Source of the DNA: Nocardiopsis sp. FIRDI 009
GTDB taxonomy: Bacteria > Actinomycetota > Actinomycetes > Streptosporangiales > Streptosporangiaceae
Assembly: GCF_003386285.1 (NCBI RefSeq)
Contig: NZ_QPNC01000001.1
Span: forward strand, 62,001 to 126,000
Reading direction: 5' to 3'
Length of the DNA: 64,000 nucleotides
Part shown: piece after piece, positions 1-64,000 of the stretch
Layout: the number at the start of each line of letters is the position of its first letter
Numbering within the stretch: the first letter of the stretch is position 1
The notes under the pieces: generated by a model
What the model was told of the DNA's origin: nothing
Database searches by the model: none
The model's input: the letters and a program-made list of their open reading frames with translations, nothing else
Program-made: the position numbers and the translations under genes

Positions 1-1
1 T

Positions 2-679
2 TTCATCGGGGTCTTCGTCATCGAGTTGGCGCTCAAGATCCACGCCTGGCGGGGCCGGTACTTCCGCAGCGCGTGGAACTGGTTCGACTTCCTCGTCGTG
101 GTGGTCTCCGTGATCCCCGCGACCGGCCCCTTCTCCGTGCTCCGGGTGCTGCGCGTCCTGCGGATTCTGCGGATCATCAGCGTGGTCCCCCAGATGCGGA
201 TGATCATCACGGCCCTGTTCCGCTCGGCGCCCGGGATGGGAACCGTCATCGGTCTGCTCCTGGTGATCATCTACTCCGCGGCCGTGCTTGGGCACCAGCT
301 GTTCGGTCAGAACGTGCCGGAGTACTTCGGGGACCTGGGGACGACCCTGTACACCCTGTTCCTGGTGATGACCACGGAGAACTGGCCGGACGTCGCCGAC
401 GCCGTCCTCGCCCACCACCCCATGGGCTGGATGTTCTTCGTCGTCTACATCGTGATCACGACCTTCATCATCCTCAACCTCGTGATCGGGGTGATCGTCA
501 CGTCGATGGAGCAGGAGGTCGACAAGGCCATGTGGGCCGAGGACCAGGAGTTGGAGGAGGTCCAGCACAGGGTGGTGATGGACCGGCTCGCCGAGCTGAG
601 CCGGCAGGTCGAGCGGCTTGAGCGGTTGGTGCGCGAGCGCGACGGGCAGCCGATGAGCCCGCCCGTGAGTGAGAACTAG
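2..679 (+). CDS. Voltage-gated ion channel (NaChBac/Nav-type), 5'-truncated
   Basis: The reading frame is open from base 2, so the start and segments S1-S2 lie outside the window; 225 residues remain. Visible in order: the S3 motif WNWFDFLVVVVSVIP; an S4 voltage sensor with arginine at every third position (VLRVLRVLRILRII); an S5 helix; a pore loop with the filter-like motif TTENWPD; an S6 helix ending in NLVIGVIV; and a heptad-rich C-terminal coiled coil (about the last 45 residues, EEVQHRVVMDRLAELS...). The order S3-S4-S5-pore-S6-coiled coil is that of single-domain bacterial sodium channels that assemble as tetramers in the plasma membrane. The filter differs from the NaChBac LESWA type (ENWPD), so sodium or calcium preference is not predictable from the sequence. 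No linked gene helps assign a role. Confidence 0.9.
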   Translation, partial: FIGVFVIELALKIHAWRGRYFRSAWNWFDFLVVVVSVIPATGPFSVLRVLRVLRILRIISVVPQMRMIITALFRSAPGMGTVIGLLLVIIYSAAVLGHQLFGQNVPEYFGDLGTTLYTLFLVMTTENWPDVADAVLAHHPMGWMFFVVYIVITTFIILNLVIGVIVTSMEQEVDKAMWAEDQELEEVQHRVVMDRLAELSRQVERLERLVRERDGQPMSPPVSEN

Positions 680-1341
680 CGGTGGGGGACAGCCGGACAC
701 CCGGAGGGCCCGAGGGAGGCGGCGTCCGGGCGTCGTGCGTGTGGTGGGTTCAGGCGGCGATCGGAGCTGAGCGGGTCCTGGAGAAGCAGGGCCGCCCGCC
801 CGTCCGGTGGGGAGGGAGCCTCTGGAGCCGCTGTTCGGAAGCCGAGCTGTGTGGCGAGTGTTTCGACTGGTCGACCACCACCTTCCGTCCGCCGACCGGG
901 CGTGGGAACAGGGCCTCGTCGATGACCGCGTGGAGGCGTCCGGGGTTCGGGCGAACCGGGATGCCGCGTCGGGCCATGCGACCTTCGGCTCGCCGTTCGA
1001 TCTCCGACGGTTCCGTGTGCCGAGCGCCCCGGAAGATGTCGGCCGTGTACCCCGGTACCCGACAGGGGCCTGGGATGACCTGGGCGCCGAGTCCCCTGCT
1101 CCCACTCCCGCACACCCCGTGCCGGAGGGAAGCCGGCGCACACGGAAGCACGGTGGCCCGCCCGTTTCGTGGTGACCGACCGGTGGTCGGACCCGGGCCG
1201 TCCGAACGGGGCCTGACGCGCTCAGGCACACGTGACCGGTGAGTACCGCTCCGCCACGTGATCACATCGCTGATCCGACCCCTTACGGTGCGCTTATATC
1301 GAGGGGGTAGGAAGAGGCCAACCCTATGGAGTGAGTGAGCG
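680..1341. other. Gene-poor intergenic stretch
   Basis: Between the channel gene and the small repeat protein I see only the DUF5753 relic (about 820-1082). Other open frames here have no recognisable protein and no ribosome site. An AT-richer patch near 1288-1300 (cgcttatatcgag) could hold the promoter of the gene at 1342, but no clear -35 box is visible. Confidence 0.4.
820..1082 (-). pseudogene. Relic of Scr1/DUF5753-type regulator
   Basis: Minus-strand translation of 861-1082 reads as the middle of a DUF5753 domain: VIPGPCRVPGYTADIFRGAR, then EIERRAEGRMARRG, then LHAVIDEALFPRPVGG. Families of this type have 'vPGLLQTpeYA..vfr', 'ev..rv.aRl.RQ' and 'l.vvlDEavLrRPvGG' at the same spacing. 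After ...VVVDQ (about 863) the match continues only in another frame (ETLATQLGFRTA, to about 820), so there is a frameshift. The N-terminal XRE helix-turn-helix and the C-terminal third are absent, and no start codon or ribosome site fits. Intact members are XRE regulators usually paired with a small DUF397 protein; none is seen here. This is a decayed fragment in an otherwise gene-free stretch. Confidence 0.6.
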
Positions 1342-1662
1342 ATGTTCGACGACGTGATCGATTGGTTCAAGGACCTCTTCGGAGGAGCCACCGAGGAGGT
1401 CGCCCAGGGGGTTTCCGACACCGTGGCCGAGGCTGGCAGCGGTCTGGGCGCCGCACAGGAGACGGCGCAGTCCTTCGGAGAGGACGCGATGGGCACCGCC
1501 ACCGAGACCGCCCAGGGCTACGGTGAGGAGGCCCTCGGCGGAGCGGCCGAGACCGCGCAGGGCTTCCAGGAGCAGGCCGGCACCGTCGGAGGGATCGTCG
1601 AGGATCCGGGCGGCGCGGCCACGGACGCGGCCACGGACCACTTCTTCGGTGACAACCGCTGA
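1342..1662 (+). CDS. Small acidic LEA-like protein with three 15-residue repeats
   Basis: 106 residues, start ATG preceded by ggagtgag. An amphipathic N-terminus (FDDVIDWFKDLFGG) is followed by an Ala/Gly/Glu/Thr/Gln-rich helix-prone region. The unit ETAQ-x-[FY]-x-E-x-A recurs at residues 40, 55 and 70, an exact 15-residue period: ETAQSFGEDAM, ETAQGYGEEAL, ETAQGFQEQAG. The C-terminus is acidic and Gly/Ala/Asp-rich. There is no signal peptide or membrane helix. Periodic amphipathic helices of this kind resemble late-embryogenesis-abundant or apolipoprotein-like proteins that protect proteins or membranes under stress; that role is inference from composition only. It stands alone, with a convergent SixA-like gene downstream. 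I do not recognise a named family. Confidence 0.7.
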   Translation: MFDDVIDWFKDLFGGATEEVAQGVSDTVAEAGSGLGAAQETAQSFGEDAMGTATETAQGYGEEALGGAAETAQGFQEQAGTVGGIVEDPGGAATDAATDHFFGDNR

Positions 1663-1819
1663 CCCTCGGCCTCGCCCGGCGGGCCAGGTGGGGAGGCCCG
1701 GGATCCGGGTTCTCCCCACACCCCGACGCCTCACCGTCCCCGGCGCCGTCCGGTCCGTACGCCGGACCGGGGGTCCCGGCCCGGGCGCGGGACGCCACGC
1801 GCGCCGCTCGGCGCTTCGG

Positions 1820-2335
1820 TCAGCCGGACGGGGTCCAGTAGGCGACGAGTCGGCCGACATCGTGCTCCACCTCGTGCCAGGGGCCCTGGAAGGTGAGGAG
1901 CGCGACCGAGCTGGCGGGGAAGCCCGAGAGGTTCAGGCGGGGGAGCAGATCGCCGTCGGCCTCACCGGTCAGGGCGTCGGCGAGCCAGTGCAGGCCGGGG
2001 TTGTGGCCGACGATCAGGAGGTCGTCCACCTCGTCGTCGGTCTCGTGGAGCAGGGCGACCAGGTCGCCCGGGGCGGCCTCGTAGAGCCGTTCGTCGAAGA
2101 CGGTTCTGGAGGGCGCGGACAGTTCCCGTTCGGCGAGCCCCCAGGTCTCCCGGCAGCGGGTCGCGGTCGAGCTCAGGACCAGGTCGAAGCCGAGACCGTT
2201 CCGGGCCAGCCAGCGGCCCGCCGCGGGGGCCTGTTCGCGCCCGCGTTCGGACAGCGGACGTTCGTGGTCGGAGTCGCGGGACCAACTGGCCGTGGAGTGG
2301 CGCAGGAGCGCGACGCGGCGTGTCTTCTCACCCAT
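1820..2335 (-). CDS. SixA-like histidine phosphatase
   Basis: 171 residues of the histidine phosphatase (phosphoglycerate mutase-like) superfamily. The catalytic RH motif is at residues 12-13 (LLRHSTAS), with Arg60 (SSTATR), the acidic segment near 81-86 (DERLYEA) and the second histidine H111 (VGHNPGLHWLAD). The short length and lack of extra domains match SixA and actinobacterial relatives, which remove phosphate from phosphohistidine or small substrates in the cytoplasm; the substrate here is not evident. Start ATG at the complement of 2333-2335. The next gene upstream on the same strand (membrane protein) ends at 2402, so the two could be co-transcribed. Confidence 0.85.
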   Translation of the reverse strand: MGEKTRRVALLRHSTASWSRDSDHERPLSERGREQAPAAGRWLARNGLGFDLVLSSTATRCRETWGLAERELSAPSRTVFDERLYEAAPGDLVALLHETDDEVDDLLIVGHNPGLHWLADALTGEADGDLLPRLNLSGFPASSVALLTFQGPWHEVEHDVGRLVAYWTPSG

Positions 2336-2401
2336 GGTGGTGATCGTCGCACAGAGTGACCACGCGCGCGGGAGAACGCGGAAAACCGGTCAGGACGCCG
2401 G

Positions 2402-3394
2402 TCAGGAGAGCGGGCGGGACACCGGCCGGGGAAGGGCCCGGTCGGTGACGGACTCGGCGAGGCGATCACGCTCACCGGCCTCCTCCGGGCGCACGGCCGG
2501 GGCCAGGTCGACGAGGTCGGCGGGGGCGCCGTCCGGCTCCGAGATCACACTGACGACGGCGCCTTCGTCGAACCGGACGCGCAGCTCGTTCGGGGTGCCC
2601 GGCCCCCGGTCCACGAGGACCGTCCCGTCGGTCTTCCGGCACCGTACCCCCGGGAAGTCGCAGCCGGCGCGAACGCCCTCGCCGTGAGGGTCGAGCACCT
2701 CCGAGCCGCCCCACGACAGCACGTGGACCGTCGCGCCCTCCTCGTTCCGGTAGGTGATCCGCAGCCCGTCGTTGATCTCGTGGACGCGTGCCGGCGCCCA
2801 GTCGGGATGGTCGAGGACACCGATCGTGTGGTCGAACCCGGAGATCTGCTCCCGTGCGCGCTCGACACCCGCCCACACACGCACCAGGTCCGACACCAGG
2901 GGGAGCGCCACCAGGGCCGACGCGACCACCGCCACGGCGGCCAGCGGGCCGGGCGGCCGCGGTGACGGGAGCCGTTCGACCAGCAGACACGCGCCCACGG
3001 CGGCGGTGCTGATCATCCCGGTCAGGAACACGATGTTGACGGTGAGGCCGCCGGGTAACGGGGTGGCCGCCGGGGCCAGGTACGCCACCACCACCGGTGT
3101 GGCCATGGCGGTACCGGTCACGAGAGCGGCGATCGAGGTGGGGTGGTCGATACCCGTCCCCTCCAGCCAGCGCGCCGACAGCCACAGCATCAGCAGGATG
3201 GCCCCGACGATCACCGGGGCGAGCAGGAGGACCCACGGGATCGCGCCGCTCAGCGTCAGCGCCCGGGCGGCCTTCCAGACGCCGATCGGGAACAGCGCCA
3301 TCAGCGGGGATCCGATCAGGCACAGGGTGAGGAACGCGCCGACCGCGGACCCTCTCGGTCGGCGTGTGGGCGATCGTGTCAGCACATCGTCCAT
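2402..3394 (-). CDS. Multi-pass membrane protein of unknown function
   Basis: About 330 residues. The N-terminal half has roughly five hydrophobic segments (for example AVGAFLTLCLIGSPLMALF, WVLLLAPVIVGAILLMLWL, AMATPVVVAYLA, VNIVFLTGMISTAAVGACLL, AAVAVVASALVALPLV). The second half is a soluble domain, about residues 180-330, with beta-rich segments and two Cys about seven residues apart (GCDFPGVRCRK), which may form a disulfide if the domain is outside the cell. Start is uncertain: ATG at 3394 is used, and GTG codons at 3397 and 3409 are alternatives beside an AGAAGG site. Family not recognised. Confidence 0.6.
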   Translation of the reverse strand: MDDVLTRSPTRRPRGSAVGAFLTLCLIGSPLMALFPIGVWKAARALTLSGAIPWVLLLAPVIVGAILLMLWLSARWLEGTGIDHPTSIAALVTGTAMATPVVVAYLAPAATPLPGGLTVNIVFLTGMISTAAVGACLLVERLPSPRPPGPLAAVAVVASALVALPLVSDLVRVWAGVERAREQISGFDHTIGVLDHPDWAPARVHEINDGLRITYRNEEGATVHVLSWGGSEVLDPHGEGVRAGCDFPGVRCRKTDGTVLVDRGPGTPNELRVRFDEGAVVSVISEPDGAPADLVDLAPAVRPEEAGERDRLAESVTDRALPRPVSRPLS

Positions 3395-3560
3395 CACAAC
3401 CCGGATCACCCTTCTGGCGGGGAGGACACGTTACGCCTGTTCAGGCTTGGGCGCCAGATGTGCAGCGCCGGATCCGGGCTTGACGTTCCGCCCCCAGGGT
3501 CGGGATCCGGTCAACGGCCGGTGTTGAGGGGGAGTCCACCGGAATTTTTTCCCCGCGCGT

Positions 3561-3587
3561 CAGGAGGGGCGAACTGTTCCCCTCCTG
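3561..3587. terminator. Inverted repeat downstream of DUF695-like gene
   Basis: Perfect 9-bp arms (caggagggg / cccctcctg) with a 9-nt loop, 66 nt beyond the stop of the minus-strand gene ending at 3653. There is no U-run on that strand, so this is a structure-only terminator candidate. Confidence 0.4.
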
Positions 3588-3652
3588 ACCCTTCCGCCGG
3601 GGCCCCTCCCCGCCGGAGACCCTCCCCCGTGACGAGGGCGGTCGGACGCCTC

Positions 3653-4822
3653 CTAGGACCCCAGCTCACGCCGGTACTGGCGGCGGAAGGCGTTGAACCA
3701 CGCCCAGTCCGGGTCCAGTTCGCTGCGGAGCTTGACCTTGCCCTCCGGCCAGTCGACCAGCTGGGCCTCGAACTCGGGCAGGACCCCCGACTCCGGGTCC
3801 AGGTAGTAGTGGTAGTGGCGCTCCCCGCGCTCGGTCTTCTGGGCGAACAGGGCCCCGTTCTCCCGGAGCACGCCCTCCAGACGCGCCTCCAGGTCGCCGA
3901 GGGCGGCCTCGGACGCCTCGATCGGGCGCTTCTCGGCGTCCATGGTGGCGAACGGAACGACCACCTGCACGTAGAGGGAGAACGCGGGGAAGTCGCGGCG
4001 GGTGAGCGGGTGGCGGATCAGGATGCGCACCGCGCCGAACAGCGGGTGTGTGCCCTCCAGGGTCACCCAGCCGTCGGCGCCGCCCAGCAGGTCGGCCATC
4101 TGCCGCGCCACGGAGGGCATCGACGTGGGCGGCAGCGGGTCGAGCGGCGGCTCGTCCAGGGAGTCGATCCTGCCGATCCACCGCACCACGTCGTCCTCGC
4201 CCAGCGCCAGGAGGGTGACGTGTTCGGCCACCCCCTCGCGCACCTCCTCGGGCAGGAACATGTTGTCGGGGTGGTAGACGCCGACCTCGATCTTTCCGGT
4301 GGCCTGGTTCACACGCAGGGACACCGACACGTGCGACAGGTCGAGTTCGTGGTCGTCCAGGGTCAGCACCGACGACAGGCGTTCGTGGTCGGCCGGGCGG
4401 ACCGGCTGGAAGGCCCACTGCTCGTCGTCGGGGGCCGACCGGGCCCAGCGCTCGGACATGACGCGGGCGTCGTCGGAGGGGCCGGGGCGCAGCGTCATGG
4501 CGTAGGTGGGGCCGCCGGTCAGTCTGGACGGGTCGTCCAGCGCGGCGAGCTGCTCCAGGAGCGCGCTCGGGTCGACGTCCGGGGAGAGGTCCAGGTCCTC
4601 GATGTCACCGCCCTTCTGCTCCGGCGGGCGCCCCACCTCCCAGTCGAGGTCGGGGTGGATGCCCTTGACCAGGGAGGTGACGCGGTCGGAGACCTCGTCC
4701 GGGACCGGTTGGGCGGACTCCACGGCGTTGGCCAGGACCTCACGGATCCCGGGCCAGGCGTCCCAGAAGGCGGTGACGGCGGTGGTGGAGTCGGCGGAGC
4801 GGCGACGACGGAACAGAGCCAT
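3653..4822 (-). CDS. DUF695-like domain protein
   Basis: 389 residues, start ATG at 4822 ([13 protein letters not shown]...). Cytosolic, with no signal peptide or membrane helix. A basic N-terminus is followed by an acidic linker and a mixed alpha/beta body. The C-terminal third contains [15 protein letters not shown] and ends with [17 protein letters not shown]. The aromatic 'RxYHFYxD'-like strand and the W-rich end resemble DUF695 proteins, whose function is unknown. Divergent from mnmA with 178 nt between the starts. Assignment rests on general resemblance. Confidence 0.6.
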
Positions 4823-4983
4823 ACAACGATTTTCGCAGAAGCCCGCGACCACCCTCGCCGGGCACCGCGAGGGGGAGGGCCCGACGCGGGGCGGTCCCGG
4901 CCGGGACCGGGCGGGTGCCGCCGGAGCCGTGCGGACGCGGCCGGGGGTGAGGTGTTCGCGTGGCCGGGACCCCCGTGCGCCGC

Positions 4984-5001
4984 ATACGCTGGACGGCACT
5001 A
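4984..5001 (+). promoter_or_regulatory. Candidate -10 and leaderless start for mnmA
   Basis: A TACGCT hexamer ends about 11-12 nt before the ATG at 5001, and no Shine-Dalgarno sequence separates them. The arrangement suggests a very short or absent 5' leader, which is common in actinobacteria. No convincing -35 box is visible. Confidence 0.35.
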
Positions 5002-6113
5002 TGACTTTGCGTGTACTGGCAGCCATGTCCGGCGGGGTCGACTCCGCGGTCGCCGCGGCCCGGGTGGCCGAGGCGGGCCACGACGTCACCGGCGTTCACC
5101 TGGCGCTCTCCAAGAACCCGCAGTCCTACCGCACGGGGGCGCGGGGCTGCTGCACGGTGGAGGACTCCCACGACGCCCGGCGCGCCGCCGACGTCATCGG
5201 CATCCCCTTCTACGTGTGGGACATGTCCGAGGAGTTCGACCGCGAGGTCGTCCAGGACTTCGTCGCGGAGTACGAGTCGGGCAACACGCCCAACCCGTGC
5301 CTGCGGTGCAACGAGAAGATCAAGTTCGAGGCCGTGCTGGACCGGGCGGTCGCCCTGGGCTTCGACGCCGTGGCCACCGGGCACCACGTGCGCAAGATCG
5401 ACGGGCGCCTGGTGCGCAGTGTCGACGGGCGCAAGGACCAGTCCTACGTCCTGGGCGTGCTCACCGCCGAACAGATCGACCACGCCATGTTCCCGCTGGG
5501 CGACTGCACCAAGGACGAGGTGCGCGCCGAGGCCGAACGCCGGGGCCTGTCGGTGGCGGACAAGCCCGACAGCCACGACATCTGCTTCATCGCCGACGGA
5601 GACACGGCCGGGTTCCTCAACCGGAGGATCGGCGCCAGGCCGGGGCCGATCCAGGACGAGGACGGCAACGTGGTCGGCACCCACGACGGGTCGCACACCT
5701 TCACCGTGGGCCAGCGCAAGGGGCTGGGGCTCGGCGGGGCCGCGCATCCGCGCTACGTGCTGTCGATCGAGCCGGTGAACAACACGGTCACCGTGGGGCC
5801 GCGCGCCTCCCTCAGGGTGGACCGGATCACCGGGGTACGGCCGGTGTGGAGCGGGTGCGCGCCGCTGACCGAGCCGACCGACTGCCGGGTGCAGCTGCGT
5901 GCCCACGGGGAGGTGTACCCGGCCAGCGTCGTGCAGCGCGACGGCGCGGACGGGCCCGAACTACAGGTGCGGCTGGCCGAGCCCGCCACGGGTGTGGCGC
6001 CGGGGCAGGCGGTGGTGGTCTACGACGGCGACACCGTGCTCGGGTCGGCGACGATCGCGGCGACCGCGAGGGCGGAGGAGGCCGGGTCCGGGGTCGCGGG
6101 AGCGGCCGGATAG
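5001..6113 (+). CDS. mnmA: tRNA-specific 2-thiouridylase MnmA
   Basis: 370 residues. It installs 2-thiouridine at U34 of tRNA-Lys, -Glu and -Gln, using ATP and a sulfur carrier. The N-terminal PP-loop SGGVDS is at residues 10-15. Catalytic Cys100 lies in [10 protein letters not shown] and the second catalytic Cys195 in [10 protein letters not shown]. The middle domain includes [16 protein letters not shown], followed by a C-terminal beta-barrel. Length and motifs are those of the family. Start ATG at 5001 fits the conserved N-terminus. Its tRNA-Glu and tRNA-Gln substrate families are also encoded in this window (42.9-43.3 kb), though with C34 anticodons. Confidence 0.96.
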
Positions 6114-6222
6114 CCGGTGTCCCCGGGGTTCCCGGGCCGCTTCGGCCCGCCCGTCGCCCCTGCCGTGACCTGGACTGTCGGAAGGAACACCCTCGACAGC
6201 GCCCGCACACCCCTTGCCGAGG

Positions 6223-6241
6223 TTAGGTAAGGCATAGCATA
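6223..6241. promoter_or_regulatory. Candidate DtxR/IdeR-type iron box
   Basis: TTAGGTAAGGCATAGCATA matches 13 of 19 positions of the iron-box consensus TTAGGTTAGGCTAACCTAA; the left half-site TTAGGT is perfect. It lies 29 nt before the start of the DedA-like gene and overlaps the likely promoter. Binding by an IdeR/DmdR regulator is inference. Confidence 0.4.
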
Positions 6242-6270
6242 GTTGCGGCGAGATGAGGGGGGCCTGGTCC

Positions 6271-6894
6271 ATGCATGCGTTCGGTTTCCTGGAGGGGCAG
6301 CCCTTCTGGCTCGTCTACTTCACGCTGCTCGGTGTGATCCTGCTCCGGGTCCAGGCCACCTACTGGATCGGCCGGGGACTGGGCGAGGGCGTGTCGCGGA
6401 GCCGGACGGGCAGGCGGCTCGGCCCGCGCCTGGAGGCCGCACGTGAGCGCATCGACCGCTACGGCGCCCCCGTCGTGACCCTGAGCTTCCTCACCGTGGG
6501 GGTGCAGACCGCCGTCAACCTGACGGCGGGCGCGATGCGGATGCGGTTCGGACGCTACCTCCTCGCGATGGTCCTCGGATCGCTGATCTGGGCGGGCCTG
6601 TGGTCGGTGGTGTTCTCCGGCGTCGTCGGGGCCTGGTGGGCGCTGTTCCTGAACTCGCCGTGGGTGGCGGTCGGGGTGACGGCGCTGGCGGCCGTGATCG
6701 TCGGGGCGCTCGTGCTGCGGGCGCGGCGCCGTGATCGGATGCGGGCCGGGACACGTGATCGGGCCGGCACCGCCGCATCCGACCCCGCGGCCGAACCTCC
6801 CCCGGAGGAGCCCTCGGCCGAACCTCCCCTGGGGCCGGAGGACGCCGACCGGACGGTTGTCCACAGGCCGTCACGGGTTGCTGGCGCCGAGTAG
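6271..6894 (+). CDS. DedA/VTT-domain membrane protein
   Basis: About 207 residues. Start ATG 6271 is chosen because gaggggggc lies 8 nt upstream; ATG 6253 is an in-frame alternative. Membrane segments are near the N-terminus (FWLVYFTLLGVILL), in the middle (TLSFLTVGVQTAVNLTAG, YLLAMVLGSLIWAGLW) and at 135-160. The stretch RYGAPVVTLSFLTVGVQT followed by MRMRFGRYLL is the VTT (DedA) core, which retains the family's Arg and Gly residues. A hydrophilic Pro/Glu/Ala tail of about 50 residues follows. DedA proteins are undecaprenyl-phosphate or phospholipid flippases or proton-dependent transporters; the exact substrate is unknown. The iron-box-like site upstream is unusual for this family. Confidence 0.75.
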   Translation: MHAFGFLEGQPFWLVYFTLLGVILLRVQATYWIGRGLGEGVSRSRTGRRLGPRLEAARERIDRYGAPVVTLSFLTVGVQTAVNLTAGAMRMRFGRYLLAMVLGSLIWAGLWSVVFSGVVGAWWALFLNSPWVAVGVTALAAVIVGALVLRARRRDRMRAGTRDRAGTAASDPAAEPPPEEPSAEPPLGPEDADRTVVHRPSRVAGAE

Positions 6895-7225
6895 GGATCA
6901 GCGCCTACGCTCGATGGCGGGGGCGCCGCGAACCCCCGGTCAGGGCACCTGAAACCCCCGAACGAGTATCCCCCGCAGTGTTCCGGTCCGGCCAGGGCCA
7001 TCCCCCGCCTGTGGACACGAGCGGCATCCGCCATCACGCGCCGCCCTGACCCGCCGGGCCTCAGGTCGCCCCCGCGCGCGGCCAGCGGCGTGTCAAAGCC
7101 GGTACTGCTCGCGCACCAGCGTCACCTCCGCGCGGCCAGCAGCGCGGGCCGCGCCGCCCGGTCCGTCCGGTCCGGGCGAGGGTCGGGGACACGGACCGCC
7201 CGTCATCACGCGCCGCCCGCCCTCC
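6895..7225. other. Gene-free stretch
   Basis: No supported gene, tRNA or riboswitch seen. The right end leads into the palindrome and promoter of the MetE-C-like gene. Confidence 0.4.
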
Positions 7226-7246
7226 GTTGCCCTAACCTTGGGCAAC
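7226..7246. promoter_or_regulatory. Perfect palindrome abutting the MetE-C-like start
   Basis: GTTGCCC-TAACCTT-GGGCAAC: perfect 7-bp arms around a 7-nt centre, ending one base before the GTG start. The centre contains TAACCT, a good -10 candidate placed 9 nt before the start codon. The site therefore overlaps promoter and initiation point, as expected for a repressor operator on a leaderless transcript. Confidence 0.45.
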
Positions 7247-10655
<3,409 letters not shown>

Positions 10656-10658
10656 CCT

Positions 10659-10680
10659 CGGCCGCGGGGCGCGGCGGCCG
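10659..10680 (+). terminator. ligA: Hairpin after ligA
   Basis: Arms cggccgc / gcggccg with an 8-nt loop, starting 4 nt after the ligA stop. No T-tract follows. Confidence 0.4.
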
Positions 10681-11019
10681 GGACCGTCGCTCCCCACGAC
10701 CCCGCGACCGTGCCCTCCGCAACCCCGCCGGCAACACGCCGCGCCCCACCCGGCAGCGCGCGTGGCAGGCCCGGAACCCGCGTCCGGGGTGTCTCCCCGC
10801 CGACCCACCCCCATTACGCACCGTGTTTCACGGATAGTTCCGAGCATGCGACAGTTGGTGATGAAACCGCGTAAGCTGGACATTAAACGCCCGGATGTGG
10901 ACACATCCAAATCCCGGATTCGGCTATGAGGGGTGGCCGTCTCGTGGGAACCTCGACACTCAGGAGCGACGGCGCCAGGCGTGCCGCCGTCCTCCGCGTC
11001 CCCCTCACGAGGACCACGG
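10681..11019. other. Gene-free stretch before GGDEF-EAL gene
   Basis: No supported coding region. An AT-richer segment near 10860-10900 (taagctggacattaaacg) probably carries the promoter of the downstream gene, but I cannot fix the boxes. Confidence 0.35.
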
Positions 11020-13131
11020 ATGAAGGACCCCATCAGCACCAGGGACATCGGCCCCCGCGTCGGGACGCCACTCTGGCTGTACATGGCGAGCACCATGCTC
11101 GCCGGACTGGGCCTGCTCGTCTTCGCCAGCCTCGAACTCGGCCTCGCCCAGCTCCAGGCGCTCATGTCCGAACCGCTCCTGTGGGTCCTGCTGTGCATGA
11201 TCGTCCTCGGCGAGCTCAGACCCATCTCCATGCCCGGCCAGCCGCCCAACAGCGGCACCCCCACCTCCCTGCCCTTCTCCTTCGCCGTCGTCCTCTTCTT
11301 CGGGCTCCCCGTCGCCGCCCTCCTCCAGGCCGTCGCCACCGGGGTCGGCGGGTTCGTCCGGGGTCACGCGGCCCACCGGACCGCGTTCAACGCCGCCCAG
11401 TACACCCTGTCCCTGGGCGTCGCCGACGCGGTCCTCCGCCTGCTCCTGCCCGCCGTCCTGGACGTGCCCTGGATGCCCGACGGAGGCGAACTCCTGGCCG
11501 TCGCCGCCGCCGGGGCCGCCTACTTCGCGGTCAACCGCGTCCTGGTCATGTGCGCGGTGGCCATGCACGAACGCTCACCCCTCGCCCAGGTCATGTACAA
11601 GGGGCTCGGCCAGCAGGTCTACGTCAACGGCGTCCTGCTCAGCCTCGCCCCGCTCGTCGTCACCGCCATGACCCACTCCCTGCTGTACGTGCCGCTGTTC
11701 GCCGTTCCCCTCGGCGCCCTCTACACCAGCGCCCAACTGTCGGTGAAACGCGACCACCAGGCCAACCACGACGAACTCACCGGCCTGGCCAACCGCAGCC
11801 GGCTCACCGTGCACGCCCGCCAGGAGATCGGCCAGGCCCAGCAGCGCGGCCGCAGGGTGGGCCTGCTCCTGCTCGACCTCGACCGGTTCAAGGAGGTCAA
11901 CGACACCCTCGGCCACCCGACCGGCGACCGCCTCCTCCAGACCGTCGCACAGCGGCTCACCCACAGCGTGCGCCCCGGCGACCTCGTCGCCCGGCTCGGC
12001 GGCGACGAGTTCGCCGTCCTGCTGCCCAAGGTCCGCGACACCGCCTCCGCGCGGGAGGTGGCCGTCCGCCTGCGCGACGCCCTCGCCGAGCCCGTCCGGC
12101 TCGACGGCATGGACTTCGACCTGGAGGCCAGCATCGGCATCGCGCTCTTCCCCGACGACGCCCCCGACTTCGAGCTCCTCATGCAGCGCGCCGACGTCGC
12201 CATGTACGTGGCCAAGAGCGGCCGGACCGGCGTCGAGTCCTACGATCCGGGCAAGGACCGCAACTCCACCGCGCGGCTCAGCCTCTTCAGCGAACTCCGG
12301 CGCGGCCTCACCGACGGGGCCCTGGAGATGTACTACCAGCCCAAGGTCTGCCTGGACGACGGGCGCCCCGTCGGCCTGGAGGCCCTGGCCCGCTGGCGCC
12401 ACCCCTCCCGCGGCCTGCTCGCCCCGGAGGAGTTCATGCCGGTCGTGCAGCAGTCCAACCTGTTCCGCGCCTTCACCGGGCAGGTCCTCGACACCACCCT
12501 CGCCCGGGTCGCGGACTGGCGGGAGGGCGGGATCGACCTGCCCGTCTCCGTGAACCTGAGCATGCGCGAACTCCTCGACCCCGCGCTGCCGGGCGCCGTG
12601 GCCGCCGCGCTGCGCGACCACGGCGTCCCGCCCGAGCAGCTCGTCCTGGAGATCGGGGAGCAGGCGCTCATCACCGACACCGAGGCCGCCACCGCCGCCG
12701 TGCGCGCGCTCCGCCGCCTGGGCGTCGGGCTGGCCCTCGACGACTTCGGCACCGGCCACTTCACCCTCGCCCAGCTCGCCGGGCTCCCCCTGGACGAGGT
12801 CAAGATCCACGAGTCCTTCACCACGCGGCTCACCGACGACACCGACAACGGCCACACCGTCGTGCGCGCCGCCATTGCCCTGGTCCGCGCCCTGGGCATG
12901 CGCGCCACGGCCGAGGGCGTCCAGACCCGCGAACTCGCCCGGGCCGCCCGCGATACCGGCTGCCACGCCGCCCAGGGACACTACTTCGCCCCCGCGCTCG
13001 CCGCCCGTGACGTCACCGGGTGGCTCGGGGGACGGGGCCGCGGAGTCCCCTCCGGGACGTCCGCGCGCCGCCACTCCGCACGCCGGCGGTTCCTTCCCCG
13101 GTCGGCACCGGGACCGGTCACGGAGCCATAG
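11020..13131 (+). CDS. Membrane-bound GGDEF-EAL cyclic-di-GMP protein (I-site present)
   Basis: 703 residues. ATG 11020 is chosen because gagga sits 7 nt upstream; the frame is open further upstream. The N-terminal 210 residues hold several hydrophobic helices forming a membrane sensor. The diguanylate cyclase domain (about 240-410) has intact GGDEF in [11 protein letters not shown] and an RPGD inhibitory site exactly five residues before it. The EAL domain (about 425-680) has [29 protein letters not shown], the lysine in EVKIHESF (KID altered to KIH), AEGVQ and the Gln of AAQGHYF. Both cyclase and phosphodiesterase activities look possible, with product-feedback control of the cyclase. Effects would be on development or differentiation; this is inference. 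Confidence 0.92.
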
Positions 13132-13172
13132 GATTGGGGCGGTACACCAAGTCCGCCGAAGAAATGGTTCTG

Positions 13173-13472
13173 ATGACCGCCATCACCCGCGATGAGGTCG
13201 CGCACCTCGCCCGGTTGTCGCGGCTGGCGCTCGACGAGGGCGAGCTCGACACACTCGCCGTCCAGCTCGGTGACATCCTCACCGCCGTGGCCAAGGTGCA
13301 GGAGGTCGCCAAGGGCGACATCCCGCCCAGCTCGCACGCGCTGCCGCTGACCAACGTCTACCGTCCCGACGAGGCCCGGCCCGGCCTCACACCCGAGCAG
13401 GCCCTGTCCGGGGCCCCCGCGGTGGAGGACCAGCGCTTCCGGGTACCGCGGATCCTCGGGGAGGAGGAGTAG
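13173..13472 (+). CDS. gatC: Glu-tRNA(Gln) amidotransferase subunit C
   Basis: 99 residues. GatC stabilises the GatA-GatB complex that converts Glu-tRNA(Gln) to Gln-tRNA(Gln). The N-terminus [17 protein letters not shown] and the end [15 protein letters not shown] are characteristic. ATG 13173 is chosen to match family length; ATG 13164 is possible. Its stop codon directly abuts the gatA start, so the two are translationally coupled. gatB is not next but 4.9 kb downstream. Confidence 0.95.
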
Positions 13473-14966
<1,494 letters not shown>

Positions 14967-15010
14967 CCTCCCTCCGGCCCGGTCCCGGCGGGACCGGGCG
15001 TCGGAGTCCG

Positions 15011-15045
15011 CGTGTGCCCGCCGTGTCCGACACGGCGGGCACACG
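15011..15045. terminator. Hairpin after gatA
   Basis: Perfect 15-bp stem (cgtgtgcccgccgtg and its complement) with 5-nt loop tccga, 45 nt after the gatA stop. No T-run. Confidence 0.55.
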
Positions 15046-15142
15046 CGTGTCCGGGGCAGGGGCCGTGAGGGGGAGCGAGGTCCGTGTCGGCCCCGCCGCC
15101 GAGGACCGCGTCACGGCCGCTGCCGCGGCGCCTCCCGCACGG

Positions 15143-15186
15143 ACGAGGGCCCGTCCGCGTGATCACTCACGCGGACGGGCCCTCGT
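15143..15186. terminator. Bidirectional hairpin between gatA and the LPVTG surface protein
   Basis: Perfect 20-bp stem with 4-nt loop tcac between convergent genes; either strand could use it. T-tract absent, as is common in high-GC actinobacteria. Confidence 0.6.
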
Positions 15187-15218
15187 GTGCGCGACCGCTC
15201 ACCGGCGGTCCCGGGGGA

Positions 15219-16427
15219 CTAGCCCTCCAGGGAGTCGGTGTTGTCGGCCTTGCGCTTGCGGCTCAGGTAGATCGCACCGGCACCGGCGCCCAGGGCCGCG
15301 ACGCCGGCGGCGACCAGACCGGCCAGCGCGCCACCGGTGACCGGCAGGGACGGCGTGTTGTTGTCGTCCGGGGTCGGCTCCGGGGTCGGCGTCGGGGTCG
15401 GGCTCGGCTCCGGGGTGGGGGTCGGCTCCGGGGTCGGCGTGGGCGACGGGCTCGGGCTCGGGCTCGGCGACGGGCTCGGCTCCGGAGCGGCGGTCCAGTC
15501 GACGGACGCGGACGCGGTCACCTCGACCTCGCCCTCCTCGGCCGTGATGAGCGTCTGGGTCTCGACCTCCTCGCCCTTGAACAGGCGGCCGGTCTGCACC
15601 GTGGCGGAGGCGGACAGGCTGAAGGAGGCGGAACCGTCCTCGGCGTCCTCGGGGACGGAGAAGCCGACGGTGTCGCCGTTGCCCACGGCGGTCACCTCCT
15701 CGCCCGTCTCCAGGTCGACCAGGTCGACGCCCTCGGGGACGTCGGTCCCGAGTTCGACCGGGATGTCGCCCTCGAAGCTGGTCTCGATGAGGAACTCGCC
15801 GACGGTCTCGCCCGCCTGGCCGGTGGCCTCGCTCGGCGTGATGCTCAGCGTGGCGTCGGGCTCGGCGGTCTGGTCGAGCTCCTCGGCGTTGCCGATGAGG
15901 TACTCGTAGATCGCCGTGGTGGCGGGGTCGGCCCGGGTCAGCTCGGCGCCGTTGCTGAAGTGCCAGATGGCGGCCTGGGTGGCGGAGAGCGCGTGCGAGT
16001 CGCTGGCGCGGCCGGGGGCGTCGGCGGCCTCGGCCAGCTCGGCGGCGCTCGCCGCCGGGTAGCCGTTCTGGAGGACCCAGTGGACCTTGGCGGGCTCGGC
16101 GAAGTCGCCCTTGCCCGGGTAGTTGGCCCAGGCGTCCTCGCGGTACCAGGCGCGGCCGACGATGCTGGTCTCGAGGTCGATGCAGTAGGTGGTGAGCGTG
16201 GTGCCGTTCTCCAACTCGAGGTTGAAGAGGCTCACCCGGGTGCGCTCGCCGTTCATCCAGACGGGCTCGCCGCTCTCGGCGTTGTCGACGTACTGGCCCC
16301 GGACGGAACCCTCGTAGGGCTCCGGCTCGGCGGCGGCGGGGGCGGCCAGGCCGAAGGCGAGCAGACCCGCGGCGGCGGCCGAGAGGCCGACCCGGGCGGC
16401 GGAACGGGGGAGAGTCAGGTCAGTCAA
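15219..16427 (-). CDS. Thioester-domain surface protein with LPVTG anchor
   Basis: 402 residues. Signal peptide to about residue 33 (GLAAPAAA). The thioester domain has Cys82 in TTYCIDLETS and Gln151 in SATQAAIWHF, the pair that forms the internal Cys-Gln thioester used by Gram-positive adhesins for covalent attachment. A beta-sandwich region follows (about 185-310), then a Pro/Ser/Thr/Glu stalk of PSPSPTPTPEP type (about 315-355). The end is a sortase signal: LPVTG at 361-365, a hydrophobic helix and RKRK. TTG is used as start because no better codon precedes the signal peptide. The neighbour at 16812-18002 is a divergent paralogue lacking the thioester Cys. A host or hyphal surface role is inference. 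Confidence 0.9.
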   Translation of the reverse strand: MTDLTLPRSAARVGLSAAAAGLLAFGLAAPAAAEPEPYEGSVRGQYVDNAESGEPVWMNGERTRVSLFNLELENGTTLTTYCIDLETSIVGRAWYREDAWANYPGKGDFAEPAKVHWVLQNGYPAASAAELAEAADAPGRASDSHALSATQAAIWHFSNGAELTRADPATTAIYEYLIGNAEELDQTAEPDATLSITPSEATGQAGETVGEFLIETSFEGDIPVELGTDVPEGVDLVDLETGEEVTAVGNGDTVGFSVPEDAEDGSASFSLSASATVQTGRLFKGEEVETQTLITAEEGEVEVTASASVDWTAAPEPSPSPSPSPSPSPTPTPEPTPTPEPSPTPTPTPEPTPDDNNTPSLPVTGGALAGLVAAGVAALGAGAGAIYLSRKRKADNTDSLEG

Positions 16428-16811
16428 TGTTGTGTCCCGGTGTGTCTAGGGGTTACCGGTGGGCCCGCACGGGTGGAAACGGGGGTGGAACGGGCACGGC
16501 CTCCACGCACACGCACGGCGGGCGGGACGAGTCTTCGGGGGTCGTCACAGCCGCCTGGGGCGGTCACCGGACGGTCCAAAAAGCGTGGCACCGCGTCCGT
16601 GGGGTGGACGCGTCATCGGTGTGGGCGCCAACGCGGGAGCGGGCCGCGTTCGTCGTGGAATGTCTGCCGCGGGTCGATACTAGCGACCGGCTCCGCCTCT
16701 TCCAACCCACTCCGCCGATTTTGTCCGTGAATCGGACATGGACAAAAATCGTCGAACCGTGTCCCGATCACGACGCCAGCGGGGTGGGAACACGCACGCG
16801 TGCGTGCCGGT
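16428..16811. other. Intergenic region between the two surface protein genes
   Basis: 384 nt without a supported gene. It should hold the promoter of the 15219-16427 gene and the 3' end of the 16812-18002 transcript; only the inverted repeat at 16717-16750 stands out. Confidence 0.4.
16717..16750. repeat. Nested inverted repeat
   Basis: Outer arms gattttgtcc / ggacaaaaatc (one extra A) enclose the inner pair TGTCCG-TGAAT-CGGACA. It is AT-rich against the local background. It may be the terminator of the minus-strand gene ending at 16812 or an operator for the next one; I cannot decide. Confidence 0.5.
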
Positions 16812-18002
16812 TCAGCTCCGGCGCTGGCGGCCCAGAACGAGGATGATCAGGCCGGAGACGACCAGCGCACCGGCGATGATCAGCAGTCCCGACACCCAGG
16901 TCCCCGTCCCCGCGAGGTCGTCGTCCGCGCTTCGCCCCTCCGGCTCGGCGGAGGCCGGGCCGGAGGGTGTGGCGTTGGGCACCCCGGCCGCGGAGTCGCC
17001 CGTCCCGGCGGCGGACTCGGGCTCGGGGGCCGAGGGCACGGGGGTTGGGGGTTCGGGGCTCGCGATCTCCTCCGGTTCCTCGGAGTGCCAGGTGAGGGTG
17101 GCCGTCACCGTACGCGTCGCGGTTCCGGGCTCCGCGGTGATCAGCGGTTGCGTGCGCACCCCGTCCCGACCGGTGAACAGACGGCCCTCGGGCAGCGGCA
17201 CGTCGTCTCCGCGTGCGTGCAGGGTCACCACCCCGGCCGGGACCGACGGGTCCACGTCGAGGTAGACCGACTCCCCGTCACGCACCCGGCGCACCTGTTC
17301 GCCGTCCGCGTCGACCAGCCAGGACGCCGGGGCGCCCCGCACCGAGACCCGGACCGGGTCGGTGCCGGAGCTGGTCACGGTCAGCGGACCGAGGGGCTCC
17401 TCGGGCGCCACGGTCTCCAACTGGGTCGGGCTGATCCGCATGGACGGCGCGCCGGAGTCGTCGGGCGCCTCCTCGCTGCCCGCGACGAGGTACTCGTACA
17501 GCGCGGTCACGGCGGCGTCGTTGGCGTCGGGATCGAGTTCCACCCCGTCCAGGACGTGCCACAGGGCGGCCTGGGTGCCCGCGATCGCCTGGCGTTCGTC
17601 GAGGAAGACCGTCCCCGAGGCCAGCGCTAGATCCGTGAGTGTCACCTGGGGGTAGGAGTTGGCGACCACCCAGGTCGCCCGGTCCACGGGGTCCGTCACC
17701 GCCTCGATTTCGGTCCACTGCGGATCGTCGTTCCACGCTGACTCGACGTAGGCGGCGCGCGGGCGCACCTCGCCCTCCGCCTCGGCCGTGTAGGCGCTCA
17801 CGGAGGCGCTGTCGGCCACACGGAGACTGAACAGGGCGGTGGGGACCTCGGTCCCGTCAGCGAGGACGATCTCGTTGCCCTGGAGCGGATCGCGGTCCAC
17901 TCGGGAGAAGTCCTCGGCGAGAGCCGCGGGGGCGCCGCTCAGGCCGCCGATGAGAGCCGCCGACGTCAGTACGGCGGCGCACCGACGCAGAATGCTCCAC
18001 AC
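16812..18002 (-). CDS. Thioester-domain-like surface protein lacking the thioester Cys, LAGTG anchor
   Basis: 396 residues; GTG 18002 chosen with GGGGAG 9 nt upstream (GTG 18008 also possible). Signal peptide to about residue 29 (GAPAALA). It aligns with the 15219 protein: ALFSLRVADSASVSAYTAEAEG parallels LFNLELENGTTLTTYCIDLE, so the thioester Cys is Thr72 here. The partner Gln144 in AGTQAALWHV is kept. Without Cys no internal thioester can form, so covalent adhesion by that chemistry should be lost. A beta domain, a short Pro/Glu linker, LAGTG at 363-367, a membrane helix and RQRRS follow. LAXTG suggests a class E sortase, in contrast to LPVTG of its neighbour. Confidence 0.85.
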   Translation of the reverse strand: MWSILRRCAAVLTSAALIGGLSGAPAALAEDFSRVDRDPLQGNEIVLADGTEVPTALFSLRVADSASVSAYTAEAEGEVRPRAAYVESAWNDDPQWTEIEAVTDPVDRATWVVANSYPQVTLTDLALASGTVFLDERQAIAGTQAALWHVLDGVELDPDANDAAVTALYEYLVAGSEEAPDDSGAPSMRISPTQLETVAPEEPLGPLTVTSSGTDPVRVSVRGAPASWLVDADGEQVRRVRDGESVYLDVDPSVPAGVVTLHARGDDVPLPEGRLFTGRDGVRTQPLITAEPGTATRTVTATLTWHSEEPEEIASPEPPTPVPSAPEPESAAGTGDSAAGVPNATPSGPASAEPEGRSADDDLAGTGTWVSGLLIIAGALVVSGLIILVLGRQRRS

Positions 18003-18352
18003 GCTCACATGCTCCCCGGAAAAGGACGGCGGACCCGGAGCCCAGCCGACGAAACCACGATCTTGGACCACCCAGACTAACGGCCCGGCACCCTGCGTGA
18101 CGGGGTGAGGGTCGGACAGCGGCGCAATCGTGTGCTGGCCGTGACATCCGCGCCACGCGGGAGGGGCGTCGGGGCGGAGGCACCGGTCGCGGGTGGTGGA
18201 AGAAGACGGAGTGGGGATGCCGCGCCGACGTGGGGACACCGCACCGGAGGAGACCCCGCGGCTGATGGAGGGCGACGGGAGGGACGGTCACCCCCGTACT
18301 CTCGGTAGGCTGACCTGGAAGGTATGTCCTCTACGGAAACGGGTTTGCGGCG
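18003..18352. other. gatB: Divergent intergenic region before gatB
   Basis: 350 nt. Promoters of the LAGTG protein (leftward) and gatB (rightward) must lie here. No convincing gene; a TAGGCT hexamer near 18306 could be the gatB -10 box. Confidence 0.35.
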
Positions 18353-19900
18353 ATGGCCCACGCGGTAACTCCCAGCACTGCCCCGAACAGCGGCCCCACC
18401 CCGGTGGCCTACGAGCAGGCGCTGGCCAAGTACGAGCCCGTACTCGGCTTGGAGACCCACATCGAGCTGGGTACCGCCTCCAAGATGTTCTGCTCCTGCC
18501 CCACCGCGTTCGGAGCGGAGCCCAACACCCAGGTGTGCCCGGTCTGCCTCGCGCTCCCCGGTTCGCTTCCGGTCGTCAACAGGAAGGCCGTCGAGGGCGC
18601 GATCCGGCTGGGTCTGGCGCTCAACTGCTCCATCGCACCCTGGGGCCGGTTCGCCCGGAAGAACTACTTCTATCCGGACATGCCGAAGAACTACCAGATC
18701 TCCCAGTACGACGAGCCGATCTGCGTCGACGGCCACCTCGACGTGACCGTCGACACCCCCGAGGGGCCCCGCGTCTTCCGCGTGGACATCGAGCGCGTCC
18801 ACATGGAGGAGGACACCGGCAAGACCTCCCACGTGGGCGGCGCCACCGGTCGGATCCACGGCGCCGACTACTCGATCGTCGACTACAACCGCGCGGGCAT
18901 CCCGCTGCTGGAGATCGTCACCAAGCCCATCACCGGCACCGGCGAACTCGCCCCGCTGGTCGCCCGTGCCTACGCCGCCGAGCTGCGCGACCTGGTCCGC
19001 TCCCTGGGCATCTCCGACGTGCGCATGGAGGAGGGTTCCATGCGCTGCGACGTGAACGTGTCCATCAACGAGCGCGGCGCCGACGAGTGGGGCACCCGCA
19101 GCGAGACCAAGAACGTCAACTCCCTGCGTTCCGTCGAGCGTGCCGTCCGCTCCGAGATCGAGCGCCAGGCCGGTGTGCTGGAGGACGGCCAGAAGGTCGT
19201 CCAGGAGACGCGGCACTTCCAGGAGAACACCGGCCGCAGCATCTCCGGCCGCTCCAAGGAGGAGGCCCAGGACTACCGGTACTTCCCGGACCCCGACCTG
19301 GTCCCCGTCGCCCCCTCCGAGGAGTGGATCGAGGAGCTGCGGGCCACCCTGCCCGAGCTGCCCGCCGCCAAGCGGGCCCGGGTCCGGGCCGAGTGGAACC
19401 TCACCGACACCGAACTGCGCGACCTGGTCAACGCCGACGCCATCGACCTGGTCGAGGCGACCGTCGCGGCCGGGGCGCCGTCGGCCGAGGCCCGTAAACT
19501 GTGGCTGAACGAGCTGTCCCGCCGCGCCACGGAGCAGGAGGTCGAGCTGGCCTCCCTGCCGATCACACCCGGTCAGGTGGCCCGGATCATCGCGCTCGTC
19601 GCCGAGGGCACGCTCACCAACAAGCTGGCCCGCCAGGTCGTCGAGGGCGTCCTGGCCGGTGAGGGTGAGCCCGACGCGGTCGTGGAGGCCCGGGGCCTGA
19701 AGGTGGTCAGCGACGACGGCGCGCTCGGCGCCGCCGTCGACGAGGCGATCACCGCCAACCCCGACGTCGCGGAGAAGGTGCGCGGCGGCAAGGTCGCCGC
19801 GGCCGGCGCCCTCGTCGGCGCCGTCATGAAGGCGACCCGGGGCCAGGCCGACGCCGGCCGGGCACGTGAGCTCATCCTGGAGAGGCTCGGCGCGAAGTGA
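18353..19900 (+). CDS. gatB: Glu-tRNA(Gln) amidotransferase subunit B
   Basis: 515 residues. Binds Glu-tRNA(Gln), phosphorylates it and receives ammonia from GatA. Features: [15 protein letters not shown], a four-Cys zinc site (MFCSCP...QVCPVC), [55 protein letters not shown], and a C-terminal YqeY-like tRNA-binding tail ([15 protein letters not shown]...). It is separated from gatCA by two opposite-strand surface protein genes and must have its own promoter. Confidence 0.97.
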
Positions 19901-19907
19901 GCCGGAC

Positions 19908-19940
19908 CGGGCGTGCGTCCGAGTCTCCGGCGCACGCCCG
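19908..19940 (+). terminator. gatB: Terminator hairpin after gatB
   Basis: 10-bp perfect stem cgggcgtgcg / cgcacgcccg, beginning 8 nt after the gatB stop. Confidence 0.55.
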
Positions 19941-20225
19941 ATCGTTACTGAGTGTCACGACTCCGACGTCAACTCTCTGTCGGTCCTCAATCGCTGTGTG
20001 ACCTTGGTTGCGTAGGGTGGCCGGACACGGGGGTGTGCGCGCTCTCCCGGGCCGTCGGGCACCGGTTCGCCGCGCTCCCACGAGGCGCGGACGGCGGACC
20101 GAGGTTCGGGCGCCGTGCCGTTCCCGGAGTCGATCGACGCGAGGTTGGTGTCCCATGTCCGAGGAGAGAGCGCGACGGCGGCCGGACGCCGCGTACCCCG
20201 CGCCCCGCACACCGGGAGGCCGGTG
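19941..20225. other. Gene-free stretch before PAS-GGDEF-EAL gene
   Basis: With the gatB terminator before it, this completes a 325-nt gap between genes. Presumed promoter region of the gene at 20226; a ggttgcgtagggtgg segment near 20004 is suggestive but unresolved. Confidence 0.3.
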
Positions 20226-22931
20226 ATGGGCGGTAGGGCGGCCCAGCCGTGGTTGGTGGGTGTGGGGGCGCTGTTCCTGCTCCATGCCGCACTGACGCTC
20301 GTGCCCACACCGGACGGGACACTGGCCGCGGACCTGGGGGAGTGGCCGACGACGCTCGCGGCGGGCGCGGCCGGCGTGTCCCTGCTGTCCGCCTCACACC
20401 GCTGGGCGACCAACGGCGCGGACCGGGGCGCGCAGGCGGACGGGGCCGACGGCGTTGCCGCACTCCGCAACCTGGCCTTCGCCGCGTTCGCCTGGTGCCT
20501 GGGCGGTCTCACCCACGGAATCACGGGTCTGCTCAGCTCGGGATCGGTGTTCTCGCTCACGTTGGGTGATCTCTTCGCTCTCACCGCCCTGCCACTCTTC
20601 GTAGTCGGATTCACCCGGTTCGCGCCGTGGCCGGGCGGATTCCGGACCGCTCTGCGGCACATCACCGACAGCTACGTGTGCGCCGCAGCCGTGTTCTCCG
20701 TCGTGTGGGTGCTGATCTTCGCCCCGCTCTACCAGGAGCTGGGGGAGGGCTCCGGGTTCCTCGGCTTCGCCCTGGTCTATCCGGTCGCCGACATCGTCGT
20801 CCTGTGCCTGCTGGTGCCCCTGGTGTTCATGTCGCCGCACAGCACCCGGCGCGCGGTCCTGTGGGCGATCGGCTCGCTGGTCCTCATCGCCGGGGCGGAC
20901 CTGATCGGCGCGATCACCCGGCTGACCGGGCCGCCCGTGGCCGGGGGGATCGAGTACCCGGTCAAACTCCTCGGTTTCGCCGTCCTGGGCGCGCTGCCGT
21001 GGCTGGTCGAGCACCGCCAGGCCGCGACCCCGCGCCGCATCACCGGCCGGGGCCTGTACCGGTTCGCCCCCGAGCTCGCCGCCATCGGCGCCCTGTTCGT
21101 GGCCACCGTCGTCCTGACCGTGGCCGCGCTCGGGCTGCCCGGGGTCGCCGCCGTCCTGCCGCTGGCCGCCGGAACCGCGGTGGTCGTGCTGCTCGTCCGC
21201 GTCGTCGGCATGCTGGAGGAGAACTCCACGCTCACGCGCATGGTGCGCAACCGCGAGGGGCACTTCCACGAGCTGGCGCGCAACAGCGGCGACGTCATCC
21301 TCATCGTGGACCGCGACGGCGCCGTCCACCACGCCAGCCCGGGCACGGCGGAGGCGTTCGGCTACCGGCTGGAGGACATGCTCGCCGCCCCGGTCACCGC
21401 GCTCATCCACCCCGAGGACCTGTCGCGCACCCAGGCGGTCACCGACCTGTTCACCGGTCGCGGGGGCCAGGGCGTCCACCTGCGGCTGCGCGTGCGCGCC
21501 GCGGACGGGACGTGGCGGCACACCGAGTCGACGGTCTCGCTGTACGAGCAGCCGGGCGAGCCCGCGCGGCTCCTGGTGACCACCCGCGACATCAGCGCGC
21601 AGGTGGCGCTCCAGGACGAGGTGGAGCACCTGACCTTCCACGACGGCGTCACCGGGCTGCCCAACCGCGCCTACCTGGAGGAGCGGGCCAGCGACGTGCT
21701 GGCACACCGGGCGATCAGTGAGGAACCCGCCGAGGACGTCGCGGTGATCTTCCTGGACCTGGACGGCTTCACGGCCGTCAACGACTCCGCCGGGCACGTG
21801 CGCGGCGACCACCTGCTGGGGCAGGCGGCCCGCAGGCTCCGCGGCGAACTGGAGTCCTCCGCGACGCTCGCGCGCTGGGGCGGGGACGAGTTCGCGGTCC
21901 TGGTCGAGGGGATGCCGCGCGCCCAACAGGTGGTGGACCTGGCCGAGCGCCTGGGCAGGGCGATCGCCTCCGAACCGTTCCAGGTCGCCGACCGGGACAT
22001 CGTCCTGACGGCGAGCATCGGCGTCGCCTTCGCCGAGCCCACGATCGACAGCGGGGAACTGCTGCGCAACGCCGACGTGGCGATGACGCGCGCCAAGGAG
22101 AGCGGCAGCGGCCACGTGGAGGTGTACGCGGCGCACATGCACGACACGGTCGTCTCCCGCCTGGAGCTTCAGATCCGGCTGCGCGAGGCGCTCGCGGGTG
22201 GCGAGTTCTTCCTGGAGTACCAGCCGATCGTGGACCTGGGCTCCTCCCAGGTGACGGCGGTGGAGGCGCTCGTGCGCTGGGACCGCGACGGTGAGGTGGT
22301 CGGCCCGGACGCCTTCCTCGGGGCGGCCGAGGAGTCGGGGATGATCGTCCCCCTGGGGGAGTGGATCCTGCGGGAGGCCTGCGCGAAGGTCGCCGTGTGG
22401 CGGGTGTCGGACTGGGAGATCGGGCTGTCGGTGAACCTGTCCGCCAAGCAGGTGCTGTCACCGCGCTTCGTGCGGACGGTCGAGGAGATCCTCGCCGAGA
22501 CGGGCCTGCCCGCCGAGGTGCTCACCCTCGAGGTGGACGAGGACGTCCTGCTGGGCGACAGCGCCGAAGCCGTCGAGCGCCTCGGTGAGCTGCGCGCGCT
22601 GGGCGTCCGGCTCGCCATCGACGACTACGGCATGGGGTACGCGTCGTTGGCACACCTGCGCGAGCTGAGCGTGGACGCGATCAAGATCGACCCGTCGTTC
22701 ATCGCCGACCTGGGCCGCGACGACACGGTCACGCTGCTCACCCACACGATCATCCAGCTCGGGCGCGACCTGGGCGTGCAGGTCGTGGCCGAGGGCATCG
22801 AGCGCGCCGAGCAGCTCGAACAGCTGCGCGGGATGGGCTGCGACCACGGGCAGGGCTTCCTGGTGGCCCGGCCGATGCCCGCCAGCGGGGTCGAGGCGCT
22901 CGTCGGCGGCGAGGCGGGCGCCAACCTCTAG
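20226..22931 (+). CDS. Membrane PAS-GGDEF-EAL cyclic-di-GMP protein (no I-site)
   Basis: 901 residues; ATG 20226 with GGGAGG 6 nt upstream. About eight or nine hydrophobic segments fill residues 1-330. A PAS sensor follows (about 345-465: FHELARNSGDVILIVDRDG...). The GGDEF domain (about 475-635) has [12 protein letters not shown] but no RxxD inhibitory site at -5. The EAL domain (about 650-895) has VEALVRWD, NLSAKQV, LEVDEDV, IDDYGMGYASL, IKIDPSF, VVAEGIE and the Gln of GQGFLV. It resembles the 11020 protein in plan, but lacks product inhibition and adds a PAS input, so the two may respond to different signals. Confidence 0.92.
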   Translation: MGGRAAQPWLVGVGALFLLHAALTLVPTPDGTLAADLGEWPTTLAAGAAGVSLLSASHRWATNGADRGAQADGADGVAALRNLAFAAFAWCLGGLTHGITGLLSSGSVFSLTLGDLFALTALPLFVVGFTRFAPWPGGFRTALRHITDSYVCAAAVFSVVWVLIFAPLYQELGEGSGFLGFALVYPVADIVVLCLLVPLVFMSPHSTRRAVLWAIGSLVLIAGADLIGAITRLTGPPVAGGIEYPVKLLGFAVLGALPWLVEHRQAATPRRITGRGLYRFAPELAAIGALFVATVVLTVAALGLPGVAAVLPLAAGTAVVVLLVRVVGMLEENSTLTRMVRNREGHFHELARNSGDVILIVDRDGAVHHASPGTAEAFGYRLEDMLAAPVTALIHPEDLSRTQAVTDLFTGRGGQGVHLRLRVRAADGTWRHTESTVSLYEQPGEPARLLVTTRDISAQVALQDEVEHLTFHDGVTGLPNRAYLEERASDVLAHRAISEEPAEDVAVIFLDLDGFTAVNDSAGHVRGDHLLGQAARRLRGELESSATLARWGGDEFAVLVEGMPRAQQVVDLAERLGRAIASEPFQVADRDIVLTASIGVAFAEPTIDSGELLRNADVAMTRAKESGSGHVEVYAAHMHDTVVSRLELQIRLREALAGGEFFLEYQPIVDLGSSQVTAVEALVRWDRDGEVVGPDAFLGAAEESGMIVPLGEWILREACAKVAVWRVSDWEIGLSVNLSAKQVLSPRFVRTVEEILAETGLPAEVLTLEVDEDVLLGDSAEAVERLGELRALGVRLAIDDYGMGYASLAHLRELSVDAIKIDPSFIADLGRDDTVTLLTHTIIQLGRDLGVQVVAEGIERAEQLEQLRGMGCDHGQGFLVARPMPASGVEALVGGEAGANL

Positions 22932-23063
22932 GCACGTGTCCGGAACCGGTCACGCCGTGTTCCTCCTCGCCCCGCACCGTCGCTGACCTCGTGCGGGATG
23001 AGCGGTACACCCTCTCCCAGCCCCCGCGCGGGCTCTGTCGCGGGCGGCGGACGTTCCTGAAAC

Positions 23064-23091
23064 CTGACAAAATCGGGGCATCCCCTACGTA
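23064..23091 (+). promoter_or_regulatory. Candidate promoter of the toxin cassette
   Basis: CTGACA, 16 nt, TACGTA: a fair -35/-10 pair about 100 nt before the DUF6507-like gene. The spacer contains the small palindrome GGGGCATCCCC. Confidence 0.35.
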
Positions 23092-23198
23092 TCGGCCCCA
23101 TAGCGACACGAGATGCCGCCGTGTGGCGGGGAGCGCCCGGACCCACCCGAAGGGAGCACGGACACCCCGACCACCGGCCAGGTGAAGGAGGAGCGCAC

Positions 23199-23573
23199 GT
23201 GTCAGGTTGGAACATCTCCCCCCAGGAGGTCGGATCCGTCCTGTCCGCGACCGCCGCCCACCTCGGTCAGGAGGGCGGCTCCGACGGTCTGCTCGGCGAG
23301 ATGGACCGGCTGGAGACCGACATCACCCAGGCCAGCGCCCACATCAACAGCTCCCCCATCTCCCTCGCCCTCGGTGAGTTCGCCGAGCACTACTTCGGCC
23401 TCATGGGCGACATGCTCAGCCTGACCGCCAGCGCCCTGGAGGCCACCAGCGAGGCCACCACCGCCTACGTCGAGGGCAACACCGAGATGGCGCTGGAGGC
23501 CCAGCGCAACGCCGGAGAGGTCCCCGAGCCGGAACCGCCCACCCCGCCGGCGGACAACATGCGACTGGTCTGA
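23199..23573 (+). CDS. DUF6507-like small protein (ESX/WXG100-like)
   Basis: 124 residues, GTG start with GAAGGAGGAG upstream. MSGWNISPQEVGSVLSATAA resembles DUF6507 N-termini. The rest is a helical hairpin-type sequence (helices about 10-45 and 50-100) with a Pro/Glu tail, no signal peptide and no Cys. Size and helical make-up are like ESX secretion partners. It lies 38 nt before the large toxin gene and probably acts as its secretion partner or chaperone; that role is inferred from position. Confidence 0.65.
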   Translation: MSGWNISPQEVGSVLSATAAHLGQEGGSDGLLGEMDRLETDITQASAHINSSPISLALGEFAEHYFGLMGDMLSLTASALEATSEATTAYVEGNTEMALEAQRNAGEVPEPEPPTPPADNMRLV

Positions 23574-23611
23574 CACCCGGACTCCCCCATCCCTCCCCGA
23601 AGGACCCCTCA

Positions 23612-26599
23612 GTGCCCCCTGCCGACAGTCCCGCCGCCGGTGCTCCGCTGACCATCGAGGAGCAGACCGGCATGCTCACCGACGCCGACGGCAAGATCAG
23701 CCCCTACAGCTTCCCCGTCCCCACCCCCTCGCCCGACCACATCGAGACCCTCGCCTCCCGGCTGCGCACCCGTGGTGGAGCCATCAGTGACACCGGCCAC
23801 GACATCAATACCTCGTGGGGCGACCTGACCGGTTGCTACCACGCACCCGAAGCCGAGGAGCTCTACTCCGTCCTGCGCCCGGTCGCCACCGACGGCGACA
23901 CCGTCTCAGACGGCCTGGACACAGCCGCCAGCGCCCTGGAGGACTTCGCCGAGGAACTGCGCGAGATCAAGTCGGACTGGGCGGCGCTGCGCGCCGAGGC
24001 CGTCGCGTTCCGGGATCGGATCGACGCCAAGGGCGACGAGTGGCGCGAGGCCGAGGGGATCAAGGGGTTCTTCGGTATCGGCCAGAGCCCCGACGTCGAG
24101 GAGAACCAGGGCTACGTCGACCGCGGTACCGCGCTGATCGAGAGGTACGCCGAGGCCGAGCGCGACTGCGCCAACCGGATCAACGCCGACGTTCCCGGCC
24201 GCACCAGGTTCGCCGCCGTGCCCGAGAACGGCGAGCTCGGCTCCGACGTGTTCTACCACGGCTACGAGCAGGACCTGTCGGAGCTGGCCACCGAGTGGGG
24301 GATGGGCGGGGCCACCACCGACGAGCACTGGTGGGTGGACGTGGGCGCCGCGGTGGGCGACTACGTCGTCGGCGCGGTCGAGGACCTGGGAGCGATGGTC
24401 GGCGCGCACAGTTCCGAGGGTTGGTTCGCCATGTCCTGGGACGACGCGATGGTCGAACAGTGGGAGAGCAGCGCCCAGTCGGTGGCCTCGCTGGTGGGGA
24501 TGTACGACGCCGAGTCCGACGACTGGGGCTGGGCCGGGTGGGGCACCGTGGGGTCGGCCTGGAAGGACGCGGCGCACGCGGTGGTGCCCTGGACCGAGTG
24601 GGACGAGCGGCCCGGTTACGTGATCGGCACGGCGGTGCTCAACATCGGTGTGACGGCGGTGGGCGCGGTGCTGTCGGCCACGGGTGTGGGCGCGGCGGTG
24701 GGTGTGCCGCTGATGGCCTGGCGTGGCGCGTCCATCGTCAGCAACATGGGCGGCGGTCGGATACCGGACGTGGACGTGCCCGACGTGGAGGCTCCCGGGA
24801 TCGGCGTCAACGTGAACCTGCCCCGGTTCGCCGGGGGGTCGCGGGAGCTGCTGCGGATCGACCTGTCCGGTCTCGACCTGGGTGGGGTGAGCCCGCAACG
24901 CCTGGCGGATGTCAAGGGCGCGGTGGAACGGCTGGTGGCCCGGTTCGGCGGCGGTGGGGACGGGACCGGGGGCACGGAGGCCCCCGGTGGTTCACCGTCG
25001 ACCCCGCGGAACGTGGCGGATGACGGCGCGGAGACGACCAGTGCCCGCGACAGTCGTCGCAGTGCTGCGGACGAGGACCCCACCGCGCAGGATCTGTGGG
25101 ACGCGAGCACGGTCGAGACCCTGCACGAGATGTTTCCCGAGGCCAGGGGTATCGGGGAGCGGTACGAACCCCACTTCGGACTGCGCGAGACCGATTCCCC
25201 GGGTGGTTGGGAGGTCTCACACACCGGTCACGGTGACGGGCCCGAGCCCGACAACGCCAAGGTCCTGACGAGGACGGGCGCGGAAGGCGGCGACACTCTG
25301 GACGCGGCCAGGGGCACCCCCGGCCGGACACCGGACCGCCTGAACGTCACCGGCATCGGCGACCGCGGGCATGACGGCGACCACACGCCCGACAGGGATG
25401 GGGACGTGCGCGACAGCCGCAGCGCCAACCTGCGCGACCGCACCCCGGACGTCGCCAACAGCGTGGACAACGACGCCCCGACCAAGGGGGACTCGCCCAA
25501 CGACACACGCGTCAACGAGGCGAGCGACACCCCGACGAACGCAGCCCCGGCTGGTGGAAGCGGTTCGAGGAGCATCGGCGGCAGCCTTTCCCCTGGCGGC
25601 GGCGGTGGAGGCGACGGCACGGGGACGCCCCTCACGCATCGTCCCATCGACCTCGGCGACTCCGAGAACCGGGAATTCATCCCGGGTAGGGGACAGAGGT
25701 TCGGGGATGGCCTCGATCTCGCCCCGAACAGTCGCTACGAGGTCATCGAGGCCGACGGTGTCCGGCGCACCGAGTACATCACCGATGGTGACGGGAAGAT
25801 CCGGGAGATCCGAGCCAACTCCGATGGTTGGAACGCCAACCACCCCGAGTTCAAGAGCCCCCGCCCGGACATGACGTACGTGGTCGATGACCGCTACACG
25901 TATCGCACCGACTCCCTCGGCAGGACCGAATCAGTCGAAGGTACGCTCGTCAAGGGGCACAATGTCCGGAACGGGGAAGAGCAGGGCGTGGTCAACGCCC
26001 AGGGAAGGACATACTTCCAACAGCTGAACGAACAGCTCCGGAAGGAGTTCGAGGAGACTGAGCAGCGTCCGCCCGAGCCCGGAGAGGTTCCGGAGTACCA
26101 GGACATACAGTGGAACGGCGGCCATCTGATCGGGTACGCCGAATTCTTCGGCATCGGTGAGCGCCTGAACCAGGTTCCCATGCGGTTCGACGTCAACCAG
26201 AACCGCACCGACACCGCACTCTCCGACATCCCCGAGGAGGCCCGTGGCGGCATCGACGGAAGCTATCGGAATGTCGAACGGTCCTGGCGTGGAATCATGC
26301 GGGACAAGGGGGAGTGGCATGGCTTCGAAAATTCCAAGTTCAATGACGGGACATGGGAAGACGCCCTGGCGCGCAATCCTGAAAACCCGCGAATTGATGT
26401 AAAGATCACCAACAGCTACGATCCCAACCTGAAGCCGGTTGTAGCTCCGGCTGATTATGACCTCAAGGCTCCGCACTTCGTGGATGAGGATGGTAGGATC
26501 ATGATCCCTGCGCCGCCGAGCAAGGTCGAAGTTGAATGGTGGCTCAATGGAGTGCGCATGAGAGTTCAGGAATACAGTAACCTGCCTCCTCTTGTGTGA
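23612..26599 (+). CDS. Type VII-style polymorphic toxin with C-terminal DNA/RNA non-specific endonuclease
   Basis: 995 residues, GTG start, AAGGA 7 nt upstream. The N-terminal helical region (about 30-200) has the W-x-G-like SWGDLTGCY and long Ala/Glu helices. A middle part follows (about 220-400) with a hydrophobic Gly-rich segment (VIGTAVLNIGVTAVGAVLSA). Residues 430-690 are a low-complexity Asp/Gly/Thr/Arg linker. The C-terminal nuclease (about 700-900) resembles Endonuclea_NS_2/YeeF-CT: GGHLIGYAEFFG at 836-847, RLNQVPMRFDVNQNR and YRNVERSWRGIM, giving the catalytic His and Asn in expected order. There is no classical signal peptide; export would be by a type VII system not in this window. 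The last 300-400 bases are AT-richer than the rest, consistent with toxin-tip exchange. The immunity gene follows after 20 nt. Confidence 0.8.
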   Translation: MPPADSPAAGAPLTIEEQTGMLTDADGKISPYSFPVPTPSPDHIETLASRLRTRGGAISDTGHDINTSWGDLTGCYHAPEAEELYSVLRPVATDGDTVSDGLDTAASALEDFAEELREIKSDWAALRAEAVAFRDRIDAKGDEWREAEGIKGFFGIGQSPDVEENQGYVDRGTALIERYAEAERDCANRINADVPGRTRFAAVPENGELGSDVFYHGYEQDLSELATEWGMGGATTDEHWWVDVGAAVGDYVVGAVEDLGAMVGAHSSEGWFAMSWDDAMVEQWESSAQSVASLVGMYDAESDDWGWAGWGTVGSAWKDAAHAVVPWTEWDERPGYVIGTAVLNIGVTAVGAVLSATGVGAAVGVPLMAWRGASIVSNMGGGRIPDVDVPDVEAPGIGVNVNLPRFAGGSRELLRIDLSGLDLGGVSPQRLADVKGAVERLVARFGGGGDGTGGTEAPGGSPSTPRNVADDGAETTSARDSRRSAADEDPTAQDLWDASTVETLHEMFPEARGIGERYEPHFGLRETDSPGGWEVSHTGHGDGPEPDNAKVLTRTGAEGGDTLDAARGTPGRTPDRLNVTGIGDRGHDGDHTPDRDGDVRDSRSANLRDRTPDVANSVDNDAPTKGDSPNDTRVNEASDTPTNAAPAGGSGSRSIGGSLSPGGGGGGDGTGTPLTHRPIDLGDSENREFIPGRGQRFGDGLDLAPNSRYEVIEADGVRRTEYITDGDGKIREIRANSDGWNANHPEFKSPRPDMTYVVDDRYTYRTDSLGRTESVEGTLVKGHNVRNGEEQGVVNAQGRTYFQQLNEQLRKEFEETEQRPPEPGEVPEYQDIQWNGGHLIGYAEFFGIGERLNQVPMRFDVNQNRTDTALSDIPEEARGGIDGSYRNVERSWRGIMRDKGEWHGFENSKFNDGTWEDALARNPENPRIDVKITNSYDPNLKPVVAPADYDLKAPHFVDEDGRIMIPAPPSKVEVEWWLNGVRMRVQEYSNLPPLV

Positions 26600-26619
26600 T
26601 CTGTGAAAGAGGGAAGAAA

Positions 26620-27084
26620 ATGACGACTCATTATTTCAAGCGGGGTCATCTCGACTCGGTGCAGCAGCAGGAGATCCTCACCCAATTCGGGGTTAAGGTT
26701 CTGGATCGCGTACCGGATGGATGGAGCCGTATCACCTACTTCCGAGAGTCGGTTATCGAGCATTCCACCGCTCTCCTGGAGGTGGAGTACGAAGACGGTT
26801 CAACCTCCAGGGAGTCCCCGGTGGGACTCGGCCTCATGCTCGACGACCTTCGGGCGGGGATGTATCAGGAGGGCAAGGGCACGTGGTTCTCCATGAAGTA
26901 CGTGATCACTCCGCCCGGAAAGTTCAACGTCGACTTCAACTACGACGAGGACCCCGGGCTCACCTTCCCCACCCCTATGGGGTACACCGTTGACCTGAAG
27001 TACTTCCCGCGGGACGAGGAGCACATCCCCGACTGGCTCCGCGAAAAGCTTCAGGAGGAGGCCGATGGGCGGGGCGCCGAGTGA
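26620..27084 (+). CDS. YezG/DUF600-like immunity protein
   Basis: 154 residues, ATG with AGAGGGAAG upstream, 20 nt after the toxin stop. The pattern (LDRVPDGWSRITYFRES, then LEVEYEDGS, then PPGKFNVDFNYDEDP, then a final FPRDEEHIPDWLREKL) resembles DUF600/YezG proteins. YezG neutralises the YeeF nuclease in Bacillus, and the toxin here carries the same nuclease type, which supports the call. Acidic and cytoplasmic. The start of the gene is AT-rich like the toxin end, so the pair may have moved together. Confidence 0.7.
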   Translation: MTTHYFKRGHLDSVQQQEILTQFGVKVLDRVPDGWSRITYFRESVIEHSTALLEVEYEDGSTSRESPVGLGLMLDDLRAGMYQEGKGTWFSMKYVITPPGKFNVDFNYDEDPGLTFPTPMGYTVDLKYFPRDEEHIPDWLREKLQEEADGRGAE

Positions 27085-27735
27085 GTTGAGTGGTGCTCAC
27101 CGGGGTCCGGTCCGCTGTCCCCCGACCCCCGGGAACCCCACAGGTTCGACCGGATCGGGTGTGTCGGAGAAGGGGAGTCCCCCGGATCTCGGTGTCCCAG
27201 GCGTTCGTCCTCCGCCTGGTCGGGCGTGATGTGCGCCTGATCGTGCTTATTCCTGCCAGCGGGGTGGGGGTGTCGGTCCGTGTCCGCGTGTCCGTGAGCC
27301 AGTGACATGGCCGGACGTTACGGCGTTCGCCCGCGCGGATGCCGACGTGCTGACCACGCTGCCGACACGCCCTCATTCCGACGCGGGTCCCCTCGATCTG
27401 TTGCGGAACGACTCGGGCTTCGCGGTGAAGCTGCTCCGGGAGGCCGCCGTCCGGGCACGCGCGGACGCGCGCTGCGACGCGACCGAAGCGCCGATCCCGG
27501 CGTTCCCCCATTCGACGACTCGGACGACGTCGTGGTGGGTGAGCGTCCCCCTGCCTCCTGCCTCCAACCCGCGTCCGCCGACCGCGACGGGGCTCCGTCC
27601 ACGGGTCGGACGGGCCCTGCCCGGCCGGGCACGCCTCCGGCGTGTTCTGCGTTACATCCGCGTGGGCGCTTGGTCGGGTTTGCCCTGTTCAACGCCGCAG
27701 CGTGTCACGCCGCATGGTCGGATGCTGACATAGGT
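27085..27735. other. Gene-free stretch between immunity gene and ilv leader
   Basis: About 650 nt. Open frames exist on both strands near 27300-27770 but give no recognisable protein and have no ribosome site. A weak hairpin (ccggggtc / gacccccgg, 27100-27132) may end the toxin transcript. No tRNA or IS element seen. Confidence 0.4.
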
Positions 27736-27753
27736 GTCTCGCATAGTGAGACA
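27735..27753. promoter_or_regulatory. Palindrome upstream of ilvB leader (BCAA operator candidate, site A)
   Basis: TGTCTC-GCATAGT-GAGACA: perfect 6-bp arms, 7-nt centre, about 50 nt before the leader peptide. The same arms occur before cimA (36447), at 33352 and, less exactly, before leuB (33814). After it both ilvB and cimA copies continue with AAT. Confidence 0.6.
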
Positions 27754-27804
27754 ATACGTCGATCTTGTTGACGCGCGGCCATTCCTTCGGCCACTGTTGT
27801 GACC

Positions 27805-27858
27805 GTGCAGAGCAACTCCCTGATTCTCGTACTTGGTCGGCGCGCCGCAGCCAGCTGA
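27805..27858 (+). CDS. ilvB leader peptide
   Basis: 17 codons, GTG start: VQSNSLILVLGRRAAAS. GTG 27799 would add two residues. The consecutive Leu-Ile-Leu-Val-Leu codons and the ILVLG(K/R)R core match the leader peptide conserved before actinobacterial ilvB. Ribosome stalling on these codons when branched-chain amino acids are scarce would let the attenuator at 27881-27910 be read through. Too short for routine annotation, but codon content, position and downstream structures agree. Confidence 0.8.
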   Translation: MQSNSLILVLGRRAAAS

Positions 27859-27877
27859 CCTGGTTCTGCTGCGCGCC
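27839..27877 (+). promoter_or_regulatory. Pause/antiterminator-type hairpin of ilvB leader
   Basis: Left arm ggcgcgc-c-gcag-ccag overlaps the RRAAAS codons. Right arm is ctgg-tt-ctgc-t-gcgcgcc. The stem covers the end of the leader ORF and sits directly before the terminator, as in leader-peptide attenuators. Confidence 0.6.
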
Positions 27878-27880
27878 ACC

Positions 27881-27910
27881 CCTCAACCGCACCGCGGTGG
27901 GGGTTTTTTT
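27881..27910 (+). terminator. ilvB: ilvB attenuator terminator
   Basis: Hairpin cctcaaccgc / gcggtggggg (one A-G mismatch, one wobble, loop acc) followed by seven T (27904-27910). This is one of the few U-run terminators in the window and lies 80 nt before ilvB, so it must be conditional. Confidence 0.75.
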
Positions 27911-27990
27911 ATTGCCTGACCAGGCCTTGAGTCAGACCCACCAAGCCAGAGCCGCTGTACCGCTCTGGACCCTCGCTGAAGGATCTTGAG

Positions 27991-29751
27991 ATGACCGAGC
28001 AGATGACCGGCGCCCAATCGCTGATCAGGTCGCTGGAGCACGCCGGCGTTGACACTGTCTTCGGGATTCCCGGTGGCGCCATCCTCCCCGCCTACGACCC
28101 CCTCTACGACTCGGCCAAGGTGCGCCACATCCTGATGCGCCACGAGCAGGGAGCGGGCCACGCGGCTGAGGGATACGCCTACGCCACGGGCCGACCCGGG
28201 GTGTGCATGGCGACCAGCGGCCCCGGAGCCACCAACCTGGTGACCCCCCTCGCCGACGCGCACATGGACTCGGTTCCCCTGGTCGCGATCACCGGCCAGG
28301 TGGCCTCCCCGATGATCGGCACCGACGCCTTCCAGGAAGCCGACATCTGTGGCATCACGATGCCCATCACCAAGCACAACTTCCTGGTCAACGACGTCCG
28401 CGACATCCCGCGCACGGTCGCGGAGGCCTTCCACATCGCCTCGACCGGCCGACCCGGCCCGGTTCTGGTCGACATCGCCAAGGACGCCCTGCAGGCGTCG
28501 ACGGACTTCGCCTGGCCCGAACGCCTCGACCTGCCCGGCTACCGTCCGGTCACCAAGCCGCACGGCAAGCAGGTCCGTGAGGCCGCCCGGATGATCAGCG
28601 AGGCCAGGCGCCCCGTCCTGTACGTGGGCGGCGGAGTCCTGCGGGCCGGGGCCTCGGCCGAGCTGCGGATCCTGGCCGAGCTCACCGGCGTTCCCGTCGT
28701 GACCACCCTGATGGCCCGGGGCGTCTTCCCCGACAGCCACCCCCTGTTCGTGGGCATGCCCGGCATGCACGGCGACGTCGCCGCGGTCGGCGCCCTCCAG
28801 AAGGCCGACCTCATCGTCGCCCTGGGCGCACGCTTCGACGACCGCGTCACCGGCCGTCTGGACAGCTTCGCCCCGGACGCCAAGATCGTCCACGCCGACA
28901 TCGACCCCGCGGAGATCTCCAAGAACCGCCACGCGGACGTGCCCATCGTCGGCGACTGCCGCGAGGTGCTCGCCGATCTGGTGGTCGCGGTCCGCGCCGA
29001 CCAGGAGAAGGGCCGGGAGGGCGACTACGCCGCCTGGTGGAACCAGCTCAACCGGCTGCGCACCACGTACCCGAAGGGGTTCGAGGAGGCCACCGACGGC
29101 AGCCTGTCCCCGCAGGCCGTCATCCAGCGCCTGGGCAAGATCGCCGGTCCGGAGGCCACCTACGTCGCCGGTGTCGGCCAGCACCAGATGTGGGCCGCCC
29201 AGTTCATCGACTACGAGCGCCCCGGCGCCTTCGTCAACTCCGGCGGGCTCGGCACCATGGGCTTCTCCGTTCCGGCCGCGCTCGGCGCCAAGGTCGGCGA
29301 CCCGGACCGCGTGGTGTGGTCGGTCGACGGGGACGGCTGCTTCCAGATGACCAACCAGGAGCTGGCGACCTGCGCGGTCGAGGGTATCCCGATCAAGGTC
29401 GCCGTCGTCAACAACGGCAACCTGGGCATGGTCCGCCAGTGGCAGACCCTGTTCTACGAGGGGCGCTACTCCAACACCAACCTCCAGACCGCCCCCAAGG
29501 ACGAGAAGGTGCGGATCCCCGACTTCGTCCGCCTGGCGGAGGCGTACGGTTGTGTCGGCCTGCGTTGCGAGCGCCCCGAGGACATCGACGCCACCATCGA
29601 GAAGGCCATGTCGATCGACGACGCCCCGGTCGTCGTGGACTTCACGGTCAACCACGACGCCATGGTCTGGCCGATGGTCGGCCCCGGTGTCAGCAACGAC
29701 AACATCCAGTACGCGCGCGACATGGCGCCGAACTGGGAACACGAGGACTAG
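27991..29751 (+). CDS. ilvB: Acetolactate synthase large subunit
   Basis: 586 residues. Thiamine diphosphate/FAD enzyme condensing two pyruvates (valine, leucine) or pyruvate with 2-oxobutyrate (isoleucine). Catalytic Glu52 in [15 protein letters not shown]-region [13 protein letters not shown], and the ThDP/Mg motif [12 protein letters not shown]...[12 protein letters not shown]. Preceded by the leader-peptide attenuator. ilvN starts 17 nt after its stop and ilvC follows, giving an ilvBNC operon. Confidence 0.97.
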
Positions 29752-29768
29752 GAGAGGCCCGAACCACC

Positions 29769-31362
<1,594 letters not shown>

Positions 31363-31370
31363 CCGGTCCG

Positions 31371-31410
31371 ACGTCTCCGGGGCGGGTGCGCACACCCGCC
31401 CCGGAGACGT
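31371..31410 (+). terminator. ilvC: Terminator after ilvC
   Basis: Perfect 18-bp stem with 4-nt loop cgca starting 8 nt after the ilvC stop. It ends the ilvBNC transcript before serA. Confidence 0.75.
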
Positions 31411-31571
31411 ACGCGAGGGTGGGGACGCCCGGTCGGTGAGCGGACGCGCCCCGTGGTCCCGACCGGCCAGCGGGCTTCCCTACCTCGGCAGTAGACTTTG
31501 GACCGGCCGTCACACCCGATGCGGGCTGCTCCCTCCACCCGTTCGGTAGCACCACCCGAAAAGGAATCGCT

Positions 31572-33161
31572 GTGCCCAAACCCGCCGTACTCGTCGCGGA
31601 AAAACTCTCGCCCGCCGGAATCGCGCTGCTCGAAGAGGACTTCGAGGTGCGCCACGTCGACGGGGCCGACCGCTCCCAGCTGCTCCCCGCCCTCGCGGAC
31701 GTGGACGCCGTCATCGTGCGCAGCGCGACGCAGATCGACGCCGAGGCCCTGGCCGCGGCCTCCCGCCTCCAGGTGGTGGCCCGAGCCGGTGTCGGTCTGG
31801 ACAACGTGGACGTGGACGCCGCCACCAAGGCGGGCGTCCTGGTGGTCAACGCCCCGACCTCCAACATCATCAGCGCGGCCGAGCAGGCGATCAACCTGCT
31901 CCTGGCCAGCGCGCGCAACACCGCTCCGGCGCACAACGCGCTCGTCAACGGGGAGTGGAAGCGCTCGAAGTACACCGGTGTGGAGCTGTACGAGAAGGTC
32001 GTCGGCGTGGTCGGCCTGGGCCGGATCGGCGCCCTGGTCGCGCAGCGGCTGTCGGCCTTCGGCACCAAGGTCATCGCCTACGACCCGTTCGTGCAGCCCG
32101 CGCGGGCGGCGCAGATCGGTGTGGAGATGACCACGCTGGACGACCTGCTCCAGCGCAGCGACTTCATCACCATCCACCTGCCCAAGAACAAGGACACGCT
32201 GGGGCTGATCGGTGACGAGGCGCTGAGCAAGGTCAAGCCGAACGTGCGGATCATCAACGCCGCGCGCGGCGGGATCCTGGACGAGGACGCGCTGTACCGC
32301 GCGCTCAAGGACGGCCGGGTGGCCGGTGCCGGGATCGACGTGTTCGCCAAGGAGCCGTGCACCGACAGCCCGCTGTTCGAGTTCGAGAACGTCGTCGTGG
32401 CGCCGCACCTGGGCGCCAGCACCACCGAGGCCCAGGAGAAGGCGGGCACGCAGGTCGCCCGTTCGGTCAAGCTCGCCCTGTCCGGCGAGTTCGTGCCGGA
32501 CGCGGTGAACGTGCAGGGCACCGGGGTGGCCGAGGAGATCAAGCCGGGGCTGCCGCTCACGGAGAAGCTGGGCCGGGTGTTCACCTCCCTGGCGGGCACG
32601 ATCGCCAGCCGGATCGACGTCGAGGTGCGCGGGGAGATCGCCGCCCACGACGTGAAGGTGCTGGAGCTCGCCGCGCTCAAGGGTGTGTTCGCCGACGTGG
32701 TCGAGGACACGGTGACCTTCGTCAACGCCCCGCTGCTGGCCAAGGAGCGCGGTGTCGAGGTCAACCTCGTGACCAGCGACGACCACAGCGACTGGCGCAA
32801 CCTCATCTCCGTGCGCGGTGTGCTGGCCGACGGTCAGCGGGTGTCGGTCTCGGGCACCCTGACCGGTCCCCGCCAGGTCGAGAAGCTGGTGGAGATCAAC
32901 AACTACGGCATGGAGATCAGCCTCAGCGACCACATGGTGTTCCTCTCCTACGAGGACCGCCCGGGCATCGTGGGCAAGGTCGGCGCGCTGCTGGGCGACG
33001 CCCAGGTCAACATCGCGGGCATGCAGGTCATCCGGGACCAGGAGGGCGGCAAGGCGCTCATCGCCCTGACCGTGGACTCCGCGGTGCCGGACGAGGTCCT
33101 GGCCTCGATCTCCTCGGAGATCGAGGCGGACATCACCCGCCAGATCGACCTGGAGGACTGA
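31572..33161 (+). CDS. serA: D-3-phosphoglycerate dehydrogenase
   Basis: 529 residues, GTG start with AAGGAA upstream. First step of serine synthesis (3-phosphoglycerate to phosphohydroxypyruvate, NAD+). Substrate/NAD domain with VVARAGVGLDNVDVDAA, GVVGLGRIGALVAQRL, RIINAARGGILDEDAL and APHLGASTTEAQ. Then the intervening ASB domain (about 320-450) and C-terminal ACT domain (VFLSYEDRPGIVGKVGALLG) that binds serine, the long form found in actinobacteria. A TAGACT -10 candidate lies at 31492. Ribosome site and start agree with the conserved N-terminus KPAVLVAEKLSPAG. Confidence 0.96.
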   Translation: MPKPAVLVAEKLSPAGIALLEEDFEVRHVDGADRSQLLPALADVDAVIVRSATQIDAEALAAASRLQVVARAGVGLDNVDVDAATKAGVLVVNAPTSNIISAAEQAINLLLASARNTAPAHNALVNGEWKRSKYTGVELYEKVVGVVGLGRIGALVAQRLSAFGTKVIAYDPFVQPARAAQIGVEMTTLDDLLQRSDFITIHLPKNKDTLGLIGDEALSKVKPNVRIINAARGGILDEDALYRALKDGRVAGAGIDVFAKEPCTDSPLFEFENVVVAPHLGASTTEAQEKAGTQVARSVKLALSGEFVPDAVNVQGTGVAEEIKPGLPLTEKLGRVFTSLAGTIASRIDVEVRGEIAAHDVKVLELAALKGVFADVVEDTVTFVNAPLLAKERGVEVNLVTSDDHSDWRNLISVRGVLADGQRVSVSGTLTGPRQVEKLVEINNYGMEISLSDHMVFLSYEDRPGIVGKVGALLGDAQVNIAGMQVIRDQEGGKALIALTVDSAVPDEVLASISSEIEADITRQIDLED

Positions 33162-33224
33162 GGACCCCTCCGGGCCGGGGCGTCCACAGGTGTGATCCTC
33201 CCCGGGCCCGGGGTTTGCCGGAGG

Positions 33225-33259
33225 GGAAGGTCGGGAGTGGGCTGTGTGCCCGACCTTCC
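33225..33259 (+). terminator. serA: First hairpin after serA
   Basis: 11-bp perfect stem ggaaggtcggg / cccgaccttcc. Confidence 0.5.
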
Positions 33260-33264
33260 GGCCC

Positions 33265-33302
33265 GCGCGGGGCCGTGCCATGACCGTGGCACGGCCCCGC
33301 GC
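33265..33302 (+). terminator. serA: Second hairpin after serA
   Basis: Perfect 16-bp stem (gcgcggggccgtgcca and complement), loop tgaccg, directly behind the first hairpin; a tandem terminator. Confidence 0.6.
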
Positions 33303-33351
33303 CGTGTTGAGGTCAGAGTGCGACCCCTCTGACCAGCGTCGACACGCGATC

Positions 33352-33368
33352 GTCTCGTATGTTGAGAC
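33352..33368. promoter_or_regulatory. Palindrome of the BCAA operator type (site C)
   Basis: GTCTC-GTATGTT-GAGAC, flanked by C and G that extend the arms to 6 bp. Followed by AT-rich sequence (tatgttgagacg...caaatacttgg...gatattctg) that may hold a promoter for the 37-residue ORF and leuB. Confidence 0.5.
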
Positions 33369-33399
33369 GTCCTGGTCAAATACTTGGACATCCGATATT

Positions 33400-33670
33400 C
33401 TGTCGTCCTAGGAGTCAGTGGTCCGGGCCCGACCGCCCGGCGCCGCCGCCCATCGCCCCGCCCGCCCGAACCGGGCCCGCGGCGGCGACATCCGGCAGTC
33501 GATCCCGCCGGGGCGATCCGCTCCTTCTTCCGTGGCCATCGCCGCCCACGTCCGAGGCGCTCCGCGCCCGGAACTCCTGGCCGCCGCGCCCCGTTCCGCG
33601 TGGCCCCAGCGCACGCATCCGCAGCCGACGCCGCCTTTCCGGCGGGCGTCACGCGTCGCATTCGGAGGAT
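33400..33670 (+). other. Long C-rich untranslated segment before the 37-residue ORF
   Basis: About 270 nt with no supported gene, between the site-C palindrome and the small ORF. It contains complementary GC tracts (gggcccg near 33425 and cgggccc near 33475), so it may be a structured 5' leader. No known riboswitch recognised. Confidence 0.3.
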
Positions 33671-33673
33671 CAC

Positions 33674-33787
33674 ATGTACGACATGGTCGAGTACCCGTCC
33701 ACGCCCGACTCCGAGGACGAGGTCCGCCGCGCGCTCCAGGGCGCCCTGGAGCGCAGGGACGGCGGGAGCCCGCTGGACATGCCCTAG
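33674..33787 (+). CDS. 37-residue small protein upstream of leuB
   Basis: MYDMVEYPSTPDSEDEVRRA..., 37 residues, with a near-perfect ribosome site GGAGGAT 6 nt before ATG 33674. Composition is acidic at the N-terminus, then a charged helix (EDEVRRALQGALERRDG). There is no run of Leu/Val/Ile codons, so it is not a classic attenuation peptide. It lies between two BCAA-type palindromes (33352, 33814) and 82 nt before leuB, so it may be co-transcribed with leuB. Function unknown; no family recognised. Confidence 0.5.
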   Translation: MYDMVEYPSTPDSEDEVRRALQGALERRDGGSPLDMP

Positions 33788-33813
33788 TCTTGTCTCATCC
33801 ACTGTTCATTCTG

Positions 33814-33830
33814 ATCTCGCCATGTGAGAC
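33814..33830. promoter_or_regulatory. Palindrome before leuB (site D)
   Basis: ATCTC-GCCATGT-GAGAC: one arm mismatch from the consensus GTCTC-N7-GAGAC, 40 nt before the leuB start. An extra half-site GTCTC is at 33792. Confidence 0.5.
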
Positions 33831-33869
33831 ACGCGTGGTTGGGTCGCGTTCGAGTTAGAGGCAGTCCGT

Positions 33870-34934
33870 ATGGCAGCGCGCACGGTGAAACTGGCCGTCA
33901 TCCCGGGTGACGGGATCGGGCCCGAGGTGGTCGGTGAGGGGCTCAAGGTCCTGGAGGCCGTCGCCCCCCGGCACGACCTCGCCATCGAGACCACCGAGTA
34001 CGAGCTGGGCGCCAAGCTCTGGCACCGGACCGGCGAGACCCTGCCCGACTCCGTCGAGGCCGAACTCCGCGAGCACGAGGCGATCCTCCTGGGCGCCGTC
34101 GGCGATCCGAGCGTTCCCAGCGGCGTCCTGGAGCGCGGCCTGCTGCTGCGCCTGCGCTTCGACTTCGACCACTACGTCAACCTGCGTCCCGTGCGCCTCT
34201 TCCCCGGCGTCGACAGCCCCCTGGCGGGCGTGTCCCCCGAGGACATCGACATGCTGGTCGTGCGCGAGGGCACCGAGGGCCCCTACGCGGGCGCCGGGGG
34301 CGTGCTGCGCAAGGGCACCCCGCACGAGATCGCCACCCAGGACAGCGTCAACACCCGCTTCGGAGTCGAGCGCGTCGTCCGCTACGCCTTCGCCAAGGCC
34401 GCCGCCCGGCCGCGCAGGAAGCTCACCCTGGTCCACAAGGACAACGTCCTGACCTTCGCGGGCGATCTCTGGCAGCGGGTCGTGCGCGAGGTCGGCGCCG
34501 AGTACCCCCAGGTCACCGTCGACTACTGCCACGTCGACGCGGCCGCCATGTTCTTCGTCAACCAGCCCGCCCGCTTCGACGTGGTGGTCACCGACAACCT
34601 GTTCGGCGACATCATCACCGACATCGGCGCCGCCGTCACCGGTGGCATCGGACTGGCCGCCAGCGGCAACGTCAACCCGGACAACACCTTCCCCAGCATG
34701 TTCGAGCCGGTGCACGGCTCCGCCCCCGACATCGCGGGCCAGGGCAAGGCCGACCCCACCGCCACGGTGCTGTCGGTCGCCACCATGCTGGACCACCTCG
34801 GCGTGCCCGAGGCCGCCCGCGGGATCGAGGACGCGGTCGCCGCGGACCTGAAGACCCGTGCCCAGGGCGGCGCGGTGCGCTCCACCTCCCAGATCGGTGA
34901 CGACCTCGCCGCGCGAGTAGGCGAGCAGGGCTGA
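33870..34934 (+). CDS. leuB: 3-isopropylmalate dehydrogenase
   Basis: 354 residues. NAD+-dependent oxidative decarboxylation in leucine synthesis. Motifs: [71 protein letters not shown] and [21 protein letters not shown]. Shorter loops than E. coli LeuB, as usual in actinobacteria. Ribosome site AGAGG. A BCAA-type palindrome precedes it. Confidence 0.96.
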
Positions 34935-34940
34935 CGTCAC

Positions 34941-34979
34941 GCCGTCGGCCCTGCCCCTCCCTCGGGCGCGGCCGACGGC
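34941..34979 (+). terminator. leuB: Hairpin after leuB
   Basis: Perfect arms gccgtcggcc / ggccgacggc, starting 6 nt after the stop. Confidence 0.5.
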
Positions 34980-34997
34980 CACACCACAGACACACGC

Positions 34998-35034
34998 CGA
35001 CGGGCGCGCCCGGTACCACCGAGCGCGCCCGTCG
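34998..35034. terminator. Second hairpin after leuB
   Basis: Perfect 12-bp arms cgacgggcgcgc / gcgcgcccgtcg, 13-nt loop; a tandem terminator with the previous one. Confidence 0.45.
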
Positions 35035-35086
35035 CACGCCCGCCTGCGGTCTGGCACCGGGTGCGCTCTTCCGACAGACTAGATCC

Positions 35087-35110
35087 CAGGTCGGCGGTGC
35101 TGCCGACCTG
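35087..35110 (+). repeat. Hairpin in ilvE leader
   Basis: Arms caggtcggc / gccgacctg around ggtgct, 26 nt before the ilvE start, followed only by ttgc. It could influence ilvE translation or be an operator. I see no leader peptide here. Confidence 0.4.
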
Positions 35111-35136
35111 TTGCACCCGAGAGGACCATCGACGAC

Positions 35137-36252
35137 ATGAACAACGACACCACCACAAGCGGGTTGACGTTCGACATCCAGCTCTCCGACCAGCGGAAGA
35201 CCCCGCGGGAACGAGAGGAACTGCTGGAGAATCCCGGGTTCGGCCAGGTGTTCACCGACCACATGGTGACCATTCGCTACACCGAGGGCAAGGGCTGGCA
35301 CGACGCCAGGCTCGAGCCGTACGGTCCGCTGAGCCTGGACCCGGCCACGGCCGCCCTGCACTACGCGCAGGAGATCTTCGAGGGCCTCAAGGCCTACCGC
35401 CACCCGGACGGTTCCCTCGCCTCCTTCCGTCCGGAGGCCAACGCGGCGCGGTTCAACAGGAGCGCCGCCCGCATGGCGATGCCGGAGCTCCCCGAGGACC
35501 TCTTCCTCCGGTCGATCCAGCTCCTCCTCGAACACGACGGTGACTGGGTCCCGAGCAAGCCCGACTTCAGCCTGTACCTGCGACCCTTCATGATCGCCAC
35601 GGACGTCGGCCTGGGGGTGAACAACCCCTCCCGCAGCTACGTCTACCTCCTCATCGCGTCGCCGGTCGGCTCCTACTTCTCCGGCGGCGTCAAGCCGGTG
35701 ACCGTCTGGCTGTCCAAGGACTACACGCGGGCCGCCCCGGGCGGGACCGGCGCCGCCAAGTTCGCGGGCAACTACGCGGCCAGCTTCCTCGCCCAGGCGC
35801 AGGCGGTCGAGAAGGGCTGTGACCAGGTGGTCTGGCTCGACGCCCGGGAGCACCGGTGGGTCGAGGAGATGGGCGGCATGAACCTGTGGTTCGTGTTCGG
35901 CACCGGCGAGAACGCGCGCCTGCGCACGCCGCCGCTCACCGGCACCCTCCTGCCGGGCATCACCCGCGAGTCCCTGCTGCGGATGGCGCCCGACCTCGGC
36001 TACGAGGCCGAGGAGAAGCCGCTGTCCGTCGAGGAGTGGCGCGAGGCCGCCGAGTCCGGTGAGATCTCCGAGGTCTTCGCCTGCGGTACGGCCGCCGTGA
36101 TCACCCCCGTCGGTTTCGTCAGGAGCGACGACGGCGGGTTCCGGATCGGTGACGGGACCCCGGGCCCCGTCACGATGCGCCTGCGCGAGGAGCTCGTGGG
36201 CCTCCAGACCGGGCAGCGCGCCGACAAGTACGGGTGGATCACCCGCTTCTAG
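35137..36252 (+). CDS. ilvE: Branched-chain amino acid aminotransferase
   Basis: 371 residues, class IV PLP enzyme catalysing the last step for Val, Leu and Ile (and the first step of their breakdown). PLP lysine K208 in [15 protein letters not shown]; other family motifs [46 protein letters not shown] and [24 protein letters not shown] ribosome site upstream. Lies between leuB and cimA with its own terminators. Confidence 0.97.
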
Positions 36253-36354
36253 GGTCTTTCTCTCCGGGTTCCGTCCGTGCAACGGTCACCCGAGGGGCGC
36301 CGTTACGGGGCGTCCGAACACGGACCGAAGCCGAGCGGAGGTCCACAGCGAACA

Positions 36355-36389
36355 CGGCGGGCCGTCCGGGATCTCCGGGCGGCCCTCCG
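36355..36389 (+). terminator. ilvE: Hairpin after ilvE
   Basis: 11-bp stem gggccgtccgg / ccgggcggccc with one G-U pair, extended by CGG/CCG after a mismatch. The rest of 36253-36446 shows no gene. Confidence 0.5.
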
Positions 36390-36446
36390 CCGTGCCGGTC
36401 CGACGTGCGCGTACCCGGGGCGAGAAGTCCGAAAAGAGAAATCAAC

Positions 36447-36463
36447 GTCTCGGATAGTGAGAC
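36447..36463. promoter_or_regulatory. Palindrome upstream of cimA leader (site B)
   Basis: GTCTC-GGATAGT-GAGAC, followed by AATCCG. It differs from site A before ilvB at one base across 17 and shares the trailing AAT. About 50 nt before the cimA leader peptide, the same spacing as at ilvB. Confidence 0.6.
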
Positions 36464-36514
36464 AATCCGCCGGTGAACACCGAAGACTCCGCTCCCGTGT
36501 GGCACACTGGCCTC

Positions 36515-36556
36515 ATGCCGTCTCAGGTTCTCATTATCGTGAGGCGCGCTGGCTGA
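36515..36556 (+). CDS. cimA leader peptide
   Basis: 13 codons, ATG start: MPSQVLIIVRRAG. The run Val-Leu-Ile-Ile-Val followed by RRA parallels the ilvB leader (LILVLGRRA). Its 3' end forms one arm of a 10-bp hairpin, and a U-run terminator follows before cimA. The Ile-Ile pair fits control by isoleucine, the end product of the citramalate route. Confidence 0.75.
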   Translation: MPSQVLIIVRRAG

Positions 36557-36605
36557 CCGACTGCCCATCCACGCCGGGACAGTCCCACGGACCCTGCCAG
36601 CGCGC
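36544..36605 (+). promoter_or_regulatory. Long-range hairpin of cimA leader
   Basis: Perfect 10-bp arms gcgcgctggc (36544-36553, inside the leader ORF) and gccagcgcgc (36596-36605). Position matches the pause/antiterminator hairpin of the ilvB leader. Confidence 0.55.
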
Positions 36606-36608
36606 TGA

Positions 36609-36636
36609 CCTCTCGTGTCCACGAGGGGTCTTTTTT
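36609..36636 (+). terminator. cimA: cimA attenuator terminator
   Basis: Arms cctctcgt(g) / (c)acgagggg with one wobble, followed by tctttttt. 47 nt before the cimA start, so read-through must be conditional. Confidence 0.75.
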
Positions 36637-36682
36637 GTTGGCCGGGCCGCTGCCCCGGCGTCCACCTTCGGGAGTACCACCC

Positions 36683-38293
36683 ATGAGGGATGACGGTTTC
36701 CACGTCTTCGACACCACGCTGCGCGACGGTGCCCAGCGCGAGGGGATCAATCTGCGGGTCTCCGACAAGCTGGCCATCGCGCAGCTGCTCGACGACTTCG
36801 GGGTGGCGTTCATCGAGGGAGGGTGGCCGGGGGCCAACCCCAAGGACACCGAGTTCTTCCAGCGGGCTTCACGAGAGCTCACGCTGAAGCACGCGCAACT
36901 CACCGCGTTCGGCGCGACCCGCCGGGCCGGGGTGCGGGCCGCCGACGACCCACAGGTGGCCGCTCTGCGCGACAGCGGCGCACCGGTCGTCACCCTTGTC
37001 GCCAAGAGTGACGGCCGGCACGTCGAACGGGCACTGCGCACGACCCTGTCCGAGAACCTCGCCATGATCGCCGACACCGTGTCCCACCTGCGTGAACACG
37101 GACAGCGGGTGTTCGTGGACTGTGAGCACTTCTTCGACGGCTACCACCACGACCCCACACACGCCCTCGACGTCGTCCGCACCGCGGCCGAGGCCGGGGC
37201 GGACGTGGTCGTGCTGTGTGACACCAACGGCGGCATGCTGCCCTCCGACGTGACCCGGGTGGTCGCCGAGGTCCGCGAGGCCACCGGGGTGCGCCTGGGC
37301 ATCCACGCCCAGGACGACACCGGCTGCGCCGTCGCCAACACCCTCGCCGCCGTCGAGGCCGGGGCCACGCACGTCCAGTGCACGGCCAACGGCTACGGCG
37401 AGCGGGTCGGCAACGCCAACCTGTTCTCCGTCGTCGGCGCGCTCGCCCTCAAGCAGGGGCGCGACGTCCTGCCCGAGGGCTGCCTGGCCGAGATGACCCG
37501 GGTGGCGACCGCCATCGCGGAGATCGTCAACCTCACCCCGGACACCCACCAGCCCTACGTGGGGGTGTCGGCGTTCGCGCACAAGGCCGGGCTGCACGCC
37601 TCCGCGATCAAGGTCGACCCCGACCTGTACCAGCACACCGATCCCGCCCTCGTCGGCAACCGCATGCGGATGCTCGTGTCCGACATGGCCGGTCGGGCGT
37701 CGATCGAACTCAAGGCCCGCGAACTGGGCCTGGACCTGGGCGGTGACCGCGAGCTCTCCGGCCGCGTCGTGGACCGGGTCAAGGGCCTGGAACTGTCCGG
37801 GTACAGCTTCGAGGCGGCCGACGCGTCCCTGGAGCTGCTCCTGCGCGAGGAGCTCGGCGAACCGGTGCGCTACTTCGACACCGAGTCCTGGCGGGTCATC
37901 ACCGAGCGGCGTCCCATCAGCGGCGCCAGCCCCCTGGACGACGGGTACGAGAGCCTGACCGAGGCCACGGTGAAGCTCATGGTCAAGGGGGAGCGCGTGA
38001 TCGCCACGGCCGAGGGCAACGGCCCGGTCAACGCGTTGGACCGCGCGCTGCGCAGCGCGCTGGAGGGCGTGTACACGGCCCTGGCCGGTCTGGAACTGAC
38101 CGACTACAAGGTCAGGATCCTGGAGGGCACCTCCGGCACCAACGCCATCACGCGGATCCTCATCACCTTCGGCGACGGCGCGGGGGAGTGGACCACGGTC
38201 GGCGTGGGCCCGAACGTCATCGACGCGTCGTGGGTGGCGCTCGAGCAGGCCGTCACCTACGGCCTGCTCAGGCAGGGCTATCCGCAGGGTTGA
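36683..38293 (+). CDS. cimA: (R)-citramalate synthase
   Basis: 536 residues; ATG 36683 with GGGAG about 8 nt upstream. Condenses acetyl-CoA and pyruvate to citramalate, a threonine-independent route to 2-oxobutyrate and isoleucine. Catalytic barrel: DTTLRDGAQREGINL, FIEGGWPGANPKD, VVLCDTNGGMLP, GIHAQDDTGCAVANTLAAVEAGATHVQ and FAHKAGLHASAIKVDP. C-terminal LeuA-type allosteric domain (about 425-535: TVKLMVKGERVIATAEGNGPVNAL, GTSGTNAITRI). The double-Gln-Arg LRDGAQREG and long dimer domain separate it from LeuA. The leader-peptide attenuator with Val/Leu/Ile codons supports a role in branched-chain synthesis. Confidence 0.92.
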   Translation: MRDDGFHVFDTTLRDGAQREGINLRVSDKLAIAQLLDDFGVAFIEGGWPGANPKDTEFFQRASRELTLKHAQLTAFGATRRAGVRAADDPQVAALRDSGAPVVTLVAKSDGRHVERALRTTLSENLAMIADTVSHLREHGQRVFVDCEHFFDGYHHDPTHALDVVRTAAEAGADVVVLCDTNGGMLPSDVTRVVAEVREATGVRLGIHAQDDTGCAVANTLAAVEAGATHVQCTANGYGERVGNANLFSVVGALALKQGRDVLPEGCLAEMTRVATAIAEIVNLTPDTHQPYVGVSAFAHKAGLHASAIKVDPDLYQHTDPALVGNRMRMLVSDMAGRASIELKARELGLDLGGDRELSGRVVDRVKGLELSGYSFEAADASLELLLREELGEPVRYFDTESWRVITERRPISGASPLDDGYESLTEATVKLMVKGERVIATAEGNGPVNALDRALRSALEGVYTALAGLELTDYKVRILEGTSGTNAITRILITFGDGAGEWTTVGVGPNVIDASWVALEQAVTYGLLRQGYPQG

Positions 38294-38324
38294 GGGCTCG
38301 GGCGGAGGCCCGCAGGCCACGGGC

Positions 38325-39233
38325 TCACCCGTTGTCCGGGTACACCCACCCGTTGGGCTCGCAGCCCTGGAGGTCCAGGGTCTGCTGCTGCATCACCGGT
38401 GCAAGCTCGCCCTCGCCCGGGCAGAACACGTGGCCGTGGCCGAGGGTGTGGCCCACCTCGTGGTTGATCAGGTAGATCCGGTAGGTCTCCAGGTCGCCGT
38501 CGAAGTGCTCCACACCCGACACCCACCGGTTCTGGTTGATGATGGCGCGGTTGCCGTTGGCGCACGAGACGAACCCGTTGGTGCGCAGCGGGGCGCACAG
38601 CCGGTCGACGCTGTCCGGGGCGGCCAGGATCACCCGGACGTCGGCGTCGTCCCCGTCCACCCGCTGGACCGACCGTTCGCCGTCGTTGCCCCAGCTGCGG
38701 GGGTCGCCGAGGATCTTCTCCACGGCGGCGGCGAAGTCCCCCTCGTCGCCGGGCAGACCCTTCTCCACCTCGACGGCGAAGGTCAGCAGCGGGCCCTCGC
38801 CCATGACCTCGCTCTCACCCTCCACGGTGCGCATCTCGCCGTCGGCGGTGTCCACCTCCTCCTCCACGGAGCGGAGCAGGACCGGGACCTCCTTCTCGGC
38901 CTCCTCCGGCGCGCTCTCCCGTGGACCGGCGTCCTCGGTCGCGGGGAGGGTGGCGGTGGCGTTGACGGACCCCTCGGGCACGGAACCGCGCCCGGCGTCC
39001 GCCCCGTTCTCCACCAGGGCGGAGGCCCCGGTCTCCGCGGGGGCGCCGATGCTGGTCCGGGGTTCGGGAACGGCGACCATGAGCACGGCGGAGGCCCCGG
39101 AGACCAGGCACAGGCCGAGCGCCAGGCCCATCGGGTACCGGCGGCGGCGACGGTGCCGGGCGCGGGATCGCCTGCGCGGAGCGGACGTGGGCACGGGCAG
39201 CAACCTCTCGACAACGGACGTCCGTTCCAGCAT
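38325..39233 (-). CDS. DUF3152 secreted metalloprotease-like protein
   Basis: About 302 residues (ATG 39233; start uncertain). Basic Arg-rich N-terminus (RRRSRARHRRRRRY), then a single membrane helix (MGLALGLCLVSGASAVLMVAV), so it is membrane-anchored or secreted. An acidic low-complexity linker is followed by a C-terminal DUF3152 domain with the zinc-peptidase signature HEVGHTLGHGH (HExxHxxGHxH type) near residue 260 and four Cys (LCAPL, VSCANG, VFCPGEG, QGCEPNG) suited to disulfides. The family is widespread in actinobacteria and its substrate is unknown. Tail-to-tail with cimA, 31 nt apart. Confidence 0.85.
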   Translation of the reverse strand: MLERTSVVERLLPVPTSAPRRRSRARHRRRRRYPMGLALGLCLVSGASAVLMVAVPEPRTSIGAPAETGASALVENGADAGRGSVPEGSVNATATLPATEDAGPRESAPEEAEKEVPVLLRSVEEEVDTADGEMRTVEGESEVMGEGPLLTFAVEVEKGLPGDEGDFAAAVEKILGDPRSWGNDGERSVQRVDGDDADVRVILAAPDSVDRLCAPLRTNGFVSCANGNRAIINQNRWVSGVEHFDGDLETYRIYLINHEVGHTLGHGHVFCPGEGELAPVMQQQTLDLQGCEPNGWVYPDNG

Positions 39234-39389
39234 GCCAGAGCCGGACCCGAAATCGTGCCAAGGTGTGACCCAGGAAGCCCGGTGGGTGGCGGGATGTCCG
39301 CCGTTCGGCACGGCGGCGTGTGCTCGCGTCTCCGGGCGCGGTTACCCTTCAACCGCAAGTGAGTCGACGGGGGTGCTGGGAGGCATCAG

Positions 39390-40190
39390 GTGCGTATCGC
39401 GCGTTTCGCGTCCGGGGATGAGGTCGGGTTCGGCCTGGTGGAGGCCGACACCGACAGCGGGGAGGAGTTCGTCGCCCGGCTCACCGGGCACCCCCTGCTC
39501 GGTGACATCACTCCGACCGGCGAGCGTGCCAAGCTCTCCGACGTCCGGCTCCTGTCGCCCGTCCTGCCCACCAAGGTGGTGTGCGTCGGCAAGAACTACG
39601 CCGACCACGTCGAGGAGATGCGCGAGGTGACGGGTGAGCCCACTGACGAGCCCGTGGTCTTCCTCAAGCCCTCCACGGCCGTGACCGGTCCCCAGGACCC
39701 GATCTTCCACCCCGCGGCGTCCGAGGAGGTCCACTTCGAGGGTGAGCTCGCCCTCGTCATCTCCCGGCCGTGCCGCGAGGTGCCCCGCGAGCGCGCCAAG
39801 GACGTCGTCTTCGGGTACACCGTGGCCAACGACGTCACCGCCCGCGACCTCCAGAAGCGCGACAAGCAGTGGACGCGGGCGAAGGGGTTCGACTCCTTCT
39901 GCCCCCTGGGGCCCTGGATCACCACCGGGCTGTCCATCGAGGAGGCCCAGAACCTGGCCCTGACCACGACGGTCGACGGTGAGGTCCGCCAGGACGGGCA
40001 CACGTCCCGGTTCATCCACGACATCCCGGCCGTCATCGAGTACGTCACCTCGTTCATGACCCTGCTCCCGGGCGACGTGGTCCTCACGGGCACCCCGGCG
40101 GGTGTGGGTCGGGTGCGGGTCGGCCAGGAGGTCGCGGTGACCGTCGAGCGGATCGGTACCATCCGCAACCGCGTGGTCGCCCGGGACTGA
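39390..40190 (+). CDS. Fumarylacetoacetate hydrolase-family protein
   Basis: 266 residues, GTG start. A short N-terminal domain precedes the FAH fold: VVCVGKNYADHVEEM, VVFLKPSTAVTGP, metal ligands in HFEGELALVIS and VANDVTARDLQ, then SFCPLGPWI and LLPGDVVLTGTPAGVG. Enzymes of this group include acylpyruvate hydrolases and oxaloacetate decarboxylases; the substrate cannot be told from sequence. This gene often precedes gltX in actinobacteria, as here with one gene between. Confidence 0.9.
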   Translation: MRIARFASGDEVGFGLVEADTDSGEEFVARLTGHPLLGDITPTGERAKLSDVRLLSPVLPTKVVCVGKNYADHVEEMREVTGEPTDEPVVFLKPSTAVTGPQDPIFHPAASEEVHFEGELALVISRPCREVPRERAKDVVFGYTVANDVTARDLQKRDKQWTRAKGFDSFCPLGPWITTGLSIEEAQNLALTTTVDGEVRQDGHTSRFIHDIPAVIEYVTSFMTLLPGDVVLTGTPAGVGRVRVGQEVAVTVERIGTIRNRVVARD

Positions 40191-40291
40191 CTTTCGCGCG
40201 CCCCGAATCGACCCGGGGTGATCGGGGCTCCACCCCGCGCCACCAGGGGTGGGTCGCGGTTCCACACCGCGCGCCCCGAACCCCGGCGCGG

Positions 40292-40331
40292 CCGGGGTCG
40301 GCGGTACGCTCGGCCGTACCGCCGACCCCGG
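40292..40331. terminator. 17-bp inverted repeat before the SGNH hydrolase
   Basis: Perfect 17-bp arms (ccggggtcggcggtacg and complement) with loop ctcggc, 100 nt after the FAH stop and 18 nt before the next start. Placed directly before the ribosome site, it could end the upstream transcript or occlude translation. Confidence 0.5.
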
Positions 40332-40348
40332 GAAATGGGAGGACCCCC

Positions 40349-41278
40349 GTGCCCAAGCGCCGACGTCCAGTGCCGCTCGTCATCGCCGGAGCGCTGGCCC
40401 TCGTGCTCGTCGCGCTGGGCGCGGGTCTGTGGGCCCTCACCCGGTTCGGACCCGTTGACCGCGACCCCGCGCAGGAGGCCCCCGTGCGCGAACCCAGCCG
40501 TGTCATGATCGCGGGCGACTCCATGACCCAGGGCGCCAACGGCGACTGGACCTGGCGCTACCGCCTGTGGAACCACCTCGCCCCGCACGTCGACGACCTG
40601 GACTTCGTCGGCCCCTACACCGACCCCGCGACACGGGACATGATGTTTCCGGTGCCGACCGAGGGGGACGGCGGGACGGACGCCCCGGGAGAGCCGACCG
40701 ACCCGTCCGCGACCGGGTGGCCCGGTGACGACGGGGACCCCGGCACCGTCGAGTACCGTGACCCCGGCTTCGACCAGGACCACAACGCCCTGTGGGGGCG
40801 CACCCTGCTCGACGCGCTCGGCTCCATCGAGGAGGAGGTCCGGGTCCACCAGCCGGACGTGCTGTGCGTCATGATCGGCGTCAACGACCTGCTGTGGCCG
40901 GTGGAGACCGAGGAGATGGAGCGGCGCCTGCGCGACTACGTGGAGGCCGCCCGGCGGGGCAACCCGAACCTGCGCGTGGTGGTCGCCGAGGTGCCTCCCA
41001 TCGCCCTCACCCAGACCGACGAGGGCTTCGCGTTGCGCGTGTACGCCTACAACCAGATCGTCCGCGAGGTGGCCGCCGACCTGTCCACGGACACCTCGCC
41101 CGTGGTCAGCGTGGACGTGGCCGGAATGGGCGGCTGGGACCCGACGGTGCACGCCTACGACGGCACCCACCCCAACGCCGACGGTGAGGTCAAGATCGCC
41201 GCGGCCTTCGCCGACGTCCTCTCGGCCCGGTTCGGCATGGGCCCCGCCTACCCCCGGCCCCTGTCCACCGCGACCTGA
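40349..41278 (+). CDS. Membrane-anchored SGNH/GDSL hydrolase
   Basis: 309 residues, GTG start with GGGAGGA 6 nt upstream. N-terminal signal-anchor helix (LVIAGALALVLVALGAGLWAL, about 9-30). SGNH blocks: I, MIAGDSMTQGANG (catalytic Ser); III, GVNDLLW; V, DGTHPNADG (Asp and His of the triad). A Gly/Asp/Pro-rich insert of about 50 residues follows block I. The catalytic domain should face outside. Likely an esterase or lipase; substrate unknown. Confidence 0.88.
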   Translation: MPKRRRPVPLVIAGALALVLVALGAGLWALTRFGPVDRDPAQEAPVREPSRVMIAGDSMTQGANGDWTWRYRLWNHLAPHVDDLDFVGPYTDPATRDMMFPVPTEGDGGTDAPGEPTDPSATGWPGDDGDPGTVEYRDPGFDQDHNALWGRTLLDALGSIEEEVRVHQPDVLCVMIGVNDLLWPVETEEMERRLRDYVEAARRGNPNLRVVVAEVPPIALTQTDEGFALRVYAYNQIVREVAADLSTDTSPVVSVDVAGMGGWDPTVHAYDGTHPNADGEVKIAAAFADVLSARFGMGPAYPRPLSTAT

Positions 41279-41358
41279 CCCGGGGCGGCCGCCCCTTCGC
41301 GGTCCCGGCCCGACCGCCGCCCGTCAGCGATGTCCCGGAAGCGCACGTCCACCCCCGA

Positions 41359-41372
41359 TACCCTGGTGGCCG
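41359..41372 (+). promoter_or_regulatory. gltX: Candidate -10 of gltX, leaderless start
   Basis: TACCCT at 41359-41364 with GTG start 7 nt after it and no ribosome site; transcription likely begins at the start codon. Confidence 0.4.
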
Positions 41373-42820
41373 TGACTGAGACTCCTATTCGTACCCGATT
41401 CGCCCCGTCCCCCACGGGCATGTTCCACGTGGGTGGCGCCCGTTCCGCGCTCTTCAACTGGGCCCTGGCGCAGCAGAGCCCCGAGGGGCGCATGGTGCTC
41501 CGCATCGAGGACACCGACGCGGCCCGCAACCGCCCGGAGTGGACCGACGGCATCATCCGCGCGCTGGCCTGGCTGGGGATCAGCGACGCCGACCCGCACT
41601 TCGAGGGACCCTACTTCCAGTCGTCCTACGCCGAGCAGCACCGCGAGACCGCCCAGCGCCTGTACGCGGAGGGCCGCGCCTACTTCTGCGACTGCACCCG
41701 CGAGCAGGTGCAGGAGCGCCGCGACAACCCGAACCTGGGCTACGACGGCTTCTGCCGCGACCGCGGGCTGGAGCCGGGTCCGGGACGCGCCCTGCGCTTC
41801 CGCGTCCCCGACGGCGGGCCGACGGTCGTCGAGGACCAGATCCGCGGGCTGGTGGAGTTCGACCACGCCGCCATCGAGGACTTCGTGATCGCCCGCGCCG
41901 ACGGCTCCCCGCTCTTCGTCCTGGCCAACGTGGTCGACGACGTCGAGATGCGCATCACCCACGTCATCCGAGGTGAGGAGCACCTGTCCAACACCCCCAA
42001 GCAGCAGCTTTTGTGGGAGGCGCTGGGCCTGACCCCGCCGGTGTGGGCGCACCTGCCCGTGATCGTCAACGAGCAGCGCAAGAAGCTGTCCAAGCGCCGT
42101 GACAAGGTCGCCCTGGAGTCCTACCAGGAGGAGGGCTACCTGGCCGAGGCGATGGTCAACTACCTCATGCTGCTGGGCTGGGCGCCGGGCGACGACCGCG
42201 AGATCATGCCGTGGGAGGAGATGCGGCCGCTGTTCGACGTGGCGGACGTCAACAGCTCCAGCGCCTTCTTCGACGAGAAGAAGCTGCGCGCCTTCAACGG
42301 CGAGTACATCCGCGCCCTGGAACTGGACGACTTCATCCACCGCTGCCAGCCCTGGCTGTCCGGTGACGCCGCCCCCTGGGACCCGGCCGACTACGACCCC
42401 GCCGTGTTCCGTGCGGTCGCCCCGCTCGTGCAGAGCCGTGTGGCCGTGCTCAGCGAGATCGTGCCCAACGTGGACTTCCTGTTCCTCAGGGAGCCCGTGG
42501 AGGACGAGAAGAGCTGGAACAAGGCGATGAAGCCGGGCGTGGGCCGGGAGATGCTGGAGGCCGCCCAGGCCCGTTTCGCCGACCCGGCCCAGGAATGGAC
42601 CGCCGACGCGCTGAAGACCGCCACGGAGGAGGCCGGTGCCTCGCTCGGGCTCAAGCTCGGCAAGGCGCAGGCGCCCGTGCGCGTCGCGGTGACCGGGCGC
42701 ACGGTCGGCCTGCCGCTGTTCGAGTCGCTGGAGGTGCTCGGCCGTGACCGCGTCCTGGCCCGGATCGGCGCCGCGCTGGAGCGGCTCCGGTCCCAGGAGA
42801 AGGACGCCGCGCAGGTGTGA
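41372..42820 (+). CDS. gltX: Glutamyl-tRNA synthetase
   Basis: 482 residues, GTG 41372 ([16 protein letters not shown]). Class I aminoacyl-tRNA synthetase. HIGH-type motif HVGG in [25 protein letters not shown]-type motif [18 protein letters not shown] and [14 protein letters not shown] are typical. With GatCAB also encoded here and no glutaminyl-tRNA synthetase seen, it is probably non-discriminating and charges tRNA-Gln with Glu as well (inference). tRNA-Gln and two tRNA-Glu genes follow directly. Confidence 0.97.
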
Positions 42821-42827
42821 GGGGGTG

Positions 42828-42858
42828 GGGGTGGTCGGGGCCACAGCCCGGCCACCCC
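42828..42858 (+). terminator. gltX: Terminator after gltX
   Basis: 12-bp stem ggggtggtcggg / cccggccacccc (one G-U), 7-nt loop, 8 nt after the stop. Confidence 0.55.
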
Positions 42859-42954
42859 GATTCCGGTTCGCGAGTACTCCGAATGTCCGCTAGAGTTAAC
42901 GACGTCGCCGAGGGGGACAGGGAAGCGAAAGCGGCCAGGTCCTTCCGAAAGCAC

Positions 42955-43026
42955 TGGGGTATGGTGTAATCGGCAGCACGACTGATTCTGGTTCAGTTAG
43001 TCTAGGTTCGAGTCCTGGTACCCCAG
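42955..43026 (+). tRNA. tRNA-Gln (CTG)
   Basis: 72 nt. Acceptor TGGGGTA / TACCCCA, D-arm GTG..CAC, anticodon stem ACTGA/TCAGT with anticodon CTG at 42988-42990, T-arm CTAGG-TTCGAGT-CCTGG, discriminator G. CCA is not encoded. The U1-A72 first pair is usual for a tRNA-Gln amidated by GatCAB. Confidence 0.95.
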
Positions 43027-43077
43027 CTCCGGTCTCACGGTTCGCCGTGAGCCGCACGGGTCGTCGACCCGACGTGC

Positions 43078-43150
43078 GCCCCCGTCGTCTAGTGGCCTAG
43101 GACGCCGCCCTCTCAAGGCGGTAACGGCGGTTCGAATCCGCTCGGGGGTA
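43078..43150 (+). tRNA. tRNA-Glu (CTC), copy 1
   Basis: 73 nt. Acceptor GCCCCCG / CGGGGGT (G1-U72), anticodon stem CCGCC/GGCGG with CTC at 43112-43114, T-loop TTCGAAT, discriminator A. Identical to copy 2. Confidence 0.95.
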
Positions 43151-43162
43151 CCACAGGGAGAG

Positions 43163-43185
43163 GCTCCCACACCGTGGGAGCTTTT
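43163..43185 (+). terminator. Terminator between the two tRNA-Glu genes
   Basis: Perfect 8-bp stem gctcccac / gtgggagc, loop acc, followed by ttttcttct. Confidence 0.7.
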
Positions 43186-43261
43186 CTTCTGGTCAGCGCG
43201 TGTCGCTGATGTCTGGTTCGAGCGGGTATCGTGGTCCTCACGGTCGCGCTCGGATCGTCCG

Positions 43262-43334
43262 GCCCCCGTCGTCTAGTGGCCTAGGACGCCGCCCTCTCAA
43301 GGCGGTAACGGCGGTTCGAATCCGCTCGGGGGTA
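43262..43334 (+). tRNA. tRNA-Glu (CTC), copy 2
   Basis: 73 nt, identical in every base to copy 1, 184 nt downstream. Flanks are unrelated except for short stretches, so only the tRNA was duplicated or kept identical. Confidence 0.95.
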
Positions 43335-43343
43335 CACGTCACC

Positions 43344-43374
43344 GAAGGCCCCGCTCCGGGAGAGCGGGGCCTTC
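43344..43374. terminator. Terminator after tRNA-Glu copy 2
   Basis: Perfect 13-bp stem gaaggccccgctc and complement, loop cggga; sits between the tRNA and the convergent phosphoesterase gene, so it can serve both. Confidence 0.65.
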
Positions 43375-43388
43375 GCCGTGTACGGGGG

Positions 43389-44390
43389 TCAGTTCCCGCG
43401 ACCCCGGCCGTGCGCCGTGGCCGACGGGATCACCAGCGACCTGATGAGCCGGTCGTTCCGGAAGTCGCGGGCGTGCACGGTCACCTCACCCTCGGCGGTG
43501 ACCTCCACCCGCAGGCCCTGCGCCGCCGCACCGTCGACGGGCGTCTCACCGCCCCTGCCGTCGGGTCCGTACATGGTCTGGACGAACCCCGTGTTGACGC
43601 AGGTGAACCCGTCGGGGTGTCCTCCGGCCACGACCTTGCGGGCGGCCCAGTCGTCGCGCTCCAGGGACCAGTGCGTGTGCCCGGAGAAGAACACCACGTT
43701 GGGGTGGTCGCCCAGGATCTCCAGCAGTTCGGCCTCGTCGACGAAGTCCTGCTCGTAGAAGTCGGCGCGGTCCTCCCCCACGGAGCCGGAGACGCTCTCC
43801 GGAAGCACGTGGTGGCTGAAGACGAGCACCGGCCGCCCGGAGCGCCGGTAGCGGGACAGGTGCGCGTCCAGCCAGGACAGCTGTTCCCGGCCCAGGGTCA
43901 CGAACAGGCTCCCGTCGCCGCCCGACCGCCGCGGCCGGGTCGTACCGATGGTCAGCAGCGGGACCCCGCCGACGACGGTTCTGGTGTACACGTCGGACAT
44001 GCCCGTGTAGTCGAGGAAGCGGGAGACCTGGGTGTCGAACGGCTCGTCGGTGTACTGCTCGTGGTTGCCGAGGGTGCTCAGCACCAGCTCGGGGTGGGGG
44101 TGGGAGTCGAGCACCCCGTAGTAGTCCTCGTACTGGAAGGCGTGTCCCTGGCTGACCAGGTCGCCGTTGACCACCAGGGCGTCGGCGGCGCCCAGGGCGT
44201 TGAGCCTGTTCAGGGTCATGGAGAAGTCCCGCAGATCACCCTGGACGTCGGAGATCACGTCCAGGGTGGCGCTGACCCGCCCCCTGGGGCGGGCGAGCGC
44301 CTCGGCGGCCGGGAGGAAGGCCGTCCCGGTCGCGGCCAGGGCCGTTCCGGTGACGGTGGTCAGAAAGCCCCGTCGGGTCGCATGGGCCAT
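43389..44390 (-). CDS. Tat-exported metallophosphoesterase
   Basis: 333 residues; ATG 44390 with GAGAGG upstream. Tat-type signal (ATRRGFLTTVTGTALAATG) to about residue 30. Calcineurin-like phosphoesterase motifs: DVISDVQGDL (Asp with Gln in place of the usual His), VVNGDLVSQG, LGNHEQY, SHHVLP and SGHTHWSL. Two-metal hydrolase predicted outside the membrane; substrate unknown. Separate from the TetR operon by 176 nt. Confidence 0.88.
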   Translation of the reverse strand: MAHATRRGFLTTVTGTALAATGTAFLPAAEALARPRGRVSATLDVISDVQGDLRDFSMTLNRLNALGAADALVVNGDLVSQGHAFQYEDYYGVLDSHPHPELVLSTLGNHEQYTDEPFDTQVSRFLDYTGMSDVYTRTVVGGVPLLTIGTTRPRRSGGDGSLFVTLGREQLSWLDAHLSRYRRSGRPVLVFSHHVLPESVSGSVGEDRADFYEQDFVDEAELLEILGDHPNVVFFSGHTHWSLERDDWAARKVVAGGHPDGFTCVNTGFVQTMYGPDGRGGETPVDGAAAQGLRVEVTAEGEVTVHARDFRNDRLIRSLVIPSATAHGRGRGN

Positions 44391-44566
44391 GATGCCTCTC
44401 TTCGGTGGGAGGAGCGGATGTCTCCCGTGGGGAGACGGGCGCTCCGCACCGTAGGGTCGCCGGGTGGCCACGGGGAGTCGTGCGGGGGAACCCCGTGTGG
44501 CGGGTCGGGTGGCTCCCGCGCGAGGACCGACGCGGCCCGCCCGGGGCCCGCCGTGTCCGGTGTCCC

Positions 44567-45277
44567 TCAGCCCCCACGGGGGGCGACCAGGGCGGACATC
44601 CGCGCCAGCTCCTCCTCCGGCCCGCCCGACGCGGCCATCATCGCGACGAGCTGGTCGAGCAGCCAGTCGGCCAGGGCGTCGGCGGTCATCCCCCGCTCCC
44701 TGAGCCAGTGCATCACCGCGGTCTCCACGACCGAGTTCCAGCACCGCAGTGCCAGGACCAGCCTGGGGGAGGGGGCGGTGACCCCGACCCGCTCCAGGAC
44801 CAGCAGCACCGTCGCGTCGCGCACACGGTCTATCTCGGCCTCGGTCTCCTCGGTGGCGACCATCGACCCGCCGTTGAGCAGCGCCGCGTACGCCGGGGCG
44901 TAGGAGTCGGCGAAGGCGATGAACGAGCGCAGGCCGAACCGCAGCTGGTCCAGCAACGGCAGGTCCGGCGGGGGGACCAGCCGCGTGATGAGTTCGTCCA
45001 TCGCCTTCGCCAGCGCCTCCCGGCGCAGCTCGGCCATGTTGGGGAAGTAGCGGTAGACCAGTGCCCGGGACACGTCCGCCTCCTCCGCGATCTCCTCCGG
45101 GGTGACCTCACCGGGCGGCCGCCGCGCGAACACGTGCAGCGCCGTCCGGATCAGGTCCTCCCGGCGTTCCTGTGGCGCCATGCGGCGGGGCCGCCGCCTG
45201 GTCCCCGGCGCGGCCGCCGGGGCCTCCGACCGTGTGGTCACCCGCGCCTGGTGACGGTCGGTGCTGTGGGACACCAC
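44567..45277 (-). CDS. TetR-family regulator
   Basis: 236 residues; GTG 45277 chosen with GGAGGT 10 nt upstream (ATG 45181 would be shorter). N-terminal helix-turn-helix around residues 55-78 (PEEIAEEADVSRALVYRYFPN), helical ligand-binding domain after it. It lies 85 nt behind the 2Fe-2S reductase gene on the same strand and probably controls that operon, perhaps through the palindrome at 50116-50137. Confidence 0.88.
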   Translation of the reverse strand: MVSHSTDRHQARVTTRSEAPAAAPGTRRRPRRMAPQERREDLIRTALHVFARRPPGEVTPEEIAEEADVSRALVYRYFPNMAELRREALAKAMDELITRLVPPPDLPLLDQLRFGLRSFIAFADSYAPAYAALLNGGSMVATEETEAEIDRVRDATVLLVLERVGVTAPSPRLVLALRCWNSVVETAVMHWLRERGMTADALADWLLDQLVAMMAASGGPEEELARMSALVAPRGG

Positions 45278-45362
45278 GGTCGTCGTGACCTCCTGAGAAC
45301 GTCGTACGCCTTTCCCCGAACCTACCTCCCGGCCGTGGAGTCCGCCGTCCGCGGCCGGGACC

Positions 45363-46478
45363 TCAGACGTCGACGACCAGTCGCTCGCCCCTTCGGGCCC
45401 GGGAGACGCACAGCGCGAACTCCTCGCCGCGCGGTGAGCCGCCGGTGGGGCGGTCCCGGTGGTCGGGGACACCGGCCAGGAGGGGGACCCGGCAGGTGCC
45501 GCAGAAGCCCTGCCGGCAGGAGTACGGCGTCTCGGGACGCACCCCGCGGACCACGTCCAGCGCCGTCTCGTCGGCCGGGACGGACACCACCGGTCCGTCG
45601 CGGCCGAGCCGCAGCTCGAACGGTTCCCCGTCGACGACCGGCGCGGGCGCGAACCGTTCGGAGAAGAACGGGGTCCCGGCCGGCACCCGGGCGCGCACGG
45701 CGTTGATCAGCGGCGCCGGGCCGCACACGTACACCGCCGTCCCCGGGGTGAGCCCGGCCAGGAGCTCCTCGGCGTCGGGAGCGCCGTACTCGTCGTCGGG
45801 GCGCACGAACACCTCCGCGCCGTCGGGCAGTTCGTCGGTGAACGGCATGCTCTCCCGCGACCGGCCGGTGTACACCATCCGGAACGGGGTCCCCGAACGG
45901 TGCGCCTCGCGCGCCATCGGCAGGATCGGGGTGACACCGATCCCACCCGCGACGAACAGGTACCGGTCGGCGCGGGCGAAGGGGAAGGCGTTGCGCGGAC
46001 CGCGCAGCCCCAGGGCGTCGCCCTCCTCCAGCGCGTGCACGAGCCCCGATCCGGTGCCGTCCGGGATCCGGCGGACGGCGATCCGGTAGGAGGAGCGGTC
46101 GCGGGGGTCGCCGTTGAGCGAGTACTGGCGGACGACGCCGCTGCCCAGGAGCACGTCCACGTGGTGCCCGGGCTGCCAGGCGGGCAGCGGTGTCCCCGGC
46201 CTCTCGTGGACGAGGGTGAGCGCGGCGACGTCCGGTGCCGGGCGCTCCACCCGCGCCACCCGGACCGGCAGGTCACCGGTGGGCGCCGGGGGCGGGTGCC
46301 CCGGCGGCAGCCTCGCGGTGACCGGCTCCACCACGTCGGCCAGCCAGGCGAGCCGCCGGAGGAAGCGGTCGGGGCCCGCGCCCCCGAACAGGCTCCGCGG
46401 TGGCCCGGGGCGGGCGTAGTACTCCGCGCTGTGCCTGACCCCCGGGGCGCCGTGGTCCGCGCGGTCGGCGCCGGTCAC
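45363..46478 (-). CDS. PDR/VanB-type flavin reductase with C-terminal 2Fe-2S
   Basis: 371 residues; GTG start overlaps the stop of the upstream gene by 4 nt (GTGA). Flavin-binding barrel (HHVDVLLGSGVVRQYSLNGD), NAD domain (LFVAGGIGVTPILPMAREA, YVCGPAPLINAVRARV) and a plant-type ferredoxin domain with CRQGFCGTC...ALC cluster ligands. The order flavin-NAD-2Fe-2S is that of phthalate dioxygenase reductases, which feed electrons to oxygenases. The neighbour at 46475 has a di-iron-like fold and may be the partner. Confidence 0.88.
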   Translation of the reverse strand: MTGADRADHGAPGVRHSAEYYARPGPPRSLFGGAGPDRFLRRLAWLADVVEPVTARLPPGHPPPAPTGDLPVRVARVERPAPDVAALTLVHERPGTPLPAWQPGHHVDVLLGSGVVRQYSLNGDPRDRSSYRIAVRRIPDGTGSGLVHALEEGDALGLRGPRNAFPFARADRYLFVAGGIGVTPILPMAREAHRSGTPFRMVYTGRSRESMPFTDELPDGAEVFVRPDDEYGAPDAEELLAGLTPGTAVYVCGPAPLINAVRARVPAGTPFFSERFAPAPVVDGEPFELRLGRDGPVVSVPADETALDVVRGVRPETPYSCRQGFCGTCRVPLLAGVPDHRDRPTGGSPRGEEFALCVSRARRGERLVVDV

Positions 46479-47431
46479 CGGGACACCCCCTGCTCGGCGG
46501 CCTCGGCCGCGCGGGCGGCGGGGGAGACGGCCAGGTAGGCGACGGCCTGACTCGTGGACCCGTGCTGGGAGGGGTGGTACTTCCGGCGCAGGTACTCGGG
46601 CACGGCGCGGACCAGGCGGCTCACGTGCGGGATCAGGCCGCGCCTGCCGTCGCGCAGCGCCCAGGAGGCGCGCGGTACGCGCCCGTCGACGCGGCCCCGC
46701 AGGTAGGGGTCGGCGCGGACGAGGAAGGCCACACCGCGCACCCACAGGGCGGCGAGCGCGGTCGCCGAGATGCCCATGGTCAGGGCCCGGCGGAGGTAGC
46801 CCCCGTCCACGTGCATGTACAGGTCGAAGGCGACGGAGCGGTGCTCGACCTCCTCCGCGCCGTGCCACCGCAGCAGGTCGAGCATGGTCTCGTCGGCGCC
46901 CGCCCGGTCGAGCTCCTCGGCGTCGAGCACCCACTGGCCGAGGACGGCGGTGTAGTGCTCGATCCCGGCGATGATCCCCAGCCGGGTGCGCAGCCAGGAC
47001 TCGGCGCGCCGTCCGGTGAGGTCGCGGTCGCCGAGCACGATCCGGAAGAGCCAGGCGATCTGTTCCACGTACGGTGTCGGGTCCAGACCGTGGGCGTGCA
47101 TGTGGTCGAGGACGCCCGCGTGCGCCTCGGCGTGCACGGCCTCCTGGCCGATGAACCCGAGGACCTGCTCGCGGAGCCGGTCGTCGGTGATGTACGGGAC
47201 GGCCTGCTTGAAGACCTCGACGAACCACCGTTCGCCCTCGGGCAGCAGCAGGTGCAGCACGTTGATGACGTGGGTGGCGAACGGTTCGCCGGGGATCCAG
47301 TGCAGGTCCAGGCGGCTCCAGTCGAACTGGACGTCACGGGCGTGCAGGACCAGGTGTTCGGGTTCGTCCTGGCGGACGTCGGGTCCGGCGCCGCGCTCGA
47401 CGGCTCCGGCGGTCACGGGTTCGGTGGTCAT
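46475..47431 (-). CDS. Predicted metal-dependent hydrolase (PF10118-like, ferritin-like di-metal)
   Basis: 318 residues, ATG with GGAGA upstream. All-helical core with metal-ligand motifs spaced as in di-iron proteins: EGERWFVEVFKQ, GQEAVHAEAH, GIEHYTAVL and HGAEEVEHRSVAFD. PF10118 proteins are annotated as metal-dependent hydrolases, but the ExxH pairs suggest oxygenase-type chemistry too. Coupled to the downstream reductase by a 4-nt overlap, which supports an electron-transfer pair; this is inference. Confidence 0.82.
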   Translation of the reverse strand: MTTEPVTAGAVERGAGPDVRQDEPEHLVLHARDVQFDWSRLDLHWIPGEPFATHVINVLHLLLPEGERWFVEVFKQAVPYITDDRLREQVLGFIGQEAVHAEAHAGVLDHMHAHGLDPTPYVEQIAWLFRIVLGDRDLTGRRAESWLRTRLGIIAGIEHYTAVLGQWVLDAEELDRAGADETMLDLLRWHGAEEVEHRSVAFDLYMHVDGGYLRRALTMGISATALAALWVRGVAFLVRADPYLRGRVDGRVPRASWALRDGRRGLIPHVSRLVRAVPEYLRRKYHPSQHGSTSQAVAYLAVSPAARAAEAAEQGVSR

Positions 47432-47471
47432 GGGTGTCTCCGGTGCGGTGCTGGGATGGGGGAGGACCGGC

Positions 47472-49211
47472 TCAGACCGGCGGGGAGAGGCGGGCGGCGG
47501 CGCGCAGCGCCCCGGGGCTGAGCCGGGACAGCAGCAGGCCCGCGTGGGCCTCGCCGGTGACGGGGATGATCTCCGGGTCGCGGTCGAGGGCGTCTGCGAT
47601 GCGCCGGGCCGCCTTCTCGGGGGTGTAGCCGCGCAGCCGGTAGAGCCGGTTGAGGCGGTCCTTGGCGGCGGAGCGCTCGCCCATGCCCGACAGCCGGGCG
47701 TTGGAGATGATCCCGGTGTCGATCAGGCCGGGGCAGACCGCGGTGACGGTGACGCCGCTGTCGGCGAGCTCACCGCGCAGGCTCCGGCTGAGCATGAGGA
47801 CGGCGGCCTTGGTGGCGGCGTAGGCGCCGTAGACGCGGGAGGGCAGGTAGGAGGCGGCCGAGGCGGTGTTGACGATGCGGCCGCCGCCTCCGGCCCCGAC
47901 CATCATCGGGGCGAAGGCGCGGCAGCCGTGGATCACACCCCACAGGTTGACGTCCACGACCCGTTCCCAGTCCTCGGAGGTGGTGTCCAGGAACGGTCCG
48001 GCCACGCCGATCCCCGCGTTGTTGACCACGAGGTCGGGGACGCCGTACTCGTCGCGGACCCACTCGGCGAGCTTGGCCACGGCGGCGGCGTCGGTGACGT
48101 CCACGCGCTGGGCGCCGGCGCCGGGGGTGAGCAGGGCGGACAGTTCGGCGGTGCGCTCGGCGGCGGGGCCGTTGACGTCGACGGCGACGATCCGGGCGCC
48201 GCGCTCGGCGAGTTCGAAGCACAGCGAGCGGCCGATGCCGCTGCCCGCTCCGGTGACCACGGCGACCTGGCCGGTGAAGGCTCCGCCGTGGCGCCGGGCC
48301 TGCTGCGCGGTGCGGACGCGGCGCGGCCGGGGCGCCCCCGACTCGATCTCGGCGACGAGGGAGCGCACGCGCCTGGCGACGGCGGCCGGGCGTGAGCGCA
48401 GGGTCCAGTGGCCGCCCTGGAAGCGGTGGAAGCGCAGGTCCTCGACCCAGCGGGCGGCGTTGGACTGGACCTGGTCGACCATGAACGCGTCCCGGGTGGG
48501 TGCCAGAACCTGGACGGGCACGTCGGTGCGGCGTTCGGCGGGGCGGGTGAGGCGGGGGAGCATGTTGGCCCGGTAGAGCGCGAGTCCGTTGAGGTAGTCG
48601 CGGGTGGCGCGCCGGGCGGGGGTGTGCGGTCCGCCGCCGATCCGTTCGAGCGCGGACAGGGCGAGGCCGCCGACACCGGTCAGCCAGGCGGCCTCGGGGA
48701 CGCCGGGCAGGTGGAAGAAGCCGATGTAGCCCGAGCGCACGGACTGGCGCAGTACGTGGCGCAGGCCGTCGGGACGGCGGCGCAACCAGTGGCCCGCGTG
48801 GTCGAGGTTGGGTCCGGAGACCGCGGTGTAGGAGGCGAACCGGTGCGCGTGGGCGGGTTCGGTGACCGCGTGCCAGGACTGGATGGCGCCCCAGTCGTGG
48901 CCGACGAGGTGGACGGGCGCGTCGGGGCTGACCGCGTCGGCGACGGTGACCACGTCCCGGGCGAGCTGGTCCATCCGGTAGCCGGAGCGGTCGTCGGGGG
49001 CGGTGGAGCGTCCGGCGCCGCGCACGTCGTAGGCGACGACGTGGTGGTCGGCGGCGAGGTCCGCGGCGAGGGCGGCCCAGACCGAGGCGTTGTCGGGGTA
49101 GCCGTGGACGAGCAGGAGGGTGGGGCGCGCGGGGTCCCCGGCGGTGTGGACGGCCAGGCGTTGGCCGTCGGAGGCGGTGACGTGGCCGTGGGGGTGCAAC
49201 GGGGAGTTCAT
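47472..49211 (-). CDS. EphD-like fusion: alpha/beta hydrolase plus short-chain dehydrogenase
   Basis: 579 residues, two enzymes in one chain. The N-terminal alpha/beta hydrolase (1-290) has oxyanion HGYP (36-39), Asp nucleophile D106 in LVGHDWGAIQ and His268 in GGHWTL, as in epoxide hydrolases. The C-terminal SDR (about 312-579) has TGAGSGIG (320-327), NNAG (397-400), Ser451 and Tyr464-x3-Lys468. The same layout is known from EphD of mycobacteria, which acts in lipid modification. ATG overlaps the stop of the M24 gene (ATGA). With the neighbouring di-metal protein and reductase this looks like a lipid or xenobiotic oxidation pathway, by inference. Confidence 0.88.
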   Translation of the reverse strand: MNSPLHPHGHVTASDGQRLAVHTAGDPARPTLLLVHGYPDNASVWAALAADLAADHHVVAYDVRGAGRSTAPDDRSGYRMDQLARDVVTVADAVSPDAPVHLVGHDWGAIQSWHAVTEPAHAHRFASYTAVSGPNLDHAGHWLRRRPDGLRHVLRQSVRSGYIGFFHLPGVPEAAWLTGVGGLALSALERIGGGPHTPARRATRDYLNGLALYRANMLPRLTRPAERRTDVPVQVLAPTRDAFMVDQVQSNAARWVEDLRFHRFQGGHWTLRSRPAAVARRVRSLVAEIESGAPRPRRVRTAQQARRHGGAFTGQVAVVTGAGSGIGRSLCFELAERGARIVAVDVNGPAAERTAELSALLTPGAGAQRVDVTDAAAVAKLAEWVRDEYGVPDLVVNNAGIGVAGPFLDTTSEDWERVVDVNLWGVIHGCRAFAPMMVGAGGGGRIVNTASAASYLPSRVYGAYAATKAAVLMLSRSLRGELADSGVTVTAVCPGLIDTGIISNARLSGMGERSAAKDRLNRLYRLRGYTPEKAARRIADALDRDPEIIPVTGEAHAGLLLSRLSPGALRAAARLSPPV

Positions 49212-50113
49212 CGGGTCACCTCGGTGGTGGGGGAGGGCGACGAGACGGGGGGAGCCGGAGCCGGAGGCTCTCCGCCGCGGGTGCGGGAGTCCCAGCGGCG
49301 CACGTGCGGCAGGTCGTCGTCGAGCCAGTGGGCGTCGTCCTCGGTGACGACGAGGATCTCCTCGAACTTCACGCCGATGTCGCGGAAGCCGATGTGGGGT
49401 TCGACGGCCCACATGCCGGGGGTGGCGGGGTGGGCGGAGATGTCGCCGTCCGCCCACAGGGGGGAGCGGTGGTGCATGCGCTCGACGACGAGGTCGCCGA
49501 CGAGGGTCTGGAGGGAGCGGACGCCGAAGCCCGCGACGACCGCCCGGGGCAGTCTCGAACGGACCTTCCCGACCTGGTGGGCGATGACGCGGCCCGGATA
49601 CACCTGGTGGCGGTTGTCGTAGCCCTGGTCGCGGATGAGGGCGTCGACGGCGCGGTAGACGCTCTGGAGGGTGTCGCCCGCGCGGACCCGCTCGACGATG
49701 AGGTCCCGGTGGGCGCGCAGGTCGTCCATGAGGCGGTCGTGCAGGGGGTTCTCTCCGAGGTAGCCGGAGTAGCCGATGTCGGCGACGTACCCGTCGCGGA
49801 CGGGGGCGCAGTCGAGGATGAACGGCATCCCCTCCTCCAGCCTGCGCCGGGACGGGAAGAACTGGAGGGGAACCCTGAAGCCGCGGAAGGCGGTGCGGTC
49901 GCCGAACCAGGCGAAGGGGGTGTGGAACCAGTCCTGGACCCCGTGCCCTTCGAGGTGCTCGCGGACGCGGCGGGCCGCCTCGCGTTCGGTGACGCCGGGT
50001 TCGAGGGTCGCCGCCACGTCGCTGGCGGCCCGGTAGGCGAGCTGTTGGAGCTCGCGGAAGGCGTCGAGCTCGGCCTGAGGGGGCGTGTCCCCGGTCACTT
50101 TCGTGTGAGACAT
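49208..50113 (-). CDS. M24-family metallopeptidase (aminopeptidase P-like)
   Basis: 301 residues. Pita-bread fold with metal ligands ILDCAPVRDGYVADIG (two Asp), RVIAHQVGK (His), WAVEPHIG (Glu) and VKFEEILV (Glu), so the active site looks complete. Pro-rich C-terminal tail. First gene of the operon; its ATG is at or within a base of the expected transcription start. Members act on peptides or on creatine-like C-N bonds; substrate unknown. Confidence 0.85.
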   Translation of the reverse strand: MSHTKVTGDTPPQAELDAFRELQQLAYRAASDVAATLEPGVTEREAARRVREHLEGHGVQDWFHTPFAWFGDRTAFRGFRVPLQFFPSRRRLEEGMPFILDCAPVRDGYVADIGYSGYLGENPLHDRLMDDLRAHRDLIVERVRAGDTLQSVYRAVDALIRDQGYDNRHQVYPGRVIAHQVGKVRSRLPRAVVAGFGVRSLQTLVGDLVVERMHHRSPLWADGDISAHPATPGMWAVEPHIGFRDIGVKFEEILVVTEDDAHWLDDDLPHVRRWDSRTRGGEPPAPAPPVSSPSPTTEVTR

Positions 50114-50115
50114 TC

Positions 50116-50148
50116 TGTCATGTTAGACATCATGTCAATAAGTGTCCA
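50116..50148 (-). promoter_or_regulatory. Leaderless promoter and operator of the M24-EphD-reductase operon
   Basis: On the minus strand TGGACA (50143-50148), 17 nt, TAACAT (50120-50125), then GACAGA and ATG, so the transcript should start at or beside the start codon. The imperfect palindrome TGTCATGTTAGACATCATGT (50116-50137, arms TGTCATG / CATGTCA-like) covers the -10 and spacer, a good place for a repressor such as the TetR protein at 44567. Confidence 0.5.
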
Positions 50149-50177
50149 CGGTCGGGGCGGCCTTCGCGCGTACGGAA

Positions 50178-50214
50178 ACGACCGCGCCCGCCGGGGTGCG
50201 GCGGGCGCGGTCGT
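50178..50214. terminator. Terminator after iclR
   Basis: Perfect 15-bp stem (acgaccgcgcccgcc and complement), loop ggggtgc, between the end of iclR and the M24 operon promoter. Confidence 0.6.
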
Positions 50215-50345
50215 CGTTCGGTGCGCTGTGGGTCGGTGGTGGCTGGTGCGTCGCGGGGACTACGGGACTACGGGGCGGCGGGTGTCGGTTGTGGCTGGTG
50301 GTGGCTGTGGAGAGGGCCGCGCCGCGGAGCGGTCTTGAGCGTTCT

Positions 50346-51077
50346 CTAGCGCCCCTCGTAGGTGTGCAGCGACTCGCTGATCTTCTCGGCGGCCGACAGC
50401 ACCGCCTGGGAGTGCATCCGTCCGGGTGAGCGGGTCAGGCGTTCTATCGGTCCGGATACCGAGACGGCGGCGATCACGCGTCCGCCCGGTCCGGACACCG
50501 GGGCCGACACCGAGGCGACGCCCTGCTCGCGTTCGGCCACGCTCTGGGCCCAGCGGCGGCGGCGCACCTGGGCCAGGCTGGCCGCCGTGAAGCGGGCGCC
50601 CACCAGGGAGCGGCGGATACGGTCCGGGTCCTCCCAGGCGAGCAGCACCTGGGCGGCGGAGCCGGCGTTCATCGGCAGTTCGCTGCCGACGGGCACCGTG
50701 TCGCGCAGGCCGCTGGTGCGCTCGGAGGCGGCCACGCAGACCCGCAGGTCGCCCTGGCGACGGTAGAGCTGGGCGCTCTCCCCCGTCAGGTCGCGCAACT
50801 GGACGAGCACGGGCGCGGCCACGGCCAGGAGCCGGTCCTCGCCGGTGGCGATGGAGAGCTCGCCCAGGCGCGGGCCCAGCACGAACCGCCCCTGGCTGTC
50901 GCGGGCGACCATGCGGTGCCGCTCCAGGGCGACGGCCAGGCGGTGCGCGGTGGGTCGCGCCAGACCGGTGATCTGTACCAGTTGGGCGAGGGATGCCGGA
51001 CCCGACTCCAACGCGTCGAGGACGGACATCGTCTTGTCCAGCACACCGACGCCGCTGGATGAGCTAGAGTTGTCCAT
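50346..51077 (-). CDS. IclR-family regulator (NdgR/LtbR-like)
   Basis: 243 residues. Winged helix-turn-helix at about 10-75 (VLDALESGPASLAQLVQITGLARPTAHRL) and C-terminal effector domain (GDLRVCVAASERTSGLRDTVPVGSELPM, GVASVSAPV). Divergent from leuCD with 107 nt between the starts, the conserved position of NdgR/AreB/LtbR, which controls leucine and other amino acid genes in actinobacteria. It is the natural candidate to bind the shared palindromes in this window, but that link is inference. Confidence 0.9.
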   Translation of the reverse strand: MDNSSSSSGVGVLDKTMSVLDALESGPASLAQLVQITGLARPTAHRLAVALERHRMVARDSQGRFVLGPRLGELSIATGEDRLLAVAAPVLVQLRDLTGESAQLYRRQGDLRVCVAASERTSGLRDTVPVGSELPMNAGSAAQVLLAWEDPDRIRRSLVGARFTAASLAQVRRRRWAQSVAEREQGVASVSAPVSGPGGRVIAAVSVSGPIERLTRSPGRMHSQAVLSAAEKISESLHTYEGR

Positions 51078-51091
51078 GACTTGATATTGCC

Positions 51092-51108
51092 GTCTCGAAA
51101 TATGGAAT
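51092..51108. promoter_or_regulatory. Degenerate BCAA-type site between iclR and leuC (site E)
   Basis: GTCTC-GAAATAT-GGAAT: left arm identical to sites A-C, right arm diverged. It lies in the AT-rich divergent promoter (ttgatattgc...aaatatgg). Confidence 0.4.
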
Positions 51109-51184
51109 GCAAGTCAGCCCGCACGTCCGCGCTGGGTCCGCCACGACACGGGCCCGAGACGAAGAACGAGAGAGGCGATCGCCC

Positions 51185-52591
51185 ATGGCACGCACGATGG
51201 CCGAGAAGGTCTGGGAGGAGCACGTCGTCCGACGTGCCGACGGCGAGCCGGACCTGCTCTACATCGACCTCCACCTGGTCCACGAGGTGACCAGCCCGCA
51301 GGCCTTCGAGGGGCTGCGTCTGGCCGGCCGTAGCGTGCGGCGTCCCGACCTGACCATCGCGACCGAGGACCACAACGTCCCCACCCAGAACCTGCTCGCC
51401 CCGATCGCCGACCCCGTCTCCCGCAAGCAGGTCGAGACCCTGCGCAAGAACTGCTCGGACTTCGGGGTGCGCCTGCACCCCATGGGCGACATCGAGCAGG
51501 GCGTCGTGCACGTCGTCGGCCCCCAGCTGGGGCTGACCCAGCCCGGCATGACCATCGTCTGCGGTGACAGCCACACCAGCACCCACGGCGCGTTCGGCGC
51601 GCTGGCCTTCGGCATCGGCACCAGCCAGGTCGAGCACGTGCTGGCCACCCAGACGCTGCCCCTGGCCCCGTTCAAGACCATGGCCGTCACGGTCAACGGC
51701 CAGCTCAAGCCCGGAGTGTCGGCCAAGGACATCATCCTCGCGGTCATCGCCAAGATCGGCACCGGCGGCGGTCAGGGCTACGTCATCGAGTACCGCGGCG
51801 AGGCCATCGAGTCGCTGTCGATGGAGGCCCGCATGACGGTGTGCAACATGTCCATCGAGGCGGGCGCCCGGGCGGGGATGATCGCCCCCGACCAGACCAC
51901 GTTCGACTACATCCGGGGCCGGGCCCACGCCCCGAAGGGCGAGGACTTCGACGCGGCCGTCGAGCACTGGAAGAGCCTGCGCACCGACGAGGGCGCCGTC
52001 TTCGACGCCGAGGTGGTCCTGGACGCCGACGAGCTGAGCCCGTTCGTCACCTGGGGCACCAACCCCGGTCAGGGCGTGCCGCTGGACGCCTCCGTGCCCG
52101 ACCCCGCCTCCTTCGAGGACCCCAGCGCGCGCGCCGCCGCCGAGAAGGCCCTGGCCTACATGGACCTGGCCCCCGGCACGCCGATGCGCGAGGTGCGCGT
52201 CGACACCGTCTTCCTGGGCTCGTGCACCAACGGCCGCATCGAGGACCTGCGCGCCGCGGCCGAGATCATGCGCGGCCGCAAGGTCGCCGAGGGCGTCCGC
52301 ATGCTGGTCGTTCCGGGCTCCATGCGGGTCAAGGAGCAGGCCAACGAGGAGGGGCTCGGCAGGGTCTTCGAGGAGGCCGGCGCCGAGTGGCGCGAGGCCG
52401 GGTGCTCGATGTGCCTGGGCATGAACCCGGACCAGCTCAAGCCGGGTGAGCGCAGCGCCTCCACGTCCAACCGCAACTTCGAGGGCCGTCAGGGCCGCGG
52501 CGGCCGCACCCACCTGGTGTCGCCCCAGGTGGCCGCGGCCACGGCGGTGCGCGGAACGCTGTCCTCGCCCGCCGACCTGGTGTCCCTGTAG
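51185..52591 (+). CDS. leuC: 3-isopropylmalate dehydratase large subunit
   Basis: 468 residues; ATG 51185 matches the conserved N-terminus [15 protein letters not shown]. Aconitase-family enzyme of leucine synthesis. The 4Fe-4S ligands are Cys in [17 protein letters not shown] and in [11 protein letters not shown]; also [25 protein letters not shown] and the C-terminal [21 protein letters not shown]. leuD follows after 28 nt. Confidence 0.97.
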
Positions 52592-52619
52592 GACCCCGAC
52601 CAGCTAGGAGAGACCTGTC

Positions 52620-53207
52620 ATGGAGAAGATCGACGTCCACACCGGTCGGGCCGTCCCGCTGCGCGCCAGCAACGTCGACACCGACCAGATCATCCCCGCC
52701 GTCTACCTCAAGCGCGTGAGCCGGACCGGCTTCGAGGACGGCCTGTTCGCCGAGTGGCGCCAGGACGAGGACTTCGTCCTGAACCGCCCGGAGTACTCCG
52801 GCGCGTCCGTGCTGGTGGCGGGGCCGGACTTCGGCACCGGCTCCTCGCGTGAGCACGCCGTGTGGGCCCTGAAGGACTACGGCTTCCGCGCGGTGCTGTC
52901 GTCGCGCTTCGCGGACATCTTCCGGGGCAACTCGCTCAAGGGCGGGCTGCTGACCGTCCTGCTGCCCCAGGAGGTCATCGAGAGGCTGTGGGAGACCGTC
53001 GAGGCCGATCCCACCACCGAGGTGACCGTCGACCTGGTCAACCGCGAGGTCCGCGCCCCCGGTGTCCGGGAGTCCTTCGAACTGGACGACTACACCCGGT
53101 GGCGGTTGATGGAGGGGCTGGACGACATCGCCCTGACGCTGCGTCACACGGAGGAGATCGGGGCGTTCGAGCAGAACCGCAGGAGCTGGCTCCCGGTGAC
53201 CCTGTAG
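52620..53207 (+). CDS. leuD: 3-isopropylmalate dehydratase small subunit
   Basis: 195 residues, ATG with TAGGAGAG upstream. Swivel domain completing the LeuC active site: [42 protein letters not shown] and [15 protein letters not shown]. Operon with leuC. Confidence 0.97.
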
Positions 53208-53229
53208 GCGCCGGATCGTGCTCTGGGAC

Positions 53230-53270
53230 GGGGCCGGAGGGATGTGTGACTCAGCACACCCGGCGGCCCC
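53230..53270 (+). terminator. leuD: Terminator after leuD
   Basis: Outer arms ggggccg / cggcccc and inner gtgtg / cacac, followed by gaaatatttt; 22 nt after the stop. Confidence 0.6.
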
Positions 53271-53557
53271 GAAATATTTTACCTTTACTTGGTGTGACCG
53301 GCCGGTCGCGGGGTTTGCGTCCCCAATCTCGTCATGTGACGTGCCCGGAATCCGGTTATACGTAGGCATTTGAGGCTCACACAAGGGGTCAAAAGGGACT
53401 CGTGGGACGCTGTCTCGCGACTCGGTTCCACCGCCTTCCGCGACTGGCGCGCAGGTGGGGGAGGGGCCGACACGCCTTCCCCGCAGGCGTTTGTATTTGT
53501 GTAACGGCCCGGGCTTCCCCTAATTTCGTGCGAGCAAGGGGGAACCGGAGGAACCTT
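53271..53557. other. hup promoter region
   Basis: No gene seen between the leuD terminator and hup. AT-rich patches (aaatattttacctttac, 53272-53288; ttgtatttgtgtaac, 53491-53505) contrast with the surroundings. TTGTGT and TAATTT (53521-53526), 18 nt apart, may be the hup promoter. Confidence 0.35.
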
Positions 53558-53836
53558 ATGAACAAGCGTGACCTGATCGACGCGATCTCCGATCGGCTCG
53601 GAGACAAGAAGACCGCGACCGAAGCGGTCAACGCTGTGCTCGAGACGATTCAGGAGACCGTGGCGAAGGGCGACAAGGTCGCCATCACGGGCTTCGGTGT
53701 GTTCGAGAAGTCCGAGCGCGCGGCCCGTACCGCGCGCAACCCCGCCACCGGGGCCACCATCAACGTCCCCGCGACCAAGGTCCCGAAGTTCCGCGCTGGC
53801 GCTGACTTCAAGGAACGGGTCAACAAGGGGGCCTAG
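53558..53836 (+). CDS. hup: HU-family DNA-binding protein
   Basis: 92 residues, ATG with CGGAGGAA upstream. Nucleoid protein that bends DNA as a dimer: NKRDLIDAISDRLGDKKTATEAV, GDKVAITGFGVFEKSERAARTARNP (beta-arm start) and VPKFRAGADFKERVN. It is the short HU type without the Lys/Ala-rich tail of HupS. Its stop codon shares the CTAG tetramer with the stop of convergent cofC. Confidence 0.95.
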   Translation: MNKRDLIDAISDRLGDKKTATEAVNAVLETIQETVAKGDKVAITGFGVFEKSERAARTARNPATGATINVPATKVPKFRAGADFKERVNKGA

Positions 53837-54627
53837 GCCCGCCGTCGCGAAGGATCGGTCGTTCCGCCCGGGTTCCCACGGGGCCCGGGCGGTTTGCTGT
53901 TCCGGGACACCGGGGCCTGGGCGGAACGCCGCCACCGGCCCGTGTCGAGCACGGGGGCGGGCCCCTCCAGCCGCTCCAGCAGGCTCCGGGTACGCGCCCC
54001 CACCCCCAGGCGGACCGCCGCGCGCAGGTCCTCGGGGGTGTCCACGTCCCGCCGGACCGAGTCGACGTCCGGAACCACCAGCTCCCGGGCGCCCGAGGCC
54101 AGGTGCCGGGCACGGGAGGCCCCCTCGAAGGCGGGCAGGAACGGGGCGCCCGGGGCCGAGGCGAGCGCGGTCGTGCCCACCCCGGGCGCGTCCGGCAGGA
54201 AGGACCGGCGCTGACCGGCCGCCGCGGTCAGGACCCGGCCGAGCTCCTCCGGGCGCAGCGCGGGCAGGTCCGCGGACAGGGCGCACACCCCGAAGCCGGG
54301 CAGACGCCGCCGCGCGACCGCCGCCCCGTGCCGCAGCGCGGGGTTGAGCCCCGTTCCCGGCTCACCGCCGACCACGACCGCCCCCAGGGCGGCGAGTGCG
54401 TCACGGGCCCGGTCGTCGTCGGTGACCACGAAGACCGAGGCGACCGCGGGACAGGCGAGCGCCGCGGCCACGGTGTCGCAGGCCACGGCCAGTGCGAGAT
54501 CGCCCCGGAGCGGTCCGACGGCCCGGGCCAGTCGCGACTTGGCCCGGTCGAGGTGCTTGACTGGGACGAGCAGGGACCAGCGCACCCCGGCGCGCGCGGC
54601 CCCGTCTCGCTCTCCGAAACCGGTCAC
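53833..54627 (-). CDS. cofC: 2-phospho-L-lactate guanylyltransferase (F420 synthesis)
   Basis: About 264 residues, GTG 54627. CofC/FbiD activates 2-phospholactate (or phosphoenolpyruvate) with GTP for coenzyme F420. MobA-like fold: WSLLVPVKHLDRAKSRLA, VFVVTDDDRARDALAALGA, LNPALRHGAA, CALSADLPALRPEEL, FLPDAPGVGTTALAS, and VPDVDSVRRDVDTPEDLRAA. The tail after about 225 is Pro/Arg-rich and extra. The start is uncertain. Tail-to-tail overlap with hup; divergent from plsC. Confidence 0.9.
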   Translation of the reverse strand: MTGFGERDGAARAGVRWSLLVPVKHLDRAKSRLARAVGPLRGDLALAVACDTVAAALACPAVASVFVVTDDDRARDALAALGAVVVGGEPGTGLNPALRHGAAVARRRLPGFGVCALSADLPALRPEELGRVLTAAAGQRRSFLPDAPGVGTTALASAPGAPFLPAFEGASRARHLASGARELVVPDVDSVRRDVDTPEDLRAAVRLGVGARTRSLLERLEGPAPVLDTGRWRRSAQAPVSRNSKPPGPRGNPGGTTDPSRRRA

Positions 54628-54752
54628 GGTCCCCCCGGGGCGTCGGTGCGGCAAGGGCAGTGACACGAGGGTAGGCGGTCGGGGACGGGCGCGGCGCGGG
54701 GCCCCGGACGGGGGTCGGATCGGTGACCCGCCTGGTGACGTCCGTCTCCGGG

Positions 54753-54780
54753 CTGGAGGAGCGGGTACCGGCCCTAGACT
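54753..54780 (+). promoter_or_regulatory. Candidate promoter of plsC-gpsA
   Basis: CTGGAG, 16 nt, TAGACT; about 57 nt before the plsC start. The only TAGACT-type box in the cofC-plsC divergent region. Confidence 0.3.
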
Positions 54781-54836
54781 GAACCGGTTGTGCTTCGGGT
54801 CCCGGACGGGCCGGGAGCGATGAAGTGAGGAGTCCC

Positions 54837-55652
54837 GTGGCCAAGCAACGAGAATCACGGTGGGTGAAGGTGGTCGTGGCGTGCATCGTGCGCCCCCTCC
54901 TCAGGCTGGTGACCAAGCCCGTCTGGTCGGGGACGGAGCACGTTCCCGCCCGGGGCGGGGTGATCATCGCCGCCAACCACCTGTCCACGGTCGACCCGTT
55001 GACGGTCGCGCACTTCATGTACGTCGGGGCGCGCCGCTGGCCGACCTTCACGATGAAGGACGCGGTCATGCGGATCCCGGTGGTGCGGTCGGTGGCCAAG
55101 AGCACCGGGCAGATCCCCATCAAGCGCGGCAGCACGGACGCGATCAAGGCCCTGAAGGAGGCCGAGACCGCGCTCACCCGGGACGGCGCGTCTGTGGTCT
55201 TCTACCCGGAGGGCACCTGCACGCGCGACCCCGAGCTGTGGCCGATGACCGCCAAGACCGGGGTGGCCCGCCTGGCGCTGAGCACGGGGGTTCCCGTGGT
55301 GCCGGTGGCGCACTGGGGCGAGCAGCACATCCTCCCCTACCAGGGGAAGAAGAAGCTCAGCCTGTTCCCGCCCAAGCGCGTGGAGTTCCGCGCCGGGCCG
55401 CCGGTGGACCTGGACAGGTTCCGGGACAAGCCGCTGACCGCCACGGTCCTGAGCGAGGCCACCGAGGCGATCATGCGCGACATCACCGCGCTCCAGGCCA
55501 AGATCCGGGGTGAGGAGCCGCCGGCGGTGCCCTACGACATGAAGCGGGCGCGGGTCCAGGCCCGGTCCGAGCGCGACGGCGGGACGGCCGACGACGGCCC
55601 GGCGGAGCGGGCCGCCGGGGGCGAGGACGACAATGGGAAGAACGAGGCGTGA
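54837..55652 (+). CDS. plsC: 1-acylglycerol-3-phosphate acyltransferase
   Basis: 271 residues, GTG with GAGGAG upstream. Makes phosphatidic acid at the membrane. N-terminal hydrophobic helix (VVVACIVRPLLRLVT); acyltransferase block NHLSTVD (NHx4D type) and FYPEGTCTR; then VPVVPVAHWG. Acidic tail. Overlaps gpsA by 4 nt (GTGA), tying acyltransfer to glycerol-3-phosphate supply. Confidence 0.92.
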   Translation: MAKQRESRWVKVVVACIVRPLLRLVTKPVWSGTEHVPARGGVIIAANHLSTVDPLTVAHFMYVGARRWPTFTMKDAVMRIPVVRSVAKSTGQIPIKRGSTDAIKALKEAETALTRDGASVVFYPEGTCTRDPELWPMTAKTGVARLALSTGVPVVPVAHWGEQHILPYQGKKKLSLFPPKRVEFRAGPPVDLDRFRDKPLTATVLSEATEAIMRDITALQAKIRGEEPPAVPYDMKRARVQARSERDGGTADDGPAERAAGGEDDNGKNEA

Positions 55653-56716
55653 CGGGGTTGACGGGCAGCGACAAGGTGAGGATCGCCGTGCTCGGCGCCG
55701 GTTCCTGGGGAACCGTGTTCGCCAACATCGTCGCGGACGCGGCGGACCGGGCACGGGAGGAGGAACCGGGCGGTCCGGCGGTCGAGGTCGTGCTGTGGGG
55801 GCGGCGCGCGTCGGTCGTGGACGCGATCAACGCGACCTCGGAGAACCCGGACTACTTCCCCGGGATCGCGCTGAACCCGAGGCTGCGCGCGACCGCCGAC
55901 GTGGCCGAGGCGGTCGCCGACGCGGACGTGGTGGTCCTCGCGGTTCCGTCCCAGACGCTGCGGGCCAACCTCGTCCAGTGGCGGGAGCACCTGCGCGAGG
56001 ACGCGGTGATCGTCAGCCTGATGAAGGGCGTGGAACTGGGCACGCTGCTGCGGGTCAGCCAGATCGTCGCCGAGGTCCTGGAGTACCCGGAGGAGCGGAT
56101 CGCGGTGGTCTCGGGCCCCAACCTGGCCCGGGAGATCGCCGAGCGCCAGCCCGCCACCGCCGTGGTGGCCTGCCCCCGCGAGGAGACGGCGGTCTGGCTC
56201 CAGGGGCTGTTCAAGGCGCCGTACTTCCGCCCCTACACCAGCACCGACCTGGTCGGGGTGGAGATCGGCGGCGCGATGAAGAACGTCATCGGGCTCGCCG
56301 TGGGCGTCGCCGAGGGGATGGGCTTCGGGGACAACACCAAGGCGTCCCTCATCACCCGGGGTCTGGCCGAGACGACGCGGCTCGCCGTGACCCTCGGCGC
56401 CGACGAGCACACCCTGTCCGGTCTGGCCGGGATGGGTGACCTCGTGGCGACATGCTCCTCGCCGCTGTCGCGCAACCGAACATTCGGTGAGAAACTGGGC
56501 GCGGGCAAGACCCTGGAACAGGTCGTCGCGGAGACCAGCCAGACGGCCGAGGGGGTCAAGTCCTCACAGTCGATCCTCGAACTGGGCTGGCGCCACGGCG
56601 TCGACATGCCGATCACCGAGGCCGTCGTCAAGATGATGCACCACGACCTGAGCCCCGCCGAGGCGCTGGCCGCGTTCATGGCGCGCAGCGCCAAGCCCGA
56701 GCGCTACGGGGTCTGA
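55649..56716 (+). CDS. gpsA: Glycerol-3-phosphate dehydrogenase [NAD(P)+]
   Basis: 355 residues. Reduces dihydroxyacetone phosphate for phospholipid synthesis. Rossmann motif VLGAGSWGTVFANIVAD, LAVPSQTLRANL, VVSGPNLAREIAERQPAT, catalytic Lys in IGGAMKNVIGLAVGVAEGM and AGMGDLVATCSSPLSRNR. Translationally coupled to plsC. Confidence 0.96.
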   Translation: MTGLTGSDKVRIAVLGAGSWGTVFANIVADAADRAREEEPGGPAVEVVLWGRRASVVDAINATSENPDYFPGIALNPRLRATADVAEAVADADVVVLAVPSQTLRANLVQWREHLREDAVIVSLMKGVELGTLLRVSQIVAEVLEYPEERIAVVSGPNLAREIAERQPATAVVACPREETAVWLQGLFKAPYFRPYTSTDLVGVEIGGAMKNVIGLAVGVAEGMGFGDNTKASLITRGLAETTRLAVTLGADEHTLSGLAGMGDLVATCSSPLSRNRTFGEKLGAGKTLEQVVAETSQTAEGVKSSQSILELGWRHGVDMPITEAVVKMMHHDLSPAEALAAFMARSAKPERYGV

Positions 56717-56727
56717 GAGAGAGCAGC

Positions 56728-57945
56728 ATGCCGCGGATACCCGACCCCGGGCCCGACACGGAGTACACCCTGGCGCAGCGCCTCCCGCACGCGCCGGTCC
56801 CGGCCGAGCGCCCGATGCGGATGCCCGTCCACCGGGCCACCACCTACGAGTTCCGCACCTCGCGGGAGTACGCCGACGTACTGGCGGGGACCCGGAGGGG
56901 CTACTCCTACGCGCGGATCGACAACCCCACGGTGGACGCGTTCGCCGAGGGGGTCGCCACGCTGGAGGGCGACGGCCTGCGCACCCCGGTGCGGGGGCAG
57001 GCGTTCGCGTCGGGCATGGCGGCGATCAGCACGGTACTCATGGCGCTGACCGAGGCAGGGGCGCACGTCGTGGCCGCACGGTCCATCTACGGCAACACCT
57101 ATTCGCTGCTCGACGGGCTGCTGCGGCGGTTCGGCGTGCGGACGGACTTCGTGGACATCACCGACCTGGACGCGGTGCGCGCGGCCGTGCGGCCGGACAC
57201 GCGGGTGGTGTTCACCGAGACGCTGTCCAACCCCACGATGGCGGTGTCCGACCTGCCCGCGCTGGCCCGGATCGCGCGGGAGGCGGGTGCGGCCCTCGTC
57301 GTGGACTCCACCTTCGCCTCCCCCGTGGTGTGCCGGCCGCTGGAGCACGGCGCCGACGTCGTGGTGCACTCGGCCACCAAGTACATCGGCGGGCACAGCG
57401 ACGCCACGGGCGGTGTGGTGGTGGCCTCGCCCGAGTTGGTCGACCGGATCCGCGCCGCCCGAATCGACCTGGGGCCGTGCCTGGCCCCGGACGAGGCCTA
57501 CCTGCTGCACCGGGGACTGGAGACCCTGCCGCTGCGGGTCCAGCGGCAGTGCGAGTCCGCCGCCGCGTTCGCCGCCGCCTTGGAGGGACATCCGAGGGTG
57601 GAACGGGTCGACCACCCGTCCCTGGCCTCGCACCCGCAGGCCGAGCTGGCGGCCAAGCTGTTCGACGCCGGAAGGGCCGGCGGCGTCGTGACCGTGCACC
57701 ACCGGGACGGAGGGGAGGCCGGGATGGCCTTCGCCGACCGGCTCCGGCTGGGGACGGTCGCCGCCTCACTGGGTGGGACACACACGCTGGTGGGGCACGT
57801 CGCCTCCACCACGCATCGGCAGATGAGCGAGATCGAGCTGGCGGACGCGGGTATCTCACCTGGAGCGGTGCGGTTCTCCATCGGGCTGGAGGACCCCCGG
57901 GACCTCATCGACGACGCACTCGCGGCGCTCGATGCGGACATCTGA
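56728..57945 (+). CDS. Transsulfuration-type PLP enzyme (cystathionine gamma-lyase/synthase family)
   Basis: 405 residues, 11 nt after gpsA, ATG in the run agagagcagcatg. Cys/Met-metabolism PLP fold: YSYARIDNPTVDAFAEGVATLEG, FASGMAAISTVLMAL, FTETLSNPTMAVSDL, VVDSTFASPVVCRPLEHGAD, PLP lysine in HSATKYIGGHSDATGG, and SIGLEDPRDLIDDAL. Whether it is CGL, CGS or methionine gamma-lyase cannot be decided. gpsA-this-ddl is a recurrent actinobacterial order. Confidence 0.88.
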   Translation: MPRIPDPGPDTEYTLAQRLPHAPVPAERPMRMPVHRATTYEFRTSREYADVLAGTRRGYSYARIDNPTVDAFAEGVATLEGDGLRTPVRGQAFASGMAAISTVLMALTEAGAHVVAARSIYGNTYSLLDGLLRRFGVRTDFVDITDLDAVRAAVRPDTRVVFTETLSNPTMAVSDLPALARIAREAGAALVVDSTFASPVVCRPLEHGADVVVHSATKYIGGHSDATGGVVVASPELVDRIRAARIDLGPCLAPDEAYLLHRGLETLPLRVQRQCESAAAFAAALEGHPRVERVDHPSLASHPQAELAAKLFDAGRAGGVVTVHHRDGGEAGMAFADRLRLGTVAASLGGTHTLVGHVASTTHRQMSEIELADAGISPGAVRFSIGLEDPRDLIDDALAALDADI

Positions 57946-58006
57946 CACGAACAGGGGCGTTTCTCCGGTTCCGGTTCCACCAAAAGGCGAGATAAGGTCA
58001 GGCAGC

Positions 58007-59131
58007 ATGTCGTCCGAGCAGCGCAAGATTCGGGTCGCCGTCGTCTTCGGCGGTCGTAGTTCCGAGCACGAGATCTCCTGCGTCACCGCGGGCAGCGTCC
58101 TGTCCGTCGTCGACCACGACCGCTACGAGATCGTGCCGGTCGGCATCACCAAGAGCGGCAACTGGGTCCTGGCCCCGGCCGACCCCGAACGGTTGCGGAT
58201 CGACGCGAAGACCAAGGCGCTGCCGTCCGTCGCCGAGGACGGCACGGACCTGGCTCTGCCGTTCGACGCCGCCGGTCAGCTGATGACCGTCGACCCCGAG
58301 CAGGGTGTGGAGCGCCTGGCCGGGGTGGACGTCGTGCTGCCGCTCCTGCACGGGCCGTTCGGTGAGGACGGCACCATCCAGGGGCTGTTCGAGATGATGG
58401 GCGTGCGCTACGCGGGCGCCGGGGTCTTCTCCAGCGCCGCCGCCATGGACAAGGTGTTCATGAAGGCGATGCTCATCGGCAACGGCATCCCCACCAGCGA
58501 CTACGTGGCGGTCACCGACCGGCAGTGGCGGACCGAGCGCAAGAGGGTGCTCGACGACGTCGCCGATCTGGGCGGGACCGTCTTCGTCAAGCCCGCCCGC
58601 GCGGGCAGCAGCGTCGGCATCAGCAAGGTGGACGACGCGGGGAACACCGACGCGGTGATCGCCGCCGTCGAGGCGGCGCGGGAGCACGACCCCAAGGTGC
58701 TGGTGGAGGCCCAGGTCGTCGGCCGCGAGATCGAGTGCGGTGTGCTGGAGGCCGAGGACGGCGGGACCCCCGACGTCTCCCTCCCCGCCGAGGTGCACGT
58801 CGCGGACGGGTTCGACTTCTACGACTTCGAGGCCAAGTACCTGTCCACGAGCAGCCTGACCATTCCGGCGCGGATCCCGGAGGAGGCCACCGCCCGACTG
58901 CGCGGCATGGCGGCCGAGGTGTTCGAGGCGATGGGCTGCGAGGGCCTGGCACGGGTCGACTTCTTCTACACCGAGGACGGTGAGATCCTCGTCAACGAGC
59001 TGAACACGATGCCCGGCTTCACCCCGGCGTCGGCGTTCCCGCAGATGTGGGGGGCGACCGGCGTCGACTACGCCACACTCGTCGACCGGATGATCACCAC
59101 GGCCCTGCGCCGGAACCCCGGTCTGCGCTAG
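58007..59131 (+). CDS. ddl: D-alanine--D-alanine ligase
   Basis: 374 residues, ATG 58007 with AAGGTCAGG upstream. ATP-grasp enzyme making the peptidoglycan terminus. VVFGGRSSEHEISCVTAGSV, LLHGPFGEDGTIQGL, VFVKPARAGSSVGISKV, the omega-loop FDFEAKYLSTSS-like segment (FYDFEAKYL) and FTPASAFPQMW after VNELNTMPG. The Tyr-containing omega-loop suggests a D-Ala-D-Ala rather than D-Ala-D-Lac ligase. Confidence 0.96.
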   Translation: MSSEQRKIRVAVVFGGRSSEHEISCVTAGSVLSVVDHDRYEIVPVGITKSGNWVLAPADPERLRIDAKTKALPSVAEDGTDLALPFDAAGQLMTVDPEQGVERLAGVDVVLPLLHGPFGEDGTIQGLFEMMGVRYAGAGVFSSAAAMDKVFMKAMLIGNGIPTSDYVAVTDRQWRTERKRVLDDVADLGGTVFVKPARAGSSVGISKVDDAGNTDAVIAAVEAAREHDPKVLVEAQVVGREIECGVLEAEDGGTPDVSLPAEVHVADGFDFYDFEAKYLSTSSLTIPARIPEEATARLRGMAAEVFEAMGCEGLARVDFFYTEDGEILVNELNTMPGFTPASAFPQMWGATGVDYATLVDRMITTALRRNPGLR

Positions 59132-59138
59132 GAACCCT

Positions 59139-59174
59139 CGAAGGGCGGGTGGCCGGCCGGTCACCCGCCCTTCG
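59139..59174. terminator. Terminator between ddl and EI24 gene
   Basis: 13-bp perfect stem (cgaagggcgggtg and complement) with 10-nt loop, just after ddl; usable by both convergent genes. Confidence 0.65.
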
Positions 59175-59199
59175 CGTGCGCCGGAGCACCGGGCGGGGG

Positions 59200-60108
59200 T
59201 CAGCCCTGGACAGGCGGGCGCCCCGGACCCCGGGGAGGCCGCGGAGCGCCGGGCGGCGGGTGGGCGCTGGGGGCCTGCGGGCCGCCCGGACCCGGATGCC
59301 CCGGTCCGGACCGCGTGATCGGGGTGCCGCCGGGGCCGTTCCAGCCCCGGCGCTCACCGGTCTCGAACAGCTCCCGGGCCAGGATCGTGCCGCCCGCGGC
59401 GGCGGCCGGGAACACCACGATCGCCACGAACGGGATCGCCAGCAGGAGGTAGGTGGGAACGGCGTACCCGAGGACGCGCAGGCGGCGGGTGCCCATGTAG
59501 CGGCGGCGGTCCCGGACCAACAGCATGTTCCGCCGGTCGAAGGCCCCGGCCAGGAGTTCGATGGCGAGCAGCCAGCCACCGAGCACGGCCGCCAGGACCG
59601 CGCCGACGATCTGCCCGATGAGCGGGACGAAGCCGATCCCGAACACCATCAGCGTGACCAGCAGCGACACCAGGATGATCCCGAGCGACTGGCGGATCGC
59701 CCGGATGACGGACGCCATCAGCGGCTCGTCGGCGCCCTCGGGCGCGTTGCCCAGCTGCTCCTCGACCAGCTCACCGATCTTGTCGTAGATGGGTGAGCCC
59801 AGCGTGAGCGTCGCGGTCGTGAACGTCACGACCATGACCAGGACGGCGCCGACCGCCATCGCCACGGAGACCGCGACGCGTAGGGCGCTTCGCCAGGTGG
59901 GGTCCCACCCCTCCGAGAAGGGCGTCGCCCATGCCGCGAGATCGGCGACGTTGACCAGGAGCGTCACGAACAACGCCAGGAACAGCAGGGACGTGAACAG
60001 CGGAGGCAGGGCGCCCAGAAGGAACAGGCGGGGGCTGCGCACCATCATGCCGAAGCCGCGTGCCAGCGCGCCCGCACCACCGAGGATTTCGCGAAGAGAC
60101 TTGACCAC
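59200..60108 (-). CDS. EI24/CysZ-like membrane protein
   Basis: 302 residues, GTG start. Hydrophobic segments at about 28-52, 78-102, 145-165, 168-190 and 213-240. The family stretch TLGSPIYDKIGELVEEQLG and the GFVPLIGQIVGAVLAAVLGGWLLAIELL helix are typical of EI24 (PF07264) proteins, which include CysZ sulfate transporters. A Pro/Gly-rich cytoplasmic tail of 55 residues is extra. Transport role is not certain for actinobacterial members. Confidence 0.85.
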   Translation of the reverse strand: MVKSLREILGGAGALARGFGMMVRSPRLFLLGALPPLFTSLLFLALFVTLLVNVADLAAWATPFSEGWDPTWRSALRVAVSVAMAVGAVLVMVVTFTTATLTLGSPIYDKIGELVEEQLGNAPEGADEPLMASVIRAIRQSLGIILVSLLVTLMVFGIGFVPLIGQIVGAVLAAVLGGWLLAIELLAGAFDRRNMLLVRDRRRYMGTRRLRVLGYAVPTYLLLAIPFVAIVVFPAAAAGGTILARELFETGERRGWNGPGGTPITRSGPGHPGPGGPQAPSAHPPPGAPRPPRGPGRPPVQG

Positions 60109-60312
60109 GCACGAACCCTAGAGGATGGGTCCGCCGGGGTCAGACACATGGGGCGGGGTGTATGTCCAGGGAGCACGCCGCAGGGCGCATCCCTGTGGAT
60201 TTCCTGCAAAAGGCGTACGCTGGACGCGTGCTCTCGCTACCGTCGGACATGTTCCGAACACCGCAGGGGGTCACGAATGACGTGTGTCACTCACGAGCGG
60301 GTGGAGGAAACG

Positions 60313-60864
60313 ATGGTGGACCTCCCGACGCTGGCTGAAAACCTCGAACTCCCGGAGGGTTATCGCACGGAGATCATCGACGGGAGCATCGTCGTGTCGC
60401 CAACACCGTCCTACCGGCACGCTGACATCGTGACGGTTCTTCACGAAGACCTGATCCGGGCAGGGCTCACTGATCTGCGGGCACTTCAGGTGGTGACCGT
60501 TGAAGTTCCCAAGACAGGGGACCGGTACGTCCCCGACCTGGCCGTCATACCCACTTCGGTGGTCCGTGGGGAAGGTGGCCGGTCCGGCCCGGACTGGATT
60601 CGCTCTGCCGAGGACCTCGAGCTCGCGGTCGAGGTGGTCTCTCCGAGCAGCAGTCTCCATGACTGGGAGGCCAAGGTCAGGGGATACGCCCAGGCTGGTG
60701 TCCCGCTCTACCTTGTCGTCGATCCGCGTAAGGGCGAAATCGCCCTGTTCTCCAACCCTCACAAGGGCCAGTACCGAGACGTGGCTCGAGCCCTCCAGGA
60801 TGAGTCCGTGAAGCTCCCGGAGCCTTTCGGTATCGAGATCAAAGTGAAGTCACTCTTCTCCTAA
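60313..60864 (+). CDS. Uma2-family (DUF820) nuclease-like protein
   Basis: 183 residues from ATG 60313 (GGAGGA 4 nt upstream); ATG 60277 would add 12 residues. PD-(D/E)XK fold: LPEGYRTEIIDGSIVVSPTP, DRYVPDLAVIP (Asp), LELAVEVVSPSSSLHD (Glu) and WEAKVRGYAQAGVPLYLVVDP (Lys). Family members abound in actinobacteria and cyanobacteria, are often singletons, and have no established target. The segment is less GC-rich than its neighbours, which suggests a more recent arrival. Confidence 0.88.
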   Translation: MVDLPTLAENLELPEGYRTEIIDGSIVVSPTPSYRHADIVTVLHEDLIRAGLTDLRALQVVTVEVPKTGDRYVPDLAVIPTSVVRGEGGRSGPDWIRSAEDLELAVEVVSPSSSLHDWEAKVRGYAQAGVPLYLVVDPRKGEIALFSNPHKGQYRDVARALQDESVKLPEPFGIEIKVKSLFS

Positions 60865-60888
60865 CGGATGCGAGCTCGGGCACGACGC

Positions 60889-60915
60889 GACGAATGAGCA
60901 CAGTGCTCGTTCGTC
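60889..60915. terminator. Terminator between Uma2 gene and cydC
   Basis: 11-bp stem gacgaatgagc / gctcgttcgtc (one G-U), loop acagt, between convergent genes. Confidence 0.5.
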
Positions 60916-60960
60916 CCGTCGGCCCGCTGACGTCCGTGGAAGGACCCCTCTCCGTCACGG

Positions 60961-62727
60961 TCAGCGGGCGCTCACGGCCCGGAACCACCCCTCCTCCTGG
61001 GCCAGTTCCGCGTACGTCCCCGACTGGATCACCCTCCCCTCGCGCACGACGTAGACCCGGTCGACCCGCTCCAACCCCGTCAGGTCGTGGGTGATGAGCA
61101 GGGTCGAGTACCCCTCGGCGGCGTCCAGCAGGTCCTCGATCACCGCGTCGCGGGTGCCGGGGTCCAGGTGCGCGGTCGGCTCGTCCAGAACCAGGACCCT
61201 CGGGTTCGCCAACAGCGCGCGGGCCAGCGCCAGCCGCTGCACCATCCCGCCGCTCAGCCCCAGTCCGTGCGTGCCCACCCGGGTGTCCAACCCCTCGGGC
61301 ATCGCCGCGACCTCGTCCGCGAGCCGGGCCCTGCGCAACGCCGCCCACAGTTCGCCGTCCTCCGCGCCGGGGCGCGCCAGCCTGAGGTTCTCCCGGAGCG
61401 TCGACGCGAACACGTGCGGATCCTGCGGCACCCCCGACACCACGGCGCGCACCTCGTCCGCCGGACAGGAGGTCACGTCCGTGCCGCCGATCTCCACCCG
61501 GCCCGAGTCCGGGTCGCGGAACCGCAGCATCACCGAGGCCAGCGTGCTCTTGCCCGCGCCGCTGGGCCCGATCACCGCCACCGTCCACCCGGCCGGGATC
61601 TCCAGGTCCACTCCGTCCAGGGCCCAGGGCTCGTCCGGACCGTACCGCGCTCTCAGACCCCGCACCCGCACCGTCGGATCGCTGTCCGGTGCCAACCCGG
61701 TGCGGGTGGGCGGCGCGACCGCCGCAGGGGTGTCCAGCACGCCGAACAGCCGCGCCCCGCTCGCCCGGATCGCCCCCAGCCTGGCGGCCACCGCGGGCAG
61801 CGGCGCCACGATCTCGAACGCCGCCATCGTCGTCAGCACCAGCACAGCCAGGGACACCGCGTCCAGCCCGCCGTCCTCCACGGCGGCCACGCCCAGCAGC
61901 AGTGCCGCCCACACGGTCAGACCGGTGATCAGCGCGGTGGCCCCCGCCCCGAACCCGAGGATCGCCGCGTCCCGCCGTGCCATCCGCGTCAGTTCCTCGT
62001 CGGCGGCGTTCACCCGCGCCACCTGCCGGTCCATCGCCCCGTAGACCACCAGGTCCGGCGCGCCGTGCAGCGTGTCCACGAGGGCGGTCGACAGCTCACC
62101 CCGGGCCCTGGCCTGCCGTCGTCCCGGCCCCCTGCCGAGCGCGGCGGACGCGAGCGGCACCGCCAGACCGGCCAGCAGCAGCCCCGCCGCCAGCAGCGGT
62201 CCGCCCGGCAGGTACACCGTGGTCAGGAAGAGCACGGTCGCTCCACCGGTCACCACCGACACCAACGGCGGTGTCAGTCCGCGTACGAGCAGGTCCAGCG
62301 TCGCCTCGGTGTCGTTGACCAGCCGCGACACCAGGTCACCGGACCGGAACCGGCCGAACGGCTCGGTGGCCGCGAGCCGTTCGTAGACCCGTACCCGGAC
62401 CTCGGCCAGCGTGCGGAAGGCCGCGTCGTGGGTGACCAGACGCTCCAGATACCGGGCCACCCCCCGACCGACCCCCAGCGCCCGCGTGGCCACCACGGCC
62501 ACACCCAGCGCCGTGATCGGCGGGTGGTCGGCGGCCGTGGCCAGCATCCACGCGGCCACGGCCAGCAGGGCGATCCCGGCGCCGGTCGCGGCGGCGCCGA
62601 GCAGCACCCCCAACGCGAACCGGGCCCCGCGCGGCCACGCCAGGGCGATCATCCGACGCAGCGGATCCCGGCCGTCGGCGAGCCGGTCCGCTCCGCGCTC
62701 CACGGCGGCCCCCGTCTCGGTACTCAT
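60961..62727 (-). CDS. cydC: Thiol reductant ABC exporter subunit CydC
   Basis: 588 residues, ATG 62727. Half of the heterodimeric CydDC exporter (glutathione/cysteine or haem-linked) needed for cytochrome bd assembly. Membrane domain of six helices (about 25-330), then an ATPase: Walker A IGPSGAGKST, Q-loop GVPQDP, signature LSGGM, Walker B VLVLDEPTAHLD and switch His in LITHD. ATGA overlap with cydD upstream. cydAB are not visible in the window and may lie beyond 64000. Confidence 0.93.
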   Translation of the reverse strand: MSTETGAAVERGADRLADGRDPLRRMIALAWPRGARFALGVLLGAAATGAGIALLAVAAWMLATAADHPPITALGVAVVATRALGVGRGVARYLERLVTHDAAFRTLAEVRVRVYERLAATEPFGRFRSGDLVSRLVNDTEATLDLLVRGLTPPLVSVVTGGATVLFLTTVYLPGGPLLAAGLLLAGLAVPLASAALGRGPGRRQARARGELSTALVDTLHGAPDLVVYGAMDRQVARVNAADEELTRMARRDAAILGFGAGATALITGLTVWAALLLGVAAVEDGGLDAVSLAVLVLTTMAAFEIVAPLPAVAARLGAIRASGARLFGVLDTPAAVAPPTRTGLAPDSDPTVRVRGLRARYGPDEPWALDGVDLEIPAGWTVAVIGPSGAGKSTLASVMLRFRDPDSGRVEIGGTDVTSCPADEVRAVVSGVPQDPHVFASTLRENLRLARPGAEDGELWAALRRARLADEVAAMPEGLDTRVGTHGLGLSGGMVQRLALARALLANPRVLVLDEPTAHLDPGTRDAVIEDLLDAAEGYSTLLITHDLTGLERVDRVYVVREGRVIQSGTYAELAQEEGWFRAVSAR

Positions 62728-64000
62728 CGCGGCACGCTCCGCTCCGGACTCGGCAGTGGCAGGGACACGACGCGCGGCGCGGCTCCGAGGGCGCCAGCGG
62801 CCCATCCGGCGTCGTGGGCGACGATCACGGCGGTCCGCCCCTCCAGCAGTCGCGCGACCGCCGTGCGCACCGCCGCCGCGTTCTCCGGATCCAGGTGGGC
62901 GGTGGGCTCGTCCAGCAGGACGAGCGGCGCGTCCCGGCACAGCGCCCGCGCGAGCGCGATCCGCTGGCGCTGTCCCGCCGACAGCCGCGCACCGCGTTCG
63001 CCCAGGCGGGTGTCGTACCCCTGCGGCAGCCCGGAGACGAAGGCGTCGGCCTCCGCCCGGCGCGCCGCTTCCCGGACCCGTTCCATGGAGGCGTCCGGGG
63101 CGCCGAGCCGGATGTTGTCGGCCACCGACACGTCGAACAGGTAGGGGTGCTGGGGGACCCACGCGATCCCCCGCCGCCAGTCCTCCGCCGGAACCTCCTC
63201 CAGCGGTGTCCACTCCCCGCCGGGCGGCCGGACGCTGATCCGCCCCTGCCCCGGCTCGTTCAGCCGCAGCAGCAGTGACAGCAGGGTGCTCTTGCCCGCC
63301 CCGCTGGGGCCGGTGAGCAGGACGTGCTCACCGGCCCGGACGTCCAGGTCCAGGCCCGACAACGCGGGCAGGTCCCGCCCGGGGTAGCGCACCCCGACGC
63401 CCTCGAACCGGATGTCCCCGGCGGTGGCGGGGGAGGCCGCCCCGGTGGGCGGCGGGGCCCGGCGCGGCTCCACCCCGGCCCCGGGCGCCCGGCGGGCCGT
63501 GCCGCGGGTGCGGTCGAGTTCGGTGAACACCTGCTCGGCGGCGGCCACCCCCTCCATACTCGCGTGGAAGCGGGCGCCGACCTCCCGGAGCGGCAGGTAG
63601 GCCTCCGGTGCGAGGATCAGCACGAGCAGGGCGGTCTGGTAGTCCATGTGGCCGCCCAGCAGCCGCAGTCCGATCTCCACGGCCACCAGCGCCACCGCCA
63701 GGGTGGCCAGGAGCTCCAGGGCGAACGCCGACAGGAAGGCGACCCGCAGGGTGCCCATGGTGGCCCGCCGGTGCTCCTCGCCCACGCGCCGGATGATCGC
63801 CGCCTGCGCCTTGGCGCGGCGGAACACGGCCAGGGTCGGCAGGCCCTCCACGACGTCGAGGAAGTGCCCGCCCAGACGGCTCAGCAACCGCCACTGGCGG
63901 TCGGTGCGCGCCTGGGTGTGCATCCCGATCAGCGCCATGAAGACCGGGATCAGCGGCAGCGTCACCAGGATGACGATCCCCGAGATCCAGTCGGCCCAGA
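62724..64000 (-). CDS. cydD: Thiol reductant ABC exporter subunit CydD, 5'-truncated
   Basis: The last 425 or so residues are present; the frame stays open to the window edge (WADWISGIVILVTLPLIP...), so the start lies outside. End of the membrane domain with TDRQWRLLSRLGGHFLDVVEGLPTLAVF, then an ATPase with LTGPSGAGKSTLLSLLLRL, signature LSAGQRQRIALARAL, VLLDEPTAHLD and IVAHD. Short Pro/Ala/Arg linker before the ATPase. Operon with cydC. Confidence 0.93.
   Translation of the reverse strand, partial: WADWISGIVILVTLPLIPVFMALIGMHTQARTDRQWRLLSRLGGHFLDVVEGLPTLAVFRRAKAQAAIIRRVGEEHRRATMGTLRVAFLSAFALELLATLAVALVAVEIGLRLLGGHMDYQTALLVLILAPEAYLPLREVGARFHASMEGVAAAEQVFTELDRTRGTARRAPGAGVEPRRAPPPTGAASPATAGDIRFEGVGVRYPGRDLPALSGLDLDVRAGEHVLLTGPSGAGKSTLLSLLLRLNEPGQGRISVRPPGGEWTPLEEVPAEDWRRGIAWVPQHPYLFDVSVADNIRLGAPDASMERVREAARRAEADAFVSGLPQGYDTRLGERGARLSAGQRQRIALARALCRDAPLVLLDEPTAHLDPENAAAVRTAVARLLEGRTAVIVAHDAGWAAGALGAAPRVVSLPLPSPERSVPR

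Follow-up and report, generated by a model that had tools for sequence, protein, structure and literature searches.

A predicted isoleucine-responsive leader-peptide attenuator upstream of the citramalate synthase gene cimA in Nocardiopsis and related actinobacteria

The closest described relatives of the element reported here are leader peptides of genes for branched-chain amino acids (BCAAs) in actinobacteria. In Mycobacterium tuberculosis, the part of the source consulted proposes that the antiterminator of the ilvB1 leader is freed by ribosome stalling and masked once a ribosome has reached the stop codon; a mycobacterial ilvB1 reporter in which LVVI is exchanged for AAAA stays low (PMC13236596). 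For Streptomyces coelicolor ilvB, exchange of candidate regulatory codons is described as leaving regulation unchanged (Craster et al. 1999, as told in PMC1262725), and the mutation results are there called ambivalent. The same 2005 survey reported leaders of ilvB and leuS and the LEU element of leuA in Actinobacteria, T. fusca included; cimA was not met in the portion of its text consulted. Similarly, the accessible text of a reannotation of Streptomyces lividans gives eight leader peptides and none for cimA; among the eight are ilvL (MRTRILVLGKRVG) and leuL2, both reported as leaderless (PMC8079986). The literature that we searched held no attenuator for cimA or citramalate synthase and no description of RNA control of the citramalate step; subscription papers were thinly covered in it, so absence from print is unproven.

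We analysed a window of 64,000 nucleotides from Nocardiopsis sp. FIRDI 009, for which an initial annotation had proposed a leader-peptide attenuator ahead of cimA. Read letter for letter, the layout proved correct: the coordinates and the peptide were exact, and the U-run terminator was present (Table 1). The parts follow one another in the order ilvE, palindrome, -10-like hexamer, leader ORF, hairpin P1, terminator, cimA. The leader codons are ATG-CCG-TCT-CAG-GTT-CTC-ATT-ATC-GTG-AGG-CGC-GCT-GGC-TGA, and, counted from the first G of P1, the codon at -11 is the ATT at 36533. Positions 36516-36640 folded at -57.2 kcal/mol, compared with -42.0 +/- 4.0 kcal/mol for dinucleotide shuffles, none of which, out of 200, folded as well (z -3.78), and the P1 span folded by itself (36544-36606) gave a z of -4.58. 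A terminator scan included the cimA leader terminator; the scan alone is little proof, because it returned 6 sites in 12.5 kb, where 3.5 would be expected. In many terminators, that of the window among them, a G-U wobble is kept (CCTCTC vs GAGGGG) though C would pair better.

Table 1. Features of the cimA leader locus and of the ilvB attenuator in the window.
Feature	Position	Strand	Basis or remark
ilvB attenuator	27805-27910	+	GTA at -11
ilvB leader VQSNSLILVLGRRAAAS, then stop	27805-27858	+	
ilvB P1	27840-27850 with 27866-27876	+	
ilvB terminator and T run	to 27910	+	
ilvE, upstream neighbour of the cimA leader	35137-36252	+	
Palindrome TCTCGGATAGTGAGA, candidate operator of an IclR-type regulator	36448-36462	+	regulator protein presumed
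-10-like hexamer CACACT	36503-36508	+	predicted from sequence only
Leader ORF MPSQVLIIVRRAG, 13 codons and stop	36515-36556	+	read letter for letter
P1 5' arm GCGCGCTGGC, within the leader ORF	36544-36553	+	letters, folding, covariation
P1 3' arm GCCAGCGCGC, 1 nt ahead of the terminator stem	36596-36605	+	letters, folding
Intrinsic terminator: stem-loop	36607-36630	+	letters, terminator scan
Intrinsic terminator: TTTTTT	36631-36636	+	letters, terminator scan
cimA, citramalate synthase, presumed regulated gene	36683-38293	+	TIGR00977, 620.5 bits (cut-off 450)

In-frame GTG codons are present 5' of the leader ATG. We prefer the ATG as the start because the -10-like hexamer ends 6 nt upstream of it, and we predict a leaderless transcript that starts at this ATG or within a few nucleotides of it. 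Among the 205 annotated regions described below, 166 carry a -10-like hexamer 6 to 10 nt ahead of a start that the leader could use (85 at 6 nt, 24 at 7, 4 at 8, 15 at 9 and 38 at 10), as annotated by a script that favoured spacings near 7. A covariance model (R1) built from 36 cimA leaders, this one included, matched the site in the 5.8-Mb genome of the window with an E value of 1.2e-18. The next match in that genome (L235, E 0.005) was rejected as chance: it lacks a leader part and by eye lies just after ABC-transporter-like genes. At 42955-43334 (+) the window also contains three tRNA genes in a row, two of them with identical scores.

The initial annotation had staked its proposal on conservation of the peptide and terminator upstream of cimA orthologues. 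Within the window's GTDB family (f1), 117 of 120 genomes have the gene; in its class as a whole, 199 of 246 do. We took 230 cimA upstream regions: 110 from f1 (of 119 rows listed); 80 named loci, assigned by names and identity to f1 (14 Nocardiopsis-like ones) or to the Streptomyces type (66); and 40 from other families, hand-picked among the matches listed to spread over families. We found that a leader ORF, P1 and a terminator could be annotated by script in 205 of the 230, in 19 GTDB families (111 in f1, 69 of the Streptomyces type, and 25 spread over 17 other families at one to three per family). By eye, 7 of the 25 regions left by the script show the element (L032, L075, L097, L109, L198, L218 and L232; the parts are weaker in the final two or three). 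By script and eye it is absent from the other 18 (L098, L099-L106, L196, L204, L205, L210, L211, L216, L222, L227 and L233), which include eight divergent cimA copies and all four f15 regions; these absences weigh against the attenuator reading. The elements number 98 distinct ones in f1, 60 in the Streptomyces type and 25 in other families; the sample is phylogenetically clustered and its members are not independent (some named loci and unnamed ones share a genome, such as L116 and L006, and L114 and L115 come from one assembly). Outside the window, genes were assigned by similarity. Streptomyces leaders read VLSFAMIIGSRRAGPQ (then stop) or are near-identical. Across regions, the Ile codons are the constant part of the cimA leaders, which supports the original suggestion that they fit control by isoleucine. 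Lack of this conservation, named at the outset as a refuting condition, was not what we found, and the arrangement is far from chance.

The distance between the Ile codons and P1 is fixed. The ATTAT nearest to the first G of P1, sought without regard to frame, starts at -11 in 110 of the 111 f1 regions and at -10 in one. In those 110 regions the in-frame codon at -11 is ATT, as it is in 97 of the 98 distinct f1 elements, and the f1 codon at -8 is mostly ATC (91/111). Streptomyces-type leaders have ATT at -14 (66/69) and an Ile codon at -11 (60/69), and 24 of the 25 elements from other families have an Ile codon at -12 to -10; the Ile-position counts for these two groups are biased, the frame having been chosen by the number of Ile codons. 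The near-invariant ATT is a rare codon, making up 3 of 135 Ile codons (2%) in seven window genes, 6 of 1218 in the cimA genes of 66 Streptomyces-type regions and 1 of 197 in those of 13 f1 regions. As in frameshift signals, a stem beginning 8-12 nt downstream of the first base of the codon in the A site is positioned at the mouth of the ribosome's mRNA channel. A ribosome whose A site holds the -11 codon would therefore touch P1 and open little of it, and one that has reached the stop codon would open P1. Given these features, we regard isoleucine-responsive leader-peptide attenuation at cimA as very probable, and think it likely that the leader acts as a ribosome-mediated transcription attenuator that reads the charging of tRNA-Ile. 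The gene would probably be switched on when isoleucine is short, and the arrangement is kept in most related actinobacteria examined.

The palindrome upstream of the leader suggests a different source of regulation. Four perfect TCTCNNATNNNGAGA palindromes occur in the 64 kb, at 27737-27751, 33353-33367, 33815-33829 and 36448-36462, and they stand before ilvB, leuB (two) and cimA. With one mismatch allowed there are 5 matches, including an imperfect fifth at 44421, against 1.6 expected, and 3 of 100 shuffles reach 5. These palindromes are likely to be operators of an IclR-type BCAA regulator, presumably an NdgR/LtbR-like protein. In the part of the source consulted, the NdgR ChIP targets include ilvB and leuB, and the motif printed there is a different 15-mer (PMC4340878). 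Control could lie with such a regulator at the operator, the leader damping expression in a minor or constitutive way. TCTC-N7-GAGA, with one mismatch at most, precedes the leader in 77 of 111 f1 regions, compared with 4% of mononucleotide-shuffled regions, and in 34 of 69 Streptomyces-type regions. Moreover, because S. coelicolor ilvB stayed regulated after its leader codons were mutated (told in PMC1262725), regulation at cimA might likewise rest largely on the upstream operator, which would count against attenuation by the leader. However, the palindrome is found in only 1 of the 25 other-family regions, yet the leader and its spacing are retained there; the constancy of a rare codon would be hard to explain for a constitutive device; and the mycobacterial ilvB1 leader codon mutant is described as having lost induction (PMC13236596, in the part consulted). 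We therefore consider it unlikely that the operator does the regulating with the leader in a minor role.

Attenuation by the leader, the reading that we prefer, assigns a function to P1, and we found that P1 is a real helix. Its Watson-Crick fraction is 0.905 over 42 distinct arm pairs, compared with a mean of 0.754 and a maximum of 0.807 in 1000 swaps of the 3' arm; because the annotation script required GCG at the start of P1 and took the best-scoring stem, the constancy of that GCG is a product of the method and the pairing fraction is biased towards high values. The evidence from covariation rests on the inner pairs 5-10, where changes are two-sided: for example, pair 6 is C-G in 23 and T-A in 13, and pair 9 is G-C in 31 and A-T in 7. 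The initial annotation had seen an RRA ending as shared with the ilvB leader. The ending is present and encodes a GCGC hairpin arm, but it is not peptide homology: in 19 of the 25 other-family regions the stop codon precedes P1 (for example, VAQALIIG and VSTQVIIT, each followed by a stop), yet the arm is retained. The RRAG residues are a by-product of coding the P1 arm, and it is the RNA arm that is kept. Within the P1 loop, GGAC(A/C) recurs shortly 5' of the 3' arm in f1 leaders (many of L033-L090), and the loop of the Streptomyces leaders (L128-L193), about 49 nt long, seems to have a conserved hairpin of its own, CCGCCACGTAC...GTACGGGCGG, which was not seen by eye elsewhere.

P1 and the terminator abut. 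The gap between them is 0 nt in 83 of the 205 elements, 1 in 41, 2 in 77, 3 in 1 and 4 in 3. The script had forced the two stems apart, and outward extension of P1 was therefore examined separately: contiguous extension, with G-U allowed, takes in no terminator-stem base in 203 of the 205 and one in 2. We then computed partition functions with ribosome footprint masks of our own choosing, one for a stalled ribosome (-27 to +1) and one for a ribosome at the stop codon (from 16 before to 12 after it). The terminator was predicted at above 0.9 in 201 of the 205 without a ribosome, in 201 under the stalled mask and in 195 under the stop mask; in four elements (L194, L201, L213 and L229) it was near zero in every state, and the fixed stem register probably misses theirs. 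In silico, with the chosen footprint, P1 fell below 0.1 in 204 of the 205 under the stop mask. Under the stalled mask it exceeded 0.5 in 134 and never 0.9, the outer two P1 pairs being masked by the choice of footprint. Under the -11 mask, P1 pairing in Streptomyces-type leaders averaged 0.40, since the first Ile codon of these leaders is one codon 5' of where the mask expects it. Neither by eye nor by folding did we find, among the 205 elements, a general antiterminator that shares bases with the terminator. Pairing of GGTCTGC in the leader with GCAGACC (many f1 leaders) and of GGACCC in the loop with GGGTC (Nocardiopsis-type leaders) were both rejected as not general. In the folding model, then, the ribosome toggles P1, and base pairing alone does not explain regulation; with a terminator predicted in all three states, thermodynamics offers no reason for antitermination, which counts against the proposal, and any action of P1 on the terminator would have to be kinetic or steric. 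As for the attenuation logic, the leader-peptide layout stands, but the logic is not that of the trp scheme.

We think it fairly probable that P1 is an antitermination element. In this proposal, transcription would start at or beside the leader ATG, and a ribosome would trail RNA polymerase through the short ORF. When Ile-tRNA is short, the ribosome would stall with the Ile codon at -11 (or -8) in its A site, and its leading edge would barely reach P1, which could then fold. Folded P1, flush with the terminator stem, would hinder closing of that stem by steric clash or junction competition, and cimA would be read through. When Ile-tRNA is ample, a ribosome at the stop codon would cover the 5' arm and P1 would open; the terminator could then close and transcription would end. 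The stalling, the premature termination and the sense of P1 are what we infer from the letters and their conservation.

P1 could also act in the opposite, classical sense, as a '1:2' stem that favours termination, with the stalled ribosome masking the 5' arm and freeing the 3' arm for an antiterminator. P1 is placed like the 1:2 stem of trp-type attenuators, its loop in the window contains a GGACCC that by eye could pair with GGGTC of the terminator, and, if the footprint is wider than we assumed, a ribosome at -8 would block the lower pairs of P1. However, with the 5' arm blocked the terminator is still predicted at above 0.9 in 195 of the 205; 14 of the 25 other-family members have P1 loops of at most 6 nt, which leave no spare strand; and the regulatory codons lie upstream of the P1 arm, not inside it. 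Together, these results make the classical sense improbable. The opposite sense is the one proposed for mycobacterial ilvB1 in the part of the source consulted, and the antitermination sense that we propose for P1 at cimA agrees with that precedent (PMC13236596).

A leader that is not translated, whether a metabolite riboswitch, a T-box or a protein-binding RNA, might account for the structure. A protein-binding role has been proposed, in the text consulted, for the leuA LEU element (PMC1262725). However, no Rfam family except tRNA (three tRNAs) reached its gathering score in the window, five loci compared with Rfam gave only three irrelevant sub-threshold matches at E up to 5, and the frame, start, codon identity and stop of the leader are kept while the P1 loop varies from 3 to 75 nt. 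We consider an untranslated leader very improbable.

To place the translated cimA leader among its relatives, we turned to the claim that it is homologous to the leader of ilvB. R1 matched at E up to 1e-4 in 77 of 118 genomes of the class and in none of the other 41. Where coordinates could be compared, its best matches are at cimA and many second matches lie just upstream of ilvB; matches before ilvB were found in many genomes of the class (E 2e-12 to 8e-5) and also in other classes. The window's own ilvB leader was absent from the search of its genome at E up to 5. Thus, the homology is supported for ilvB leaders in many genomes, and the relation between the two leaders of the window rests on anatomy, because R1 does not list that ilvB leader. 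Of 41 ilvB regions, 38 could be annotated, 30 with GTA at -11, and a few stems look wrong (L268, L270 and L278). GTA, like ATT, is rare, with 2 of 301 Val codons in window genes. Among 20 further R1 loci, picked as a subset of the remaining rows, 13 lie before leuS, 2 before leuA, 4 before ilvA-like genes, whose best matches are threonine ammonia-lyase models below cut-offs, and 1 before a small protein. The leuS leaders have Leu at -11 and -8 in all 12 that could be read, the leuA leaders have Leu at -16/-13/-10, and the ilvA-like leaders have Ile at -8 in 3 of 4. Codon identity thus follows the gene: Ile before ilvA-like genes, Leu before leuS and leuA, and Leu, Val and Ile before ilvB. With this build retained ahead of ilvB, leuS, leuA and ilvA-like genes, and with leader, spacing and P1 retained across 19 GTDB families, it is hardly credible that the terminator merely ends the transcript of ilvE, which lies upstream on the same strand, and that the leader ORF is a product of chance.

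Several of these loci deserve separate description. The Leu-codon leaders of the same build (L309-L322 and L327; 13 before leuS, 2 before leuA) come from several families. Four genomes of family f15 (L323-L326) carry an Ile-codon leader, P1 and terminator before the ilvA-like gene, and the four f15 cimA regions are without the element. At L328, a cimA-type leader, MFTPRIII followed by a stop (R1 E 4.3e-15), precedes a 103-residue protein with a weak, sub-threshold ACT-domain match, which is perhaps a relative of the acetolactate synthase small subunit. Across the phylum, R1 matched at E up to 1e-3 in 30 of 149 genomes, and 24 of these belong to other classes. We examined 20 of the 26 rows from those other classes: 17 have ilvB downstream, 1 cimA and 1 leuA, and 1 lies at a contig end. 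It seems that ilvB is the widest member and that cimA is chiefly a member in Actinomycetes. Tentatively, and with somewhat less than even confidence, we suggest a phylum-wide family (cimA, ilvB, ilvA-like genes, leuA and leuS) in which regulatory codons would sit at about -14/-11/-8, as on a ruler, from a GC-rich hairpin that abuts the terminator and shares no bases with it. Switching would work by adjacency (steric or stacking) rather than by alternative pairing; the codon kept at the decisive position would be a rare one, and the amino acid would be reset from gene to gene.

If the attenuator works as proposed, the first step of the citramalate route towards isoleucine would be under Ile-specific attenuation in much of Actinomycetes. 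A fixed distance between codon and hairpin, combined with a rare codon, would be a precise rule that could be tested on ilvB leaders as well. The attenuator may also mark which gene of the isoleucine pathway is controlled in a given lineage: cimA in most families seen, and the ilvA-like gene in four f15 genomes.

The cimA leader shares with the four-segment attenuator of the trp type a leader peptide, regulatory codons and an intrinsic terminator. Unlike that type, it has no antiterminator that shares terminator bases, and without translation it would be expected to give read-through rather than termination. The 'fast' attenuator of Corynebacterium glutamicum ilvBNC resembles cimA, in the parts of the sources consulted, in that antiterminator and terminator stand side by side (PMC11857589), and there the leader ORF lies one nucleotide from the transcript start and the two hairpins compete at a common base (PMC11857589; ilvB-II motif, PMC10272879). 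Only in C. glutamicum, however, do the hairpins share a GCC trinucleotide, and only there has a third hairpin, an antiantiterminator, been proposed (PMC11857589, PMC10272879); no such shared boundary trinucleotide was met at cimA, as judged from the extension of P1 (no stem base in 203 of 205). The ilvB and leuS leaders of Streptomyces, as far as described in the text consulted, are like the cimA leader in having a short ORF, BCAA codons and a terminator (PMC1262725, PMC8079986). M. tuberculosis ilvB1NC, in the part of its source consulted, has a short ORF with Leu, Val and Ile codons (GUA being a regulatory codon there), a hairpin proposed to be free on stalling and masked at the stop codon, and an intrinsic terminator; it differs from cimA in gene and codons, and in that antiterminator and terminator are called mutually exclusive there, whereas at cimA they abut and share no bases (PMC13236596). 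The cimA leader would thus fail one defining feature each of the trp type and of the C. glutamicum type. A conserved ORF with BCAA codons, a terminator between this ORF and the gene, and, through R1, a relation to ilvB leaders are all found at cimA, and these features place its leader, as predicted from sequence, with the actinobacterial BCAA leader attenuators.
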